Shown here: piece after piece, positions 1-64,000 of the stretch
Numbering within the stretch: the first letter of the stretch is position 1
Layout: every line of letters begins with the position of its first letter
DNA from: a bacterium
Lineage (GTDB): Bacteria > Actinomycetota > Acidimicrobiia > Spongiisociales > Spongiisociaceae
Assembly (NCBI GenBank): GCA_028821235.1
Contig: JAPPGV010000011.1
Location: 1-64,000 of the forward strand
DNA: 64,000 nt
Direction of reading: 5' to 3'
Notes under the pieces: model-generated
Told to the model about the DNA's origin: nothing
The model's database searches: none
Seen by the model: only the letters and a program-made list of their open reading frames with translations
Program-made: the position numbers and the translations under genes

Positions 1-78
1 GTCAAGGAAGCGGAACGCAGCGACGGGACACCGATGACCGCCAGACCACGCCAGGTTGTTTCGCAGACAGACCACTAC
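1..78 (-). repeat. Left-end copy of a dispersed MITE-like repeat, cut by the window edge
   Basis: Read on the minus strand, this stretch begins with TAGTGGTCTGTCTGCG and aligns by eye with the left part of the element at 28802-28967. About three quarters of some 70 positions agree, including a shared TCGCTGCGTTCCGC block. The TAG that opens it is also the stop codon of the permease gene ending at 75. No gene could be recognised in these bases. The repeat runs off the window, so its other end is not visible. Confidence 0.6.
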
Positions 79-950
79 TCGGATCGGCTTCGCAGGCGGG
101 CTCCCAGGCTCCGGCCGGTCTCTCCGGTGCGCAGGCGTTGGGTGGCGAGCGACAGGATCACCAGCGCGATCGAGGCCGCCAGCATGATGACCGAGACGGC
201 GTTGATGAGCGGGGTGACACCGCGGCGGATCATGCCGAACACGAACACCGGCAGGGTGGTGGAACCCGGGCCGGAGGCGAACTGGGTGACCACCACATCG
301 TCGAGCGACAGGGTGAGGGCGAGTAGCGCGCCGCCTGCTATGCCGGGGGCGATCTGCGGCAGGGTGACGTAGCGGAAGCTGCGCCACCGGTTGGCATAGA
401 GATCCAGGGCGGCTTCCTCGAGTTGCTCGTTCATACCCGACAGCCGGGCCCGGACCACCACCGACACGAAGCTGACGTTGAAGGCGATGTGGCTGATGGT
501 GATGGTGGTGAAACCCTTGGTGAGGTCGAGGCCGAACAGCAGCTCGGCGATGCGGATCCCTTCGGAGAAGAACAGCAGCATCATCACCGCCATGGTGACG
601 TCCGGGATGATGATCGGCAGGTAGAGGAGAGCGTCGAACACCCGCTGCCCCCGGAACCGGAACCGCTCCAGCGCCAGCGCAGCCAGCGTCCCCAGCACCA
701 CCGAGATGGCGGTGGACAGCAGGGCCACCCGGATGGACACCCACAGGCTGTTCTGGAGCTGCGAGTGGTCGATGAACTGCTCGTACCACGAAAGGGTGAA
801 GCCACCCCATCGCCCCACGTTGCGGTCGTCGCTGAACGAGAACACCACCAGCAGGACGATCGGGGCGTAGAAGAAGGCGTACACGAGCCAGGCCGTACCC
901 GACAATGCCCACGCAGTGACGCTGCCGGGCCGGGCCGTAGCGCCCATCAT
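75..950 (-). CDS. PotC-type ABC transporter inner-membrane permease
   Basis: This 291-residue permease has six predicted membrane spans and belongs to the binding-protein-dependent transport family (MetI-like). The EAA loop, with EEAALDLYANRWRSF near residues 178-192, contacts the ATPase. It matches the spermidine/putrescine PotC branch in length and layout. The ATG at 950 follows a GGAGG ribosome site. It is the last visible gene of a minus-strand run: xsc, C45 hydrolase, potA-, potB- and potC-like. A periplasmic binding protein normally follows, but here the stop codon is merged with a repeat element and the window ends. Substrate is unknown. Members of this subfamily import polyamines or other small organic ions, and the link to xsc hints at a sulfonate or its amide. 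Confidence 0.85.
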   Translation of the reverse strand: MMGATARPGSVTAWALSGTAWLVYAFFYAPIVLLVVFSFSDDRNVGRWGGFTLSWYEQFIDHSQLQNSLWVSIRVALLSTAISVVLGTLAALALERFRFRGQRVFDALLYLPIIIPDVTMAVMMLLFFSEGIRIAELLFGLDLTKGFTTITISHIAFNVSFVSVVVRARLSGMNEQLEEAALDLYANRWRSFRYVTLPQIAPGIAGGALLALTLSLDDVVVTQFASGPGSTTLPVFVFGMIRRGVTPLINAVSVIMLAASIALVILSLATQRLRTGETGRSLGARLRSRSE

Positions 951-966
951 GGCCGCCTCCCCCGGA

Positions 967-1899
967 TCACAGGTTCCGTCCTCCAGCCCGGAAGTAGATC
1001 AGAGTGGCGGTCAGCATCACGGTCATCAGCACGAAGGACAGGGACGCTCCAAGGGGCCAGTTACGAGCGGTCAGGAACTGCACCACGATGTAGGACCCCA
1101 GCATGGTGGACTTGCCGCCGCCCAGGATCTGGGGGGTGACGTAGGCGCCCAGGCTGGGCACGAACACCAGGATCGAGCCGGCCAGTACCCCAGGCATCGA
1201 CAGCGGTAGCAGCACCCGCCGGAAGGTCTGGGCGCCCGACGCGTACAGGTCCCGGCCGGCCTCGATAAGGCTCCCGTCGATACGCTCGATGGCTGCGTAG
1301 AGCGGCAGGACCATGAAGGGCAGGAACCCGTACACGAGGCCCAGGATCACTGCCGAGTGGGTGAAGAGGATCTCCTGGCGCCCCACACCGAGCGCCTCGG
1401 TGACGGCGGCGAAGGGGCCGTCCGACCCGAGAATCACCCGCCACGCGTAGTTGCGCACCAGGAAGTTGGTCCAGAACGGGATCATCACGAACACCAGCAT
1501 GATGTTTCGAACCGTGGGCGTGCGGGTAGCGATGAAATAGGAGAAGGGATAGGCCACCACCAGGCAGATAAGGGTGGTGAGCACTGCGATCCAGAGTGAC
1601 CGGAAAAGGATGTCGCGGACGATCGGCTCGGCCAGGCGCCGGTAGGAGTCGAGGTTCCAGCCGGCCAGATCGGTCCCGCCGATCGTGTTCCGGGTCGCCA
1701 CCGAGTAGATCACGACTATCCCGAACGGGATGGCGAAGAACAGTAGGAGGTAGACATAGGCGGGAAGCGACAGCAGGAACCCCCGCCTGGAGTCGGCTCG
1801 CGCGGCAGCCCGCTCGAACTCGGGGGTGGCCTCCGGCAATGCCGCGCCGGCGCCTCCCGGTCCCGGGCCGGAGGGCGGTGGGACGGCGGTCAGAGTCAC
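967..1899 (-). CDS. PotB-type ABC transporter inner-membrane permease
   Basis: This is a 310-residue MetI-like permease and the usual heterodimer partner of the PotC-type protein. After a Pro/Gly-rich N-terminus there are six hydrophobic segments from about residue 42 onward. An EAA loop (IEAGRDLYASGAQTF) lies near residues 217-231. The start is GTG at 1899, only four bases after the ATPase stop codon, so translation is probably coupled. It lies 16 bases before the PotC-type gene. Together with the ATPase it forms the membrane core of an importer. The sequence alone does not show which substrate is moved. Confidence 0.85.
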   Translation of the reverse strand: MTLTAVPPPSGPGPGGAGAALPEATPEFERAAARADSRRGFLLSLPAYVYLLLFFAIPFGIVVIYSVATRNTIGGTDLAGWNLDSYRRLAEPIVRDILFRSLWIAVLTTLICLVVAYPFSYFIATRTPTVRNIMLVFVMIPFWTNFLVRNYAWRVILGSDGPFAAVTEALGVGRQEILFTHSAVILGLVYGFLPFMVLPLYAAIERIDGSLIEAGRDLYASGAQTFRRVLLPLSMPGVLAGSILVFVPSLGAYVTPQILGGGKSTMLGSYIVVQFLTARNWPLGASLSFVLMTVMLTATLIYFRAGGRNL

Positions 1900-1903
1900 T
1901 CCG

Positions 1904-2974
1904 CTAGTCCTGTACCACCGCTACCGAGGAGGGCTCCCAGGACACGGTCACATCGTCACCCGCGCCGACCGAGGCCCCGCCGGGCCGGTTCTCCTCCCGG
2001 ACGTCGATGTGCATCCATTGGAAGGACACCCGGTAGATCAGGGCATTACCGAGGTAGGTGACCTGCTCCACCTGGCCGTCCACGGACGCGTGGTGCTCGG
2101 GCGCCCCGCCCTGGCGGTGCAGGAAAGCCTGCTCCGGACGCAGGCTGACCGTAACCCGACCTCCGGGTTGGATGTCTGAGGGAGCGGCGATGGTGACGCC
2201 GTTGGTGAGGGTGACCCGATCCGGTCCCGTGACCATCCCGTCCAGCAGGTTGGCCTGCCCGATGAAGTCGGCCACGAAGCGGTTGGTCGGGCGGGCGTAG
2301 ATCTCCTCGGGCGCGCCGACCTGGAGAAGCCGGCCCCCGTCCATGACCCCGATCCGGTCGCTCATGGCCAGGGCTTCCCCCTGGTCGTGGGTTACGAACA
2401 CGAACGTGATCCCCACCTCACGCTGGAGCGCCTTGAGCTCGAGCTGCATGGCCTCGCGCAGCTTGAGGTCGAGCGCTCCCAGGGGCTCGTCGAGGAGCAG
2501 CACCTTCGGGCTGTTGACCAGCGCCCTGGCCAGCGCCACCCGTTGCTGCTGACCGCCCGACAACTGGTCGGGACGGCGTTGCTCCATGCCTTCCATGTGG
2601 ACCAGGGCGATGGCGTCCCGGACGCGCGGCTCGACCTCTGCCTTGGGTATCTTGCGCATCCGCAATCCGAACGCCACGTTCTCCTCGGCGGTCATGTGGG
2701 GGAAGAGGGCGTAGTTCTGGAAGACGGTATTGACAGGACGCCGGTTGGGCGGCAGGGTGCCCACCTCATCGCCGAAGATCCGCAGGCTGCCCGTGGTGGG
2801 GAACTCGAGTCCGGCAATCAGGCGGAGCGTGGTGGTCTTCCCGCATCCGGAAGGGCCGAGCAGCGCGAAGAACTCGCCGTCGGCTATCTCTAGATCGACG
2901 CTGTCCACGGCGATGACGTCACCGAACCGTTTGGTGATCTGATGAAGCCCTACGGCTGGAACAGCTGATGGCAT
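1904..2974 (-). CDS. PotA-type ABC transporter ATP-binding protein
   Basis: This 356-residue ATPase energises the adjacent permease pair. Walker A GPSGCGKTT is at residues 40-48, the signature LSGGQQQ at 138-144, and Walker B VLLLDEP at 158-164, followed by the H-loop THDQGEA. A C-terminal TOBE-like beta region (residues ~245-356) is typical of the spermidine/putrescine and Fe3+ importers. The ATG at 2974 is preferred because GGAAGGG precedes it. An upstream in-frame ATG at 3019 lies inside the C45 gene and lacks a ribosome site. The gene begins 16 bases after the C45 hydrolase ends, so all three transporter genes are probably co-transcribed with it and with xsc. Confidence 0.87.
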   Translation of the reverse strand: MPSAVPAVGLHQITKRFGDVIAVDSVDLEIADGEFFALLGPSGCGKTTTLRLIAGLEFPTTGSLRIFGDEVGTLPPNRRPVNTVFQNYALFPHMTAEENVAFGLRMRKIPKAEVEPRVRDAIALVHMEGMEQRRPDQLSGGQQQRVALARALVNSPKVLLLDEPLGALDLKLREAMQLELKALQREVGITFVFVTHDQGEALAMSDRIGVMDGGRLLQVGAPEEIYARPTNRFVADFIGQANLLDGMVTGPDRVTLTNGVTIAAPSDIQPGGRVTVSLRPEQAFLHRQGGAPEHHASVDGQVEQVTYLGNALIYRVSFQWMHIDVREENRPGGASVGAGDDVTVSWEPSSVAVVQD

Positions 2975-2990
2975 GCCGGCCCTTCCGTGG

Positions 2991-4076
2991 TCAGAGGAAC
3001 TCGACGGGTACGTAGTCATTCATGCTGGGGAGGCCCCATACCGCCCAGAAGTCCCTGGTCCTGGGTCGCATGACGGTAGCCCCGGAAGTCTCCACCTCAT
3101 GCGGAGGCGAGGGCACCTGGCACACCCCGTGGCGGGTGAGGTCCATCAGGTCTTCCTGCTTGAGGTCGGCCCGGTCCAGGTGGTCGATAGCGGCCAACCG
3201 CCGCCGGTGCGAGCTGTCCTGGAGGTCGGCAGGCCGCTCCGTCTCGACCGCTCGGGTGGCCTCGTCGAGCGTGTGGTTGGTGCGGACCACCGTCTCGGAG
3301 GACAGGGTTGTCACAGGTCTGGCGCTGGGCATCGCCTCGATGCTGAAGCCCGTCCCCTCGGAGTCGAAGACCAGGTAGTTGTGTCCTCCCGCCAGATCCG
3401 CGTCCAGGATCACGTCCCGGGCATCGGCAGCGGTCTCGGTGAGAAGAGAATGGCGGACCACGGTAGGCCACGTCACCCCGATCTGCCCGTCGGAAGCGGT
3501 CAGGTTGGTGATGCCCACGCACACCCCGTGCTCGTTCATACCGATCTGCCCGAGGCACCCCACGGTGGTGAAGATCAGGGCCCGCGGCCCGTCGTCAGGC
3601 CTGGTGCGCATCAGGATCACATGGTCGGTGGCCGAAGCGTGCATGTCCCACGTCTGCCCGAGGAAACCGGCCCCTCCCGCCCGGTGGTCCGGCACGATGA
3701 ACGCCGTACAGTCGTCCTCCACCGTTACGGGGGCGGGGGTCTCGTCACCGAGGTGCGCCCGCACCGTGTCCACGAAGTCGGTGAATCCGCCCACCACCAC
3801 CGCCTCCGCCATGCTGATCCCGGCCCCCGAAGCCATCGCCGACATCTCTGTGTAGAGGACGGATGACTGCCTCTCATGGGCTTCGAGGCAAGCTTCGGCT
3901 AGTTCGAGAATCATCGGTCTACGGACCGGCGCGCCGGTCCACAGCCCCGACATCACCAACCCGATCCGCTCCTCGGTGTACTCCCGGATCTCCGCCGCAA
4001 ACGTGCTGCCATGGACGCGACCCACCTCGGCAGGAGTTCCACCTACATCCAGCATGCGAATAGGAGGCCGTCGCAT
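2991..4076 (-). CDS. C45-family Ntn autoproteolytic acyltransferase/hydrolase
   Basis: This 361-residue protein resembles the peptidase C45 family (acyl-CoA:6-aminopenicillanate acyltransferase), Ntn-hydrolases that cut themselves before a nucleophilic Cys. The expected site is Asp-Asp-Cys-Thr-Ala-Phe with Cys at about residue 123, followed by GFLGQTWD, a family hallmark. No signal peptide is seen, so it should be cytosolic. The first ATG is 4076; a TTG three codons upstream is also possible. It sits between xsc and an ABC importer on the same strand. In bacteria these proteins generally cleave or form amide bonds on small acyl compounds. Inference: it could release a sulfonate amine such as taurine from an N-acyl conjugate. 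No sequence evidence fixes the substrate. Confidence 0.75.
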   Translation of the reverse strand: MRRPPIRMLDVGGTPAEVGRVHGSTFAAEIREYTEERIGLVMSGLWTGAPVRRPMILELAEACLEAHERQSSVLYTEMSAMASGAGISMAEAVVVGGFTDFVDTVRAHLGDETPAPVTVEDDCTAFIVPDHRAGGAGFLGQTWDMHASATDHVILMRTRPDDGPRALIFTTVGCLGQIGMNEHGVCVGITNLTASDGQIGVTWPTVVRHSLLTETAADARDVILDADLAGGHNYLVFDSEGTGFSIEAMPSARPVTTLSSETVVRTNHTLDEATRAVETERPADLQDSSHRRRLAAIDHLDRADLKQEDLMDLTRHGVCQVPSPPHEVETSGATVMRPRTRDFWAVWGLPSMNDYVPVEFL

Positions 4077-4236
4077 CTGTTCCAAGCGTAATGGTCAGAG
4101 CCGCCGGACTGCCCGACGCGCTCGTGGTCGCCGCGGCGCCGGCAGCCGACTAGCAGCATCTGGAAGCTTGGCCCATCCTGGTGTCCACAGGGTGTGCCGG
4201 GCCGGACCGCCGGAAGGCTCGAGCCGTCCCACCGGC

Positions 4237-5949
4237 CTACTCACTGCTGTACTTGGCGTACTTCTCCAGCAGCCGGACCGGCTTCTGCAGGGCGTCCCTA
4301 CGGAAGGGTTCGCCCAACTCCTGGCTCACCTGTATCTCGAGCACGGTGGGCCGCTCTGATTCGACAGCCGCTCGCAGGGCGTCGCCGACCTCTCCCGGCT
4401 TCTCGACCACCTCGCCCCGGGCCCCCATGGCTCGGGCGATGGCCGCGAAGCTCGGGTTCTCGAGCATGGTCGCCACGTAGCGGTCGTCGTAGAAGTCGAT
4501 CTGGTTGCGCTTCTCGGCGCCCCACTGCCGGTTGTTGAACACGCAGGCCACCACCGGGATGTTCTCCCGCACGCAGGTCATGACCTCCGCCAGGCTCATC
4601 CCCCAGGCGCCGTCCCCTACGTAGGCAATGGCAGGCCGTTCCGGCGCGGCCACCTTCGCCCCCATAGCCGTGGGGAAGGCGTAGCCGCAGTTCCCGAACA
4701 TCATCGCCGCGAACATGCTGTTGGGCCGGTCGAAGCTCAGGTACGAGTTGGCCACGGAGCAGACGTTCCCGATGTCGGTGGTGACCATCGAGTCGGCAGG
4801 CATGGCGAGTTCCAACTCCCGCAGGGCGGTGCGGGGAGCGATGGGGACGTCCTGCGAAAAGGAGAGCGAATCCAGTTCCCGCCGCCAGGATTCCTTCTCG
4901 CCCCGGATCCGGGCCATCCGGTCGTCGCGGGTGCTGTCCGAGGCGAGCTCGACGCCGGCCAGTCGCCGGGTTAACTCGGCGGCCACGGCCCCGGCATCGC
5001 CGTGGATAGCCACCTCGGCAGGCTTCACAAGCCCCAGGGTCCGGTGGTCGGAGTCGACCTGGATGATGCGGGCGTCCTCCGGCCAGTACTCGATCCCGTA
5101 CTGGGGCAGAGTGCCGAAGGGTCCCAACCTGGTGCCCAGCGCCAGGATCACGTCGGCTTGGGACACGATCCGCATCGCCGCCTTGGAGCCCTGGTACCCG
5201 ATCGGCCCGCAGGCCAGGTCGTGACCGGCTGGGAAGGCGTCGTTGTGGAGGTACGAGCAGATCACGGGCGCACCGAGCAATTCGGCCAGGCCCACGGCTT
5301 CGGCCTGCCCACCGCCCATCACGACGCCCCCTCCCACCATCAACACCGGGAAACGGGCCTCTGCCAGCAACCGCGTTGCGGCGGCCAGGCCGGCCGAGCC
5401 GCCCGAGGAGCGCTCTATCACGAGCGGTTCTCTGATGTCGAAGTCGGCTTCCCCGTAGAAGAAGTCCCGCGGGATGTTGATCTGCACCGGGCCCCGCTCC
5501 GCCATCGCCAACGTGAAGGCTCTATGGGTGAGCTCCGCGATCCGCTCGAAGCGCTTGACCTCGACCTGGTACTTGGTGATCTTCGAGAAAATCGGCATCT
5601 GGTCCGTTTCTTGAAAACCACCCAAACCCTCTCCCAAGGAACCGGCTTGCGGGGTTACGGCGACTACGGGCGAATGGGCCCAGAATGCAGCAGCGATGGC
5701 CGTGACGAAGTTGGTGATGCCCGGACCGTTCTGACCGATACAGACGCCGTGCCGGTTCGAGACGCGGCTGTAACCGTCAGCCATGTGCGCGGCGTTCTGC
5801 TCGTGGGCCACCGGCCAGAACCTGATCCCGGCCGGTTCGAAAATGTCGAGGGCTTCCATGAAGGCCGACCCGACGATGCCGAAAACGTCGGTCACTCCCT
5901 GAGCGGCAAGGCTCTCGACAAAGGCCTCGCTGGCGGTCATCCGGACCAT
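4237..5949 (-). CDS. xsc: Sulfoacetaldehyde acetyltransferase (ThDP-dependent)
   Basis: This 570-residue thiamine-diphosphate enzyme converts sulfoacetaldehyde plus phosphate to acetyl phosphate and sulfite. It is the desulfonation step shared by taurine, isethionate and sulfoacetate breakdown. The whole length follows the Xsc pattern: the activating Glu at residue 50 in VAHEQNAAHMADGY, then GQNGPGITNFVTA, GGFQETDQMPIFSKITKYQV, the GYQGSKAAM stretch, the GDGAWGMSL ... NNRQWGAEK cofactor motif, and a GEPFRRDALQKPVRLLEKY tail. The ATG at 5949 has an ideal AGGAGGAAG site upstream; the ATG at 5940 is an alternative. It heads an operon with the C45 hydrolase and a PotABC-type importer. No taurine transaminase or Pta is next to it. 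Confidence 0.93.
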   Translation of the reverse strand: MVRMTASEAFVESLAAQGVTDVFGIVGSAFMEALDIFEPAGIRFWPVAHEQNAAHMADGYSRVSNRHGVCIGQNGPGITNFVTAIAAAFWAHSPVVAVTPQAGSLGEGLGGFQETDQMPIFSKITKYQVEVKRFERIAELTHRAFTLAMAERGPVQINIPRDFFYGEADFDIREPLVIERSSGGSAGLAAATRLLAEARFPVLMVGGGVVMGGGQAEAVGLAELLGAPVICSYLHNDAFPAGHDLACGPIGYQGSKAAMRIVSQADVILALGTRLGPFGTLPQYGIEYWPEDARIIQVDSDHRTLGLVKPAEVAIHGDAGAVAAELTRRLAGVELASDSTRDDRMARIRGEKESWRRELDSLSFSQDVPIAPRTALRELELAMPADSMVTTDIGNVCSVANSYLSFDRPNSMFAAMMFGNCGYAFPTAMGAKVAAPERPAIAYVGDGAWGMSLAEVMTCVRENIPVVACVFNNRQWGAEKRNQIDFYDDRYVATMLENPSFAAIARAMGARGEVVEKPGEVGDALRAAVESERPTVLEIQVSQELGEPFRRDALQKPVRLLEKYAKYSSE

Positions 5950-6620
5950 CTTCTTCCTCCTCCGTACGCAGCCGGGAGGCGCGCCGGTTCTCTCTTGGAC
6001 CGGCATGAGACGCCAAGGAGCCGCCTCGCCCACCCCGGCTCCAGAAGGGTACTCCACCCATAGTGATAGGCGCTCCCGTGCCGGCGCCGGTGCGGCCGGA
6101 ACGAACCGGCCTCGCCGCCGGCCAGGCCCCGCGCGCCGGCTTGCTGACCCTCGAACCCGAACCGCTGGTCTAATCCTGGTGACCGCGTTGTCGAGTTGGC
6201 GGCCGCATGCGACCAACAGCCGGGCACCCACCGGCACGATGCACGATGGTGAGTTCCTCTGCACTATTGCCGCTGACGTATGGGGATCGATTCACTTCGT
6301 ATCAGTTGCGGCTTCTCACCAATACAATGAGAGAAGGAGGGTCGGTGCTGGCGCGCGGCGCGGTCTCGACAGGTCCAATCCTCCGCGGTAGACCGCCCAG
6401 CCGGTGATCGCAGCGGCCAACCGGGCGCTACCGGGCGCCATCAACCAGGAACTCCGGTACGGAACCGCGAAGCGCCGCGCCGCGGTGTGGAGAATCGGGC
6501 ACGTGAAGTAAAGGATAGGTATGAAGGCATGGTGAAAATGAGGCGGGCAGTGGCGCGGCTGGCTGCGAAACGTTGTAGGGGCCATGGACAGTCCCGCGAG
6601 GCGACTCTCTCGGTGGCCAC
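5950..6620. other. 671-base intergenic region between divergent xsc and the kinase gene
   Basis: No convincing gene was found. The xsc frame stays open upstream to 6264, but that stretch has no family homology and lies before a strong ribosome site. The region should hold the promoters for xsc (leftward) and the kinase-regulator (rightward). One imperfect hairpin, CTTCTCA at 6312-6318 against TGAGAGAAG at 6328-6336, lies in a locally A+T-richer patch and could be an operator. No tRNA fold was recognised. Confidence 0.5.
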
Positions 6621-8993
6621 GTGACCCGCTTAGACGAAGGCGAGCGGCTACGGGCTGAGAACGAGATGCTGAGGACCCGTGTCTCCCGGCTGACCGAGAC
6701 GATCCTGCGCATCAGCGAGGATCTAGACCTCGAGACGGTCCTACAGCAGGTGGTCGACGGCGTCCGATCGCTGACAAGCGCTCGTCGCGCGATGCTTACC
6801 ACGTACAGCGCGGAGGGCGAGCTTCAGGACGTGCTGTTGGCCGGTTGGAGCGAAGAGGAGACCGAGCGGCTGTTCGCTTACGATTCCGGGCCCGCCCTCG
6901 TCGCATACCTCAAGGGACTCCGGGAACCACTTCGGACCCGGGACTTTGTGGCCCACGCCGCCGCGGCCGGCTTCCCTGGTTTTCCCGTCAAGGTGAAGGC
7001 CTTCCTGGGCATGCAGATCCGCAATCGGGACAGGCATGTCGGCAACATCTACGTCGGCGAAAAAGAAGTAGGCGGAGAGTTCACCCTCGAGGACGAGGAG
7101 ACCGTGAAGATGTTCGGCGCGCACGCGGCAGCGGCCATAGCCAACGCCCGCCGGTACGGCGACGAGCGGCGGGCCAAAGCCGATCTCGAGGCCCTCGTGA
7201 ACACATCCCCGGTTGGGGTGCTGGTCGTCGACGCCGTCACGCGGGAAGTGGTCAAGATCAACCACGAGGCGCGCCGCATCATCGGCTGCGAATCCGGAGA
7301 CGGGGCCGACTGCGCGCAGGCTCTTGGGCGGGTCCAGTTCCGGCGCTTGGACGGAACGCTGCTACCGACCAGCGAGGTTCCCCATGAACGGGCTGCCAGA
7401 ACCGGCGAAACCGTTTACGCGGAGGAGCTGGTGATCGGCCCTCCATCCGGCGACCAGGTGACCACGCTCGTCAATACGACTCCCGTTCTCTCTGAGGAGG
7501 ATGACCTGATCGCGGTCGTGGTCACGATGCAGGACATCACCTCGCTGGAGGAACTGGAGCGGCTCCGTACCGACTTCCTGGCGATGGTCAGCCACGAGTT
7601 GAGAACGCCGCTGACCTCGATCAAGGGTTCCGCCGCCACCGTGCTGGCTGCCTCGTCACCGCTCGATCCTGCCGAAACCCGCCAGTTCTTCCGCATCATC
7701 GAGGAACAGGCCGACCATATGCGGGGCCTGATTAACAACCTGTTGGACCTGAGCCGCATAGAGGCGGGAACCCTGTCGGTCGTCACCGAACCCACCGACG
7801 TCGCAGCCGTGATCGACCAGGCGAGGAACTTCTTCCTCAGCAGTGGGTACCGCAACAGTGTCGAGGTGGATGTGACACCGGGCCTGCCGCGGGTCGCAGC
7901 GGACGGTAAGCGGATCGTCCAAGTGCTGCACAACCTGTTCTCCAACGCGTCGAAATACTCCAGGGACTGGTCTCCCATCCGGGTTACAGCCTGGCTACAC
8001 GACTCCCAGGTCGTGATTTCGGTCAGCGACGAAGGCTCGGGCATAGCCAGCGAACACCTGCCTCGCTTATTCACGAAGTTCTCCCGGATCGAGGCCGGGG
8101 GAGACCACCGGGTTGGCGGCCACGGCCTGGGCCTCGCAATATGCCGGGGCATCGTGGAGGCTCATGGAGGCCGTATCTGGGCCGAGAACGATGAGGAGGG
8201 AAGCGGAACCCGGTTCAGGTTCACGATCCCGACTGTCGACGATTCCATCCAGAGCTTCCGACCCGATCACACGGGCGACGGGGTGGACTCTGAACGAGCG
8301 GCCCGGAACAGCAATCGGATACTGGTGGTGGACGATGACCCCCAGATACTGCGTTACGTCCGCAATACCCTCGCCGAGGCCGGTTACACACCGATGGTGA
8401 CCGGCGACGTGGGCGAGGCGAGCGACATGCTGCAGTCGGAGAGACCACAACTCGTGCTGCTGAATCTGGTCTTGCCCGGAGTCGCCGGGTTCGACTTCTT
8501 GACGCGAATCCGTACCGATTCGCACACCCCGGTCATCGTCCTGTCCGGGCGTGGGCGCGGCCAGGACATCGCGAAGGCATTCGAGTTGGGTGCGGCGGAC
8601 TACGTTGTCAAACCCTTCTCACCCGCGGAGTTGGTTGCTCGTGTCGGAGCCGCGCTGCGCCACGCGGCAACGTACCCGCACGGTGGGGTGGAGCCTTATG
8701 CATACGGCGACCTGGTCATCAACCACCTGGAGCGTGCCGTAACGATGTCGGGCAAGCCGGTGCGCCTCACTCCAACCGAGTACAAGCTGCTATTCGAACT
8801 CTCCAGGCACCCCGGACGGGTGCTGACCCACGCCCAGCTTCTGCAGAGCGTGTGGAGCGAAGACCACCCGGCCGACCAACGTCTGCTCCGCTCGTTCATA
8901 AAGAACGTGCGCCAGAAGCTTGGAGATGACGCGAGGAATCCCTCATACATCTTCACCCGGTCCGGCGTCGGCTACCACCTCGCCAAGCCCTAG
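6621..8993 (+). CDS. GAF-PAS histidine kinase fused to a receiver and winged-helix DNA-binding domain
   Basis: This 790-residue protein joins a complete sensor kinase to an OmpR/KdpE-like regulator. In order: a short coiled coil (1-35), GAF domain (~37-180), PAS domain (~190-305), HisKA with His325 in SHELRTPLTSI, HATPase with the N box (NLFSNASKYS) and the DEGSGI and GLGLAICRGI boxes, receiver (~567-680) and winged helix (~690-788). In the receiver the acidic pair Asp571-Asp572, Ser642 and Lys664 are present, but the phospho-acceptor position is Asn615 (LLNLVLPG). Translation starts at a GTG. There is no membrane segment, so it is cytosolic. With no partner gene nearby it may act alone, and its DNA targets are unknown. 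Phosphorelay output may be absent, or the receiver may work as a non-phosphorylated switch. Confidence 0.88.
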   Translation: MTRLDEGERLRAENEMLRTRVSRLTETILRISEDLDLETVLQQVVDGVRSLTSARRAMLTTYSAEGELQDVLLAGWSEEETERLFAYDSGPALVAYLKGLREPLRTRDFVAHAAAAGFPGFPVKVKAFLGMQIRNRDRHVGNIYVGEKEVGGEFTLEDEETVKMFGAHAAAAIANARRYGDERRAKADLEALVNTSPVGVLVVDAVTREVVKINHEARRIIGCESGDGADCAQALGRVQFRRLDGTLLPTSEVPHERAARTGETVYAEELVIGPPSGDQVTTLVNTTPVLSEEDDLIAVVVTMQDITSLEELERLRTDFLAMVSHELRTPLTSIKGSAATVLAASSPLDPAETRQFFRIIEEQADHMRGLINNLLDLSRIEAGTLSVVTEPTDVAAVIDQARNFFLSSGYRNSVEVDVTPGLPRVAADGKRIVQVLHNLFSNASKYSRDWSPIRVTAWLHDSQVVISVSDEGSGIASEHLPRLFTKFSRIEAGGDHRVGGHGLGLAICRGIVEAHGGRIWAENDEEGSGTRFRFTIPTVDDSIQSFRPDHTGDGVDSERAARNSNRILVVDDDPQILRYVRNTLAEAGYTPMVTGDVGEASDMLQSERPQLVLLNLVLPGVAGFDFLTRIRTDSHTPVIVLSGRGRGQDIAKAFELGAADYVVKPFSPAELVARVGAALRHAATYPHGGVEPYAYGDLVINHLERAVTMSGKPVRLTPTEYKLLFELSRHPGRVLTHAQLLQSVWSEDHPADQRLLRSFIKNVRQKLGDDARNPSYIFTRSGVGYHLAKP

Positions 8994-9082
8994 GCCGGCT
9001 CACCGAGACAGCCATCGCGCCGCCCTGAGCGGTGCGCGCGGATGTAGAGTCACGCCTCACCGGCAGGCGAGGAGGTGAGAGG

Positions 9083-10072
9083 ATGGCCGGGCTCACGGCG
9101 GATCAGTCGGACCGGTTCCACGATGACGGGTACCTGATCGTAGAAGATGTTCTGACCGGAGAGGACCTCGCCGCGATCGAAGCCGAGTACCGGAGGATCG
9201 TCGATCGGGTCTCAGCCGACCTGGCCCTCGAGGGAAAGCTGCGGCCGCTTACCGGAACCACCTTCTCGGAGTGCTACATCGAGGCCATGCAGCAACTCGA
9301 CGACATGTACGATCTCTACCAGCACCTCGACATCTCCCTCCCGCTGCTCGAGGACCTCGACCACGGCCACACCATGAACGCCGGGCCCGAGGTGTTCCGC
9401 CTCCTCACCAACCCGCGCCTGCTCGACATCGTGGAGTCGGTGCTCGGACCGGAGATCTATTCCAACCCGGTCCAGCACACCCGGATCAAGCCGCCCGTCC
9501 GCCATCTGCCGGAGGCGGCGCTCGACGCCAACATCGCCGCCACCCTGTGGCACCAGGACTCCGCCGTGATCGATACCGAGGCCGACGAGACCGACATGCT
9601 GACGATATGGCTCGCCGTGACGGATGCCACCCTCGAGAACGGGTGCCTGATCGTGGAACGCGGCAGCCATCGGGAGGAGATGACCCTTCACTGTCCGGGC
9701 AAGGTCTTCCCCGCCGAGATCTACATCCCCGAGTCGATCATCGACGACGGCCGGGTCATTCCCATGGAGGTGCCGGCCGGGGGCGCGATCCTCCTGCACA
9801 AGCTGACCGAGCACGGTTCCCTGGACAACCACAGCGACGACATACGGTGGAGTTTCGACCTCCGTTACCAGCCCATCGGCCAACCCACCGGCCGATCCGT
9901 CTTCCCCGGCTTCATCGCCCGCAGCCAGACCCGCCGCGAGCAGGTAGTCACGGACCCCGAAGAGTGGGCGAACCTGTGGTGGGACGCCCGGGACCGTATC
10001 GCCGACGGCTTGACGCCGATGCGCCTGAACGCCCGATGGGAGGCCAACGCCCGCCAGCCCATCTGCGCCTGA
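9083..10072 (+). CDS. Phytanoyl-CoA dioxygenase-family Fe(II)/2-oxoglutarate oxygenase
   Basis: This 329-residue protein has the PhyH double-stranded beta-helix signature. The proximal metal ligands are His157 and Asp159 (WHQDS). The distal His is probably His244 in TEHGSLDNHS, followed by an Arg-containing RWSFDLRYQP segment expected to bind 2-oxoglutarate. The ATG at 9083 is chosen because GGAGGTGAG precedes it; a longer reading from 9032 has no ribosome site. It starts about 90 bases after the kinase-regulator stop and may be co-transcribed with it or separate. PhyH-family members hydroxylate very varied small molecules, and several marine bacteria carry many copies. The substrate cannot be read from the sequence. 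Confidence 0.85.
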   Translation: MAGLTADQSDRFHDDGYLIVEDVLTGEDLAAIEAEYRRIVDRVSADLALEGKLRPLTGTTFSECYIEAMQQLDDMYDLYQHLDISLPLLEDLDHGHTMNAGPEVFRLLTNPRLLDIVESVLGPEIYSNPVQHTRIKPPVRHLPEAALDANIAATLWHQDSAVIDTEADETDMLTIWLAVTDATLENGCLIVERGSHREEMTLHCPGKVFPAEIYIPESIIDDGRVIPMEVPAGGAILLHKLTEHGSLDNHSDDIRWSFDLRYQPIGQPTGRSVFPGFIARSQTRREQVVTDPEEWANLWWDARDRIADGLTPMRLNARWEANARQPICA

Positions 10073-10096
10073 CCGGGCTCGTTCCCACCCGGCCGC

Positions 10097-11860
10097 TCAG
10101 CAGATCGTGGTGCGCTCCTCGGGAAGAACGAGGTCGATCAGGGCCCGGTGGATGATCTCGTTGGCGCATTCGTTGTTGGGATACACGCCGTGCGCGAAGT
10201 GCTCGGCTTGGACGAGGTAGCCGTTCGACAGCGTCTCCTCCACCAGTTCGACCGACTCGCTGAGCGGCGTTGCCGGATCCCGCGGGTTGCCGATGACCAC
10301 GATCGGTACATCGCCGCCGTCGAGCGTTCCACCGAACGCGGCCCGATCCAGAAGGTCGTAGAACGGGCATGTTCCCGGCGCCGTGAACTCGAGGTGGGCC
10401 AGCAGCGGCAGCTCCCGGCGCACCGCCTCCTCCATCGCCGTCTCGTCGGACAGCCGCACGTGGCGATCGAGTTGCGGGTGCAGCACCCAGGAGTCGAGGC
10501 AGTTGACGTGCTCCACGAAGGTGGTCCCGCCGTGGCTGTCCCCGAGTTGGAACCGAGCCAACTCTGCGAGGAGGGACGGATCGTCTTCCTCGACCAGTAA
10601 CGCGTAGCCAATCCAGAGGTAGGGCCAAGCTTCCTCGCTGTACAGCGGCGTGATGATCGCCAGTGCTCCGGCGAGCGGGTTCCCACCCGTAGCCTCGGCC
10701 ACCGCGTCGAGCGCGCCCACGTTCTCCTTGAAATACCCGCGCGGGTCGCCGTCGTTGTACATCGGGCATTCGGGCTGATCGCACGCGTCGAGGGCTTCCC
10801 CCAGCAGCACTTCGAACTGGCGGAGCTCGTCGATCACGTTGGCTACGCGCGCCTCAACCGTGCTGACGTCGTCCAGCGGGTTGTCCGCGCCGTCCACCAC
10901 CATGGCTCGCACCGACTCGGGGAACAACGTGGCGTACCAGACGCCGAGGGCGGCGCCGTATGACACGCCGAAGTAACTGACCTGATCCGCTCCGAGCGCC
11001 TTGCGGATCTCGTCCATATCGTGGGCCACGTACTCGCTGTGCAATAGTCCCGCCGCAGCGCCCATCGACTCCACGCAGAGCAGCGCCGCCTCCTCGGCCG
11101 CAGCGAATTCCTCGGCGGCGTCGAACGGGAGTTCCACCTGCGACAGCAGCGCGAGCTGCGCCCCGGGCTCGCCGCACACGAAGGGCGGCTCCGAGCGCCC
11201 CACGCCGCGGGGGTCGAAGCCGACGATGTCGAACCGTTCGAGCACCGGTGCGGTGAAGATCACGCCGGGACCCTCGAGCGCCCACGCAGCCATATCGATG
11301 CCGCTGGCGCCAGGTCCTCCGGGGTTCACCACCAGGTAGCCGATGCGCCGGTCCGGATCGGTGGCGCGGTGCACGGCGATGGTGAGCGCCAACTCTCCCG
11401 CATCCGGGTCGCGGTAGTCGAGCGGCACCGTCACCACGCCGCACTCGAGCCCCTCATACTCACATTCGATCCACCGCACGGTGCGCTCAGGCACCGCAGG
11501 GCTCCCATCCGTGCTACCCGCGGCGCTAGTCTCTTCGACCGGTTCTGCCGCGTCTCCTTCGGCCTGTCTGTCCGGGTCGTTCGTAGCATCCGTGCCTGCG
11601 ACGGAAGTGATGGTGGTCGCCACGCTCGGATCAGAACCAGTCGTCACCGTCGCGCCGGGCGCGGTGGACGTGGTGGTAGCCGGCTCGCTAAGGGCGGAAA
11701 TAGAGGTGGTGGTGGCCGGCTCGCTCACCGTGGAGGCCGCAGTCGTGCCGGCCGTTTCGGCGACCTCCCCACCGGCAGCATCGTCCTGTGACGAGCATGC
11801 CGCTGCCAGCAACACGAGCACCATAACCGCTCTAAAGATGCGGCCCCGATCGAGGCCCAT
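10097..11860 (-). CDS. Secreted TAP-like alpha/beta-hydrolase lipoprotein
   Basis: This is a 587-residue exported hydrolase of the tripeptidyl-aminopeptidase (SCO/TAP) type. The N-terminus is a lipoprotein signal with Cys22 in LLAAAC, followed by a Ser/Thr-rich linker of about 100 residues. The catalytic core has YFGVSYGAALG (nucleophilic Ser), an oxyanion motif NPGGPGASG, the acid in IGNPRDPATP and His in AEHFAHGVY. The last ~100 residues match the TAP C-terminal domain. The ATG at 11860 puts the signal peptide at the extreme N-terminus and has GGTGGTGA upstream; an ATG at 11896 is also possible. It faces the dioxygenase gene tail to tail. A likely role is removing N-terminal peptides or cleaving esters outside the cell. 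Confidence 0.85.
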   Translation of the reverse strand: MGLDRGRIFRAVMVLVLLAAACSSQDDAAGGEVAETAGTTAASTVSEPATTTSISALSEPATTTSTAPGATVTTGSDPSVATTITSVAGTDATNDPDRQAEGDAAEPVEETSAAGSTDGSPAVPERTVRWIECEYEGLECGVVTVPLDYRDPDAGELALTIAVHRATDPDRRIGYLVVNPGGPGASGIDMAAWALEGPGVIFTAPVLERFDIVGFDPRGVGRSEPPFVCGEPGAQLALLSQVELPFDAAEEFAAAEEAALLCVESMGAAAGLLHSEYVAHDMDEIRKALGADQVSYFGVSYGAALGVWYATLFPESVRAMVVDGADNPLDDVSTVEARVANVIDELRQFEVLLGEALDACDQPECPMYNDGDPRGYFKENVGALDAVAEATGGNPLAGALAIITPLYSEEAWPYLWIGYALLVEEDDPSLLAELARFQLGDSHGGTTFVEHVNCLDSWVLHPQLDRHVRLSDETAMEEAVRRELPLLAHLEFTAPGTCPFYDLLDRAAFGGTLDGGDVPIVVIGNPRDPATPLSESVELVEETLSNGYLVQAEHFAHGVYPNNECANEIIHRALIDLVLPEERTTIC

Positions 11861-12214
11861 TTCACCACCACGCAGTCGTGAAGTGTCCCGAGACATGATG
11901 CAGCCCCCGTGGAGTGGTCCGGTGAACGGCAAATCCTATCCGTGATCCGGGTCTACAGACCACCCGGCTTGCCGGGCTCAGATCCCCAGGTCAAGTGTCG
12001 AGGAGCCAGGCGAGCTTCGAGGTCGAGATTGCGATAAGGTCCGGCGGCTCCGTATCGAGCACCCTGCGCGTGGCCACGTTCCCCGCCACAGAACCTGCGA
12101 TTTTGAAAGCCACACTTTCGATTTCGGGTGTTTTTTGAAAGGCACGTTGTCAAAATTGGAGGGTTCCACAGATTCTCGGCTCCACGTCGATGTAGTTCCG
12201 TCGCGGTGATGGCT
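11861..12214. other. 354-base intergenic region with an A+T-rich repeat cluster
   Basis: It lies between the end of the DUF4143 ATPase gene and the start of the TAP-like hydrolase gene, both on the minus strand, so it should carry the hydrolase promoter. At 12101-12113 and 12133-12145 there is an imperfect direct repeat, TTTTGAAAGSCAC. GAAAG (12105-12109) pairs with CTTTC (12115-12119), and TTTTGA (12133-12138) is mirrored by TCAAAA (12150-12155). This could be an operator or a worn mobile-element end. No gene seen. Confidence 0.4.
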
Positions 12215-13498
12215 TCACGGCCCCAGCGACGTGATGGGTGTCACGCACACCCCGTCGGGGCGCTCGAACGCATAGCCGGTGGCGGTCACCACGATCAGCC
12301 GCGACGGGGCACCTTGCGAGGCGCTGTCGACTCTGGTCCGGAGCCTGATGAGAGCTTCCGCGGCCTTGTCGATGGCGTCGCGGCCGCCCAGCTTGACCTC
12401 CGCCGCCGCCCAGCGGCCGTCCCGTTGGGTTATCACCAGGTCCACCTCGAGACCCTGGCTGTCGCGATAGTGGGAGAGAGTGGCCCGGTTGGCGCCCGCG
12501 TACACCTGGAGGTCGCGCGTGACCATGGATTCGAAGAGCCGGCCGGCAAAGCGCAGATCCCGCATCAGGGCAGGCACCCCCGTGTCGAGTACGGCCACCG
12601 TCAGGGAGGGATCGGCAAGGTGGAGTTTGGGGGCCTTGCGCGCCTGCGCCCGGGAGGCCAGGTGCGGTCTCCAGGCCGGTACCAGCTCCACCACGAACAG
12701 GCGACCAAGCGCATCGAGGTATCGGGGAACGGTGCGCCGCTCCAACTTCGCCTGTTCGTTACCGGGCGCCGTGTCCGCTGCCAGCGTGGTGTGTTTGACG
12801 TCTGTAGCCACGTTCCTGGCTATCGAGACCAGCAGGCGCTCCATCTTGAGAGGATTCCGCTCGACACCGTCCACCCTCGACACGTCGGTTCGGGTGATCT
12901 CGGACAGGTAAGCCCGGGCCGCGTCACGCGCGGCGTCGACGCTCGCTCCGATGTGCTGGGGCCATCCGCCTCGGCAGGCCAGCCTGAGGACGTGTTCGAG
13001 GGAGTAGCCCTGGTCGGTGGCCTGGCAGGGCCCGCCCTCCAGAATGTCGCCGAGCGATATCCTTCCGTCTGACTCGCCGGACTCGAAGAGGCTCATGGGA
13101 CGCATGCGCACCCGGATGATCCGGCCGGCGCCCGAATGCCTGGTGATGTCGTCCGGAGGGTTGGCGGAGCCGGTGAGAATGAACTGGCCTTTGAGGCCTC
13201 GAGCATCGCAGGCCCGGCGCATGGGGTTCCAGATGCCCGGCGCCAGTTGCCATTCATCGAGCAGGCGTGGCGTCTCTCCGGCAAGGATGCCACCGGGCTC
13301 CATACCGGCCAAGAGGGCTTCGTTCGCGCGTTCGTCGAGGTACACGGCGCTCCGGGCAAACCTTCGACCGGTCCATGTCTTGCCGCAGGCCCTCGGGCCC
13401 TCCACCACGACGGCGGGCATCGTCTCCAGGGCAGAACGCATCTCGCCGTCCACGATCCTGGCTAGGTAGCCGGTAGGCGTGATCGTGTCCGGTACCAC
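12215..13498 (-). CDS. AAA_14/DUF4143 ATPase with nuclease-like C-terminus
   Basis: This 427-residue protein has an N-terminal P-loop ATPase and a C-terminal DUF4143 domain. Walker A reads GPRACGKT (residues ~34-41; the family usually has GPRQVGKT), Walker B is in RLLDEWQL, and the sensor motif ILTGSAN follows. Near the C-terminus GLEVDLVI ... AAEVKLGG resembles the D...ExK core of PD-(D/E)XK nucleases. Translation starts at a GTG. The family is widespread, patchily distributed and of unknown function; many copies look recently transferred. It is a single gene, with no partner of similar spacing on either side. Confidence 0.85.
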   Translation of the reverse strand: MVPDTITPTGYLARIVDGEMRSALETMPAVVVEGPRACGKTWTGRRFARSAVYLDERANEALLAGMEPGGILAGETPRLLDEWQLAPGIWNPMRRACDARGLKGQFILTGSANPPDDITRHSGAGRIIRVRMRPMSLFESGESDGRISLGDILEGGPCQATDQGYSLEHVLRLACRGGWPQHIGASVDAARDAARAYLSEITRTDVSRVDGVERNPLKMERLLVSIARNVATDVKHTTLAADTAPGNEQAKLERRTVPRYLDALGRLFVVELVPAWRPHLASRAQARKAPKLHLADPSLTVAVLDTGVPALMRDLRFAGRLFESMVTRDLQVYAGANRATLSHYRDSQGLEVDLVITQRDGRWAAAEVKLGGRDAIDKAAEALIRLRTRVDSASQGAPSRLIVVTATGYAFERPDGVCVTPITSLGP

Positions 13499-13542
13499 CC
13501 GCTGTCCTTTCTCGCGATCTCCGCTGTGCAGACCCTGGCAAA

Positions 13543-13576
13543 GCTATATGCCACTTTAGCGGCGTTCAATATGCCA
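13543..13576 (-). promoter_or_regulatory. Possible promoter/operator upstream of the DUF4143 ATPase
   Basis: On the minus strand TTGAAC (13569-13564) and TATAGC (13548-13543) are separated by 15 bases, an acceptable if short sigma-70-like spacing, about 45 bases before the GTG start. The octamer ATATGCCA occurs twice on the plus strand (13546-13553 and 13569-13576), 23 bases apart, so two helical turns. That spacing would suit a dimeric repressor. No experimental support. Confidence 0.3.
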
Positions 13577-13707
13577 ATAAACCGGCTGGCTTAGCCCAGG
13601 CCCCGGTCCGACAGCAATTGTCGGAACCTGTGGCCACATCGGCGAGTGGGCGCAGGTCAAAGGCGGATGTATTCCCGGGCCGATCCGTAACCGTTAACGT
13701 GCCCGGC

Positions 13708-15372
13708 ATGATGACGGGGGCCAGGGCCCTGGCGGAGATGCTGGACGGGTACGGGGTGACCCATGTCTTCATGGTGCCGGCCGTCCTACGGCGAACACTT
13801 GCGGAACTGGAGCGGTTCGGGGTGCGGCGCATCCACACCCACGGGGAGAAGCCGGCCGCGTACATGGCCGACGGGTACGCCAGGATGTCGGGCAGGCCCG
13901 GGGTATGCATGGCCCAGGCGGTGGGGGCGCTGAATCTGGCCGCCGGCCTCAGGGACGCGCATCTGGCCAGCTCTCCCGTCATCGCCCTCTCAGGAGGTCG
14001 CGACCCGGTAGCAACCGGCAAGGGTGTCTACCAGGAGGTGGACGACCTCCCCGCCTTCGTCAACGTCACCAAGTTCAGCGCTGAGGTTGGCTCGGTGGAG
14101 CGGATACCCGATCTGGTCCGGCAGGCATTCCGCTCGGCGGTGTCAGGCCGTCCCGGCCCGGCCCACCTCCAGTTCGTCGGTAACGAAGGCCAGGTCGACC
14201 TCGAGGAGGGAGACCTCGATCCCTCTGTCGAGCCACGATTCGCCTCGGTACCGCCTGAGCGTTCCCTCCCCGACCCGCGGGCCGTGGCGGCCGCGATCGA
14301 CTTGCTCGAGCGCGCCGAGCGGCCGGTGCTTGTGGCGGGCGGTGGCGTGCGAGCCTCCTGGGCCGCAGGCGAGCTGGTGGCTGTTGCGGAACGGCTCTCC
14401 ATCCCCGTCGTGACCTCCCTCAACGGGAAGGACACGATTCCAGGGAACCATCCCCTATGCGTCGGTGTCGTGGGCACCTACTCGCGGAGCGCAGCCAACC
14501 GGGTCGTCAACCAGGCCGACCTGGTGTGTTTCGTCGGGTCGAGCACCGGCAGCATGACGACCCACTTCTGGCAGGTTCCGGAACCCGGGGTCCCCGCCAT
14601 CCAGATTGACATCGACCCGGAAATGCTGGGTCGCAACTACCCGCTGCGGGTCGCGATCAACGCCGATGCCCGGGAAGCTCTCGCCGCCATTCTCGGAGGA
14701 ACCGGCCCAACCCGTGCGAGCCGGGAGGAGTGGCTCGCCACCGCCCGAGGTGAGGTGGCTGCGTGGCGCCGGCAACATCTGGGGCACCTTCGCTCGGATG
14801 CGGTGCCGATCCGTCCGGAGCGGATCTGCACGGAGTTGACGGACCTCGTGCCTGACGACGCGTGCGTGGTGGTGGACACCGGCCACGCCGGGATGTGGAT
14901 GGGCGGCATGTTCGACACCCGCACACCCGAGCAGCGCTACCTCCGCAGCGCCGGACACCTCGGCTGGGCGTTCCCCGCCGCGCTGGGCGCCAAGTGCGCC
15001 GCCCCGGACCGCCCCGTGGTCTGCTTCACCGGCGACGCCGGGCTCTGGTACCACATCGCCGAGATCGAGACCGCCGTCCGGTGGGGCATCAACACGGTGA
15101 CCGTGGTCAACAACAACTCCTCGGGCAACCAGTCCGCCCGCGGCTTCGACCGGGCCTACGGAGGGGAGCAAACCCCGGAGGGACGCCGCCTGTGGACCTT
15201 CACCGACGTGGACTTCGCCGCGCTCGCCGAGGGGATGGGTGCGATGGGAATCCGGGTGGAGGAGCCCGGCCAGATCGGCCCCGCCCTCGACCGCGCCCTG
15301 GAGGCGGAGCGACCCGTCATCATCGACGTAGTCACCGACGTCGAGGCAATGGCCCCCCTCGCCGTGGTTTGA
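13708..15372 (+). CDS. Acetolactate-synthase-like ThDP-dependent enzyme
   Basis: This 554-residue protein is the second thiamine-diphosphate enzyme of the window. It has the three-domain pattern of acetolactate synthase and benzoylformate-decarboxylase relatives. The activating Glu lies in HGEKPAAYMADGYAR (near residue 50), the central domain starts around residue 190, and the cofactor motif is GDAGLWYHIAEIE ... NNNSSGNQ. Xsc-specific features such as GFQETDQ and the RRDAL tail are absent, so it is not a second Xsc. The ATG at 13708 has no clear ribosome site; leaderless translation or a GTG at 13699 is possible. It converges with the SLC23-type permease gene 21 bases away. Reaction unknown; carboligation or decarboxylation of a 2-oxo acid is expected. 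Confidence 0.8.
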   Translation: MMTGARALAEMLDGYGVTHVFMVPAVLRRTLAELERFGVRRIHTHGEKPAAYMADGYARMSGRPGVCMAQAVGALNLAAGLRDAHLASSPVIALSGGRDPVATGKGVYQEVDDLPAFVNVTKFSAEVGSVERIPDLVRQAFRSAVSGRPGPAHLQFVGNEGQVDLEEGDLDPSVEPRFASVPPERSLPDPRAVAAAIDLLERAERPVLVAGGGVRASWAAGELVAVAERLSIPVVTSLNGKDTIPGNHPLCVGVVGTYSRSAANRVVNQADLVCFVGSSTGSMTTHFWQVPEPGVPAIQIDIDPEMLGRNYPLRVAINADAREALAAILGGTGPTRASREEWLATARGEVAAWRRQHLGHLRSDAVPIRPERICTELTDLVPDDACVVVDTGHAGMWMGGMFDTRTPEQRYLRSAGHLGWAFPAALGAKCAAPDRPVVCFTGDAGLWYHIAEIETAVRWGINTVTVVNNNSSGNQSARGFDRAYGGEQTPEGRRLWTFTDVDFAALAEGMGAMGIRVEEPGQIGPALDRALEAERPVIIDVVTDVEAMAPLAVV

Positions 15373-15393
15373 CGGCTGATGCTCCCTCGTGCG

Positions 15394-17130
15394 CTAGCGG
15401 GGGCCGTCCACCGTTACGGTGACGACATCCACCCCGTGGTACTTCTGGTGGCGTACCGACGACGCGTAGTGCTCCAGCAGGCGGAACGAGATCTCCCGGA
15501 CGTCGGTTATCTCGGAGGCTTCGCCCAGGTATGACAGGCGGTCCTCCAGGTTCTCCCTGTCCGACGCGCACACGAACTCGAGCTCCGCCCCCTCTGCACG
15601 GGACCGGGCGGCCACCGCCAGGCGGCGCTCGTCCTCGGCCTGGTCCTGGGCCGTCTCCAGGCTGGACAGGGTCTCCTCGCCGACCAGGACCAGCCTCTCC
15701 GCCGAGTCCGAGTCCCACCCGACCTTGGAGGCGAACCTGCGGAGGAAGTCTCCGAGTTTCGGCAGCGTTTCCGAGTCGAGTCCGAGCTCCAACCGCATGC
15801 GCCGGGGGCCGGTCACCTCTATGAAGGACGTCATGAGAATGGCGACGATCGCTCCTGACGTCATCCCGTTTCCGAGCAACACCCCCAAGAACCCCTTACC
15901 CAGCAGATCGGGGTAGATCACCTGGTTCTGGAAGCCCACGCCGATCCAGAAGGCCAGTCCCGCCACCACGGCCTTGCGATGGTCGAGGCCATCCTGGAGG
16001 ACGATCTTCACGCCCTGGATGAACAGCAGAGCGAGCAGGACGGCGATGTACGCGGCCGCCACCGGCGCCGGGATACCGATCAGGAGAGCCGTCGCCTTGG
16101 GCAGGAACGCCACGGCCAGGAAGATGATGCCGATTACAGCGCCGACCCTCCGCGCCGCGATGCCCGTGACCTCGGCCAGCGAGACGCTTGACGAGTAGGT
16201 CGTGTTGGGAAGGGTTCCCGCCAGGCCGGAAAGCAGGTTGCCCGTTCCGTCGGCGTTCAGCGCCCCCTGCACCACGCGGAAGTCGGTTGCCTGCCGGCGG
16301 CGCCGGGAAACCCGCTGGATGGCCACCCCGTCACCCAGGGTTTCTATCGCTCCCACGAGCGTCACGACCACGAACGCAGGGAGCAGCGCCCAGAACTCGG
16401 GGCCGGGAGTGACTTCCAGTCCGGGCCAGCCGCCCGATGGCACGCCCACCCAGGGGGCCTCCAGCACGGGTCCCACGTCATACAGTCCGAACAGGGCCGC
16501 CACACCGCAACCGACGGCGATTCCGATGACCGGCGACCACAGCCGGACCGCCGATGGGGCCCGCAACACCAGCCCGGCCACCGTGACCAGGGTCGCCACA
16601 GCAGCGGCCGGCGCGGCAGCCGACGACATTCCCTCGGGTACGTCCGTCAGCGAGTCGAACACGACCGGCATGACCGTGGCTGTGATGAGCATGATCACGG
16701 TTCCCGAGACGACCGGGGTGAATATGCGACGGAGCAGCGAGAGCCGGGCTGCCATCAGGTACTGGAACAGGGACGAGACCACGATCAGGCTGGCCATCGT
16801 GGCGGGTCCGCCCTCCACCAGCGCCGCGACGCAGACTGCTATGAACGCCCCGGAGGTTCCCATGACGAGCACGTACCCGGCGCCTATGCGTCCCCATTTC
16901 ACGGCCTGGAGCACGGTGGTCACGCCGCTTACGATCAGCGCTGCGAACACGGCCCAGGAGATGTAGGACTCCGGCTGTTCCGCCACCCTGGCGACGATCA
17001 CCACCGTCAGGACGATCGGCGCGACGATTATCGTGGCGGCCTGCAGACCGGCCCCGGCCGTCACGGCGGGCGGGGGGTTCTCCTCCGGTTCGTAGCGTAC
17101 GTTCCGGTTCTCGCGTTCGGCGGCCGCCAT
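15394..17130 (-). CDS. SLC23/NCS2-type permease with C-terminal GHKL-like tail
   Basis: This 578-residue membrane protein has about 12-14 hydrophobic spans between residues 25 and 430 and resembles uracil/xanthine permeases. After the last span comes a hydrophilic domain of ~140 residues. It includes LVLVGEETLSSL and ends with REISFRLLEHYASSVRHQKY and a VVTVTVDG strand, an arrangement like a worn ATPase of the anti-sigma/histidine-kinase fold. The ATG at 17130 follows AAGGAGG. It lies downstream of the SauS-like dehydrogenase and the PP2C gene on the same strand, so it may import that enzyme's substrate. Nucleobase transport is the family default; an organic sulfonate is inference from context. 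Confidence 0.82.
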   Translation of the reverse strand: MAAAERENRNVRYEPEENPPPAVTAGAGLQAATIIVAPIVLTVVIVARVAEQPESYISWAVFAALIVSGVTTVLQAVKWGRIGAGYVLVMGTSGAFIAVCVAALVEGGPATMASLIVVSSLFQYLMAARLSLLRRIFTPVVSGTVIMLITATVMPVVFDSLTDVPEGMSSAAAPAAAVATLVTVAGLVLRAPSAVRLWSPVIGIAVGCGVAALFGLYDVGPVLEAPWVGVPSGGWPGLEVTPGPEFWALLPAFVVVTLVGAIETLGDGVAIQRVSRRRRQATDFRVVQGALNADGTGNLLSGLAGTLPNTTYSSSVSLAEVTGIAARRVGAVIGIIFLAVAFLPKATALLIGIPAPVAAAYIAVLLALLFIQGVKIVLQDGLDHRKAVVAGLAFWIGVGFQNQVIYPDLLGKGFLGVLLGNGMTSGAIVAILMTSFIEVTGPRRMRLELGLDSETLPKLGDFLRRFASKVGWDSDSAERLVLVGEETLSSLETAQDQAEDERRLAVAARSRAEGAELEFVCASDRENLEDRLSYLGEASEITDVREISFRLLEHYASSVRHQKYHGVDVVTVTVDGPR

Positions 17131-17282
17131 CGCCTCTCCTCCTTGTGGTACCCACCAACCTTGCCGTCCGATCGGACGGCACTACTGAGCGGTCTCTCGG
17201 CCCCGCTGAGTACGTTCATGATAAGAGCCGGAAGGTGCCGCGGACGGGGTTTGGCGGTCCCTGAGGGCCCAGTTGAGGTTGC

Positions 17283-18710
17283 TCATTCTCCGTATTGACG
17301 CCAGTGGTCGCCGAACAGGGCCTCCTCGGTGGGTCGGTCCTCGGCGATGGTGGTCGACAGGTGGGTCAGGTTGATGAAGTGGCGGTAGTTCAGATTCTCG
17401 CTGATGCTGTTGCCTGCCCAGGTTCCGCAGCCCATCGTCAGGGTGAAGGGAAGCCCGTTGGTGAAGCTGCCCCCGTTCCCGATGGCGTGGGCCTGGTTGA
17501 CGAGCACCCGGACCACGTCCAGCTCGGTCGCAAGGAGGCGGGCATTGTCGACCGAAGCCGTGTAGACCCCGCACGAGTGCCCCCGCCCTCTGACCTCCAG
17601 GACGGCCCTGACCGTCTCGATGGCCTCCCGGATGCCGGCCGCCCGGTAGACGGTGAGCACTAGCGAGAGCTTTTCGTCGGCGAAGGATGCGGCGGTGGCC
17701 GGCAGCTCGTCCTCGACCAGGAACAACCGGGCCTTCGCAGCCTGGCCGCCCAGCCCGGCGCGGCGGGCGAGGACATCCGCATCCCGAGCGATCATGTCCC
17801 GGTTCAGCTTCCCGCCCGCCCATAGGGCATCCCGGATGGCACCCTTCTCCTGCCCGTCGACCACGTAGGCCCCGGCCTTACGAAGCTCGTCCAGCGCCCG
17901 GTCGTATACGTCGTCGAGGATCACCAGCGAGTTCTCCGAGGAGCACGAAGTGGCGTTGTCGAAGGTCTTGGAGGCCACGATGCCCGCGGCGGCTTGCCCG
18001 AGGTCGGCGGTGCTGTCGATGATCACGGGCACGTTGCCTGCGCCCACTCCGATCGCCGGCTTGCCGCTCCGGTAGGCGCTGCGCACGTTGTTCTGCGACC
18101 CGGTGACCACGGACAGGTCGCAAGCCTCCATCAATGCCGTGGTGGACCGTCGGGTGACCGGTTCCGGGAGGATCTGGACCAGATCGCACGGTGCGCCCAC
18201 GCCCTCCAGCGCATCCCGCATTAGTTCCACCGCCCGTGAGGTGGTCGCGTAGGCGAGCGGCGAGGGCGCGATGATGACCGCGTTGCAGCCCTTGACGGCC
18301 ATCATCGCCTTGTTAACGGGAGTGGCGGCGGGATTGGTGGACGGCGTGACCGCGGCCACCACCCCGACCGGCTTGGCGTAGATCATCAGGCCTCGGGCGG
18401 GATCCTCCTCGATCAGGCCCACCGTCCTGGCCCGGCTCAGGTCCCGGAGGGTGCCGAAGGTCTTGCGGCGGTTCTTGACGATCTTGTCCGCGACGTTCCC
18501 GAGGCGGGTGGTCCGAACCGCGAGTTCCGCCAGCTCACGGGCGTGCTCAGGCTTGTAGAGCGACCAGGCCAACGCCGTGACCACCTCGTCCACCCGCTCC
18601 TGGTCCGAGTCGGCGAACTTGGCCATCGCCGACCGAGCCCTGTCCACCACCGCGGCGACGACCTCGCCCGCCGAGTCCCCGGCGCCCGGAAGCTTGGTGC
18701 GAGCGGTCAT
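17283..18710 (-). CDS. sauS: CoA-acylating aldehyde dehydrogenase, probably sulfoacetaldehyde dehydrogenase
   Basis: This 475-residue enzyme is of the CoA-acylating aldehyde dehydrogenase family. It interconverts an aldehyde with its acyl-CoA using NAD(P). The catalytic Cys is residue 256 in FDNATSCSSENS. GVVAAVTPSTNPA is the typical cofactor-pocket entry, and GHSCGVYT and TMGCGTWAGNS follow the acetaldehyde/sulfoacetaldehyde branch. Its best match from memory is SauS, which reduces sulfoacetyl-CoA to sulfoacetaldehyde in sulfoacetate users. That would feed the Xsc encoded at 4237-5949. The ATG at 18710 comes ten bases after the PP2C gene ends. The SLC23-type permease gene follows. Acetaldehyde or succinate-semialdehyde specificity is not excluded. 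Confidence 0.7.
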   Translation of the reverse strand: MTARTKLPGAGDSAGEVVAAVVDRARSAMAKFADSDQERVDEVVTALAWSLYKPEHARELAELAVRTTRLGNVADKIVKNRRKTFGTLRDLSRARTVGLIEEDPARGLMIYAKPVGVVAAVTPSTNPAATPVNKAMMAVKGCNAVIIAPSPLAYATTSRAVELMRDALEGVGAPCDLVQILPEPVTRRSTTALMEACDLSVVTGSQNNVRSAYRSGKPAIGVGAGNVPVIIDSTADLGQAAAGIVASKTFDNATSCSSENSLVILDDVYDRALDELRKAGAYVVDGQEKGAIRDALWAGGKLNRDMIARDADVLARRAGLGGQAAKARLFLVEDELPATAASFADEKLSLVLTVYRAAGIREAIETVRAVLEVRGRGHSCGVYTASVDNARLLATELDVVRVLVNQAHAIGNGGSFTNGLPFTLTMGCGTWAGNSISENLNYRHFINLTHLSTTIAEDRPTEEALFGDHWRQYGE

Positions 18711-18720
18711 ACGCCGGGCC

Positions 18721-19542
18721 TCACCGGTCGGGCAACCGGCGCCGGTGGGCCACCGCCACGGTGGCGTTGTCGTTGAAACCGAGGCTCCGAGCCGTTTCGA
18801 GAACGCTCTCGGCGATCCCGGAGGCGTCGTCAGCTTCAGGGTCACAGGCCGACCCGATACCGGCCGGCGAGTCGTCCCACAACCACTCCATGCCGCCACC
18901 CTCGGCCGCAAGCGGTTCCCAGGCGCCGTCGCTGGCGATGATCACAGCGTCCGGAAGTTCTGAGTCCTCGAACACCCCGGCCGTCTCCACGTCGACCGGC
19001 CCGGCATCGTGGCCGCCGTCCTCGGGCGGCTGGCCCAGGCAAACCCGGATGAACCCGTAGGGATCTCGATGGGGACGACCGCAGCAGGATCCCGAGTAGC
19101 CGTCCGGCCCGAGCCACGCCACGAAGGGCATCGTGTCGCCCATCCACCCGATCCGCAGACCACCCTCCGGAGTCCACGCCGCCACGCACAGGGTGGTCAT
19201 CGGGATACTGTGGGGTCGCTCCCGATAGCCCTTCTGCTGCAACGATGTGGATAGCGCGAGCGCCCGTCGGTTGGCCTCGGCGAACACCATCACCATGTCC
19301 GCCGCGCTGCCGATCCGCTCCGGCAGGCCGCCCACGGCCGCCTGTGACGCCTCGTCCCCGCGGGCATGGCCCCCTAGCCCGTCGGCCACCGCGATCACCC
19401 ACGAGCCGTCATCCGACACCGCCGTGAACATGCTGTCTTCGTTCACCTGGCGTGGTCCGGCGTCGGTCACCGCGGCGACCGACCATCCGTGCGGCGAACG
19501 ACCAGGCTCGGTCGGCTCTGGATGCGGCATGGATGACATCAT
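18721..19542 (-). CDS. PP2C-family serine/threonine protein phosphatase
   Basis: This 273-residue phosphatase has the PP2C metal-binding pattern: RQVNEDSM near residue 24, AVADGLGGHARGDEAS, IGWMGDTMPF, IIASDGAWE and a C-terminal DNATVAVA. These Asp residues bind the two Mn/Mg ions. No transmembrane segment is seen. Three ATG codons (19542, 19539, 19530) could start it and none has a strong ribosome site. It is first in a run with the SauS-like dehydrogenase and the SLC23-type permease, an unusual pairing. No Ser/Thr kinase is encoded in the window, so its target is unknown. Confidence 0.85.
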   Translation of the reverse strand: MMSSMPHPEPTEPGRSPHGWSVAAVTDAGPRQVNEDSMFTAVSDDGSWVIAVADGLGGHARGDEASQAAVGGLPERIGSAADMVMVFAEANRRALALSTSLQQKGYRERPHSIPMTTLCVAAWTPEGGLRIGWMGDTMPFVAWLGPDGYSGSCCGRPHRDPYGFIRVCLGQPPEDGGHDAGPVDVETAGVFEDSELPDAVIIASDGAWEPLAAEGGGMEWLWDDSPAGIGSACDPEADDASGIAESVLETARSLGFNDNATVAVAHRRRLPDR

Positions 19543-19660
19543 GCCAGATCGCAGCCCCCACGGCGTCCGAGCGGTCATGGGAAGAGTGCTGAACCGTCGT
19601 AGGATCCCGTTCAGAGCATGAACCTTCCCGGCTACCCGACGCTTCGGATGGAGGATGACC

Positions 19661-20260
19661 ATGGCATCCGGTAAGGAACCCACCGGGTCCGTCTTCGCCT
19701 CGGATCGGGAGAGGCGGCTGTGGGCGTGGACGCTGGCGGTCGTGGTGGCCATCTACTCGACCCTGGGCCTGGCTAGGACCCTGGCAGGAGTGCTGCGAGA
19801 CGAGGGGATACTCGTAGCCTCCTTCGCCTTGGGGATGGTCCTGGTCGGAGCGACGGTTCTCGTCGTGGCACTGAGGAGACGGCCCGGGGCCACGGAAATC
19901 GGCGTAGCGCTCGGCGTAGCGGCCGCCTACTACATGGTGATGGTCCGGATGGCGCTCCCGGAGGAACGCACCCACCTCATCGAGTACGGGGTGGTGGCGG
20001 TCTTCATCCACGAGGCGCTGAAGGAGCGGACCACCCATGGGCGGCACGTCCCGATACCCGCCCTGGTAGCGGTCGGGGCAGCGTCCGTCGTAGGGGTGAT
20101 CGACGAGTGCATCCAGTGGTTCCTGCCCAACCGCGTCTTCGATCCCGAGGACATCCTGTTCAACTTCCTGGCGGCCGCGATGGCGGTGGTCTCGAGCGTG
20201 GCCCTGTCCTGGGCTCGCCGGCGGCGGGACAAGGCGGGGAGAGAAACCAACCGTGGTTAG
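19661..20260 (+). CDS. VanZ-like membrane protein
   Basis: This 199-residue integral membrane protein has about five hydrophobic spans and the VanZ signature: RTHLIEYGVVAVFIHEAL, then a periplasmic-type VIDECIQWFLPNRVFDPEDILFN segment with conserved Glu, Gln, Asp and Asn. VanZ proteins are linked to low-level teicoplanin resistance in enterococci, but most bacterial homologues have no known role. The ATG at 19661 is chosen because GGAGGA lies five bases upstream. It is divergent from the PP2C gene and convergent with the HAD gene, so it is transcribed alone. Confidence 0.8.
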   Translation: MASGKEPTGSVFASDRERRLWAWTLAVVVAIYSTLGLARTLAGVLRDEGILVASFALGMVLVGATVLVVALRRRPGATEIGVALGVAAAYYMVMVRMALPEERTHLIEYGVVAVFIHEALKERTTHGRHVPIPALVAVGAASVVGVIDECIQWFLPNRVFDPEDILFNFLAAAMAVVSSVALSWARRRRDKAGRETNRG

Positions 20261-20352
20261 CGGGACCCCGACCGGTAATCGACGCTCGTCAGTGAGGACT
20301 CGTCGAGCCGACCCGGCACAGATGTCGATCGGCCTCTCGGCAACGGACTCCC

Positions 20353-21042
20353 CTACGCCGGAAGCGCGATCGCCGCGAGGGTCGCGAGGTCGGGGACGAC
20401 GAGGTCGGCAATGGCATCGGTTCGCCGCGTGGCGCCTGCCCGGCCGGCACGGTTGACCCATACCGACGAGATCCCCAGTTGATTTGCCGGCCCGATGTCG
20501 TGGAAGAGGCTTTCGGCCACGTGCAGCCACGCCCGTTTGTCGACCGCCATGCGGGCGGCCGCGACCTCGAAGTTATTGAGGCTGGGCTTGTAGCTGCGGG
20601 CCTGCTGAGCGGTCACCACGACGTCGAAGTCCACATCCAGGGCCTGGGCCGTGCCTCTGAACAGGTCGTCGTCCACGTTGGAGATGACCGCCAGCCGGTA
20701 GTGCGCCTTCAAGGCATCGAGGGCGTTCTTGACATCACCGAACACTGGCCAACCGGGCAGGGAGTCCGCCAGCGCGTCCCTCTCTGACGCGGTGCACCGG
20801 AAGCCCAACTCCTTCGCGATCATCCCCATCACGTCGCGCAGGACACGGCGATACTCCAGAAACGTCCGGGAGTCCTGCGCCCGGGGCTCCAGGTCTGCGT
20901 ACAGGGCCAGGATCTCGGCCCTGGACCTTCGCATTCCATGAGACTCCAGCACGTCGCTGACCGCCCTACTTATGCCGGACTCCCAATCGACCAGAGTCCC
21001 GTAACAGTCGAAGCTCAGCCATTCGAACCTGCCGAAGTCCAC
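20353..21042 (-). CDS. HAD-family hydrolase (haloacid dehalogenase type II-like)
   Basis: This 229-residue HAD enzyme has motif I SFDCYGTLVDW with nucleophilic Asp, motif II VISNVDD, motif III Lys in SYKPSLNNFEVA and motif IV around HDIGPANQLG. The cap follows the alpha-helical (type C1) layout of L-2-haloacid dehalogenases and phosphatases. It is the last gene of the eight-gene minus-strand operon starting at 28783 and lies two bases after the LLM oxidoreductase gene. It could dephosphorylate or dehalogenate an intermediate of the same catabolic route. The specificity is not visible. Confidence 0.85.
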   Translation of the reverse strand: MDFGRFEWLSFDCYGTLVDWESGISRAVSDVLESHGMRRSRAEILALYADLEPRAQDSRTFLEYRRVLRDVMGMIAKELGFRCTASERDALADSLPGWPVFGDVKNALDALKAHYRLAVISNVDDDLFRGTAQALDVDFDVVVTAQQARSYKPSLNNFEVAAARMAVDKRAWLHVAESLFHDIGPANQLGISSVWVNRAGRAGATRRTDAIADLVVPDLATLAAIALPA

Positions 21043-21044
21043 GG

Positions 21045-21911
21045 TCAGTTGACCTCCATGTCATCACCCTCGGTGATCCAGGCTTCGGCGATCTGCTCCA
21101 CGTACTCGAGCACTTCGGCGCGGGCCGCGCTGGGCAGGCACACGACGACCCGGTCGCACCCGGCCTCCGCCATCTCGTCGATCCGGTGCGCCGCGGTGTA
21201 GTCGAGGTAGACACTCACCTCCAGCGGCCCCCTGCCGTTGGCGGCCGCGGCCTCCTGAACCTCGGCGATCTCCTCGGGCGTCACCCGGTACATCCCGAGG
21301 GGGATCCACCCGTCGGCCAACGAGGCCAGGTCCGCCTTGGTTCCGGGACCCAGGGCTGCTCCGATGTGAACCGGGGGATGCGGATGCTGGAGCGGCTTGG
21401 GTCCCTGGCGGCTGGGCGCCAGCTGGACATGGTCTCCCGCGAACTCGGTGGTCTCGCTCGTCCATAGCGCCCTGACGAGCCGGAGCTTCTCCCTTGTGAT
21501 CGCCCGCCGCCGGTCGAAGGGGATGCCGTGGCTCTCGTACTCGCGCCGGAGCCATCCGTAGCCGATCCCGAGCAGGAGCCGGCCACCCGAGAGGCGATCC
21601 AGGGTGGCGGTCGCCTTGGCCGTCCAGATCGGGTCCCGGATGCCGAGGAGGGTGATCCCGGTGCCGAGCAGGATCCTGCTCGTCGTGGAGGCCACCGCTG
21701 CCAGCGACGTGAAGGCGTCGTAGAGCACCTCGTACTTCTCGGGCAATCGACGGTCTCCGAGTTCCTCCTGCTGCGCCAGCGGCATGTGGGAATGCTCCGG
21801 CAACCACAGGGACTCGAACCCGCGGGCCTCGAGTTCGACCCCCAACTCGGCGGGCTGGATCGAGTCAGCGGTGAAGAAGATGGAAGCGCCTATCCGCACG
21901 GGGCCGCTCAT
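21045..21911 (-). CDS. LLM-class F420-dependent oxidoreductase
   Basis: This 288-residue luciferase-like monooxygenase fold protein resembles the TIGR03619-type F420-dependent group: GFESLWLPEHSHMP near the N-terminus, RILLGTGITLLG, and RLLLGIGYGWLRREYESHGI. Such enzymes usually transfer hydride between F420H2 and an alcohol, imine or enone, so the host probably makes coenzyme F420. The start codon overlaps the sulfatase stop by four bases and the stop is two bases from the HAD start, so all are co-translated. FMN dependence is the alternative. Confidence 0.82.
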   Translation of the reverse strand: MSGPVRIGASIFFTADSIQPAELGVELEARGFESLWLPEHSHMPLAQQEELGDRRLPEKYEVLYDAFTSLAAVASTTSRILLGTGITLLGIRDPIWTAKATATLDRLSGGRLLLGIGYGWLRREYESHGIPFDRRRAITREKLRLVRALWTSETTEFAGDHVQLAPSRQGPKPLQHPHPPVHIGAALGPGTKADLASLADGWIPLGMYRVTPEEIAEVQEAAAANGRGPLEVSVYLDYTAAHRIDEMAEAGCDRVVVCLPSAARAEVLEYVEQIAEAWITEGDDMEVN

Positions 21912-23551
21912 GCTCTACGCAACCTGGCTCGTCCCTCGCCGACGCCGATACGTTGCCGGGCTAACAGTTCCTGCAAGTCGTCACGCAGATTGAAGTTGAC
22001 TCCCACCCGGACAGCCCAGTCGTTCCACTCGCCGGCCATCCGCCCCACGCGCTGCTTCTCGCGGCCGGCCAGGTCGGTGCTCTCGGTGCGATCCTCGTCG
22101 ATCTGGTACAGCTCCCAGCGTTCTTCCTCCCCGCTCACGAGCTTCCACGGACCCTGCCTGATCGCCCGGTATCCCTCGTGCTCGAAGAACAGTGATCCGG
22201 GACGTTCCCATCCGGGATCATGGAAGGCGGGCACCAGGCTGTGGCCCTCAAACGGCGTGATGTCGTTATCCCGGTAGCGGGCCGGGTATGCGGCGTCGGC
22301 CACCTCGAGACAGGTCGGCATGATGTCCACGAGGTGGGCCGGGGTACGCACCACTCCGGGTTCGGGGATGCCGGCGGGCCAGTGGATGATGAGCGGGGTG
22401 GAGATACCCCCTTCATGCACCCACCCCTTGAAACGGCGGAACGGGGTATTGGAGGCGTTCGCCCAGCAGATGTCGTAGCTCTGGAACGTCTCAGGCCCGC
22501 CCGGCAGGATGTCCGGCGTGTTGCCGTAGTGCATAGGGCGGCCGTCGGGCGTGGTGTCCGCTATCCAGCCGGGCCGGAGGGGACCGTCCTCGGCCAGGAA
22601 CTCCGCCGCTCCGCCGTTGTCCGAGAGGAAGACGATGACCGTGTTGTCCAGCTGGTTTCGCTCGCGCAGGGCCTCCACCAGCCTGGCCACCCCTTGATCC
22701 ATGCGGTCGATCTGAGCGGCGTAGATCGCCATCCGGTAAGCCTCCCACTCCGGGTAGGTGGACGCCTCCCACGGGAAGGCGGTGGGATCACGGGGGCTGA
22801 TCGGCCAGCGGGGATCTACGAGGCCTCTGGCCTTGAGTTCCTCGTGGCGGGCGGTCCTGATCGAGTCCCATCCTCCCCGGTAGTGGCTCTCGTAGCGGGC
22901 GATGTCGTCGGGGTGGGCGTGGAGCGGCCAGTGGGGAGCCGTGTAGGAGAGGTACAGGAAGAATGGTTCCCCGCCGTCCATGGCTTCGGTGGCCATGCGT
23001 ACCCCGTGGTCGGTGATCTGATCCGTGTAGTACCAGTCGGGCTCGGTCTGGTCGAGTAGCTCCTCGTTGCGCATCAGGTAGGTGGGCTTGTAGTACGAGC
23101 CGGCCCCGCCGATGGTCCCGAAGAAGTCGTCGAACCCCCGCTCCCTCGGAAGGGGGAAGCCCGGCCGCTCGTCGGGCCAGCTGTCCCGCTCGGCCATGTT
23201 CCGCTGGCGTGCCACATGCCACTTGCCCGACATCAGCGCGCGGTAGCCCGCGGCCCCCAGCACCTCGGCGAGGGTGACGGACGAGTCGTTCAGGTAACCC
23301 TGGTAGGCGGGGTTGGTGTCCGACATCGTGTACGTCATGTGTCCGATGCCGGCCTGGTGCGGGTGCAGACCCGTCAGCAGCGCAGCCCTCGACGGGCAGC
23401 AGCGGGCCGAGTTGTACATCTGGGTGAAACGCAGCCCGTCCCGTGCGAGCGAATCGATCGCCGGCGTGGATATCTCCGATCCGTAGCACCCGAGATCCGA
23501 GAAGCCCAGGTCGTCGGCCAGGATCACGACGATGTTGGGCCGGCTACTCAC
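21908..23551 (-). CDS. Formylglycine-dependent sulfatase (arylsulfatase family)
   Basis: This 547-residue sulfatase has the C-x-P-S-R maturation motif as Cys51-Cys-Pro-Ser-Arg55; Cys51 should be oxidised to formylglycine. Metal ligands Asp13-Asp14 (ADDLG), HPHQAG and the FLSDNGG segment are present. There is no signal peptide, suggesting cytosolic action on an imported sulfate ester. It starts at a GTG that overlaps the end of the epimerase gene by four bases and ends over the LLM start. The operon also has a sugar-type ABC importer, so a sulfated sugar or aglycone is likely. No maturase (FGE or anSME) gene is in the window. Confidence 0.9.
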   Translation of the reverse strand: MSSRPNIVVILADDLGFSDLGCYGSEISTPAIDSLARDGLRFTQMYNSARCCPSRAALLTGLHPHQAGIGHMTYTMSDTNPAYQGYLNDSSVTLAEVLGAAGYRALMSGKWHVARQRNMAERDSWPDERPGFPLPRERGFDDFFGTIGGAGSYYKPTYLMRNEELLDQTEPDWYYTDQITDHGVRMATEAMDGGEPFFLYLSYTAPHWPLHAHPDDIARYESHYRGGWDSIRTARHEELKARGLVDPRWPISPRDPTAFPWEASTYPEWEAYRMAIYAAQIDRMDQGVARLVEALRERNQLDNTVIVFLSDNGGAAEFLAEDGPLRPGWIADTTPDGRPMHYGNTPDILPGGPETFQSYDICWANASNTPFRRFKGWVHEGGISTPLIIHWPAGIPEPGVVRTPAHLVDIMPTCLEVADAAYPARYRDNDITPFEGHSLVPAFHDPGWERPGSLFFEHEGYRAIRQGPWKLVSGEEERWELYQIDEDRTESTDLAGREKQRVGRMAGEWNDWAVRVGVNFNLRDDLQELLARQRIGVGEGRARLRRA

Positions 23552-24405
23552 TGTGGAGGCAGGTGATCACGCCACGAGAATCGGGGTCGGAAACCTATGA
23601 GTTCCCGCGCTGCTCGAATGGACACGAGCGTCTCGTACCCGTCCAGAGTTCGCCGGAGCGGGACACCCTCGAAGGCCAGGGCCGCCAACTCCGCCGAGGG
23701 GATGTCCATGCACGTGTCGGCGGCGCCGATGTTCAGGACATGGGAACCGCTGACGGGTGCCTCGAGCGCCGCGGCGCAGGCCCCCGCCACGTCACGCACG
23801 TCTACGTAGACGAAGGCGTTGAAGCGCCGGGACAGCGGGTTCTCCTGCCACATCGGCACCACGTCCCATCCGCCCTCATGGATCATCCAGGCGAGCCGTA
23901 GCCCGACCACCTCCAGATTGCGGACTTCCGCGAAATACGGCCCGATCTGCTCGCCCACGTGTTTCGAAAGCGCATACGTCCCACGGGGCCGCGCGGCAAG
24001 GGACTCGTTGATGGGCAGGTACTCGGGGAGGTTGCCGGGTCCCCAGGGATTCCCTGTCACGGCCTGCGTCGAGGCCCAGATGACCCGCTTGGCACCCGCG
24101 ATGGCCGCCGCCTCGAACACATTGAACGCGGTCCGCACGTTGACCTGGAACGTGACGGTGGGCGTCCGCACCCCTTGGGCCCAGACCCCCGCCAGATGCA
24201 GTACTGCGTCAGCGCCCCGGAAGGCCTCGACCGTCTCTCCGAGGTCGCCGAGGTCGACGAAGAGGTGCGAACCGATGTCCGAACCGGGGTCGCCCCCGCG
24301 AGGGGCCACCAGATCCACGGTGAGTACGTCGGCACCGGCTGAACGCAGATAGGCCGCGATCACGGTCCCGGACCTGCCCGCGCCCCCCGTTACCACAACC
24401 CTCAA
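23548..24405 (-). CDS. NAD(P)-dependent epimerase/dehydratase (extended SDR)
   Basis: This 285-residue Rossmann protein has an N-terminal nucleotide motif TGGAGRSG, a hydrophobic ADAVLHLAGVW strand, a catalytic Tyr-x3-Lys in YALSKHVGE and the WASTQ segment before it. It belongs with sugar epimerases and dehydratases, or with uronate dehydrogenases of similar length. Translation probably starts at TTG (24405), with AAGGAGG seven bases before it. It sits between the PEP-hydrolase-family gene and the sulfatase, overlapping the latter by four bases. A role in oxidising or rearranging the desulfated sugar is plausible. Confidence 0.82.
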   Translation of the reverse strand: MRVVVTGGAGRSGTVIAAYLRSAGADVLTVDLVAPRGGDPGSDIGSHLFVDLGDLGETVEAFRGADAVLHLAGVWAQGVRTPTVTFQVNVRTAFNVFEAAAIAGAKRVIWASTQAVTGNPWGPGNLPEYLPINESLAARPRGTYALSKHVGEQIGPYFAEVRNLEVVGLRLAWMIHEGGWDVVPMWQENPLSRRFNAFVYVDVRDVAGACAAALEAPVSGSHVLNIGAADTCMDIPSAELAALAFEGVPLRRTLDGYETLVSIRAARELIGFRPRFSWRDHLPPQ

Positions 24406-24417
24406 TGCCTCGCCTCC

Positions 24418-25239
24418 TTACGTCTGTTCGCTGCCGGTGGACAGGTTCCTGAAGGTTCGGACCGTATGCCGGACGGCCCGCTCCACCGGGATCCGCTCGA
24501 TGCTCGATGCGCCGACGAACCCCACCGCCGTGGTGAGCGGCAGCGCCTCCCGAACGTCGTCGGGCGTGGCCAGGCGCCCTCCGTGGAGCAGCGGGATGAC
24601 ATCGGGATTCTCTGCGACAGCGGAGTCGATCAGCGACTGGGCGTACGCGCACACCGCTTCGACGGATCGGTCGTCCGAGTACCCGACCCTGCCACCGGTG
24701 GTGGGCCCGGAGTGGGTGACCACGCAGTCGGCGCCTGCGGCTGCCATCCTCGCCGCGTCATCGGCGCTGGCCACGTAAGCCATGGTGAACATGCCGCGGC
24801 TCCGCGCCAAGCCGATGGCTTCGACCTCGCGCCGGAACCCGTAACCCACCATCTGGGCCCTCCGGCGCTGGTCGGGCATGTTGGTGAGCGTCGGGAAGTT
24901 GATCACTCCGGAGAATCCGGCCGCCTCGAACCGGTCCAGCAGGCCGCCGAGGTCCCTGCGGGTGGGGTCGTTGGCCTCGATACCGCCGATGACGGGAGTG
25001 TCGGACACGACATTGAGTATCTCGGACGACATCTCCAGGGTGCCCTGGTTCGAATCCCCGAACCGCCAGGTCGGCAGGCCCATCAGGCGGGACCGTCCCG
25101 TGCTGTAGACCACGATCAGATCGGCGCCGCCCTCCTCGGCGGACCGAGCGATTATCCCGGCGCTGCACCCGGCCGCCAGCACCGCCTGGCCGGTGGCAAT
25201 CCGGCGCCGCAGAGCCTCCAGGATGGCTTCACGTCTCAA
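24418..25239 (-). CDS. PEP-hydrolase-family TIM-barrel protein (copy 1)
   Basis: This 273-residue protein belongs to the phosphoenolpyruvate-hydrolase/TIM-barrel signal-transduction family (pfam PEP_hydrolase). Conserved blocks are AGCSAGIIARSAEEGGADLIVVYSTGR, GVINFPTL, GMFTMAYV, HSGPTTGG and VGFVGASSIERIPVE. A second copy is encoded at 40135-40971 next to a Tm-1-like gene; the two align along their length. The likely start is TTG at 25239 after GGGGAG; a TTG at 25272 is possible. It follows the solute-binding gene by about 130 bases and shares the sulfatase operon's direction. The reaction is unproven for most members; isomerase or lyase activity on a C3 unit is possible. Confidence 0.75.
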   Translation of the reverse strand: MRREAILEALRRRIATGQAVLAAGCSAGIIARSAEEGGADLIVVYSTGRSRLMGLPTWRFGDSNQGTLEMSSEILNVVSDTPVIGGIEANDPTRRDLGGLLDRFEAAGFSGVINFPTLTNMPDQRRRAQMVGYGFRREVEAIGLARSRGMFTMAYVASADDAARMAAAGADCVVTHSGPTTGGRVGYSDDRSVEAVCAYAQSLIDSAVAENPDVIPLLHGGRLATPDDVREALPLTTAVGFVGASSIERIPVERAVRHTVRTFRNLSTGSEQT

Positions 25240-25313
25240 AACGGTTCTCCCCGCGGGATCAACTTCCGGCAAGCTTATCCCTGCCGGCAGATCGGATTCC
25301 TGTCCACCCCGGT

Positions 25314-25341
25314 GCCGGTCGCTCCATCATGGGCGACCGGC
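25314..25341 (-). terminator. GC-rich hairpin between the solute-binding and PEP-hydrolase genes
   Basis: GCCGGTCGC (25314-25322) pairs perfectly with GCGACCGGC (25333-25341) around a ten-base loop. It lies just downstream of the solute-binding gene on the minus strand, and no U-run follows. It may attenuate transcription into the enzyme genes or stabilise the transporter mRNA. Such hairpins after binding-protein genes are common in sugar operons. Confidence 0.4.
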
Positions 25342-25367
25342 ATGGATGGGTCGGAGACAGGTCGGTC

Positions 25368-26888
25368 CTAGGAACCGAAGAGGTTCCCGTAGTACTCGCC
25401 GAGCAGGGTGGCGCCGTCCTCGACGAGCTTCCGCTGCGCCTCCTCGCGGGTCATGTTGCCCGTCAGGAGTTCCGCCTGCACGTCCTGCTGGAGGACCCGG
25501 AAGGAGAACGGGGGTGGCCCGAGGTTGCCCTCATCGGTCATCGGCAGCTCCGATAGGGCGTAGGGCAGGATCTCCCAGGCAGCCGCCATCGGAGGCGAGG
25601 TCTCCAGGAAGGCCGCGTACTCGGCCGAGTCACCGACGCTCAACCTGCTGGGCAGGTTCCCGGAAGTCTCGGCCCAGTAGGCCTGGCTCTCGGGGCTCGA
25701 CAGGAACTTGATGAACTCCCACGTGGCCAGGTTCTCGGCCTCGGTGGTGTTGAACGCCACCGCGTTGGGCCCGAACAGGACCGTGACGGGATCGGCGCCC
25801 TCGAACTCCTGGGGAACCGCTCCCACGCTCCAGTTGAAGGCACCGGCCACCCCCTCCTCAACGAAGGGAACCCAGCGACTGGAGGTCATGATGTAGGCGA
25901 CCTGCTGGGAGGCGAAGTCGCTCAGGTTGGCCGTCGCCTCATCGGCCCGGCCGACCGTCGGGAAGCCGTATCCCTCCTCGATGAGGGTCGCGAACAGGTC
26001 GAGGGCCTTTGTCCACGGTTCTTCGCCGTACCTCGTTGCCCTCGCCTCCACATCGATGGTCGGGAAACCCCCGAAGGTGAAGCCGGTGGCGTTCCACATG
26101 GAGGCGTCGACCTGTATGGAGTAGCAGCTCTTGTTCAGGTCGTTGAGGATCACCTCGCACTGGGCGAGGAACTCGTCCCAGGTCTCTGCCGGACCGTCAA
26201 ATCCCAGACCGTTCAGCATGTCCAGGTTGTAGAACATCACCGCGATGGCCACCGTCCACGGGAAGCTGAGCATCTGCCCACCCTCGGACAGGTAGGTATT
26301 CCTGGCGATCTCCACCGGCAGGAAGTCGGACACGTCGACGCCGATCGCCGGATCGTTGACGTAGCTGGTCAGGTCGAGCAGGACGCCGGCCCTCCCCCAG
26401 TTGACAGCCGCGTCCTCGAAGGCGACGGTCAGGTTGGGCAGGTCGTTGGCCTCGATCGCGCCGGCGATCTTCTGGCCGGTCGGGTAGTAACCACCGGTGA
26501 ACTGGGCCTCCACGTCGATCTGGGGATACTTCGCCTCGAACCTGGCCACCAACTCGTTCATCGCCTCTTCCAGCGGCCCGCTGTAGACGTGCCAGAACTG
26601 GATGGTGGCGGCCTCGAGTTCTGCGAGCGTCGTGGTCGTCGGCTCCGCCATCGCCTCGGTCGTGGCGGGCGCGGCCTCGGTGGTCTCTGTCTCCTCCTCC
26701 ATCGCCTCGGTAGTGGCCGGCGCCGCGGTAGTGGCAGGCGCCGCGGAAGTGGCCGGCGCGACGGTTGTGGCTGGTGCCGCGGTAGTGGCGGCCGGCTCGT
26801 CGTCGCCACAAGCTGCGGCAACCAGGGCCAGAACCAGGAACAGCGCTCCTAGAACCATGCCATTGGGTCGGAAGGCCCTCGCTCTCAT
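25368..26888 (-). CDS. ABC transporter extracellular solute-binding lipoprotein (sugar type)
   Basis: This 506-residue protein is the substrate-binding part of the importer, anchored by a lipoprotein signal with Cys27 (ALVAAAC). A Thr/Ala/Pro/Glu-rich linker of about 60 residues keeps the domain off the membrane. The mature part begins near TIQFWHVYSGPLEEAMNELV, the usual start of family 1 (UgpB/MalE-like) binding proteins, and includes a VAYIMTSSRWVPFVEEG segment. The ATG at 26888 has GGGAG upstream. It lies after the two permease genes in the operon. The sequence does not say which ligand it takes; sulfated sugars are suggested by the sulfatase downstream. Confidence 0.88.
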   Translation of the reverse strand: MRARAFRPNGMVLGALFLVLALVAAACGDDEPAATTAAPATTVAPATSAAPATTAAPATTEAMEEETETTEAAPATTEAMAEPTTTTLAELEAATIQFWHVYSGPLEEAMNELVARFEAKYPQIDVEAQFTGGYYPTGQKIAGAIEANDLPNLTVAFEDAAVNWGRAGVLLDLTSYVNDPAIGVDVSDFLPVEIARNTYLSEGGQMLSFPWTVAIAVMFYNLDMLNGLGFDGPAETWDEFLAQCEVILNDLNKSCYSIQVDASMWNATGFTFGGFPTIDVEARATRYGEEPWTKALDLFATLIEEGYGFPTVGRADEATANLSDFASQQVAYIMTSSRWVPFVEEGVAGAFNWSVGAVPQEFEGADPVTVLFGPNAVAFNTTEAENLATWEFIKFLSSPESQAYWAETSGNLPSRLSVGDSAEYAAFLETSPPMAAAWEILPYALSELPMTDEGNLGPPPFSFRVLQQDVQAELLTGNMTREEAQRKLVEDGATLLGEYYGNLFGS

Positions 26889-26951
26889 ACCTACTCCCTT
26901 ATCTCTCCGACGTACGTTCACCCGTCCGCAGGTCGCCATGTCGTGGTCTTG

Positions 26952-27782
26952 CTACTTGATGCCTCCCTGGGTAACTCCCTCTATGACGAACCGCTGACCG
27001 ATGAAGAACAGGATACCCACGGGGAGTATTCCTATGACGGCCGCAGCCATCAACATGTTGATGAAGACGGCGCCCTCCGTCTGGAACGAGACCAAGCCCA
27101 GCTGAACAACTCGCAATTCTGCATCGGCTGTGACGAACAGCGGCCATAGAAGTGCGTTCCACGACCAGATGAACGTGATCAGAAAGACGGTCACCGCCGC
27201 TGCCCGTACAAGGGGAAGCCCGATCGACCAGAAGGCCCTGGCCTCCGAGCTGCCGTCCACGTAAGCCGAGTCGAACAGGTCATCGGGTATTCCCAGGAAC
27301 TCCTGGCGGAACATGAACACCGCGAACGCCCCGGCCATCCATGGCACGACCAGAGCCGCGTAGGTGTTGTACCAGCCGAGATCGTTGATGAGCACGTAGT
27401 TGGCGATGAAAGTGGCCTCGAAGGGGATCATGAAGCTGGCCAGAACCAGCATCAGGATCACCCTGCGTCCCCTGAACCGGATCCGCACCAGCGCATAGCC
27501 CGCCAGAGCGCCGAACAGCACGTTCCCGCTCGCCGAGAGGGTGGCCACGAACAGGGAGTTCATTATCCAGCGCGCCATCATCGTCTCGCGGAAGATGTCG
27601 ATGTAGGTGATGATGGACGCCGTTTCGGGAATGATGGTGGGAGGTACGAGCAAAGCCTCGTCAAGGGGCTTGAGGGAGGTTGTCACCATCCAGTAGAGGG
27701 GCGCCAGGGCGAAGGCGCACAGCACGAAAAGGACAAGGTGGGCTGCCAGCCTGGTCTGGGGGGCATTGTGGCCGGTGGCCAT
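26952..27782 (-). CDS. Sugar-type ABC transporter permease (UgpE/MalG-like)
   Basis: This 276-residue permease has six predicted spans and an EAA loop (DSAYVDGSSEARAFWSIGLPL) near residues 175-195, the MalG/UgpE pattern. The ATG at 27782 overlaps the UgpA-like stop codon (TGATG), showing tight coupling. A much longer open frame continues upstream to 28937, but it overlaps the UgpA-like gene and has no family homology, so it is not used. No ATP-binding gene is in this operon. The cell probably uses a shared MsiK-like ATPase, as is common in actinobacteria. Confidence 0.9.
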   Translation of the reverse strand: MATGHNAPQTRLAAHLVLFVLCAFALAPLYWMVTTSLKPLDEALLVPPTIIPETASIITYIDIFRETMMARWIMNSLFVATLSASGNVLFGALAGYALVRIRFRGRRVILMLVLASFMIPFEATFIANYVLINDLGWYNTYAALVVPWMAGAFAVFMFRQEFLGIPDDLFDSAYVDGSSEARAFWSIGLPLVRAAAVTVFLITFIWSWNALLWPLFVTADAELRVVQLGLVSFQTEGAVFINMLMAAAVIGILPVGILFFIGQRFVIEGVTQGGIK

Positions 27783-28783
27783 CACGCCGTCCCCGCCGTG
27801 TAGTGGACCCACCGCCGGCTCAACCGGAACTGGAGCCAGGTGACCACCAGGATGATCAGGAACAGGGCGGTGGCCGTGGCCGCTCCCAAGGCGAACAGGT
27901 TGTCGCCCCAGAACTGCCGGTACATGAGCATCGACAAGGTTTCTGTCGTCCGGGCCGGGCCACCCTGGGTCAGGACGAAGATCGTGTTGAACTCGCGCAG
28001 GGCGAACACCAGGGAGACGACCACCACGAACAGGATCGTCGGGGAGAGCACCGGGATCACCACCCTCCGGAGGATCTTCGGTTCGCTGGCGCCGTCCACG
28101 CGGGCCGCGTCCAGAAGATCCGGGTCGATACGGGTCATGCCCGCGTACAGGATGAGAACGGTGAACCCGAGCATCTGCCAGAACCTGACCAGCAGCAGGA
28201 TGGCCATGGCGATGCTCGGGCCCTCGGCCCAACCCGGAACGGTGGCGCCGAACCAACCCGCCACCAGTTCGACGACACCGGTCGAGTCGAGGATCCACGA
28301 CTGGCGCCTTATCCCGAATGGCTGGAGCGACGCGTTGACGACTCCGGTCGGGCTCGGGGCGAACACGAGTCCCCAGACGAGGCTGGTGGCGACGGTGGGA
28401 ACGATGAAGGGAACGAACAGCAGGAGCCGGTAGAGGTAGCTCTTGCGGATCACGTAGTGGAGAAGGTAGGCGACCGGGATGGCCACTATCACAGTGACCG
28501 GCACCACGAAGGCGAAGAAGAAGGTCACCTTCACCGAGTTCCAGAAGTCGCCACCTTGGACAAGGTCGATGTAGTTCGTGAGGCCGATGAACTCGGCGCC
28601 GGCCAGGGTCCAGTTGGTGAGCGAGAGGTAGATGTTGCGACCGGTCCCGTACAGGTGGAATACCCCAATGACCAGCAGGGCAGGCAACAGGAAGAGGAAG
28701 GCAGTGGCCGGCGAACTCGTGCGAGAGGAACGCCGCCAGCGCCATCGACCCGCGGACGTCCACCGCGAACCTCCTGCGACCAT
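27782..28783 (-). CDS. Sugar-type ABC transporter permease (UgpA/MalF-like)
   Basis: This 333-residue permease is the partner of the UgpE-like protein. The first hydrophobic segment is near residues 25-45, followed by five more, with an EAA loop (DAARVDGASEPKILRRVVIPV) around residues 228-248. The N-terminus is unusually Arg-rich and hydrophilic, of about 25 residues. ATG at 28783 is chosen; a GTG nine bases upstream is possible. It is the first gene of the eight-gene operon running to 20353. Its upstream region carries the MITE-like element, which may therefore hold or disturb the operon promoter. Confidence 0.88.
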   Translation of the reverse strand: MVAGGSRWTSAGRWRWRRSSRTSSPATAFLFLLPALLVIGVFHLYGTGRNIYLSLTNWTLAGAEFIGLTNYIDLVQGGDFWNSVKVTFFFAFVVPVTVIVAIPVAYLLHYVIRKSYLYRLLLFVPFIVPTVATSLVWGLVFAPSPTGVVNASLQPFGIRRQSWILDSTGVVELVAGWFGATVPGWAEGPSIAMAILLLVRFWQMLGFTVLILYAGMTRIDPDLLDAARVDGASEPKILRRVVIPVLSPTILFVVVVSLVFALREFNTIFVLTQGGPARTTETLSMLMYRQFWGDNLFALGAATATALFLIILVVTWLQFRLSRRWVHYTAGTA

Positions 28784-28801
28784 ACGTGACACCCGTCTGT
28801 C

Positions 28802-28967
28802 TAGCGGTCTGTCTGTGGATTAACTTGGCGTGTTCTGCGTGCCATTCGCGTCCCTCGCTGCGTTCCGCCCCCTCAACGTACCGCAGCGCGTACGCCTTCG
28901 TCAGCGGGCCTTGCGAGGAACACCGCTGCCGACGCATACCACACCGTCATCTCACAGGCAGACCGCT
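28802..28967. repeat. Complete MITE-like element with imperfect terminal inverted repeats
   Basis: The 15-mer AGCGGTCTGTCTGTG at 28803-28817 is repeated inverted, with one mismatch, at 28953-28967. The ~165 bases between do not encode a recognisable protein. Its left part is about three quarters identical to window bases 1-78 and its right end is 27/33 identical to 54256-54288. Size, ends and copy number fit a non-autonomous element or an eroded insertion sequence. It fills the space between the divergent ABC operon and the adenosine deaminase gene and so may carry promoter signals for both. Confidence 0.6.
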
Positions 28968-28984
28968 TAGGCTGCTCCCTGATT

Positions 28985-29983
28985 ATGCCCCAGTCCGGAC
29001 CGGCGCGCAGGAACCTCCGTCAGCTGCCGAAGGCCCACCTGCACCTCCATCTGGTTGGTTCGATGCGGCCGAAGACCCTCACCGCGCTGGCCGAGGAGGC
29101 AGGGATGGCGATGGCTCTCCCGGAGAGCTTCGTCGACTTCAAGCACTTCTACACCGCCTACACGCTGGCGAACCGGGCGGTTCGCAATGCCGAGCACCTG
29201 AGCCGTCTGGTCTTCGAGGTAGTCGAGGATGCCGCTGCCGACGGTGCCGTGTGGGTGGAGCCCACCCTGTACCTTGACAGCTTCAGGGAGGCAATCGGGC
29301 CGGGCGAGCTGATCCTCGACATCGTGGCGGATGCGATCCGGAGGGCCCGCGACAGGGTGGGGATCGGCGCAAGACTGATCGTGGCGGCAGACCGTGATCT
29401 GGGTCCCGCGGACGGCGTGCGCCAGGCGCGCCTCGCCGCCCGCGGGGATCCCGACGTCATCGGCGCGTTCGGCCTGGTGAACGACGAGTTGGCGCACCCC
29501 ATCGAAGACTTCCGCGAAGCCCTCGCCATCGCTTCCAACGCGGGCCTGGCCCTCGTCCCCCACTCAGGAGAGTTCGGCGGTCCAGACCAGGTGGCCGCCA
29601 CTTTGGGTCTGGGGGTGGCCCGCATCCAGCACGGGATCGCCGCCGCGCGGGATCGCGCCCTGCTCCGGCGCCTTGCAGGCAGCGACGTCTGCCTTGACGT
29701 GTGCCCGACCAGCAACGTCGCGGTCGGCGCGGTCGAAAGCCTGGACAGACACCCACTTCCGGACCTGGTAGCGGCCGGAGTCAGTGTCAGCCTCAACGCC
29801 GACGATTCCCTCCTGTTTGGGTGCTCGTTGCTCAGCGAGTACGAGTTGGCCCGCGAGGCGTTCGGGTTCTCCGACCGGCGGATGGCCGCTATCGCCGGAG
29901 CCTCGATCTCCCACAGCACGGCACCGAGATCGCTCAAGTCGATGGCGGAGGCCCGAATCCACCAGTGGATAGCTGCTAGCTAG
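28985..29983 (+). CDS. Adenosine deaminase-family aminohydrolase
   Basis: This 332-residue enzyme deaminates adenosine or a related adenine base or nucleoside to the inosine form. Zinc-site motifs are HLHLHLVGS near residues 18-26, the catalytic Glu196 in PHSGEF, RIQHGI, DVCPTSN and SLNADDSLLFG. The usual HLEGS reads HLVGS here, so Glu is replaced by Val at a non-ligand position. ATG at 28985 follows the repeat element. The gene is divergent from the sugar-type ABC operon and 67 bases before the aldo-keto reductase gene. Adenine deaminase of the same fold is an alternative. Confidence 0.88.
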   Translation: MPQSGPARRNLRQLPKAHLHLHLVGSMRPKTLTALAEEAGMAMALPESFVDFKHFYTAYTLANRAVRNAEHLSRLVFEVVEDAAADGAVWVEPTLYLDSFREAIGPGELILDIVADAIRRARDRVGIGARLIVAADRDLGPADGVRQARLAARGDPDVIGAFGLVNDELAHPIEDFREALAIASNAGLALVPHSGEFGGPDQVAATLGLGVARIQHGIAAARDRALLRRLAGSDVCLDVCPTSNVAVGAVESLDRHPLPDLVAAGVSVSLNADDSLLFGCSLLSEYELAREAFGFSDRRMAAIAGASISHSTAPRSLKSMAEARIHQWIAAS

Positions 29984-30050
29984 AAGGGGTTACCATCATC
30001 ACTAGCCATCAACCACTGCTCTATCTCTCGGCTCCTGAGGACCATTCACA

Positions 30051-31043
30051 ATGACGGATGCGCTAACAAGGCGGCCTCTTGGACAGACCGGCATCCGTGT
30101 GTCACCGGTCGGGATCGGCACGGGATCGTTGGGGGCCGACCCGGCCGTAACCGACCCCGACGCCGTCGACGAACTTGCCGTGGCGACGCTTCGCGCCGCC
30201 CTCCGCGCCGGTCTGAACTACATCGACACGGCGCCCGGATACCGGGGCGGCGACAGCGACCGCCGAGTCGGCATGGCGCTGCGCGGTGGATGGCGCGACC
30301 GCGTGGTGCTGGCCACCAAGGTGGGCAGCCATCCGGCCCATCCGGGAGACATGACCGGCGATGCAGCTACCTGGGTCATCGAGCAGAGCCTGGAGGTCAT
30401 CGGCACCGGCTCCATCGATGTCGCCCTGGTCCACGACCCGGCCGCCATGGACCCCGTGTTGGAGGCAGGCGGCGCGGTCGCAGCCCTCGAGCGGCTGAAG
30501 GAGGAGGGCAAGGTCCGCGCCATCGGCCTCGGAGTCCAGAACCACGAGTTCCTCAGGATCGCGATCGAGTCGGGAAGGTTCGATGTGATCCAGACACCCT
30601 ACGACTACAACCTGCTGCGTACCACTGCCGAGAAGCTGATCGGGCAGGCGGCCGACCGTGGGGTCGGGGTCGTCAACGCGTCCCCGTTCCTGGCCGGACT
30701 GCTTTCAGGAGTCGATCCTGACGACATCGTAGCCATCCGGGCCGCGACCGGCATGTGGAGCCTAAGGGACCGTGACGTCGCGCGGGCCCGCCGGATCTGG
30801 GAGTGGGCGGGAGACCGGGACGCGGATTTGCGGGCGCTCGCGATGCAGTTCTGCCTGCGGGAACAGCGCATCGCCACAACCCTCATCGGTCCCCGGCGCC
30901 CGTCGGATGTGGCGGAGGATATCGCCGCCGCCACCCAACGGGTACCCGACAGAGATTGGGACGCCCTGGCGGAGGCCCTCCCGACCTTCCCGGTGTCCGC
31001 CCCCGGAGGAGAAGCCGCGGTTGGCCCATATCCCCCGAGTTGA
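30051..31043 (+). CDS. Aldo/keto reductase
   Basis: This 330-residue TIM-barrel oxidoreductase has the catalytic tetrad in order: Asp in YIDTAPGY, Tyr in the same motif, Lys in VLATKVG and His in VALVHDP. A C-terminal IGPRRPSDV segment binds NADP. It resembles the L-fucose dehydrogenase/D-threo-aldose dehydrogenase (AKR15-like) group. ATG at 30051 has GAGGACC about nine bases upstream. It may share a transcript with the adenosine deaminase gene and converges with the molybdoenzyme gene, only three bases away. The substrate is unknown. Confidence 0.87.
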   Translation: MTDALTRRPLGQTGIRVSPVGIGTGSLGADPAVTDPDAVDELAVATLRAALRAGLNYIDTAPGYRGGDSDRRVGMALRGGWRDRVVLATKVGSHPAHPGDMTGDAATWVIEQSLEVIGTGSIDVALVHDPAAMDPVLEAGGAVAALERLKEEGKVRAIGLGVQNHEFLRIAIESGRFDVIQTPYDYNLLRTTAEKLIGQAADRGVGVVNASPFLAGLLSGVDPDDIVAIRAATGMWSLRDRDVARARRIWEWAGDRDADLRALAMQFCLREQRIATTLIGPRRPSDVAEDIAAATQRVPDRDWDALAEALPTFPVSAPGGEAAVGPYPPS

Positions 31044-31046
31044 AAG

Positions 31047-33785
31047 TCACGCCTGGTAGGCGTCCGGGACGGGTGGCAGCGGCCTCGTGAGCCACCGGGG
31101 CCTGCGCAGGCCTCCGGGGCCTGGCCCCGGACGTGTCCGGCCCATCCACTCCTGGTAGATCTCGTGTGATCTGGCCGTGTCGACAAAGACATCGCCGTAG
31201 CGGTCTTCCGGGCTCGCATGGCCTAGGGTGACCCGCTGATGCCAGGCATGCATGCCGGACACCGGGTCGGGATGGACGGGGAAGGCGAGGTTCTGGTGCA
31301 CCCCGGGGTCGCGCCACCAGATCCTCTCGCTATCGGGATCGTCCGACCGGAACGGCTCGATGCCTGTCTTGTGCCTCAACCGCCAGCCGCCGTCATGCCG
31401 CTGGATGTCCACGAGGGCCGAGGACCAGCGCTCGTTGCCCATATTTGCATCAAGACGCCATCGACCCATGTGGTGGGATGCGGCCACCACGCCCGGCCTG
31501 ATCCCCTCGGTTCGCCAGGCCCGCATCACGAAGTAGCCGATGTCGGTGGTTATGCGCACCAGGTCCCCGGTTTCGAACCCGAGTTGGTCGGCGTCGATGG
31601 AGTTCATCCACAACGGATGGCCGTGGCTGATCTCGTACAGGTACTTGGCGTTGCCCGACCGGGTGTGGATGAGGGTGGGCAGCCGGAAGATCGGGAGCAG
31701 GATGCGCTCGTCTCCCTCGAGGTCGAGATCGCGCCAGTACACGTGGGACTTGAGGTACGTGGGTATGGCCGCATCCGCCCAGTCCCACGACTCCAGCGTG
31801 TCGGAGTGCCATTCGAGCAGGCGGGAGGGAGAGGTGAACCCGCTCCTACGCTCCCCGTCGACCTCCACCCCCGGCTGATCGGCGCCCACGGCCTCCTCGT
31901 TCAACAGGTAGCGTTCGCGGTCGATCTCGAACGCGCCGTACTTGCGCATGTACTCGAGCGGGGTGAGCCCCTCCCGTCCGGCGTGTTCCGGAAGTCCGGG
32001 CACCGAGTTGTCGAACATCCAGCCGTAGTACTCGTCGACGCTCACCGGCCGGGACGGTTCGGCCGGCGACTCGTACCACTGCCTCACCCCGAGGGCGCCG
32101 TCCGGGTCGATCCGCCAGGAGAGGTCGATCCAGAACTCGTTCTCCTCCCACACCTCTCCGGGGTTGGCCTCGTAGGTGCGCTCGTACCGCTGTCCGGCCC
32201 GCTCGCCCGCCACCCGCAGCACGGGCTGGCGGAATCCGAGCCAGCGGGCTGCATGGGTCTCGTAGGAGTGGGTGTCGTGACGCTCGGCGCCCACCCCCAT
32301 CGGCAGCACGTAGTCGGCGAACCAGGCCGTCTCCGACCAGGTCGGGCTGAGCGCCACGTGGAGGCCGACCTTGTCCTCGTCGGTGAGGGCCTCGAGCCAG
32401 GTGAAGCCGTCGGGGTTGGTCCAGATGGGGTTGTAGACACGGGTGAAGTAGACCTCGAGCCGTCCCCGGCCCTCCTTGAGGAAGTGCGGCAGCAGGTAGC
32501 TCAGCTCGTAGTGGCTGAGGGGGAACTCCGCCGGCCAGATCAGCTCGTTCCAGCGGTTCGCCGGGGGTGGCATGTTCCAGTGGTCGGGCTTGAACTTGTC
32601 CCACGCGCTCGGCGATGTGCCCCCCTCCGTACCCACCGATCCCGTGAGCACGTGCAGGAAGAAGAGGCAGCGGGCCACCTGCCAGCCCCCGAGGTTCCCC
32701 GACCCGGCGGCCCGCCACGTGTGGGAGGCGAAGCGGCTCCCCGCTTCGGCGATGCCCCTGGCTACCGCCTCGATACGTTCAGAATCCACCCCGGTCTCGG
32801 CGGCGGCGAATTCGATCGTGTAATCCGCATAGGTCTCGCGCAGCAGTTCGAGGAAGCTCTCGTAGGTGCGGGGCCGATCCGGCGCCCTTGCCTCGAGCGA
32901 GGCCTCCCAGTTGACCCACCGGCGCATGAACTCGTGATCCACAGCATCCCACTCGATCAGCCGGGCGGCGATGGCCAGGAGCATGGCCGCCTCGGTACCC
33001 GGCCACGGTGACAGCCAGTGGTCGGACATCGACGCAGTGTTGGAGAGGCGCGGGTCGATCGTCGCCACCTGCGCCCCCGCCTGGCGGGCCTCGATGATGC
33101 GCTGGGCGTGGGGGTTGAAGTAGTGCCCGGACTCGAGCTGGGCCGACAGCAGGAGGATGAAGCGGGCGTTGGCGAAGTCGGCCGAGGGCCGGTCGTACCC
33201 CATCCACATGGCGTAGCCGGTGCGGGCCCCCGACGAGCAGATGTTGGTGTGGCTGTTGTGCCCGTCCACCCCCCAGGACCGGAGGATGCGGTCGATGAAG
33301 CCGTCCTCGCCCGGCCGTCCCACGTGGTAGATGATCTCGTCGTGACGGTCCTCCTGCAGAGCGGTGCGGATCCGCGACGCGATGTCCTCGAGGGCGTCCT
33401 CCCAGGAGACCTGCTCCCACTCCCCTCCACCGCGGGGCCCGACCCTCCTCAGCGGGTGCAGTATCCGCTCCGGGTCGTACATCTGGTTGAGGGTCGCCGG
33501 TCCCTTGGCGCAGTTACGGCCCCTCGATCCCGGATGCTCCGGGTTGCCCTCGAAGCGCCGCACCCGGCCGCTGTCCTTGTCGACGTACGCCAGCAGCCCG
33601 CAGCCGGCCTCGCAGTTGAAACAGGTGGTCGGCACCAGCCGGTAGCGCCGCTTGACCCGCTCGGGCCAGGCCTTGGCGTCGTACTCCTCCCAGTCGTCCC
33701 AGGACTCGGTCGGCGGGAAGGGAACCAGACCCGTCCCTGGGACCAGCCGGGGCAGGCGATCCGTGGCGCGCCGGTCCCTATCCAT
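31047..33785 (-). CDS. Molybdopterin oxidoreductase catalytic subunit (SoeA-like, DMSO reductase family)
   Basis: This 912-residue catalytic subunit of a DMSO-reductase-family enzyme carries one [4Fe-4S] cluster (Cys55, Cys58, Cys62, Cys92) and bis-MGD. The likely Mo ligand is Cys183 in NICSSGARTGY. The C-terminal beta-barrel domain starts near residue 700. There is no twin-Arg signal (it begins MDRDRRATDRLPRL), so it stays in the cytoplasm, unlike periplasmic PhsA, PsrA or TtrA. That topology and the partner at 33804 fit the sulfite-oxidising SoeABC complex of sulfur bacteria, and Xsc in the same window would supply sulfite. ATG at 33785 has GGAG upstream. Another substrate, such as polysulfide or arsenite, cannot be ruled out. 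Confidence 0.7.
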   Translation of the reverse strand: MDRDRRATDRLPRLVPGTGLVPFPPTESWDDWEEYDAKAWPERVKRRYRLVPTTCFNCEAGCGLLAYVDKDSGRVRRFEGNPEHPGSRGRNCAKGPATLNQMYDPERILHPLRRVGPRGGGEWEQVSWEDALEDIASRIRTALQEDRHDEIIYHVGRPGEDGFIDRILRSWGVDGHNSHTNICSSGARTGYAMWMGYDRPSADFANARFILLLSAQLESGHYFNPHAQRIIEARQAGAQVATIDPRLSNTASMSDHWLSPWPGTEAAMLLAIAARLIEWDAVDHEFMRRWVNWEASLEARAPDRPRTYESFLELLRETYADYTIEFAAAETGVDSERIEAVARGIAEAGSRFASHTWRAAGSGNLGGWQVARCLFFLHVLTGSVGTEGGTSPSAWDKFKPDHWNMPPPANRWNELIWPAEFPLSHYELSYLLPHFLKEGRGRLEVYFTRVYNPIWTNPDGFTWLEALTDEDKVGLHVALSPTWSETAWFADYVLPMGVGAERHDTHSYETHAARWLGFRQPVLRVAGERAGQRYERTYEANPGEVWEENEFWIDLSWRIDPDGALGVRQWYESPAEPSRPVSVDEYYGWMFDNSVPGLPEHAGREGLTPLEYMRKYGAFEIDRERYLLNEEAVGADQPGVEVDGERRSGFTSPSRLLEWHSDTLESWDWADAAIPTYLKSHVYWRDLDLEGDERILLPIFRLPTLIHTRSGNAKYLYEISHGHPLWMNSIDADQLGFETGDLVRITTDIGYFVMRAWRTEGIRPGVVAASHHMGRWRLDANMGNERWSSALVDIQRHDGGWRLRHKTGIEPFRSDDPDSERIWWRDPGVHQNLAFPVHPDPVSGMHAWHQRVTLGHASPEDRYGDVFVDTARSHEIYQEWMGRTRPGPGPGGLRRPRWLTRPLPPVPDAYQA

Positions 33786-33803
33786 GGTGATCTCCGCGTC
33801 CGC

Positions 33804-35384
33804 TCACGACAGCGGCACCGCCTGGCCCGCCCTGACGAACGCATCGTCCGCGAACCAGATCCCGATCAGAGCCGCCAGGCCACCCAACTCGGCCACCCAG
33901 AGCGGAACGCCGGCGCCGCCCAGGAAGACCGCTCCCAGCACCAGGGGTATGACCACCCCGATCACCTGGCCACCGAGCCACCACTCCCTCGCATGGGCGC
34001 CCCTCGTCAGGTGGTGCATCGCGGCGGCATGGTTACGGGTCGGGTGCCGCGAGACGATTTCCACCACCGCGACAAGCGCCAGCGCCGCGGCGCCGCCGAC
34101 GAGGGCCCAGGCGAACACCCGCTGGACCGTCGGCGCCAGATCGAACACCGGCGCGGCCAGCAGTCCCGCGCCACCACCCGCCGCGAAAGCGCCGGCCAGC
34201 ATGTGCCACAGCAGCGTCGGGCTCTGCCAGAGATCCCGGCCCTCGGCCTGGCCGAACAGGAAGGCGGTGTAGCCGGCCACGCCCAGACCGACGACCGCCC
34301 CCGCCCAGATGAGTACGGGGAGGAAGCCTGCGCCGGCTAGCCCGGACACGAACCAGAGGCCGAGGATCGCCGCCTGGGCGGCCAGGATCCAGGCGCCCTT
34401 GACCAGCCACGATCCGGGGTTGCCCTTGGTCAGGAGGTAATAGAACCGGTCGGGCCGCTTGAGGTCCCCCACCAGCAGGACACCGGTGAGGGCCAGGAAG
34501 ATGCCGGCGATCAAGGGGGCTCCCCACCGAGCGAAGGTGCTGTCCGTGCCGGCGCCGGCCAGCAACGAGAGCGCCAGGACCATGACGATGCCCGCGGAGA
34601 TGCCTTTGGTGAGAAAGTAACTCGACACACGCCACCCCCACGGCATCGGGTGGTCGGTGTTGTAGACGACGCGCGGGGGGAGGTCCTCCTTAGTGCGGCG
34701 TGAGGACGGTCGGCCCCCTGTCCCGCCGTTGCCACTGCGCCCGGCCGGGGGCGTCAGTTCGACGGTCATGAACGACGGCGCCGGATCGCGCCAGATGCCC
34801 CCGTCGCCAGGGTCGACAGCCCCCAACGGGTCGATACCGGCCGGCTCGACTCCCCGGTACCACAGGTTCGGCGCGGTGCCCTGCTCCGGGGACCGCTGGA
34901 GCATCCGCTCGCCATGAACCATTTGCGAGATGGGCGTGGTCGGGTCATGGACATCCCCCGAGATGATCGCTCCTTCCGGACAGACCACCACGCAGGCCGG
35001 TTCGAGCCCGACCTCCACCCTATGCACGCAGTAGTTGCACTTCTGGGCGGTGTTGTCGTGGGGATCGATGTAGAGAGCGTCGTAGGGACAGGCCTGCATG
35101 CAACTCTTGCAGCCGATACAGAGGCTGGTGTCGAAGTCGACTATCCCGTCTTCGCGCCTGAAGAGGGCATTGGTGGGGCAGATCGACACGCACGGTGCGT
35201 CGGTGCAGTGGTTGCACCGCATGACCGAGAAGGACCGCGTGGTGTCGGGCCAGGTCCCCTTCTCGATGTACTTGACCCACGTGCGGTCCACTCCCAGCGG
35301 GACGTCATGCTCTGTCTTGCACGCCACGGTGCAGGCGTGGCAACCGATGCACGCCGTCTGGTCGATGACGAAGCCGAACTGCAA
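33804..35384 (-). CDS. Fused four-cluster Fe-S and NrfD-like membrane subunit (SoeB-SoeC-like)
   Basis: This 526-residue protein joins two subunits that are usually separate. Residues 1-~190 form an NrfC/PhsB-type ferredoxin with four Cys groups (ACIGCHACTVAC, RCNHCTDAPCVSIC, LCIGCKSCMQAC, KCNYC ... EPACVVVC) for four [4Fe-4S] clusters. From ~260 to the end there are about eight hydrophobic spans of the NrfD/PsrC quinone-binding type. A Ser/Gly/Arg-rich linker (~230-255) separates them. The start is TTG at 35384 after AGGGAG; no nearer ATG fits. It precedes the catalytic subunit gene by 18 bases. Electrons would pass from the cytosolic molybdenum site to membrane quinone. Confidence 0.78.
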   Translation of the reverse strand: MQFGFVIDQTACIGCHACTVACKTEHDVPLGVDRTWVKYIEKGTWPDTTRSFSVMRCNHCTDAPCVSICPTNALFRREDGIVDFDTSLCIGCKSCMQACPYDALYIDPHDNTAQKCNYCVHRVEVGLEPACVVVCPEGAIISGDVHDPTTPISQMVHGERMLQRSPEQGTAPNLWYRGVEPAGIDPLGAVDPGDGGIWRDPAPSFMTVELTPPAGRSGNGGTGGRPSSRRTKEDLPPRVVYNTDHPMPWGWRVSSYFLTKGISAGIVMVLALSLLAGAGTDSTFARWGAPLIAGIFLALTGVLLVGDLKRPDRFYYLLTKGNPGSWLVKGAWILAAQAAILGLWFVSGLAGAGFLPVLIWAGAVVGLGVAGYTAFLFGQAEGRDLWQSPTLLWHMLAGAFAAGGGAGLLAAPVFDLAPTVQRVFAWALVGGAAALALVAVVEIVSRHPTRNHAAAMHHLTRGAHAREWWLGGQVIGVVIPLVLGAVFLGGAGVPLWVAELGGLAALIGIWFADDAFVRAGQAVPLS

Positions 35385-35592
35385 GGCGCTCCCTCTATGC
35401 CGGACCGCCGGCGCCTCCGGGCGGAGACACGCGGTGGGGCTGAACACTACCGCCGGAATCCCCGAATATCCCGCAACCGAACAGGTGACCCCGCCGGCGG
35501 CCTTTCCCTCCCGGCCCCTGAGATGCAATCCGTCTTATAGTGTTGAGCACTCCCGTAACGGTCGATGTCCGGCACCAGACGCAGAGGACCCG

Positions 35593-36030
35593 ATGGACGC
35601 TCTAAGGCAACTGCAGGCGATCGAAGACATCAAGCGCCTCAAGGCCCGCTACTGCCGCTTCGTGGACCTGAACCGCCGGGAAGAACTACGCCACCTGTTC
35701 ACCGACGATATCGTCTACGAGTTCCAGGGCTGGAAGAAGGGCCGGGGTGCGGACAGCTTTGCCGGCTCCGCCGAAGACTTCGCCAACCGCCACTCCTTCC
35801 ACCGGGTTTCCATGCCCGACATCAAGATACTCTCAGAGACCACCGCGCGGGGCATCTGGGCAATGGTGGACATCATCGAGTACCCGGAAGCCTCGGGGTA
35901 TACCAGCTCTCGAGGATACGGCTACTACCACGAGGAATACCGCAAGGTCGATGGCGTCTGGCGGATCTCTTCTCTTCTGCTGGTCCGCCACCGCGTCGAA
36001 GAACTGGGCTCGCGCCACACCGGCGGGTGA
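35593..36030 (+). CDS. SnoaL-like/NTF2-fold protein
   Basis: This 145-residue alpha-beta barrel protein matches the SnoaL-4-type group: RLKARYCRFVDLNRREELRHLFTDD near residues 13-38 and a GYYHEEYRKVDGVWRIS tail. Such proteins act as small isomerases, cyclases or dehydratases, or as binding proteins. The ATG at 35593 is seven codons before the conserved part. It lies eight bases before the amidohydrolase gene, so the two probably work on related compounds. Substrate unknown. Confidence 0.8.
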   Translation: MDALRQLQAIEDIKRLKARYCRFVDLNRREELRHLFTDDIVYEFQGWKKGRGADSFAGSAEDFANRHSFHRVSMPDIKILSETTARGIWAMVDIIEYPEASGYTSSRGYGYYHEEYRKVDGVWRISSLLLVRHRVEELGSRHTGG

Positions 36031-36037
36031 GGTCACC

Positions 36038-37453
36038 ATGGCGGTGAAGTCGATCATCGGCGGAGCCGTGATCACCATGGATCCGGACCGCCGGATCATC
36101 GATGACGGCGTGGTCGTGGTCGAGGACCAGCACATCTCTGCGGTGGGTCCGGCATACGAGGTCCGCCCACCCCGTGGTTCCCGGATCATCGACGCCTCGG
36201 GGATGGCGGTGCTTCCGGGGCTGATCAACTGCCATACCCACGTCCCGCAGATCCTCCTGCGTGGATATGCGGCCAACGAGGGCCGCCGGGTATGGGACTG
36301 GTTGACCAACGTGGTGCATCCGGGGCTGGCGGCGTACGGGCCGGACGACATCCGCACGGCCGCGCGGCTCTACTCCGTCGAGGCGATCCGTTCCGGTATG
36401 ACCTGCTTCGTCGACAACGAGGACGCGTGGCCCGACGACACCGTGGGCTCTATCGGCCAGGCGATCGCCGCCTACTCCGAGGCCGGGGTCCGGGCGATGG
36501 TGGCCCGGATGATGTTCGACGAGCAACCCGACCATCTGGGCGACATGATCCGCTCCTTGCGGCAAAAGGAGCCCCAGGTCGTCCATGTCGACAACTGGCG
36601 TCCCACCGACCGGTTGCTCTCTGACTTGGACCGCTTGATCCGAACCTACAACGGCACGGCCGGGGGAAGGATCCAGGTGTGGCCTTCCCCCGTGGGCACT
36701 CTCGTCTGCTCCGACACCATGTTCGAGACCAGCCGCCGCCTGGCCCGCGACAACGGCACGATGTGGACCATCCACCTGGTGCAGGGACCGGCCGGGGTCG
36801 AGAACCCTGGTCCGAGCAGCACCGAGGACCTCCTCGCCCGGGGACATCTCGACCGCCGTCTCCTGGCCGGACACTGCGTCGGCCTCAGCCCGAGGGACAT
36901 CCGGATCCTCCGGGACGCCGACGTAAAAGGCTGCACCCAGGTGGTGTCCAATTGCTTCCTGGCCATGGGGGTTGCCCCGGTCCCCGATCTGTTGCGGGCC
37001 GGGATGCCGCTCGCCGTCGGCACCGACGACGTGAACTGCAACGGAACGGTGAACCTCTTCTCGGATATGAAGACGCTCGTCCTCGTCCACCGGGCGCTGG
37101 CAGACGACCCGGCGGCCCTGACAGCCGATCAGGCGCTGGAGATGGCGACCATCAACGGCGCCCGTGCGGTCGGGATGGAGAAGGAGATCGGCTCCATCGA
37201 AGCCGGAAAGCGGGCCGACATCATCCTGGTCGACCTCGGCCACGCCCAGACAACACCCACCCACCACCTACCCTCGGCAATGGTCTTCCAGACGTACGGG
37301 AACGAGGTCGACACCGTGCTCATCGATGGCGACATCGTGATGAGGAACCGTCAACTCAGCTGGATAACAGCGGTAGAGGAACGCTCCCTGTACCGGGACG
37401 CCGCCGAGCGGTCCGCCGCGATCAGCGCACGTGCCGGAATCCGGTCACGCTAG
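36038..37453 (+). CDS. Amidohydrolase/deaminase of the ATZ/TRZ (SsnA/TrzN) family
   Basis: This 471-residue metal-dependent amidohydrolase of the chlorohydrolase/S-adenosylhomocysteine-deaminase group has its first metal ligands in NCHTHVPQ (residues ~68-75). Further His residues are in IHLVQGP and LAGHCVGLS, and the metal-binding Asp is in GTDDVNCNG. The C-terminal GSIEAGKRADIILVD loop is typical. ATG at 36038 comes right after the SnoaL stop. Deamination or hydrolysis of a heterocycle is expected. With adenosine deaminase 6 kb away, purine or triazine-like compounds are plausible substrates. Confidence 0.87.
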   Translation: MAVKSIIGGAVITMDPDRRIIDDGVVVVEDQHISAVGPAYEVRPPRGSRIIDASGMAVLPGLINCHTHVPQILLRGYAANEGRRVWDWLTNVVHPGLAAYGPDDIRTAARLYSVEAIRSGMTCFVDNEDAWPDDTVGSIGQAIAAYSEAGVRAMVARMMFDEQPDHLGDMIRSLRQKEPQVVHVDNWRPTDRLLSDLDRLIRTYNGTAGGRIQVWPSPVGTLVCSDTMFETSRRLARDNGTMWTIHLVQGPAGVENPGPSSTEDLLARGHLDRRLLAGHCVGLSPRDIRILRDADVKGCTQVVSNCFLAMGVAPVPDLLRAGMPLAVGTDDVNCNGTVNLFSDMKTLVLVHRALADDPAALTADQALEMATINGARAVGMEKEIGSIEAGKRADIILVDLGHAQTTPTHHLPSAMVFQTYGNEVDTVLIDGDIVMRNRQLSWITAVEERSLYRDAAERSAAISARAGIRSR

Positions 37454-37517
37454 CCGGGAGGCTCGCGCGCCGGCTTACCGACACCTGGTCGGATAACGCG
37501 TGTAACGTTCCCCGACC

Positions 37518-38441
37518 ATGCAACCACTTGTAGAAGCCACCGATCTGACCAAGCGTTTCGGTGACTTCACCGCAGTCGACTCGATCGGCTTCTCCGTCGC
37601 CTCCGGAGAGGTGTTCGGCTTCCTCGGGCCCAACGGCGCAGGCAAGAGCTCCACCATGCGGATGATCGGCGCCGTCTCGCCCGTGACGTCCGGACGGCTA
37701 AGGGTGTTCGGTCTCGATCCGGCGACCGACGGCAGGCGCATCCGGTCCCGCCTGGGGGTGGTGCCCCAGGACGACTCGCTCGACATGGAACTGAGCGTGG
37801 AGGAGAACCTGTACATCTACGGCCGGTACTACGACCTCCCCCGCCGCGAGATCCGGGCGCGTATCGAGGAGTTGATCGACTTCGCCCAGCTCGGAGAGCA
37901 CCGTGCGTCGCGGGTGGACCCGCTCTCGGGCGGGATGAAGCGGCGCCTCACCATCGCCAGGGGCCTGATCAACCGTCCCGACCTCCTGCTCCTCGACGAG
38001 CCGACCACGGGGCTCGACCCCCAGGCCCGGCACGTGTTGTGGGATCGCCTCTACCGCCTCAAGCAGGACGGCGTGACCCAGATCATCACCACCCACTACA
38101 TGGACGAGGCCGAGCAGCTGTGTGATCGGCTGGTGATCATGGACCGGGGCCGCATCGTCGCCGAGGGGTCGCCCCGGGGTCTCATCGAGACCCACTCGAC
38201 CCGCGAGGTGTTGGAGGTGCGCTTCCCGGTCGGAGAGTTGGAGCCGGCCGGGCCTACGCTCCGGAAGACGGCCGATCGGGTCGAGTTGCTGGCCGATCGA
38301 GCGCTTCTCTACACCTCCGATGCCGACTCGGCTCTGGGAGAGGTGCACCGGCTCGGCCTCCAGCCTGAGAGCGCGTTGGTGCGCCGGAGCACGCTTGAGG
38401 ACGTCTTCCTCAAGCTGACCGGCCGCACCCTGGTCGACTGA
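37518..38441 (+). CDS. DrrA/NodI-type ABC exporter ATP-binding protein
   Basis: This 307-residue ATPase has Walker A GPNGAGKSS (residues 37-45), signature LSGGMKRR (~131-138), Walker B LLLLDEPTTGLDP and a His-loop ITTHYMDEAE. The C-terminal ~80 residues follow the DrrA extension. It begins an exporter operon with two ABC-2-type permeases. In this family the cargo is an antibiotic, a lipid or an oligosaccharide; nothing here decides which. ATG at 37518 is preceded by a weak ribosome site. Confidence 0.9.
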   Translation: MQPLVEATDLTKRFGDFTAVDSIGFSVASGEVFGFLGPNGAGKSSTMRMIGAVSPVTSGRLRVFGLDPATDGRRIRSRLGVVPQDDSLDMELSVEENLYIYGRYYDLPRREIRARIEELIDFAQLGEHRASRVDPLSGGMKRRLTIARGLINRPDLLLLDEPTTGLDPQARHVLWDRLYRLKQDGVTQIITTHYMDEAEQLCDRLVIMDRGRIVAEGSPRGLIETHSTREVLEVRFPVGELEPAGPTLRKTADRVELLADRALLYTSDADSALGEVHRLGLQPESALVRRSTLEDVFLKLTGRTLVD

Positions 38442-38454
38442 CGCGGGCGGGCCG

Positions 38455-39234
38455 ATGCGGTTACCTGGAGTGCTGCGGGTGGTTGAGGCGGACGCCATCG
38501 CGTACCGGAGGGTCTGGAAGGGATCGGCGTTCTCCTCGTTCGTCACGCCGGCCCTGTTCCTGGTGGCGATGGGCCTGGGCCTCGGGTCGCTGGTGGACCG
38601 GGGAGCGGGCGCCCCCGGTCTCGAAGGCCTCAGCTACGTGGCCTTCCTCGCCCCCGGACTCCTCGTCGCCAGCGCCATGCAGTCCGGGGCGGCGCAGGGA
38701 TCGTTCCCGGTGATCGCCGGGATGAAGTGGACCCGCACCTACCACTCGGTGGTCGCCTCGCCGGTCGGCACCGGTGGCCTGGTCGGGGGTCACTTCATCT
38801 GGACCGCCATCCGGGTGCTGATGGTCTCTGTGATCTTCGGGGCGGTAGCGGCCGCCCTGGGGGCTATCCCACCTGCCGCCGTCCTGGCCCTCGCACCGAT
38901 CGGAATCCTCATCGGCCTGGCCACCGCCGCGCCGATGACCGCCTTCACCGCCAACCGGGAGAACACCGAAGCGCTGACCGCGGTCTTCCGTTTCGGTATC
39001 ACTCCCATGTACCTGTTCTCGGGCACCTTCTTCCCGATCACCCAGCTACCCGATTGGCTCCAGACCCTGGCAACTTTGACGCCGCTGTGGCACGCGGTCG
39101 AGCTGGCCAGGCAGATAGCCCTCGGCCATGGCTCGGCCCTTCCGGCCTGGCTACACGTCGGATACCTGGTTCTGGTGTTCGTCGTGGGGGTTGCCCTGAC
39201 CCACCGCCTCTTCTCGCGGCGCCTGAACGTATGA
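38455..39234 (+). CDS. ABC-2-type permease 1 (DrrB/NodJ-like)
   Basis: This 259-residue membrane protein has six hydrophobic segments and the ABC-2 signature GITPMYLFSGTFFPITQLPDWLQTL near residues 180-205. It starts at ATG 38455, about 13 bases after the ATPase gene, and its stop overlaps the next permease start (ATGA). With the second permease it likely forms a heterodimer, whereas NodJ and DrrB homologues are often homodimers. The cargo is unknown. Confidence 0.87.
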   Translation: MRLPGVLRVVEADAIAYRRVWKGSAFSSFVTPALFLVAMGLGLGSLVDRGAGAPGLEGLSYVAFLAPGLLVASAMQSGAAQGSFPVIAGMKWTRTYHSVVASPVGTGGLVGGHFIWTAIRVLMVSVIFGAVAAALGAIPPAAVLALAPIGILIGLATAAPMTAFTANRENTEALTAVFRFGITPMYLFSGTFFPITQLPDWLQTLATLTPLWHAVELARQIALGHGSALPAWLHVGYLVLVFVVGVALTHRLFSRRLNV

Positions 39235-40040
39235 CCACCCGCACCCTGACGCTCCGGGTCCTGCCGCCGGCGCTGGTCGGGCTGCGCGCCCAGCGCCTGA
39301 TCGAGCGCAACATGCTCGTCTCCAAGCGGGCCTGGATGATCCTGGTGTCGGGCTTCTTCGAGCCGGTCTTCTACCTGCTCTCGCTGGGGATCGGAATGGG
39401 CCGCCTGGTCGGTGAAGTAGCCGGTCCGGGGGGCACCACTGTCAGCTACGCGGCCTTTGTAGCACCCGCTCTCCTGGCGGCGTCGGCCATGAACGGAGCG
39501 GTGTTCGAGGCGACCATCAACGTCTTCATCAAGCTCCGGTACGGCAAGATCTACGACGCCATCCTCGCTACTCCCCTCCGCCCATGGGACATCGCGATCG
39601 GCGAGATAACCTGGTCGTTGCTCCGCGGTGTCCTCTACTCGACCGGCTTCGTCGTGGTCATGGCGGCGATGGGCCTGGTTGCCACACCGCTAGCGATCCT
39701 GGCGATACCGGCGGCCACCCTGATCGGCTTTGCCTTCGGAGCGGTCGGTATGGCTGCCAGCACCTTCATGCGTAGCTGGCAGGACTTCGACCTGGTCATG
39801 CTGTTCATGTTGCCCCTGTTCCTGTTCAGCGCCACGTTCTACCCGCTCGACGTCTACCCGCCCGCACTCCGCGCGCTCACCCAGCTCTCACCCCTGTATC
39901 ACGGGGTCGAGCTCATCCGGGCGTTCACTCTCCGCTCCTTCGACCTGGGGATCTTCGGCCACGTGGCATATCTGATCGCGATCGGATCGGTCGGACTCAT
40001 GGTCGCCGGCCGGCGGCTCGGCACCCTGCTCAACCCGTAA
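39231..40040 (+). CDS. ABC-2-type permease 2 (DrrB/NodJ-like)
   Basis: This 269-residue membrane protein is a diverged paralogue of the permease just upstream, with six spans and the matching LFLFSATFYPLDVYPPALRALTQLSPLYHGVE motif. The ATG at 39231 overlaps the preceding stop by four bases, so translation is coupled. The operon (ATPase plus two permeases) ends at 40040, before a convergent gene 94 bases away. A short inverted repeat (GCCGGGCA at 40044-40051 with TGCCCGGC at 40128-40135) may help termination. Confidence 0.87.
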   Translation: MTTRTLTLRVLPPALVGLRAQRLIERNMLVSKRAWMILVSGFFEPVFYLLSLGIGMGRLVGEVAGPGGTTVSYAAFVAPALLAASAMNGAVFEATINVFIKLRYGKIYDAILATPLRPWDIAIGEITWSLLRGVLYSTGFVVVMAAMGLVATPLAILAIPAATLIGFAFGAVGMAASTFMRSWQDFDLVMLFMLPLFLFSATFYPLDVYPPALRALTQLSPLYHGVELIRAFTLRSFDLGIFGHVAYLIAIGSVGLMVAGRRLGTLLNP

Positions 40041-40134
40041 GCTGCCGGGCAACCGGGGGCAGCACGGAAGGATGGCGGTTTGCTTTCGGCCTCCGTCGGC
40101 CGAGGCGGGCCGGCCCTTCCTGCGAGCTGCCCGG

Positions 40135-40971
40135 CTACGCGACAGCCGGTCGGCCCACCGCCCGGAACCGGGCCACGCGGTCGACGATGGCCGCCTCGGT
40201 GGGTAGCCGCTCGATGCTGGATGCGCCCACGAAACCGTTGAGCCTCGGAACCAGCCGCAGCGCCTCCGCCAGGTCGGACGGTGCGGAGATGGGACCGCCA
40301 TGGCAGAGGACGGGAACGAACTTTCCGGCCTCGTCGGCAACCCCGCAGATCTCCTCGAGCAACGGCGCCAGAGAGGCTACGGTCCGCCGGTCGGAGGCGC
40401 CGATCATGCCCCCCGTGGTCAGCCCGACGTGCGCGACCAGGATGTCGGCGCCGGCGTCGGCCATGGCGCTTGCCTCGTCGGCGGTGAACACGTAAGGCAT
40501 AGTGAAGAGGCCGCGCCGGCGGGCCAACCGGATCATCTCCACCTCGGCCGAGTAGGACATGCCGGTTGCTTCCAGCGCCCGCCGGAATTCGCCGTCGATT
40601 AGGCCCACCGTCGGGAAGTTCTGCACACCGACGATCCCGCACCCCGCCAACTCGTCCAGAAACCTCCCCATGTCACGGAACGGATCGGTGCCGCACACTC
40701 CCGCGATCACCGGCATCCTGTCGACCACGGTGACGATCTCCCTCGTCATGTCCAGGACGATCCGGTTGGCGTCCCCGTACGGCATCAACCCGGCCAGCGA
40801 ACCCCGCCCGGCCATCCGGTACCGGCCCGAGTTGTAGATCACTATGGCGTCCGCTCCCCCGGCCTCCGCACACTTGGCGGACAGGCCGGTACCCGCGCCG
40901 GCCACCACGATCACCTCTTCGGCCCGTGCCTTGGCGGCCAGGGTCCCGGCCAGATCATTGCTGTTCGGCAC
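40135..40971 (-). CDS. PEP-hydrolase-family TIM-barrel protein (copy 2, Tm-1 C-domain-like)
   Basis: This 278-residue paralogue of the protein at 24418-25239 has the blocks VVAGAGTGLSAKCAEAGGADAIVIYNSGRY, GVQNFPTVGLIDG, GLFTMPYVF, VAHVGLTTGG and GFVGASSIERLPTE. It overlaps the end of the Tm-1-like gene by 17 bases, so the two are translated together. In plants and fungi the two parts are one polypeptide (tomato Tm-1 has an N-terminal UPF0261 part and a C-terminal TIM barrel). Here they are separate genes. Catalytic role unknown. Confidence 0.82.
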   Translation of the reverse strand: MPNSNDLAGTLAAKARAEEVIVVAGAGTGLSAKCAEAGGADAIVIYNSGRYRMAGRGSLAGLMPYGDANRIVLDMTREIVTVVDRMPVIAGVCGTDPFRDMGRFLDELAGCGIVGVQNFPTVGLIDGEFRRALEATGMSYSAEVEMIRLARRRGLFTMPYVFTADEASAMADAGADILVAHVGLTTGGMIGASDRRTVASLAPLLEEICGVADEAGKFVPVLCHGGPISAPSDLAEALRLVPRLNGFVGASSIERLPTEAAIVDRVARFRAVGRPAVA

Positions 40972-42190
40972 GATCGTTCCTTTCCGAGATCGTAAGGAGC
41001 CTGTCGGCTGCTGCTTGCGAGAAGGCCGGATCGTTTATGTGGGCGTCCATCCGGACGACCTCCGCGTCCGACCCGGCGAGTGACTCCCGTAGCCCATCGA
41101 CCAGAGCCTCGTCCGCTACCGGGTCGTGGAAGGGCCTCCCTTCGACAGAGATCGCTGACGACCCGCGCATCGGGATCATGAGGACCGCCGGGCCCACCGC
41201 CTCCGCCAAGCGGGTCCCGATCACCCGCCCGATCTCGAGGCACTCCTCCGGAGAGGTCCGCATCAGCGTGACGAGGTCGTTGTGAACGTGGAATAACCGG
41301 TTGTCGAAATGCTCCGGAACCGAGTCCCGCGGTCCGAAGCGCACCATGTCGGTCCCTCCGGTGGACACGACCTGGGGGACGCCGAGGCGGCCGGCCGTCC
41401 TCAGCCGGTCATCTCCCGCCGACTTCGTCCCGCCCACCACCTCGTCGGCTATCTCCACGGTGGTCAGGTCGAGCATGGCCCTCACCCCCATGGGCCCGAT
41501 CAGCTCCTCCATGGTCCGCCCCCCCTCCCCGGTGGCATGGAAGGTCACCACCTCGTAGCCGGACTCCTGTAGCCGGGCCCCGGCCGCGGTGACGCCGGCG
41601 GTGGTGAGCCCGAGCATGGTCGCGAAGGCCAGGCTCCGGGCGCCGCCCGGCACCGGAGGGGCCCCGACCGCGCCCACGATGGCCGCGGCCGCGTTTGACA
41701 AGACCCGTCGAGTGAGACGATTCAAGCCGGCGATGTCGGCGACGGACGACATGAGCAGGACATCCGAGCCCCCGGCGAGGGCTCCGCCGGCGGACGCCAC
41801 CTGTGTAGACACGATCATCTTGGGGAATCCGAACGGAAGCCGCGAGAAGGCTCGCACCGCTACGGAGGTGCCCCCAGAACCTCCGACGGCCAGCACGCCC
41901 GAGCAACTTCCCGATTCGACCAGATCCGCAAGGATGACCCGGGCCCCCTCACCCATGGCTCCCAAGGCCGCGGCCCGGTCTCCGGCTGCTGCCAGGTCCG
42001 CGATCTTCCGACCGGCCGCTTCGGCCACTGCTTGGCGGGTAATGTCGGGGGTCACGCCAGGACGGCCCAACACCCCCGCGTCGATCAGTAGCGCCGACGC
42101 CCCCGCCTCCCGTATCCGGTCGCGAAGGTACGCGTACTCCTCGCCCTTGGTGTCCAGCGTGCCTACGAGCGCTAAGACGGGGGCTGTCAC
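40955..42190 (-). CDS. Tm-1-like ATP-binding-domain protein (UPF0261)
   Basis: This 411-residue protein is of the Tm-1-like/UPF0261 family. Conserved stretches are ALVGTLDTKGEEYAYLRD at the N-terminus, VGGSGGTSVA near 100-110, FGFPKMIVST, and a C-terminal HVHNDLVTLMRTSPEEC. Plant Tm-1 binds a viral helicase, but the ancestral bacterial role is unproven. It overlaps the NIPSNAP gene by four bases upstream and the PEP-hydrolase gene by 17 downstream, so all are one operon with the DUF952 gene. Catalytic partner of the TIM-barrel protein is the simplest reading. Confidence 0.88.
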   Translation of the reverse strand: MTAPVLALVGTLDTKGEEYAYLRDRIREAGASALLIDAGVLGRPGVTPDITRQAVAEAAGRKIADLAAAGDRAAALGAMGEGARVILADLVESGSCSGVLAVGGSGGTSVAVRAFSRLPFGFPKMIVSTQVASAGGALAGGSDVLLMSSVADIAGLNRLTRRVLSNAAAAIVGAVGAPPVPGGARSLAFATMLGLTTAGVTAAGARLQESGYEVVTFHATGEGGRTMEELIGPMGVRAMLDLTTVEIADEVVGGTKSAGDDRLRTAGRLGVPQVVSTGGTDMVRFGPRDSVPEHFDNRLFHVHNDLVTLMRTSPEECLEIGRVIGTRLAEAVGPAVLMIPMRGSSAISVEGRPFHDPVADEALVDGLRESLAGSDAEVVRMDAHINDPAFSQAAADRLLTISERNDRAEQQ

Positions 42191-42513
42191 TGCAGGGGCG
42201 AGAAGTCCGTGGGTACCCAGATCTCGTTGGTCATTCCCTCGAGCAGCGGACCTTTCTCCTCACTCTTCGTGCGGGCGGCAACCCATTCCGGGTACACCCG
42301 GAACCCCTCCCAGACATCCTCGCGGCGACCGAGATCGTCCCACTTGAGCAGGTAGTGGAGAACGTTGGGGTCCCCGATTCTGGGCTCGAAGAAGGCCACC
42401 GGCTCGATCCCGGCCTTCTTCCACATGGGAATGGTGGCTTCGGCGAAGCGCTCCTTGAGTTCTTCCATCCGTCCATGCACTACCTGGTAACGCCGATACT
42501 CGTAGAACGCCAT
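42187..42513 (-). CDS. NIPSNAP-family protein
   Basis: This 108-residue ferredoxin-like-fold protein begins MAFYEYRRYQVVHGRMEEL and has FFEPRIGDPNVLHYLLKWDDL, both NIPSNAP hallmarks. It is a small dimeric alpha-beta barrel; bacterial members often accompany catabolic enzymes, but no reaction is established. Its stop overlaps the Tm-1-like gene start by four bases, and the upstream DUF952 gene ends one base before it. Confidence 0.85.
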   Translation of the reverse strand: MAFYEYRRYQVVHGRMEELKERFAEATIPMWKKAGIEPVAFFEPRIGDPNVLHYLLKWDDLGRREDVWEGFRVYPEWVAARTKSEEKGPLLEGMTNEIWVPTDFSPLQ

Positions 42514-42864
42514 TTACACTCCTCCTTCTGCCGGCACGAGCCCGCCCGTGCTATCACGCTGCAGCTTCTCCACACCCGCGACAGCCTCGGGGGCGATGGG
42601 ACCGTAGATATGGGGGAACAGCTCGCCCACGGCATTCGGCTCCCACTTCACTTCACTGTCCAACTTGGCGATGTCCAAGGTGGCCACCACCACGCTGTCC
42701 ATGGCGCCGTACCACTTGGCCAAGGTGCCGGGGACCTGTTCCGCCGACGAGCAGTGAAGGTACCCGTCTCTCAGATCGGCCTCGGACACCGCAACGTACG
42801 CCTTACCGGCGGCGATCGACTCCTCCCACTCCTCCGGGGTCATGATCTTGCACACCTGCGCCAT
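42514..42864 (-). CDS. DUF952-domain protein
   Basis: This 116-residue protein matches DUF952: KIMTPEEWEESIAAG near residues 6-20, DGYLHCSSAEQVPGTLAKWY and HIYGPIAPEAV. The ATG at 42864 has an ideal AAGGAGGT ribosome site; the longer frame upstream is not translated. It is the first gene of the operon with NIPSNAP, Tm-1-like and PEP-hydrolase genes. The function of DUF952 is unknown. It shares a promoter region of about 200 bases with the divergent SucC-like gene. Confidence 0.85.
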   Translation of the reverse strand: MAQVCKIMTPEEWEESIAAGKAYVAVSEADLRDGYLHCSSAEQVPGTLAKWYGAMDSVVVATLDIAKLDSEVKWEPNAVGELFPHIYGPIAPEAVAGVEKLQRDSTGGLVPAEGGV

Positions 42865-43065
42865 CAACCACCTCCTTGTCTCCATGAGGATCCGCGTAAC
42901 AGCCGCCCGCAGCACCGTCGTTCGGCTGAGCTGCCGGTCCGATACTCCCTGGGGCGGTCCCGCGTCGGCCTCGTCAGGGTAGCGAGGGTCGCCAACACGA
43001 CCCATGACGCGGAAAGGGCTTGCGTTCGCGTTATGGTCGGCGGCGATCCCAACCAACATTGACCG

Positions 43066-44208
43066 ATGGCCCTCAACATCCCCGAACACGCAGCAAAAGC
43101 CCGACTGGCGGAGGCGGGCGTAGAGGTACCGGGCGGCGAAGTGGCGACCACGCCGGAGGCCGTGCTCCCGGTTGCCTCCCGGCTCGGGCCCGTGATGGTC
43201 AAGGCACAGGTACCGATGGGAGGCCGCGGGAAGGCGGGCGGCATCAGGTCCTCCCGGAATCCTGACGATGCCTTCTCGGCCGCCGTCGACCTGCTGGGGA
43301 GCCGCCTCGGAGGACACCGGGTTGCCGGTGTGCTGGTGGAGGAGCGGATCCCCGTCGCCGCTGAGCTCTACGCCGCGGTCCTCAACCATCCGGCCGGTCC
43401 GGCGCGGCGGGTGGTGCTCTCGGAGCGTGGCGGGGTCGACATCGAGGACACGGCCCGTACCGACCCCGAACTGATCCGGACCCTGGACGTCGATCCCCGT
43501 GCCGATCTCCACCCGGAGACCGCCCTGGGCTTCGCCGTCGAGGCGGGAGTAGGTGCGGCTGCCCCGGCGGTCGCCGATGTCCTGGTGCGGATGTACCGGC
43601 TGCAGCGGGACTCGGATGCCGAGCTACTGGAGGTCAACCCCCTGGCCGTCACCGGTTCGGGCGGAGTGGTGGCGCTGGACTGCAAGCTCGTCCTGGACGG
43701 CGCCGCCGCCCCGCGCCGGCCTTCGCTCGCCGCGGCTGCCGCGCCGGAGCCGCTTACCGGGCGGGAGCGGGCAGCCAGGGAACTCGGCCTCCAGTTCGTC
43801 GAGCTGGGCGGCGACATCGGCGTGCTCGCCAACGGCGCCGGTCTCACCATGACCACCATGGACGTGATCGCTCACCTGGGCGGGCGACCCGCCAACTTTC
43901 TCGAGATCGGCGGCGACGCGTACACGAAGGCCCGCCCGGCGCTCGAGCTCGTGCTCGCCCATGACGGGGTACGGAGCCTGGTGGTCAACTTCTGCGGGGC
44001 CTTCGCCCGCACCGACGTGATGATCGACGGCTTGACCGGGGCGTGGCTGGAGCTCCGGCCAAGCGTCCCCGCCTTCTTCACCGTCGACGGCACCGGTTCC
44101 TCCGAGGCGAGGAGGATGCTGCGCCGCCGGCTGGGCCTCGAACCGTACCCGACCATGGATGAGGCGATCGAGGCGGCCATCCGGGCAGCCGAAGGCGGGG
44201 CCGCATGA
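43066..44208 (+). CDS. ADP-forming acyl-CoA ligase beta subunit (SucC-like)
   Basis: This 380-residue ATP-grasp subunit follows the SucC layout: an N-terminal ATP-grasp (residues ~10-220) with VMVKAQVPMGGRGKAGGIR binding nucleotide, and a C-terminal flavodoxin-like ligase part with NGAGLTMTTMDVI and NFLEIGGDAY. Its stop overlaps the alpha-subunit start by four bases. The substrate may not be succinate: similar pairs work on sulfoacetate (SauCD), malate or other acids. The surrounding organosulfur genes make sulfoacetate a candidate. No TCA-cycle genes are nearby. Confidence 0.8.
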   Translation: MALNIPEHAAKARLAEAGVEVPGGEVATTPEAVLPVASRLGPVMVKAQVPMGGRGKAGGIRSSRNPDDAFSAAVDLLGSRLGGHRVAGVLVEERIPVAAELYAAVLNHPAGPARRVVLSERGGVDIEDTARTDPELIRTLDVDPRADLHPETALGFAVEAGVGAAAPAVADVLVRMYRLQRDSDAELLEVNPLAVTGSGGVVALDCKLVLDGAAAPRRPSLAAAAAPEPLTGRERAARELGLQFVELGGDIGVLANGAGLTMTTMDVIAHLGGRPANFLEIGGDAYTKARPALELVLAHDGVRSLVVNFCGAFARTDVMIDGLTGAWLELRPSVPAFFTVDGTGSSEARRMLRRRLGLEPYPTMDEAIEAAIRAAEGGAA

Positions 44209-45068
44209 TCATCCGGGGCCACGAGCGCGTGCTCGTCCAGGGGATCACAGGACGCCAGGCGACCTACTGGACCGGCCGCATGCAGGAGTACGGCACCCGG
44301 ATCGTGGCGGGCGTGAACCCCCGCAAGGCGGGGATCACCCACTGCGGTGTTCCGGTTCACGGGACCGCACGCCAGGCGATGGAGGAGACCGGCTTCGACG
44401 TCTCGGTCCTGTTCGTTCCCCCGCTCAGCGTGGAGGTGGCGGCCCTCGACGCAATCGAGGCGGGCGCATCCAAGCTGGTGATCCTCACCGAGCATGTTCC
44501 GGTTCGGGACGTGATGAACCTGGTCTCTGCCGCCCGGGCGGCCGGGACCGAGGTGGTCGGCCCCAACACGGCCGGGCTGGTCACGCCTGGCGAGTGCTTC
44601 GTCGGCTTCATGCCCGCCTTCGATCCGTCGATCTTCCGGCCGGGTCCCATCGGGGTGGTCTCACGCAGCGGCAGCCTCGGAACCCTCGCCTGCCTCAACG
44701 TCGTCCGCGCCGGGTCCGGCCAGTCGGCGTTCATCGGCATCGGAGGCGACCCGGTGCTCGGAACCCGCACCCGTGCGGCCCTAGAGGTTCTGGAGCAGGA
44801 CGAACGCACCCAAGCCGTGGTCCTGATCGGCGAGATCGGCGGCGACATGGAGGAGGAAGGGGCGGGTTACGTGCGGCGTATGAGCAAGCCGGTGGTTGCG
44901 TTCATCGCCGGCCGGGCCGCGCCCCCCGATCGAAGGATGGGTCATGCCGGGGCGATCTTCCAGGGAAACCGGGGCTCGTACGCGTCGAAGAGGCGGGCGC
45001 TGGCGGAGGCAGGGGCGCTCGTTCTCGACACGCCTTCGCAGATCGGACCGGCGCTGGGGGGGTACTGA
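44205..45068 (+). CDS. ADP-forming acyl-CoA ligase alpha subunit (SucD-like)
   Basis: This 287-residue alpha subunit has a CoA-binding Rossmann part (VQGITGRQATYWTG near residues 11-24) and the phospho-carrier His247 in MGHAGAIF, matching the E. coli SucD site. VSRSGSLGT and GIGGDPVLGT are typical. With the beta subunit it forms acyl-CoA from acid, CoA and ATP through a phosphohistidine. Its ATG at 44205 overlaps the SucC-like stop. It converges with the metallo-hydrolase/rhodanese gene. The substrate preference must be tested; sulfoacetate is inference. Confidence 0.82.
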   Translation: MIIRGHERVLVQGITGRQATYWTGRMQEYGTRIVAGVNPRKAGITHCGVPVHGTARQAMEETGFDVSVLFVPPLSVEVAALDAIEAGASKLVILTEHVPVRDVMNLVSAARAAGTEVVGPNTAGLVTPGECFVGFMPAFDPSIFRPGPIGVVSRSGSLGTLACLNVVRAGSGQSAFIGIGGDPVLGTRTRAALEVLEQDERTQAVVLIGEIGGDMEEEGAGYVRRMSKPVVAFIAGRAAPPDRRMGHAGAIFQGNRGSYASKRRALAEAGALVLDTPSQIGPALGGY

Positions 45069-45172
45069 AACATGTCCCGTGTTGGAGTGGCAGGCATCAA
45101 TTCATGGCGTTGACGTGCCTGTGTACGTCGGCGTGAAGGGAATATGACGAATCAGGGCTAGCGAGCGGTCTG

Positions 45173-46522
45173 TCAGGCCTCCACCCAGGACAGCTTCTCC
45201 AGCACGTCGGGCACGCCGCCCGGGGTCACCACGACTATTTGCAGGCCCGCTGCTTCCAGGAAGGCGCTGCCGGCAAAGGCCCGGTAGCCGCTCCCGCATG
45301 TCACCCATAGCTCCTTCGACCGGTCCAAGCCTCCGGGAAGGCCGTCCTTGAGGTGGGGCGCGTAGCGGTAGACGGATCCCTCGAGGTGGCACTCCGCCCG
45401 CTCCCCCGGAGACCGCACATCCAGCACCTGTAGGTCCTCGCCAGCCGCTATAGCCGCCGCCAAGTCGCCCGTGGTCCTGGTCTCGAACGACGCCAGGGGG
45501 CTTCCAGCCTCCACCCAGCCGGAGACTCCGTAGACGACGCCCAGCACGTGGTCGAAGCCGATCCGTCCGAACTGGCGAGCCGCTTCCTCCACGTCCTGGC
45601 CCGGCTCGGCCACCAGGACCACCGGGCTGTCGAAGGGCAGGAGCCAACCGGCCCACACCGCCACCTGATCGCTCATCTCCAATCCCAGCGATCCCGGGAT
45701 GTGTCCGGCCGCGTACGCGGCGCGGGGCCGGATGTCGACCAGCCTGGCTTCGTCGGGCAGATCGGATGGGTCCAACACGTCGAGTTCCGAGACCATCATG
45801 GGCTCGGGTCCCATGAGGTTGATCGGACCCATGTGTGCGTAGTAGGCCGGGAATGGCTGCAGCCCGGACAGTTGCCCCGCCACGAAGGCTTCCGCGTCCG
45901 GGTATGCCAGCACCGGATTGGTCCGCCGCTCCGTCCCGATGGTCGAGACGGTCCGCCCGGCGCCCGACGCGGTACAGAACGATCCCTCCCCGTGGGTCGG
46001 ATACAAGCCGGTCTCCTCGGGAAGCCCGGCCAGCCGGTGGACCGACAGGTACTGGAGCCGGGCGAGCTGGCACGCCCGGTCCTCCCCGAGCAGGTCGGTC
46101 CGCCCTGCGGAACCCACCAGGAGGCTCCCCCCGGAGAACACCGCCACGATCTCCCCTTCCAACAGGATCGCGTAGCTCATGTGCTCAGGCGTATGGCCGG
46201 GCGTATGCAAGGGCCGGATCGCCACCGGGCCGCCGGGGAGTTCCTCGTTGTGGAAGGCCGGTAGGTGGCCGAACGCTACGCCCGCGGCCGCCGGCAACAC
46301 GAGCCGGGCGCCCGTCCGGTGGGCGAGGTCGCGCCCGCCCGACACGTAGTCGTTGTGGATATGGGTCTCGAGGACATGGGTGAGGCGGATGCCCGCATCG
46401 AGGACGGCTCGCTCGAACCGCTCCACGTCCCGCTGCGGATCGACGACCACGCCACCCCCGTCGTGGGTCAGCAGGTAGGTGCTGTCCCCCAATCCGTCGG
46501 TCCGAAACGTCGTGATCTGCAT
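45173..46522 (-). CDS. Metallo-beta-lactamase hydrolase with two rhodanese domains
   Basis: This 449-residue protein has an N-terminal metallo-beta-lactamase fold with His54, His56 and Asp58 (THIHNDYVSG; Tyr replaces the second His of HxHxDH), then LHTPGHTPEHMSY. Two rhodanese domains follow (~250-345 and ~355-449). The first lacks a Cys at the active loop. The second has Cys in VTCGSGYRAF. It resembles persulfide dioxygenase-rhodanese fusions, which turn persulfide into sulfite and thiosulfate. ATG at 46522 follows GGAGGGAC. It belongs to the sulfur theme and may supply or remove sulfane sulfur. Confidence 0.82.
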   Translation of the reverse strand: MQITTFRTDGLGDSTYLLTHDGGGVVVDPQRDVERFERAVLDAGIRLTHVLETHIHNDYVSGGRDLAHRTGARLVLPAAAGVAFGHLPAFHNEELPGGPVAIRPLHTPGHTPEHMSYAILLEGEIVAVFSGGSLLVGSAGRTDLLGEDRACQLARLQYLSVHRLAGLPEETGLYPTHGEGSFCTASGAGRTVSTIGTERRTNPVLAYPDAEAFVAGQLSGLQPFPAYYAHMGPINLMGPEPMMVSELDVLDPSDLPDEARLVDIRPRAAYAAGHIPGSLGLEMSDQVAVWAGWLLPFDSPVVLVAEPGQDVEEAARQFGRIGFDHVLGVVYGVSGWVEAGSPLASFETRTTGDLAAAIAAGEDLQVLDVRSPGERAECHLEGSVYRYAPHLKDGLPGGLDRSKELWVTCGSGYRAFAGSAFLEAAGLQIVVVTPGGVPDVLEKLSWVEA

Positions 46523-46782
46523 GTCCCTCCTCGGATGCGCGACGCACCGCTCGGTATGCCCCACCCTATCCGAACACCCGCCCGGTATGGCTTCCCAGCA
46601 TGCTTGGCCCGACCTCCAAGGAGTGTCGCCCGAACCTGCCTCGGTACTTGCAGGAACTCCTGTCGGGCAGGCCGGAAAGCAGTCGTACAGTCATCGAACC
46701 GACCAACTGCCATCGTTCAGGTCACTGGGGGTATCGGGATCCACTGGTACGAAGTCGAACCCCATCGACTCCCGCAGCGGAA

Positions 46783-47289
46783 TCAACCCGCGAGCGTCTC
46801 CACGACTTCCAACCCGACTGCCCGAGTGACGTCGATCGGCGAACCGGCATTGAACACGGCCGCCTCTCTTCCTTGGAGGCACTCGTTTGGGAACGGTTCC
46901 AGCCCGATACGTTGCGGTTCGGAGTCGGCTTGGAGGTATCCGCCTCCGCCCTCCACATAGTCGCCGGGCCGCACCACTTGATGACCCTTCCGGATCCTGA
47001 TCTCGAATGGATCGGACCGCGCCGTAGTCCCGGCCGGCCATACCACCGGGTATCGGTTCCCATTCGGACTTGACAGCCATACGCAACCGGCATCCATATC
47101 GATCTCCACGATCCCCGACACGATCGCATACATACGACCCGGGCTGAAGCCGGGGGGATGCACCCGGAAACCATCAGGTGGGGCCAACCCGGGCACGAAC
47201 CCGTCCACGGTCTGGAGACCACCAGAACCGATCCAGAGAGCTATAGCCATGACAACGATGACTTGAAGGCAGCGCCTACCCAACACCAT
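46783..47289 (-). CDS. Small exported protein of unknown function
   Basis: This 168-residue predicted secreted protein begins with a hydrophobic signal (RRCLQVIVVMAIALWIGSGG) and has no recognised domain. A Pro/Gly-rich stretch and a glycine-rich VEGGGGYLQA segment are visible. Codon use is less G+C-biased than in neighbours. It lies about 260 bases from the rhodanese gene and 120 from cobU, alone on its strand. I do not recognise it. Confidence 0.5.
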   Translation of the reverse strand: MVLGRRCLQVIVVMAIALWIGSGGLQTVDGFVPGLAPPDGFRVHPPGFSPGRMYAIVSGIVEIDMDAGCVWLSSPNGNRYPVVWPAGTTARSDPFEIRIRKGHQVVRPGDYVEGGGGYLQADSEPQRIGLEPFPNECLQGREAAVFNAGSPIDVTRAVGLEVVETLAG

Positions 47290-47409
47290 CCCTCACAATC
47301 TGAGAACGAAGCAATCGGTTCGTCTGCGTCCAGCTCCGATCGTTCATGTTCTGACCACACGGACGCTGATCAGGCTTATTCAGCCACATCATATGCAAGC
47401 GACCGCCCT

Positions 47410-48027
47410 TCACCCGGCTTCGAGGCGAGAATCCCCTTGGGCCGGACCTGATGAGCGATGCGCGAGGGACTTGAGCTCCAAGCCCAGGCCGGCCACCATC
47501 AGGTAGGCCTTGTCCGCCCTTGACGCGACCAGTTGGTTCACTCGGCCCAGCACGTCCCGGTACTCCCTTCCGAGCGGTGATGCGGGCACGATGCCTTGGC
47601 CGACCTCGTTGCTGACCAGGATCCACCTGCCGTCCGCGGCGTCTATCAGGTCGAGCAGGCGCCCCACCGTCTCGAGGACCGCGCCCTCGGTATCGGAGGC
47701 CTCCTCATCCTGGAGGAGGAGGTTGCTCACCCACAGGGTCAGGCAGTCGAGGACGAACGTGTCGTAGCGATCGATGAGGGGCCGGACCGCCCTGGTGACA
47801 TGGATCGGCTCCTCGAGGGTGTCCCAATGCTCCGGCCGGTAGCGCCGGTGAGCGGCGATGCGCTTCTGCATCGCCTCGTCAAGCGCTTCGGCGGTGGCGA
47901 TGAAGAGCACCCTGCCCCCGTCCCGCGCCAAGCGTTCCGCCGTGGTGCTCTTTCCGGAGCGAGCCCCGCCGAGGATGAGTAGCAGCTCGCCGGGGCGAGC
48001 TGCGGTGCGGTCCGAGCCGTCAGGCAT
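47410..48027 (-). CDS. cobU: Adenosylcobinamide kinase/adenosylcobinamide-phosphate guanylyltransferase
   Basis: This 205-residue bifunctional enzyme phosphorylates adenosylcobinamide and then adds GMP, the first stage of B12 nucleotide-loop assembly. Walker A GGARSGKST is at residues 20-28; TLEEP, VLDCLTLWVSNLL and VSNEVGQGIVP are CobU hallmarks. It is the last gene of the minus-strand cobT-cobS-cobC-cobU operon and overlaps cobC by eight bases. Cytosolic. Confidence 0.93.
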   Translation of the reverse strand: MPDGSDRTAARPGELLLILGGARSGKSTTAERLARDGGRVLFIATAEALDEAMQKRIAAHRRYRPEHWDTLEEPIHVTRAVRPLIDRYDTFVLDCLTLWVSNLLLQDEEASDTEGAVLETVGRLLDLIDAADGRWILVSNEVGQGIVPASPLGREYRDVLGRVNQLVASRADKAYLMVAGLGLELKSLAHRSSGPAQGDSRLEAG

Positions 48028-48655
48028 CGAAGCCCGGCCCCAGATGGCTGGTGTCGTTGAGCAGGTCGATGGTCGCTCCGCCCTCGTCGAACGTGGTGAT
48101 GACGGACAGCCCGGCGTTCGACAACCGGAGCCTCCACATCGATTCGACCGGCAGCCCGAGCATCGAGACCATCATGGCGCGCAGGGTGCCTCCGTGGGAA
48201 ACCACCAGGATGTTCCCATCGGTTCCGGCGTGCCGCTCCGCGATTCGGGCCGCGGCGCCGGCTGCCCGCGCGAACAACTCCAGGTCGCTCTCCCCTCCCG
48301 GCGGAGCGAATGCCGGCCTCTCGTCGAACAACTCCTCCAACATGGCGGGGTACCGGAGTTGCAGCTCCTCGTAGGTCATCCCCTCCCACTCGCCGAAGCT
48401 CTGCTCCCTCAGGTCGCGCCGGTAGACGATCGGGATGTCCCGGCCACGCATGACGGGCGCGGCCGTCTCCGCCGCCCGGCGCAGGTCGCTCGAGTAGGCC
48501 GCCTCGAAGACGACCGGGGCCAGTCGGGCCGCCACCGCCTCCGCCTGCTCCCGGCCCTCCCGGTTCAGAGGCGGGTCGGCTTGGCCCTGGGCCCGCCCGA
48601 CCCGGTTCCACTCCGTCTCACCGTGACGCACGAGGAACCACCTACGCGTAGGCAT
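48020..48655 (-). CDS. cobC: Histidine phosphatase (alpha-ribazole-5'-phosphate phosphatase-like)
   Basis: This 211-residue histidine-phosphatase-superfamily enzyme begins FLVRHGETEWN with the phospho-His. Its second His is in VSHGGTLRAM. Its place between cobS and cobU suggests CobC, which removes the 5'-phosphate from alpha-ribazole phosphate or from adenosylcobalamin phosphate. It starts at ATG 48655, overlapping cobS by 14 bases, and overlaps cobU by eight. Many actinobacteria use other phosphatases, so it could also be a general one. Confidence 0.8.
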   Translation of the reverse strand: MPTRRWFLVRHGETEWNRVGRAQGQADPPLNREGREQAEAVAARLAPVVFEAAYSSDLRRAAETAAPVMRGRDIPIVYRRDLREQSFGEWEGMTYEELQLRYPAMLEELFDERPAFAPPGGESDLELFARAAGAAARIAERHAGTDGNILVVSHGGTLRAMMVSMLGLPVESMWRLRLSNAGLSVITTFDEGGATIDLLNDTSHLGPGFDA

Positions 48656-49493
48656 CAAGCAGAGCGAGCAGGGGTGAAGCGAGTGCCCCCGGATCACCCA
48701 GCGTTATTGCCACCGCGAGCACGAGCACCGCGGCCTCGCTCGTCTCGCAGGCCGCTCCGTAGATGTCACCGGTCACGCCGCCGATACGTTGCTTCGCCCA
48801 CATGCCGACCGCTCCGGCGGCGAGGCCGGCCGCCGCCATGAGCACGAGGCCCACGGGACCGGTCAGGACCACGGTCGCCACCACGGCGACAGCGGAGCCG
48901 GCCAGCAGCCTCCGCGGGCCGCTGCCGTGGAGGAACGGCGCGCCCAGGCCCTCGCGACGTACGTATGGGAACCGGTCCATCACGACCAGGATGGCCCATC
49001 GCGACAGGCACGGAACCAGCGCGATCGTCCAGAGACGGCTCTCCCCGGGTAGCGCGACCAGCGCGGAGACCTTGGCGAGCAGGAGGAGGACGACGGCGAC
49101 GACCCCGAAGGCGCCAACGTGGGGATCCCTCAGAATCTCCAGCCGTCGCTCGTGGTCGTGCCCACCCGCCAGGGCATCGTAGGTATCCGCCAAGCCATCC
49201 AGGTGGAGGCCGCGCGTCAGCAGCGCCAGGACGGCTACGAGCACCACTCCCTCCAGGAAGAACGGAAACTCCCGGAACCCGGTCAGCAGGAACTCGAGTT
49301 CACCGCCGCGCGCCGGGATCCAGGGAATCACGTAAGCCAGGCGAATCAGCACGTCCACCCCGGCGACGATCGCCCCCAGCAGGAGGCCCACGACCGGGAA
49401 CCAGGCGGGCGCCCTCGACAGGTCGGTGGCAGGACCCCGTCGTCCCGCCGGAAGGATCGTCAGGAAACCGATGGCGGCGCGCAGTCCCCTCAT
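48642..49493 (-). CDS. cobS: Adenosylcobinamide-GDP ribazoletransferase
   Basis: This 283-residue integral membrane enzyme joins adenosylcobinamide-GDP with alpha-ribazole (or its phosphate) to make cobalamin. Diagnostic features are GFLTILPAG at the N-terminus, DGLADTYDALAGGHDHERRLEILRDPHVGAFG, and the C-terminal GGVTGDIYGA. About seven hydrophobic spans are visible. The ATG overlaps the cobT stop by four bases, so the genes are translationally coupled. It is the joining step of the salvage pathway. Confidence 0.94.
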   Translation of the reverse strand: MRGLRAAIGFLTILPAGRRGPATDLSRAPAWFPVVGLLLGAIVAGVDVLIRLAYVIPWIPARGGELEFLLTGFREFPFFLEGVVLVAVLALLTRGLHLDGLADTYDALAGGHDHERRLEILRDPHVGAFGVVAVVLLLLAKVSALVALPGESRLWTIALVPCLSRWAILVVMDRFPYVRREGLGAPFLHGSGPRRLLAGSAVAVVATVVLTGPVGLVLMAAAGLAAGAVGMWAKQRIGGVTGDIYGAACETSEAAVLVLAVAITLGDPGALASPLLALLDAYA

Positions 49494-50593
49494 TCCGCCG
49501 GCGCTTCCATCAGTGCGCCTTGGGCCTTACGGTCCGAGACACCTGCCTCCTCGAATGTGGCCATCTCGGTGAGACAGGACGCGGCCGCTTCCACGATGCC
49601 CATGGCCAGGACCGCGCCGGTTCCCTCCCCGAGCCGCATCGCCAGGTCCAGGAGGGGGTCGAGTTGCATATAGGCCAGCACGGCCCGGTGGCCCGTCTCG
49701 GCGGAGCGGTGAGAGGCGATCAGGTAGTCGCTGACCGCCGGGCTCAGACGGTGGGCGATGAGGGCGGCCGCACCCGAGATGAACCCGTCCAGCACCACCG
49801 CCCGCCGCTCGGCGGCCGTTCCCAGCACGACGCCGGCCAGCACCCCGATCTCGAACCCGCCCACCTTGGCAAGCACGTCGACCGGGTCGTCCGGATCGGG
49901 CGAGTTGACCTCGAGGGCCTCTTCCACCACGGCGGTCTTGCGAAGCAGTTCCTCGGCGCTGCGACCGGTGCCTTTCCCGGTTGTCTCGGTGGGGGGTCTA
50001 CCGGTCATCGCGGCAGCGATCGCGCTGGACGGCGTGGTGTTGCCGATCCCCATGTCGCCGGTAGCGACCAGGTCGGCGCCGTCGGCGATCACCTCGGAGG
50101 CCAGGCCTGCGCCGAACTCGATGCACCGGACGGCCTGGCGGCGGGTCATGGCGGGGCCCAGGGTGATATCGCCGGTTCCGGGTCCGATTCGTAGGGAGCG
50201 GAGGTCAGGATGCTCGGGCGGCGGAGCCGAGGCGATCCCGGCATCGACCACGATCCGGTGTACCCCGCCCAGCCGGCACAGCACGTTGATCGCAGCCCCC
50301 CCGTCGAGGAAGTTGCGCACCATCTGGCCGGTGACGGACTGCGGATACCCCGTGACTCCCTGTGCCACCACCCCATGGTCGGCGGCCGCCACGATGACCG
50401 CCTTCCCCCGGATCACCGGCCGCGCCGTACCGAACATACCGGCCAGGCGCGTGGCGACTTCCTCGAGCCGGCCCAGGCTTCCAGGGGGCTTGGTCAGTAT
50501 GTCCTGCCGGGTGGCCGCCCGGCGCATTGCCGCCTGGTCCGCCGGACCGATCCGCGCCGTCACCCCGGCCAGGGTTCGGGGTCGGGCGGTCAT
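49490..50593 (-). CDS. cobT: Nicotinate-nucleotide-dimethylbenzimidazole phosphoribosyltransferase
   Basis: This 367-residue enzyme makes alpha-ribazole 5'-phosphate from nicotinate mononucleotide and a lower-ligand base. It has KPPGSLGRLE near residues 36-45, AADHGVVAQGVTGYPQSVT, TGDMGIGNTTPSSAI and the catalytic Glu region in CLTEMATFEEAGV. ATG at 50593 is chosen; the frame upstream has no homology and crosses into the riboswitch. It is the first gene of the minus-strand cob operon and is divergent from btuF, with the riboswitch in between. Confidence 0.94.
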   Translation of the reverse strand: MTARPRTLAGVTARIGPADQAAMRRAATRQDILTKPPGSLGRLEEVATRLAGMFGTARPVIRGKAVIVAAADHGVVAQGVTGYPQSVTGQMVRNFLDGGAAINVLCRLGGVHRIVVDAGIASAPPPEHPDLRSLRIGPGTGDITLGPAMTRRQAVRCIEFGAGLASEVIADGADLVATGDMGIGNTTPSSAIAAAMTGRPPTETTGKGTGRSAEELLRKTAVVEEALEVNSPDPDDPVDVLAKVGGFEIGVLAGVVLGTAAERRAVVLDGFISGAAALIAHRLSPAVSDYLIASHRSAETGHRAVLAYMQLDPLLDLAMRLGEGTGAVLAMGIVEAAASCLTEMATFEEAGVSDRKAQGALMEAPAE

Positions 50594-50619
50594 TGGAAGC
50601 CTCCGGAGAGCGGGCCGGT

Positions 50620-50765
50620 TATAGTAGGCGCCGGCCCGGAGAGACAACCGGGCGCCATGGGGAACAGCGAAGTCCGGTGGAAGCCCGGCGCTGTCCCGCA
50701 ACTGTCATGCCTCCCGCGTAGGGAGGACGAGCCAGGACGCCTGACCCCATGGTCACGAATCAGCT
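50620..50765 (+). promoter_or_regulatory. Cobalamin riboswitch controlling btuF-btuC-btuD-cobO
   Basis: The aptamer core is recognisable: GGGGAACAGCGAAG, then GTCCGGTGGAAGCCCGGCG, TCCCGCAACTGT and the B12 box GAGCCAGGACGCCTGACC. A TATAGT at 50620-50625 could be the -10 element of its promoter. The element faces right, so it controls the transporter and adenosyltransferase genes, not cobT. Boundaries are approximate (about 50620-50765). Adenosylcobalamin binding should switch expression off. Confidence 0.9.
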
Positions 50766-50824
50766 CTCGGAGGAAGGGTTGGTCGTGCAGGGGCTCGGAA
50801 TCGAGAACCCAGCCGATCTCTCTT

Positions 50825-50849
50825 CATCCTCCGACCAGGAGGATGTTTT
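50825..50849 (+). terminator. Riboswitch expression platform: terminator hairpin containing the btuF ribosome site
   Basis: CATCCTCC (50825-50832) pairs with GGAGGATG (50838-50845) over a five-base loop, followed by TTTT. The right arm is also the AGGAGG ribosome site for btuF, whose ATG begins at 50853. The stem can therefore stop transcription and hide the ribosome site. GGAGGA at 50769-50774 could pair with the left arm (TCCTCC) and form the anti-terminator. Confidence 0.8.
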
Positions 50850-50852
50850 CTT

Positions 50853-51881
50853 ATGCGGCGGACACAGCTGCTACTTGTAATCCTGCTGCTCGCCACGGCG
50901 TGCGGCGGGCAGGAAACGGCAACCACCCAGGCGAGTACCACCCTGGGCACGACCACCACCCCCGGCGCGGTCACCACGAGCACCGCGGCGGCCCCGGCCA
51001 CCAGCCCGCCCCCGACGGCGGCATCGACTACCACCGCTCCGCCCCCGGAGGAGGCCCCGGAGCCGACCTTCCCCGTGACGGTGGCGGGCGCCGAGATCGC
51101 GGAGCGTCCGGTGGCGATCGTGTCCCTGTCGCCGACCGCCACCGAGACGCTCTTCGCAATCGGCGCAGGTGACCAGGTGGTCGCGGTGGACTGGACATCG
51201 AGCTACCCGGAGGAGGCACCGGTCACGGAGTTGGACGGTTTCAACCCCAACCTGGAGGCCATCACCTCCCACAACCCCGACCTGGTGGTGATCGCATTCG
51301 ATCCGGGCGAGCTGGTTTCCGGGCTCGGCACTCTCGGCATCCCGGTGGTCCTGCATCCTGCCGCGCCCGACATCGATACGGCCTACTCGCAGATGGCCGA
51401 GCTAGGCGTGGCTACCGGACACGCCGAGGCTGCCGCGGACCTGGTGGCGGCGCTGCGATCGGAGATCGATCGGGCGGTGGCCGGGTTCGAGAGCGGCGCC
51501 GAGGACGTCACCTACTACCACGAGGTGGACAACACCTTCTACACGGCTACATCCGCCACGTTCATCGGCCAGGTCTACTCCCTGTTCGGCCTCGAGAACA
51601 TCGCCGACCCGGCCGACACCGAGGGCTGGGGCTACCCGCAGCTGTCGGTCGAGTACATCCTGGAGTCCGATCCGGACATCATCTTCTACGGGTGCGCCGT
51701 CTGGTGCGGCACCTCGGCCGAGAGCCTGGCCGGGCGCCCCGGGTGGAGCGGCCTGACCGCCGTTCAAGATGGTCTGCTGATCGAGGTGGATGACGACATC
51801 AGCAGCCGGTGGGGGCCCCGCCTGATCGAGTTCGTCCGGCTGATCGCGGGCACGCTGGCCACCATGTTCGAGCAAGGTTGA
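50853..51881 (+). CDS. btuF: Cobalamin ABC transporter substrate-binding lipoprotein
   Basis: This 342-residue protein is the B12-type binding protein, with a lipoprotein signal ending in LLLATAC (Cys17) and a Thr/Ala/Pro-rich linker to about residue 65. The binding fold starts with VAIVSLSPTATETLFAIGAGDQVV and has VSLSP and LDGFNPNLEAI, typical of BtuF and class-III siderophore receptors. The gene is directly under the cobalamin riboswitch, which makes a cobamide the most probable ligand. It is followed by btuC nine bases later. Confidence 0.9.
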   Translation: MRRTQLLLVILLLATACGGQETATTQASTTLGTTTTPGAVTTSTAAAPATSPPPTAASTTTAPPPEEAPEPTFPVTVAGAEIAERPVAIVSLSPTATETLFAIGAGDQVVAVDWTSSYPEEAPVTELDGFNPNLEAITSHNPDLVVIAFDPGELVSGLGTLGIPVVLHPAAPDIDTAYSQMAELGVATGHAEAAADLVAALRSEIDRAVAGFESGAEDVTYYHEVDNTFYTATSATFIGQVYSLFGLENIADPADTEGWGYPQLSVEYILESDPDIIFYGCAVWCGTSAESLAGRPGWSGLTAVQDGLLIEVDDDISSRWGPRLIEFVRLIAGTLATMFEQG

Positions 51882-51889
51882 CAGAGCGC

Positions 51890-52921
51890 ATGGCGACCGT
51901 GACCCCCCGGCTCCGCGATCCCACCCGGCTCCGGTGGGGCTGGTTCCTGGCCGCCTGTGCGTTGTTGATCGCCTCGGCCGTGGCCGGTATCACCGTCGGG
52001 CCGGCCGGGTTGACGCCCGGGCAGGTGATCGGCGAACTGGTCGGCGGCGGATCGGGACTGTCCGGCACCCAGCAAGCGATCATCTGGGACATCCGGCTGC
52101 CCCGGGTCGTTCTGGGCGGGCTGGTGGGGAGCCTTCTCTCCCTGGCCGGGGCCTCCTACCAGGGCGTTTTCCGCAACCCCCTCGCCGACCCCTATCTCCT
52201 GGGTGTCGCGGCCGGCGGAGGCCTCGGCGCCACCGCCGTCATCGTCCTCTGGCCTTCCGCCGACACCCGGCTCCTTCCCCTGGCGGCCTTTGCCGGGGCG
52301 CTGGCCGCGGCGGCGCTGACCTATGCGGTGGGGCGTTCCGTGGGCGGCCGCAGCGCGGTGTCGCTCATCCTCGCGGGTGTGGCGGTGGCCGCTTTCTTCA
52401 CCGCCCTCCAGACGTTCGTCCTGCAGCGGAACTCCGAGACCATCCGCCAGGTCTACTCCTGGATTCTCGGACGGCTGGCCACCACCGGCTGGCAGGAGGT
52501 GCTGGTGATGGTCCCGTACGCGCTGGCGTGCGGCGCCGGGCTGATGCTGCACCGGCGGTTGCTCGACGTGCTGAGCGTGGGCGACGAGGAGGCCGAGAGC
52601 CTCGGTGTCTCCTCGTCGCGGGTGCGCACCACCGTGGTGGTGCTGGCCACGCTGGCCACCGCCGCGGCGGTCGCGGTCAGCGGGTTGATCGCGTTCGTCG
52701 GGCTCGTGGTTCCCCACACCGTACGGCTGCTCGTGGGTACGAGTTACCGCTCCCTGATTCCGATCTCCGCCGTGGCGGGCGGGGCGTTCCTCATTCTCGC
52801 CGACATGGCCGCCAGAACGGTGCTGAGCCCGCTGGAACTCCCCATCGGCGTGATCACCGCCTTCATCGGCGCCCCTTTCTTCATGGTGGTTCTCCGGACC
52901 AGCCGGCGGTACGTGACATGA
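51890..52921 (+). CDS. btuC: Cobalamin ABC transporter permease
   Basis: This 343-residue FecCD-type permease has about ten hydrophobic spans, with the RLPRVVLGGLVGSLLSLAGASYQGVFRNPLADPYLLG segment near residues 70-105 and the cytoplasmic loop EEAESLGVSSSRVRT that meets the ATPase. ATG at 51890 is nine bases after btuF; its stop overlaps the btuD start by four bases. It works in the cytoplasmic membrane as a homodimer with BtuD. Confidence 0.92.
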   Translation: MATVTPRLRDPTRLRWGWFLAACALLIASAVAGITVGPAGLTPGQVIGELVGGGSGLSGTQQAIIWDIRLPRVVLGGLVGSLLSLAGASYQGVFRNPLADPYLLGVAAGGGLGATAVIVLWPSADTRLLPLAAFAGALAAAALTYAVGRSVGGRSAVSLILAGVAVAAFFTALQTFVLQRNSETIRQVYSWILGRLATTGWQEVLVMVPYALACGAGLMLHRRLLDVLSVGDEEAESLGVSSSRVRTTVVVLATLATAAAVAVSGLIAFVGLVVPHTVRLLVGTSYRSLIPISAVAGGAFLILADMAARTVLSPLELPIGVITAFIGAPFFMVVLRTSRRYVT

Positions 52922-53694
52922 TCTCCGTGGAGGCCCTCTCCATCACCTACCAGGCTGGACAACCGGTGCTCCGGGACGTGGGGCTCACCGTGGAGGAAGG
53001 GGAGTGGTTGGGCCTGCTGGGGCCGAACGGCGCCGGGAAGTCCACCCTGCTGAGGGCGATTGCCGGGCTCCTCCCCTATCGGGGCATTATCCGGTTCGAT
53101 GGCGCGGACAACGGCTCGCTCCGGCGCCGGGACCGGGCCCGGTCGGTGGCCCTGGTGCCGCAGGAACCGGTCATGCCGGGGGGAATGACGGTGATCGAGT
53201 ACGTGTTGCTGGGACGCACCCCGCACCTCCCCTACCTGGGATCGGAAGGCGCCGCCGATCTGGCGCAGGCGCGGCTGGCCATGGACATGCTCGACCTCGA
53301 GCCCCTGGCGGGCCGCATGCTCTCGCAGTTGAGCGGCGGCGAGCGGCGGCGCGTCGCTCTGGCCCGTGCCATCTGCCAGCAGGCGGACGTCCTGCTCCTG
53401 GACGAGCCGACCGGAGCGCTCGACATCGGCCAGGGCCAGAAGGCCTTGGAGTTAATCGCCCACCTGCGCAGCCGCCGGCCGATGACCATCATCACGGCCA
53501 TGCACGACCTCACCCTGGCCGGACAGTTCCCGGACCGCCTGACACTGCTGGCGGAGGGCCGGGTGGTGGCGGACGGGCCTCCTGCCCAGGTGCTCACCCC
53601 CGAACACATCCGGGCCATCTACCGGGCTAGCGTGGAAGTGGTGAACGTCAACGGAGGACTCGCCGTGGTTCCCATGAGGACCGGGACTCGATGA
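52918..53694 (+). CDS. btuD: Cobalamin ABC transporter ATP-binding protein
   Basis: This 258-residue ATPase has Walker A GPNGAGKST (residues 35-43), signature LSGGERRRV, Walker B VLLLDEPTGALD and the H-loop AMHDLTLAG. The family includes FepC and BtuD. The ATG at 52918 overlaps btuC and its stop overlaps cobO, so four genes are translated in series. It energises import of cobalamin or cobinamide. Confidence 0.92.
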   Translation: MISVEALSITYQAGQPVLRDVGLTVEEGEWLGLLGPNGAGKSTLLRAIAGLLPYRGIIRFDGADNGSLRRRDRARSVALVPQEPVMPGGMTVIEYVLLGRTPHLPYLGSEGAADLAQARLAMDMLDLEPLAGRMLSQLSGGERRRVALARAICQQADVLLLDEPTGALDIGQGQKALELIAHLRSRRPMTIITAMHDLTLAGQFPDRLTLLAEGRVVADGPPAQVLTPEHIRAIYRASVEVVNVNGGLAVVPMRTGTR

Positions 53695-54257
53695 CCAGCG
53701 CCCCGCTCGCCGACGACCCGCGCCGTCCCGACACCCGCCGGGCCCGCTCCGTGTTGATTGTCAACACCGGGGACGGAAAGGGAAAGAGCACCGCCGCCAT
53801 GGGCATGGTCATGCGATCGGTGGCGCGTGGATGGAAGGTCGCCGTAGTCCAGTTCATCAAGTCGGGCGACTGGAAGGTGGGCGAGGAGAAGATGGGCCGC
53901 CACCTCGGCGTCGACTGGGACGTAGGCGGCGACGGCTTCTCCTGGGACAGCGAGGATCTAGAACGGTCCGCCGAGCTGAACCGCGATGTCTGGCGCCTGG
54001 CCAGGATGCGAATCGAGGAGGGCAAGCACCGCCTCGTTGTCCTTGACGAGATAACCTACCCCATCAACTGGGGCTGGATCGACGAGGAGGAGGTGGTCTC
54101 CACGATCGCCAACCGGCCTGCCAACGTCAATGTGGTAGTCACCGGACGTGACGCCCCCGCCGGCCTGATCGAGATCGCCGACACCGTCACCGAGATGCGC
54201 CCCGTCAAGCACGCCTACGACCAGGGCATCAGCGCCATCCGCGGCATCGACTTCTAG
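53691..54257 (+). CDS. cobO: Cob(I)yrinic acid a,c-diamide adenosyltransferase
   Basis: This 188-residue CobA/CobO/BtuR-family enzyme adenosylates corrinoids after import. The P-loop is GDGKGKS (residues 27-33); VVQFIKSGDWKVGEE, LVVLDEITYPINWGW and VVVTGRDAP are typical. It ends the riboswitch-controlled operon. Its stop TAG is shared with the start of a dispersed repeat copy at 54255. The window therefore encodes uptake, adenosylation and nucleotide-loop assembly but not corrin ring synthesis. Confidence 0.93.
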   Translation: MTSAPLADDPRRPDTRRARSVLIVNTGDGKGKSTAAMGMVMRSVARGWKVAVVQFIKSGDWKVGEEKMGRHLGVDWDVGGDGFSWDSEDLERSAELNRDVWRLARMRIEEGKHRLVVLDEITYPINWGWIDEEEVVSTIANRPANVNVVVTGRDAPAGLIEIADTVTEMRPVKHAYDQGISAIRGIDF

Positions 54258-54288
54258 TGATCTGTCTGTGTAATGGCGGTGTGGTATG
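54255..54288 (+). repeat. Right-end copy of the dispersed MITE-like repeat
   Basis: This 33-base segment is 27/33 identical to the right end of the 28802-28967 element in inverted orientation: AGTGATCTGTCTGTG, then CGGTGTGGTATG. It starts inside the cobO stop codon. Weaker similarity may extend to about 54320. A palindrome, CCACTAGTGG (54323-54332), follows, and the rest of the gap to 54372 shows no gene. Confidence 0.5.
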
Positions 54289-54372
54289 GCCGCCGGAGCA
54301 CCCGGTTGTTCCGCAGGCAAGACCACTAGTGGCCGGTGGCCGGGAGCTAGTGGCCACCCACCGGCGAACCGC

Positions 54373-56886
54373 CTACTCCTCCGACTCCTCGGTAGAGGGG
54401 GCCGGAACCATCGACGACGCCACCGGTACCTCGATCTCGCTGCTGCGGAACCAGACACCCACCGGTGGGTCGGCCGGCAGGTAGCGAATGTCGGGGATGA
54501 TGGTCTCCCCATCGGTGCCGATGAATCCCAACTCGGTCCGGCCACCGGCAACGCGCCGGGCCCGGATCCTCCCGATCGAGTCCCCTCGCACCTCCACGTC
54601 ACCGCTGACCTGCCATCGGCCGGTAGGTACGTCTTCGCGCAGGAAGCGCTCGGGCGGTAGGACTTGGCGGCCGCCGGCAAACTCGACGCCGTGCTCCAGG
54701 CTCCCGTCCTCGCCCAACCGCGCGATGATGCGCAGCCGATGGGGATCCGGACTCGACGCCGTTACGGAAGGCGTCTCCAGACCGAGCATCGAGCGAAGCT
54801 CGGGACTGTGAGATATCGACAGGCGTCGCAGGAACCGTTGGTTCGCTGTGCCGGACGCCGTGACCGCGCACAACGCGCTGTCGACGGACAGTCCATGGAC
54901 GGGCCGGAGGGCCCGCATCTCGGCGTCGAGAGCTACTAGCCCTTCAAGGTCGGCGATGTCAGCCGCTTCGAGCGCGTCGCGCAGGGCCTTCGAGCCCGGA
55001 TGGCAGCGCGCCTCCGCCATCATCTCCCGGACGCCGGGATCCCTCCATCCCTCTTCGGCGGCCCGGGCCGCGGTGACGATCCCTCCCGCCGTCACCGCCG
55101 CCGCCACCACGCTCTCGGCGTAGGCGACCTGGGAGTGGACCTCCAGCGCATCCTCGAACGACAGCGCCGCTCCGTTCTCGAGCCGCCTCAGGAGCGAGCG
55201 CCACGAGGACGCCATCCACGCGAACTCGGAAGAGGCCGCATCGGCTACCTGCAGCACCGACTCCTCGACCGTGATCGGGTTGAGCGCTTCTCCGGCTTCC
55301 AGCGAGTCGAGCATCCCCGATGCCCCGACGACGGACGTGTATCGCTGTGCGAACGCCTCACGGAGCGTGTTGGTCGACAGGTTCGCCACCGTGACCGCGG
55401 TCGGGTGTGCCTCCTCTGGCAGCGCGGCTATCTCCGGCCGCTCGAATAGGCCATCCAGCAACTGGGTTCGCACGCCGGCCGCATAGATCGCCCTGAGCCG
55501 AACCTCCGCATCAACCTCTCCGGCCGGGTCCATAGCGGACTTCACCTCGGTCGTAACCTCCCCGTCGCTGTCGGCTCCCGCGGCCACCGTGTACCGGGCG
55601 CCGTCAACACGCACGTCTACGGCTTCGAACGTGGGACCGCTCAGAACGAACAGGTTCTGCCACTGACCGTGGAACCCGATCTCGTTGCCCGCGCGGTCGT
55701 AGGTGACGATTCCCACGAACAGCCAGGTGGGGCCGGACCGGAAGAAACTGACCTCGAACGGAGAAACTTCGCTGATCGAAGTGCTGCCCGGGCTAGCCGT
55801 TTCCGACCCGGAGTGATACGAGACTCCGGCTTGCCAATGCCCCGCAACAGATCTGTGGCGCTTGAACACGCGGGGGCCGACCACGTATAGAACGGCGTAG
55901 CCGCCGGGGTCGAGATCGCCGCCTACGTTCCCGGCGCGGTAGTGGACGGGGAAGGGATCGCCCGCCACGACCTCCGCCGGGACCCGTACTTCCTCGATCT
56001 TCAACCGGGCTCGTTCCTGTTCCGCCTGCTCGTCCACCAGGTGGACGATGAGGTCGAAATCGGCGCGCAGGGGTTGGTAATCGCGCTCGAGGTAGGTGGT
56101 CGCCTCGATGAAGTAGCCACCGGCCGGCAGGAACTGGTCTATGCGGGCGTTGCGACCCTCCCCGCCATCGTCGTTGGCCCCGATCACGCCGCCCGCCAGC
56201 GAAGCCAGGGACAGGACAGAGTCGCCATCCTCCGATGCCAGGTCGATACGAACGCGACCGGCCTGCTCGAGGCTGAACGTGTAACCGTGCGCCGGATGCT
56301 CGACGACGAAACGCGACCCGCACGTGTCAAGCGTCCAGGATCCGGATGCGGTCAGATCGGCGCCCGCTTCCAGCGTGCCGAGATGCACCGGCTCGCAACC
56401 GGATACGTAGCTGACCGCGACGGCGAAGTCCGCCGGTCCCCGGCTCCGCCCGCCGACCGTCGTGGCCTCGATCATGTACACGCCGGGCAGCAGGTCTCTC
56501 TCGACGCGGCTGTCCAGCCCGGCGCCGCCGTCGTCGTTGCCGACGATGCGGGTACCGTCCTCGGCGAGCAGGTAGAGGTAGGGGTCCGCCCCGGCGGATG
56601 TCAGCTCGATCCTGACCCGTCCTGCCGTAGTGACCTCGAACCTATAGGTGCGGGCGTCGCTGCCGGCGCGGAACCGTGAGTCGCAATCCTCGGTCGTCCA
56701 GTGCCCGGCCGCCTCCAACCTGTTGTCGCCCAGCGTCCCGAGGTCTGTGACCTCGCAGTCCGCCGATTCCTGCCCCAGCACGGCTCCCGGCCCCGGCAGG
56801 GCGAGGACGCTCGCCACCAGGGTGAGGGCGATGAAGGCCCGCCCCAACCGGTGCGCGCCAGGACTGCCAACGTGGACTCTCTCCAT
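54373..56886 (-). CDS. Large secreted protein with tandem pre-peptidase-like beta domains
   Basis: This 837-residue exported protein has a signal peptide at residues 1-~37 (ending near GAVLG). Two similar beta domains (~45-145 and ~145-255) follow, each with a Gly-x-Trp-Thr, a Cys pair and DDGG, and the second with RNARIDQFLPAGGYFIEATT, like bacterial pre-peptidase C-terminal domains. Next is a CARDB-like segment (~270-400), an alpha-helical region (~470-640) and a beta-rich end with no known match. No protease motif was found. It may bind surface or extracellular polymer. ATG at 56886; the upstream frame to 56940 is less likely. Single gene, convergent with cobO. Confidence 0.7.
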   Translation of the reverse strand: MERVHVGSPGAHRLGRAFIALTLVASVLALPGPGAVLGQESADCEVTDLGTLGDNRLEAAGHWTTEDCDSRFRAGSDARTYRFEVTTAGRVRIELTSAGADPYLYLLAEDGTRIVGNDDGGAGLDSRVERDLLPGVYMIEATTVGGRSRGPADFAVAVSYVSGCEPVHLGTLEAGADLTASGSWTLDTCGSRFVVEHPAHGYTFSLEQAGRVRIDLASEDGDSVLSLASLAGGVIGANDDGGEGRNARIDQFLPAGGYFIEATTYLERDYQPLRADFDLIVHLVDEQAEQERARLKIEEVRVPAEVVAGDPFPVHYRAGNVGGDLDPGGYAVLYVVGPRVFKRHRSVAGHWQAGVSYHSGSETASPGSTSISEVSPFEVSFFRSGPTWLFVGIVTYDRAGNEIGFHGQWQNLFVLSGPTFEAVDVRVDGARYTVAAGADSDGEVTTEVKSAMDPAGEVDAEVRLRAIYAAGVRTQLLDGLFERPEIAALPEEAHPTAVTVANLSTNTLREAFAQRYTSVVGASGMLDSLEAGEALNPITVEESVLQVADAASSEFAWMASSWRSLLRRLENGAALSFEDALEVHSQVAYAESVVAAAVTAGGIVTAARAAEEGWRDPGVREMMAEARCHPGSKALRDALEAADIADLEGLVALDAEMRALRPVHGLSVDSALCAVTASGTANQRFLRRLSISHSPELRSMLGLETPSVTASSPDPHRLRIIARLGEDGSLEHGVEFAGGRQVLPPERFLREDVPTGRWQVSGDVEVRGDSIGRIRARRVAGGRTELGFIGTDGETIIPDIRYLPADPPVGVWFRSSEIEVPVASSMVPAPSTEESEE

Positions 56887-56993
56887 CTCGAACCCCCTAT
56901 TCGGATAGCTGTCAGGTGGGTGCTGCGGGCACCCGAACACCTTGAATACCGGGCGTTGATGCTAGCCAGCCAGCCACTGGCCACACGTCGCCA

Positions 56994-57420
56994 CTACAAC
57001 CGCGGGTACTCCATCTCTCGAAGTCCATTCTTCGTTACGGCGTACACCCATGGCTCCGGCGTCGTCAACAGTTCCTCGATCCGATCCCACCGCGCCACGA
57101 ACACCCGCAGCTGTTCCCACACGTCGGGGTTTCCGACCGTGGTGAGTACGAGCATGCGAAGCGGGTATGCGGCGAAGACTGCCCACTCCGCCGGCCTCGA
57201 GCGAATCTTCTTGTCACGCGCGACGACGATCCACCCTCGTGAAGAGGCTTCCGGAATCCAGTCCACGTCGTCGGTGCCCGTCCCGATCGGCGACCGCGGG
57301 TGGCCCGGAAACACGCAGTCGCTGCGGGCCGCCGGCCATCGCCTGACCGATTCCAAGGGCGCTCTCGTCGAAGAAGAATCGGATGGGCCCGTCTCGGCGC
57401 GCCCGTTGGGGCAGTTCCAG
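56994..57420 (-). pseudogene. PIN-like toxin (VapC45/DUF5615-like), frameshifted
   Basis: Read on the minus strand from about 57420, one frame gives PIRFFFDESALGIGQAMA, the typical start of PIN-like toxins. Near 57326-57338 the reading must shift by one base to continue with CVFPGHPRSPIGTGTDDVDWIP ... IVVARDKKIR and WDRIEEL. Removing one C from the CCC run at 57326-57328 restores one frame. No ATG precedes the first part. The antitoxin stop lies nine bases upstream. Either the gene is broken or there is a sequencing error. If intact it would be an RNase toxin. Confidence 0.7.
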
Positions 57421-57428
57421 CGCTCAAT

Positions 57429-58106
57429 TCACGCAGCCCTGAGAAACTGCGTCTCGAAGTCGACTGCCGTGTCGATGTCCTGCCCCGTGACTCCATAGTC
57501 CCTGTAGATGTCGATGATCGCCGAGCGCGGTTCGCCGGCGAGTGACAGCTCCGCTATGACTTCGGTACGGACTCCCCTCACGGTCGGGATGCCGAACGAT
57601 AGGCGCGGGTTCACATACACGGGTTCAGCGGCTTCCATCACGATATAGCGCATGGCCTCGTCCGTTGCCGGATCGAACTCCACGCGGCTACAGAAGGTCT
57701 GTGCCGCCTCGCTCAGCATCAGTTGCCCGGAACCCACCACCATCCACAACTCCTCGGGAATCCCGAGCCTCACCTGCATATCGGAAACAAGCTCCTGGCC
57801 TGCTATCAGGGGCCTCGAGATGGCGAAGGGAAACCGGGTGTCGAACTCCCGGCTGAGCACCTCCCTCAGAGGCCGGAGCCTTTGCAGGGGTAGGTGAGCA
57901 CGGTATTCACGCAGGTATGCCGCCTCGATGAACTCCCCCCACGAGACCTGCGAGTTGCCCGTGGGCTCACTGCGAAGGACAGGTGGATATCGCTTTTCCC
58001 CCCGAACTGCGCCCTCCAGCCACCAGCGGAGCTTCGACGGCGTTATACGGAGCAGCCGCGCCGCTTCAGAAAGGCTGTATGTAGGCCGGGCCAGCAGCGA
58101 GATCAT
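57429..58106 (-). CDS. Antitoxin with MerR-like HTH and DUF433 domain (VapB45-like)
   Basis: This 225-residue protein has an N-terminal helix-turn-helix (SLSEAARLLRITPSKLRWWL, residues ~11-30) that should bind the operon's own promoter. It ends with DUF433, including RLSFGIPTVRGVRTEVIAEL and the EPRSAIIDIYRDYGVTGQDIDTAVDFE helix. DUF433 antitoxins pair with PIN-like toxins, the next gene here. ATG at 58106 is preferred (GGAGGAGCGAAGG); ATG 58121 is possible. Antitoxin and toxin genes are nine bases apart. Confidence 0.83.
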   Translation of the reverse strand: MISLLARPTYSLSEAARLLRITPSKLRWWLEGAVRGEKRYPPVLRSEPTGNSQVSWGEFIEAAYLREYRAHLPLQRLRPLREVLSREFDTRFPFAISRPLIAGQELVSDMQVRLGIPEELWMVVGSGQLMLSEAAQTFCSRVEFDPATDEAMRYIVMEAAEPVYVNPRLSFGIPTVRGVRTEVIAELSLAGEPRSAIIDIYRDYGVTGQDIDTAVDFETQFLRAA

Positions 58107-58223
58107 CCTTCGCTCCTCCATGAACTCGCTGACCGTAGCCTTCCCAGGCGCCTGTTAGAAGTATGTTCCGAGCGCGCTACTCGCCGTTGGTTCCTGCTGA
58201 ACCGCCGACCACTGGCCGCCCGC

Positions 58224-59090
58224 CTACAGCCGCGGGTTGATCCGTTCCTCCAGGGAGAAGGCGATCAGGGCGAAGCCGAGCGAGGCCAGCATGATCAGCA
58301 ATCCGGGCGGCAGCACCCACCACTTCCAGGCCGGAGTCAGGAAGGCGCCTCTGGATTGCGCCCAGAACAGGGTCGAGCCCCAACTCTTCTGGATGGGATC
58401 ACCGAGACCGAGGAAGCTGAGGGCGGCCTCCAGCAGTATCGCGTTCGAGACCGCCCGGACGAACGATCCCGTGGCCAGCAACCCCGTCCGGGGGACGATG
58501 TGCCGGAGAATGGTCCAGCGGTCAGGCGCCCCCATCGAACGGGCCGCCAGCACGTACTCCCTCGACCGCAGAGACAGGACCTGCGAACGGATGATCCGGG
58601 CCGGCTCGGCCCAGATGAGCACGCCTATCACCAGGATCGTGTTGAGCAGGCTCCGTCCGAGATAGGCGGCCAGCACGATCAGCAGGGGCAGGAACGGCAG
58701 GATCAGTATCACGTCGACACCACGCATCATGGCCGAGCCCAAACGCTTCGGGTAGTAACCCGCCACGACCCCGACGGCAGTTCCGATCAGGAGGGCGACG
58801 GCGGCCGCGATTATCCCGATCGTCAACGACACGCGTGCCCCGAAGATCATCTCCGAGAGCAGGTCCTGGCCGATGTCGTTCGTGCCGAGCAGGTGCTCCG
58901 AACTGGGGAATAGGAAGGGTCTCGCCACCCGCTCGGTCGGGTCGTAGGGCGCCAGCCACGGGGCGAACACCGCTCCGCACACGAGGACCCCCACGATGAG
59001 CCCACCCGTCAGCCCGAACAACGTGGGGATACGGGAACGCCGCCGGGCGGTGCGCCGCGCCGCCCCCTCACGGCTGTCGGCAACCGTCAT
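58224..59090 (-). CDS. Dipeptide/oligopeptide ABC transporter permease (DppC-like)
   Basis: This 288-residue permease has one N-terminal span (~25-45), five more after residue 85 and the EAA loop VLAARSMGAPDRWTILRHIVP near residues 185-205. The ATG overlaps the DppB-like stop by four bases. It is the last gene of a minus-strand operon that begins with a fused ATPase beyond the window. Dipeptides are the family default substrate; nickel, oligosaccharides and opines are alternatives. Confidence 0.87.
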   Translation of the reverse strand: MTVADSREGAARRTARRRSRIPTLFGLTGGLIVGVLVCGAVFAPWLAPYDPTERVARPFLFPSSEHLLGTNDIGQDLLSEMIFGARVSLTIGIIAAAVALLIGTAVGVVAGYYPKRLGSAMMRGVDVILILPFLPLLIVLAAYLGRSLLNTILVIGVLIWAEPARIIRSQVLSLRSREYVLAARSMGAPDRWTILRHIVPRTGLLATGSFVRAVSNAILLEAALSFLGLGDPIQKSWGSTLFWAQSRGAFLTPAWKWWVLPPGLLIMLASLGFALIAFSLEERINPRL

Positions 59091-60061
59091 GAGGTCCTGG
59101 TCCTCGGATCGATCAGCGGATACAGCAGATCGGCTGCGAGGTTCGCCACCAGCACCGCCGCCGTGAACACCAGGAAGGCCGCCTGCATCACCGGATAGTC
59201 ACGCCCTGACACCGCTTCGAACACGAGGCGTCCCAGTCCCGGGTAGGTGAACACCGTCTCGACTATCACCGTGCCTCCGAAAGCGAACCCGATCCGGAGG
59301 GCGAGCACCGTCACCACCGGTGCGATCGTGTTGCGAGCGACGTGTCCGAACAGCACGCGCCGCTCGCCGGCGCCCTTGGCGCGAGCGGTGCGGATGTAGT
59401 CCTCCCCCAACGTTTCCAGCATCGAATACCGCATCGTCATGTACACGCCGGGCGTCGCCAGGATCGACAGGGTGACCACCGGCAGGATGGCATGGCTGAC
59501 GATGTCCCACATGTGGGCCCACCCGGCAAGACCGGAAGCGGGGGTCACCGCATGAGACGACGGCAGGAGGCCCCACTGGACGGCGAAGATCGAAATCAGC
59601 AACATCCCCAGCCAGAAGGACGGTAGGGACTCGATCGAGATCATCCCCGAGAGCATGCCCAGGTCGGTCTTGGTCCCTCTCCGCCACGCCGAGATCGCCC
59701 CCAGGATCACCCCGGCCACCGCCGACACGATCAGCGACAACCCCGTGATCAGCAAGGTCCATGGGAGCCGATCCCAGATCATGTCGACGATGGGCCGGCT
59801 CGAGCGGAACGAGTACCCGAAGTCCCCGGTGAATATGTCTCCCCAGTAGCGGAGGTACTGCTTCCAGAGGGGAACGTCCAGGCCCACCCGCGCCACGATC
59901 TCCGCCCGCTCATCAGGGCTCAGCAGGCCGACATCCACCCCGGCGATGAGGACGAGGGGGTTGCCCGGCATGAGCCTGGGCAGCAGGAAGTTGAGGGTGA
60001 CCGCCACCACGACGACCACCCCGTACTGGGTGAGCCGACGGACGTCGAGACGCCGTCTCAA
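59087..60061 (-). CDS. Dipeptide/oligopeptide ABC transporter permease (DppB-like)
   Basis: This 324-residue permease has the DppB pattern: an N-terminal span (QYGVVVVVAVTLNFLLPRLMPGNP), a periplasmic part, and an EAA loop IRTARAKGAGERRVLFGHVARN at about 215-236. Translation probably starts at TTG 60061, 37 bases after the solute-binding gene. It forms a heterodimer with the DppC-like protein. No ATG lies in the first 30 codons. Confidence 0.87.
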   Translation of the reverse strand: MRRRLDVRRLTQYGVVVVVAVTLNFLLPRLMPGNPLVLIAGVDVGLLSPDERAEIVARVGLDVPLWKQYLRYWGDIFTGDFGYSFRSSRPIVDMIWDRLPWTLLITGLSLIVSAVAGVILGAISAWRRGTKTDLGMLSGMISIESLPSFWLGMLLISIFAVQWGLLPSSHAVTPASGLAGWAHMWDIVSHAILPVVTLSILATPGVYMTMRYSMLETLGEDYIRTARAKGAGERRVLFGHVARNTIAPVVTVLALRIGFAFGGTVIVETVFTYPGLGRLVFEAVSGRDYPVMQAAFLVFTAAVLVANLAADLLYPLIDPRTRTS

Positions 60062-60098
60062 CCCGTCAACTCACCCCCACGCACGCGGATGCGCGTGG

Positions 60099-62081
60099 CT
60101 ACGGGCGCGCGGATGGCGGCAGCAGAGACAGCTTGCTGACGATGCCCTGTCCGGCGATGAACTCCCAGTCCGAGTAGACGCTCGAGTCGTACACGTATGC
60201 ACCGTCGGGATACAGCAGCAACACGAAGGGCAACTCCTCGGCGATTATCTCCTGCATGCGAAGCAGGATGGCGATGCGCCCCGCCTCGGTGGACTCGACG
60301 GGTAGCGCCGCCGAGAGCGCATCCATCTCGGCGCTGGCGTAACCGGTCAGGTTCAGGAACCCGCCCATCGGAATGCTGGCGACCAACTGCGGGAGGCGCA
60401 GCGGATCCGCCTGCACGGGCGCCGACCAGCCCCACATGGCGATGTCGTAGTTGCGCCCGTTGTTGACGTTGAATTCCGGCCACACAGCTTGCTCCCACGT
60501 CCCGGTCTCGACGGCCGCCACAGAGGTCTCGATGCCGATGTCGGCCAGCATCTCCACGGTCAACTCGGCTATCCGCAGCCGGAGCGAGTCAGGGGCGTTG
60601 GTGATGATCTCGAACGACATGGGCTGTCCGTCGAACTCCCTCACACCGTCGCCGTCGCTGTCGGCATAGCCGGCCTCGTCGAGCAGAGCGTTGGCCGCGG
60701 CCACGTCGTGCACCGGGATCATCGACGGGTTGAAGGACCGATGCTCGGGATGTATCCAGCCCGGGCTCCCCACCGTCGCCGCGCCGAGGAACACCGTGTC
60801 GACGATGTCCTGGCGGTCCATGGCCAGGTTGATGGCCTGGCGTACCGCCACGTCGTCGAAGGGGCGCTTCGAGGCGTCGTAGTTGATCATCTGGGTGGTG
60901 AACTCGGGTCCCAGGGCGATGTCCAGCGGATCTTGGGCGTCCAGCAGCGGGATTTGCTCCGGAGGTATGCGCTCGAAGATCACGTCGACCTCACCGGTGC
61001 GGATGGCGGCCTGGGCGCCGGCGTCGTCGGCGAAGACTATGACCACCAGCTCCTCGACCGCCGGTGCGCCCCGGAAGTAGTCGGGGTTGGCCTCGAAGCG
61101 GTAGCTCTGTCCTTCCACGTACTCCACCAGCTTGTACGGACCGGTCCCGATGTTGGTAGCGCCGAAGTCGTGCTCGGACGGCACTTCGACTCCTTCCCAC
61201 ACATGGCGCGGGATGATCGGAATGTCAGCGAGGGCGGCCAGCTCGAAGCCGGCCTTCGGGCTACCGAGCACGAAGGTCGCGCTGTAGTCGCCCGTCACCA
61301 CGAGGTCCTCGACCCCCCTGAGGTCCCGGGCGAACCGGCTGGCCTCCACGTTGTTGATGTAGTAGTCGACGCTGAAGTCCACGTCGTGCGCCGTCAAGGG
61401 CTGCCCATCGTGCCAGGTGACGCCCTCGACCATCGTGAAGGAGTACTCGGTCAGGTCCGCGTTGACGGAGACGGTGTCCGCCAGCCACGGCTGTGGGATG
61501 CCGGCGGCGTCGAGCTGCATGAGCGAGTCGTACTGGAGCATCAGCAGGTTCCATCCGGGGAAGCCGCTGATGTAGGTGTACGGGTTGAGGGTTGCCTCGT
61601 CGCCGGTGATCGCCGCCCGTACCGTTACCGGTCCTGCGGCGGCCTCTTGCTCCATCATCGCCTCGTCGAGCATCTGCTCGGCCTCAGCGAGAGCCGACTC
61701 CGCGGCGGCCACCGCCTCCTCGGAGGCTTCAGCCGTCGCCGCAGCCCTTTGCTCGGCTTCCTCGAGGGCTGCCTGCGCGTCGGCCAACGCCGACTGGGAG
61801 GCCTCGTCGCCCTCCATGGCTGCTGAGGCCGCAGCCTGGGCTGCTTCCAGGTCGGCTTGGGCCTGGGCCAGCGCCGATGCCGCCGCTTCGGCCTCCGCCT
61901 GAGCCGACTCCGCCTCGGACTGGGCGGCCGCAGCTTCGGACTGGGCGGTTGCAGCCTGCGCCTGCGCCGCGCTCACTTCCTCCGATGACGTGTCCTCGCC
62001 GCCACACGCCGCTGCCATCAGGCCGAGCATGAGGACGAGAGTCAACGCCTTCGATGATGCAAACCTTCGCATTGTTGTCAT
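60099..62081 (-). CDS. Peptide-type solute-binding lipoprotein with a long coiled-coil stalk
   Basis: This 660-residue family-5 binding protein has a lipoprotein signal with Cys26 (LMAAAC). Residues ~36-148 are almost only Ala, Glu, Gln and Ser in a heptad-like pattern, so they form a long helix or coiled coil; such a stalk is unusual. The binding domain starts with VRAAITGDEATLNPYTY and has the GTGPYKLVEYVEGQSYRFEANPDY hallmark. ATG 62081 or 62072 are both acceptable. It follows the fused ATPase gene and precedes DppB. Confidence 0.88.
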   Translation of the reverse strand: MTTMRRFASSKALTLVLMLGLMAAACGGEDTSSEEVSAAQAQAATAQSEAAAAQSEAESAQAEAEAAASALAQAQADLEAAQAAASAAMEGDEASQSALADAQAALEEAEQRAAATAEASEEAVAAAESALAEAEQMLDEAMMEQEAAAGPVTVRAAITGDEATLNPYTYISGFPGWNLLMLQYDSLMQLDAAGIPQPWLADTVSVNADLTEYSFTMVEGVTWHDGQPLTAHDVDFSVDYYINNVEASRFARDLRGVEDLVVTGDYSATFVLGSPKAGFELAALADIPIIPRHVWEGVEVPSEHDFGATNIGTGPYKLVEYVEGQSYRFEANPDYFRGAPAVEELVVIVFADDAGAQAAIRTGEVDVIFERIPPEQIPLLDAQDPLDIALGPEFTTQMINYDASKRPFDDVAVRQAINLAMDRQDIVDTVFLGAATVGSPGWIHPEHRSFNPSMIPVHDVAAANALLDEAGYADSDGDGVREFDGQPMSFEIITNAPDSLRLRIAELTVEMLADIGIETSVAAVETGTWEQAVWPEFNVNNGRNYDIAMWGWSAPVQADPLRLPQLVASIPMGGFLNLTGYASAEMDALSAALPVESTEAGRIAILLRMQEIIAEELPFVLLLYPDGAYVYDSSVYSDWEFIAGQGIVSKLSLLPPSARP

Positions 62082-62231
62082 CCCTTCTCCCCCACGCGGG
62101 AGCCGCGCCGGACGAACAACTGGTTCGTCGGCCCGGCTTCCATCAGCCTGCCAAGCGTAGCCCAACGGTTGGCCGTAGGGTCGGCCAGAGGGCACCTTGT
62201 CCGGGCTTGACGCCCGGAAACTCCCGCGTGC

Positions 62232-64000
62232 CTAGGGTCGCTGCTGCCCAGGAGGATTCACCAGGTGGCAGGACACCCATCGACCGGGGGCGGCTTCGGT
62301 GAGAGCCGGTTCGATCGTCGAGCACAGGCCTTCCACCGCCACCGGGCACCGGGTGTGGAAGCGGCACCCTGCCGGAGGATCCTCCGGGCTGGGCAGGTCC
62401 CCCACGAGCCGGGTGCGTGTTCCGGCGTCGAGGACGCCCGGTTCCGGCGCGGGAACCGCGGCGAGGAGTGCCTTCGTGTACGGGTGGAGCGGCTCCCGGT
62501 AGAGCTGGTCGCGCGGGGCGCGCTCGACGATCTCGCCCAGGTACATGACGGCCACCTCGTGGGAGACGTGGCGCACCACCGCCAGGTCATGGGCGATGAA
62601 CACGAGCGCCATGCCCGTGGCCGCCTGTATGTCGGCCAGCAGGTTCACCACCTGGGCCTGGACCGAGACGTCCAGGGACGACACCGGCTCGTCGCAGACG
62701 ATCACCTCTGGGTCGGCGGCCAGGGCGCGGGCCACGGCGATCCTCTGCCTCTGCCCGCCGCTGAACTCGTGCGGGTGTCTCCGGCCGGCGTCGGTAGGAA
62801 GCCCCACCTGGGCGAGCAGTTCGGACACTCGTTCCCGGATCTCTTCCGGCGTCCCGAGCCTATGGATACGCAGCGGCTCTGCGATCACATCCCCCACCCG
62901 CATACCCGGGTTCATCGCCGAGAACGGATCCTGGAAGATCATCTGCACCACCCTCCGGTGCCTGCCGCTCCGGTGGTCGATCGGGTTCCCTTCGATATCG
63001 ATCGTCCCCTCGGTGGGCCTGACCAGCGCTACCAGGGCCCGACCCAGCGTGGTCTTGCCGCACCCGCTCTCCCCGACCACGCCCAGGGTCCGGCCGCGGC
63101 GCACGTCGAGGTCCACTCCATCCACCGCCCGTATGACCCCCGAGCCGGACCGGCGCAGTCCCCGGACCACCGGGAAGTGCACGCGGAGCCCCCGGATGGA
63201 GACGACCACGTCCCCGCCCTCCCCTGACATCGTCTGCTCCCCCGTGACGGATCCTTCGGACCACAGGTCGGACGAGTCGCTCATCTCGTGATGGTGTATG
63301 CAGGCCGAGCCGTGGCGGTCGGCGCCCACATCCTCCAACTCGGGAAGCGCCTCGCTGCACCCCTCCCCCGCGAGGGGACACCTGGCGTCGAACGGGCATC
63401 CTCTCAGCTCCTCGGCCACGCGCAGGGGCGAACCCGGGATCTCGGCCAGGCGGGTGGTCACAGGCCGGTCCAACCGGGGGATGGAGCGCAGCAAGCCGGA
63501 AGTGTACGGATGGCGCGTCGATCGGTATATCGCATGGGCCGAACCGGTCTCGGCTATGCGACCTGCGTACATGACCGCCACCCGATCGGCTATTTCCGCC
63601 ACCACGCCGAGGTCATGGGTGATCCACACGACCGCCAGCCGGTACTCGTCCTGGACCTCCCGCACCAGATCGACGATCTGCGCCTGGACGGTCACGTCGA
63701 GGGCCGTGGTCGGTTCGTCGGCGATGAGCAGCTTGGGCTCGCATGCCAGGGCCATGGCGATCATGGCCCGCTGGCGCATGCCCCCCGAGAACTCGTGCGG
63801 GTAGTCGTCCACCCGGGAGGATGCGGACGGTATGCCGACCCGGTCGAGGAGCTCGATCGCCCGTCGCCGGGCCGCAGCCTTCGTGAAGTCCCGATGGATC
63901 CGGAGGCTCTCGCCGATCTGGCGGCCGACCCGGTGGACCGGATTCAAGGAGGACATCGGCTCCTGGAAGACCATCGCCACGTCCCGGCCGCGGATGCGCC
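62232..64000 (-). CDS. Fused DppD-DppF-type ABC ATPase (partial; continues past the window)
   Basis: This is a tandem ATPase with two nucleotide-binding domains in one chain. The first lacks its Walker A, which lies beyond 64000; visible are VFQEPMSSLNP, the signature FSGGMRQRAM and Walker B LLIADEPTTALD, then an oligopeptide-transporter C-terminal Cys cluster (CPFDARCPLAGEGC). After a linker, the second half starts near VVVSIRGLRVHFPV and has GESGCGKTT, FSGGQRQR, VIVCDEPVSSLD and a similar Cys cluster. Most transporters of this type use two separate proteins. The start codon is outside. Confidence 0.9.
   Translation of the reverse strand, partial: RIRGRDVAMVFQEPMSSLNPVHRVGRQIGESLRIHRDFTKAAARRRAIELLDRVGIPSASSRVDDYPHEFSGGMRQRAMIAMALACEPKLLIADEPTTALDVTVQAQIVDLVREVQDEYRLAVVWITHDLGVVAEIADRVAVMYAGRIAETGSAHAIYRSTRHPYTSGLLRSIPRLDRPVTTRLAEIPGSPLRVAEELRGCPFDARCPLAGEGCSEALPELEDVGADRHGSACIHHHEMSDSSDLWSEGSVTGEQTMSGEGGDVVVSIRGLRVHFPVVRGLRRSGSGVIRAVDGVDLDVRRGRTLGVVGESGCGKTTLGRALVALVRPTEGTIDIEGNPIDHRSGRHRRVVQMIFQDPFSAMNPGMRVGDVIAEPLRIHRLGTPEEIRERVSELLAQVGLPTDAGRRHPHEFSGGQRQRIAVARALAADPEVIVCDEPVSSLDVSVQAQVVNLLADIQAATGMALVFIAHDLAVVRHVSHEVAVMYLGEIVERAPRDQLYREPLHPYTKALLAAVPAPEPGVLDAGTRTRLVGDLPSPEDPPAGCRFHTRCPVAVEGLCSTIEPALTEAAPGRWVSCHLVNPPGQQRP

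Follow-up and report, generated by a model that had tools for sequence, protein, structure and literature searches.

The window, by which we mean the whole 64,000-nucleotide stretch analyzed here, starts at base 1 of contig C11 and contains three copies of a short repeat with inverted ends (Table 1). The full-length copy sits between two divergent genes, one for an ABC permease (27782 to 28792, minus strand) and one for an adenosine deaminase (28985 to 29983, plus strand), and on its right an additional T precedes a TA at 28968 to 28969. The copy at the left border of the window ends at the contig edge. The third copy is found at the end of the cobalamin adenosyltransferase (CobO/BtuR) gene (53691 to 54257, plus strand), with TA at 54255 to 54256 before it and TAG at 54327 to 54329 after it. 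An internally deleted copy of about 70 bp that likewise has both ends and no core was seen at a different locus (L078:5621-5689).

An earlier note on this DNA had described a repeat with inverted ends at 28802 to 28967, and this repeat is real; the element proper spans 28804 to 28966, with the TA outside. Its count of three copies in 55 kb is correct for the window. The left part that it placed at 1 to 78 is present, but it lies in the opposite orientation and is cut by the contig start, and what it listed as a right end at 54255 to 54288 proved to be more, namely a shortened copy with both ends. The TAG stop codons that it noticed at two sites are also genuine (75 to 77, minus strand, and 54255 to 54257, plus strand).

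Table 1. Repeat copies in the window, their parts and the adjoining target sites
Feature	Positions	Strand	Remark
Partial copy, truncated by contig start	1..75	-	profile match 77->2
CTA (75-77), TAG stop codon of minus-strand permease gene (78-950)	75..77	-	
TA of CTAG target, left flank of full-length copy	28802..28803	.	sequence; relative G010 has CTAGGC without element
Full-length hairpin MITE copy, T1 ends	28804..28966	+	GCGG...CCGC
Left TIR GCGGTCTGTCTGTG (consensus GTGGTCTGTCTGYG)	28804..28817	+	
Approximate conserved core, common to MITEs of the order with other ends	28849..28930	+	
Right TIR, plus-strand letters CACAGGCAGACCGC	28953..28966	-	
Native TAG stop codon of CobO/BtuR gene, overlapping TA target	54255..54257	+	
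Internally deleted copy, ~70 bp, core gone, both TIRs present (GTGATCTGTCTG...AGACCAC)	54257..54326	-	

Copy number, target site and mobility

The source genome contains at least 47 BLAST matches to the element, about 42 of them near full length; these copy numbers are lower bounds, and the genomes are MAGs. The best non-self match within the genome has an E value of 3e-48, and identity among the genome copies ranges from 78 to 99%, with a median of 91%. With up to one mismatch allowed, the 12-base terminal repeat occurs at 161 sites in the genome, compared with 18 for the reversed pattern, and 0 of 2,000 mononucleotide-shuffled versions of the element were matched by the profile. The earlier note would have given up its element had no additional copies been found, which is clearly not the case.

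Oriented copies align over 163 to 168 bp, from GTGGTCTGTCTGYG to CACAGACAGACCAC, with the TA outside and with TIRs of 12 to 14 bp (GTGGTCTGTCTG). A noncoding repeat of 163 to 168 bp, which is below about 500 bp, with TIRs and at least 47 matches has the properties of a MITE, and the earlier description of the element as MITE-like is supported. Among 125 distinct copies, TA flanks the left end in 97, the right end in 68 and both ends in 54, and 42 of these 54 read C-TA-[GTGG...CCAC]-TA-G; CTAG makes up 3.6% of background TA sites. Of 120 copies, 119 retain the first G and the last C, whereas the adjoining TA varies; the element therefore comprises GTGG...CCAC, and the TA belongs to the target, with the G and C lying outside the duplication. 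This corresponds to an IS630-type target, that is, a TA that is duplicated and that preferably lies in CTAG. The right TA is present in only 68 of the 125 copies, and many copies have no clean TA on one side. ISY100, of the IS630-Tc1-mariner group, likewise inserts at TA with duplication of the TA, and in vitro its products sometimes retain the full TA at one end and just an A at the opposite end (PMC2170065); several of the present copies fit this TA/A asymmetry. Autonomous IS630 elements are about 1.15 kb long and carry a transposase, whereas the present element has none.

Mobility of the element is apparent from orthologous sites at which copies are missing. The relative G006 shares the copy at 28802, which G003 and G010 lack; the empty site of G010 is a clean CTAGGC, and that of G003 reads TAGCGGTAGG, apparently with 6 bases left over from the left end. 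Several further empty-looking sites retain TAGTGGTC or CCACTAG, with 6 to 10 bp of TIR left at some of them, and therefore insertion or loss can be imprecise. We read these TIR remnants as probable traces of imprecise hairpin loss; alternatively, the element could target such TIR-like tips.

The copy at 54257 is absent in five relatives (G002, G003, G005, G006, and G007), in all of which the CobO/BtuR gene ends in an identical TTC-TAG. Since these relatives share TTC-TAG without the element, the stop codon was the target of this copy and was not made by it. In 31 of 164 cases, a boundary TAG terminates a frame that is 300 codons or longer; in the other two frames the count is 14 of 328. The earlier note suggested that the element may insert at gene ends or create them; insertion at gene ends is therefore supported, and their creation is not supported for the 54257 copy. 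In pneumococcal BOX repeats, 36 copies supply a stop codon at the extreme 3' end of a gene (PMC3049150). The siting of the present element at stop codons is simply explained by a CTAG target together with TA duplication, which preserves the TAG codon.

Tandem copies occur in several genomes. At ten loci (L009, L014, L017, L024, L054, L060, L071, L086, L131, and L140) they share one odd linker, CAGACAGAC-GCGA(T/A)A-GTGG, and other tandems are joined as CCAC-A-GTGG; tandem dimers may transpose as units. At one orthologous site, the copy in L134 has the opposite orientation to those in L105, L108, L116, and L027, and the same holds for L120 relative to L015.

Distribution and putative partner transposase

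A DNA search recovered the element from eight of nine other genomes of the genus and, elsewhere in the family, from one further genus. No copy at all is present in one congeneric species, represented by G009 (2.3 Mb, 95% complete). An exact 25-base word from the core has at least 100 occurrences among named Acidimicrobiia MAGs, including those of isolates SB0661, SB0664, CO36387, CO36404, and RHO1, which, like others in the set, we take to come from marine sponge microbiomes. A typical copy is also carried by a contig filed under a Terriglobia MAG from sample SB0661 (L069, VXMF01000049.1), which was probably misbinned from an Acidimicrobiia MAG of the same sample. A scan of 138 genomes of the order with a sequence-only model (R1), whose E values are rough, found relatives in 53 genomes from seven families, with at least 78 matches in G089 and at least 63 in G137; many of the matches cover the interior only.

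No match to the element was found in plasmids and phages. The sole match of the core to plasmids, 44 bp at 84% identity in Sinorhizobium pSymA (NC_003037.1, 1030637 to 1030680; E value, 2e-3), recurs in 44 Sinorhizobium records and may be due to chance. In IMG/VR, the 16-base TIR gave 11 hits, about chance level by a rough estimate, and a 20-base core word gave none.

At an E value of ≤1e-3, the source genome and its genus (ten congeneric MAGs) yielded no IS630 transposase; the one weak hit in the genus, in G007, is a rve/Mu-type transposase. The earlier observation that no transposase is visible thus holds for the whole genus, so far as the MAGs show. The lack of a partner in the source genome is not decisive, this genome being a MAG, and a partner transposase in the same genome is not required of MITEs. 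Within the loci retrieved, no longer transposase-bearing element with the same ends was found. The IS4/IS5-type DDE_Tnp_1 genes of the genus were rejected as partners for the T1 ends, which are missing at their borders; one DDE_Tnp_1 locus rejected in this way later turned out to be a partner of the T3 ends described below.

Complete IS630 elements of 1,142 to 1,159 bp are present in the same order. They begin C|TAGTGGT..GTCGC, carry TAGTGGTNNGTC... at both ends, nearly all directly after a C (i.e., in CTAG), and encode proteins assigned to DDE_3 and NF033545. The order-level T1 TIR (TAGTGGTCTGTC) agrees with the IS630 fragment L228 at 22 of 22 scored bases, with one free position, and the TIR of the genus agrees with IS630 ends over about 12 bp only and then diverges. 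The TIRs therefore match an IS630-family element, over about 12 bp in the genus and at 22 of 22 bases for order-level T1. As the search of the genus gave no IS630 transposase, the copies there look orphaned, the enzyme presumably being gone from the genus or unassembled in it. In two IS630 elements (L210:1393-2508 and L209:1393-2514) the transposase frame reaches the TIR, and its stop codon seemingly comes from the flanking target TA(G).

The earlier note had likened the ends to those of IS256, and an IS256-type MITE would account for the GG near the ends. This origin is not borne out, and we give it practically no credence: the target is a TA dinucleotide in CTAG and not an 8- to 9-bp duplication, and the matching ends are those of the complete IS630 elements of the order.

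Hairpin fold and conservation

The whole element is a quasi-palindrome, with a folding energy of -73 kcal/mol (z score, -3.8) for the window copy. Individual T3 and T2 copies likewise give better folds than their shuffled versions (z scores, -4.6 and -5.0). An alignment of 20 copies chosen across all end classes (A2) gives a predicted full-length rod with two apical hairpins, in which 83.8% of cells are paired, compared with 71.2% after shuffling. Two-sided changes affect 32 pairs and 128 cells in A2, compared with 43 in the shuffled and 21 to 43 in the slid controls; the structure was derived from A2 itself and is for that reason favored over the slid controls, and the two-sided count is still large. 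The inner helix covaries as well, beyond the TIR stem (13 of 22 pairs). RNAalifold applied to close copies missed the end-to-end stem, which was recovered with the consensus fold and the wide alignment. This strong covariation along the whole hairpin supports a conserved single-strand fold and would be compatible with selection on RNA, with selection on DNA, or with template switching that keeps the palindrome matched. In the apical loop, A2 columns 73 and 107 show G-C/C-G swaps within several end classes, with 19 of 20 copies paired, hinting at a possible tertiary contact.

Hairpins of this kind could also be palindromes of the REP/BIME or IS200/IS605 type, which a Y1 (RAYT-like) transposase would move in single-stranded form, and the whole-element hairpin, the tandem copies, and the imprecise TSD of many copies would agree with this. 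We nevertheless regard such an origin as very improbable: Y1/RAYT transposases (Y1_Tnp) were found in 0 of 12 genomes, the source genome included, the copies have TA/CTAG flanks and true TIRs of 12 to 14 bp, and the ends match DDE elements.

A structured RNA or terminator used by the host, spread by transposition and kept for a role at 3' ends or between genes, would be consistent with covariation over the full length and with the boundary TAGs that close long frames above expectation. It would likewise agree with the finding that, in 26 of 30 orthologous pairs, conservation is higher in the element than in the adjoining 100 bp, although some of the flank alignments are poor; either gene conversion or selection would explain this higher conservation. 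Against a host role, presence at one site varies between close species, one species of the genus does without copies, and compensated hairpins also arise from gene conversion or template switching. No Rfam covariance model matched at the gathering threshold, and none matched at an E value of ≤1. We consider the host-RNA reading unlikely, although it is the most plausible of the rival explanations discussed here.

One core on several end types

Sixty distant regions again contain hairpins of 163 to 173 bp at CTAG/TTAG-like sites, with differing ends. At least five end types can be distinguished on the basis of about 60 sampled copies from MAGs: T1 (TAGTGGTCTGTC), T2 (TTAGTGCTCCCCACCGTAATTACG), T3 (TAGGAGACTGGTGTG), T4 (TAGTGTCCTGAGTC), and the rarer T5 and T6. 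In G089, the 32-base ends of T2 and T3 are 0.28 and 0.32 identical (0.32 when shuffled), whereas the T2 and T3 cores are 0.92 identical on average and the best pairs reach 0.99. In G137, T1 and T2 ends are 0.46/0.44 identical, and their cores are 0.91 identical. Of 46 comparisons, 29 placed the closest core on other ends within the same genome, and 17 placed it on the same ends within another genome.

A complete IS1182-family element (G013:C243) has a right end that agrees with the T3 end TAGGAGACTGGTGTGAAATG at 18 of 18 positions, with about 3e-5 such matches expected; the left end of this element matches T3 at 13 of 20 positions, and its protein scores 295 bits with NF033551 (cut-off, 270). 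IS1182 ends are found on the T3 relatives and not on the window copies. T4 and T6 resemble IS630 ends (0.76 and 0.75), and no matching IS was found for the T2 and T5 ends in the loci examined. From these sequence comparisons, we conclude that the core is carried on ends that belong to two or more transposase families unrelated to each other.

The simplest competing account is a single MITE lineage, in which the ends of one IS630-derived palindrome diverged gradually with their transposases and the core more slowly, with no exchange of ends. T1, T2, T4, T5, and T6 all begin with (T)TAGTG, the lengths are similar, and the T1 and T2 ends retain some similarity (0.46, compared with 0.34 for shuffled ends). 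The T3 copies, however, combine IS1182 ends with a core 92 to 99% identical to T2 cores of the same genome, and the closest core more often lies on other ends in the same genome, as in the 29 comparisons above. Since T3 has IS1182 ends and T1 has IS630 ends, gradual divergence of one IS630 MITE cannot explain the family, and we hold a single lineage to be quite improbable.

We therefore favor a chimeric origin: the element in the window is very probably an IS630-end member of a MITE family in which one conserved hairpin core is combined with ends from two or more unrelated families of transposases. This order-wide family has a hairpin body of about 110 bp and a 75-bp core common to different ends, including those of IS630 type (T1) and IS1182 type (T3). 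By the chemistry of IS630/Tc1-mariner elements, an IS630 transposase acting in trans would have cut the element at its TIRs and pasted it into TA, a proposal based on the matching ends in other families of the order. The mobilizing enzyme would now be absent from the genus or unassembled in it. The core would have passed between sets of IS ends by recombination or by replication template switching between hairpins, and the lineage would survive the loss of any one transposase by changing its partner.

Small repeats with some of these properties have been described. RUP of Streptococcus pneumoniae is a small hairpin MITE with a TA target and ends like those of IS630-Spn1 (PMC2229807, PMC3049150). 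The present element shares these properties, but RUP is AT-rich, measures 107 bp, and has its partner in the genome, whereas no partner is visible in the genus studied here, and the core is also found on other ends. The Correia elements (NEMIS) of Neisseria are about 155 bp long, with shorter internally deleted forms, TIRs of 24 to 26 bp, and a terminal TA, and inversion at a fixed site has been reported for them (PMC2229807, PMC10969869). The present element resembles them in size, internally deleted forms, and terminal TA, and its flip of orientation at two orthologous loci parallels the Correia inversion; no sequence relation to Correia was detected (no Rfam hit), and we found no report in the literature of a Correia interior on the TIRs of another transposase family. 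BOX repeats are also modular, but their modularity concerns the number of inner box repeats between fixed ends, whereas here the core is constant and the ends change. In the literature searched, we came across no case in which the ends are exchanged while the core stays fixed, although this does not prove that such cases do not exist. We know of no ordinary transposon remnants that carry one core on unrelated ends.

A more far-reaching reading, which we put forward tentatively and hold to be possible rather than probable, is that the persistent unit is the hairpin core and not the MITE. The core would then be a selected module of 75 to 110 bp of single-stranded DNA or RNA that survives by switching its IS ends (IS630, IS1182, and others), is homogenized within each genome, and has spread through one order of the Acidimicrobiia.

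MITEs are usually regarded as deletion products of one IS and as dependent on that IS. A core about 92% identical on unrelated ends in one genome implies that a non-autonomous element can change its partner. Such a change of partner would account for the persistence of MITE families after their transposases are lost, and it prompts one to ask what role of the core hairpin leads to its retention.
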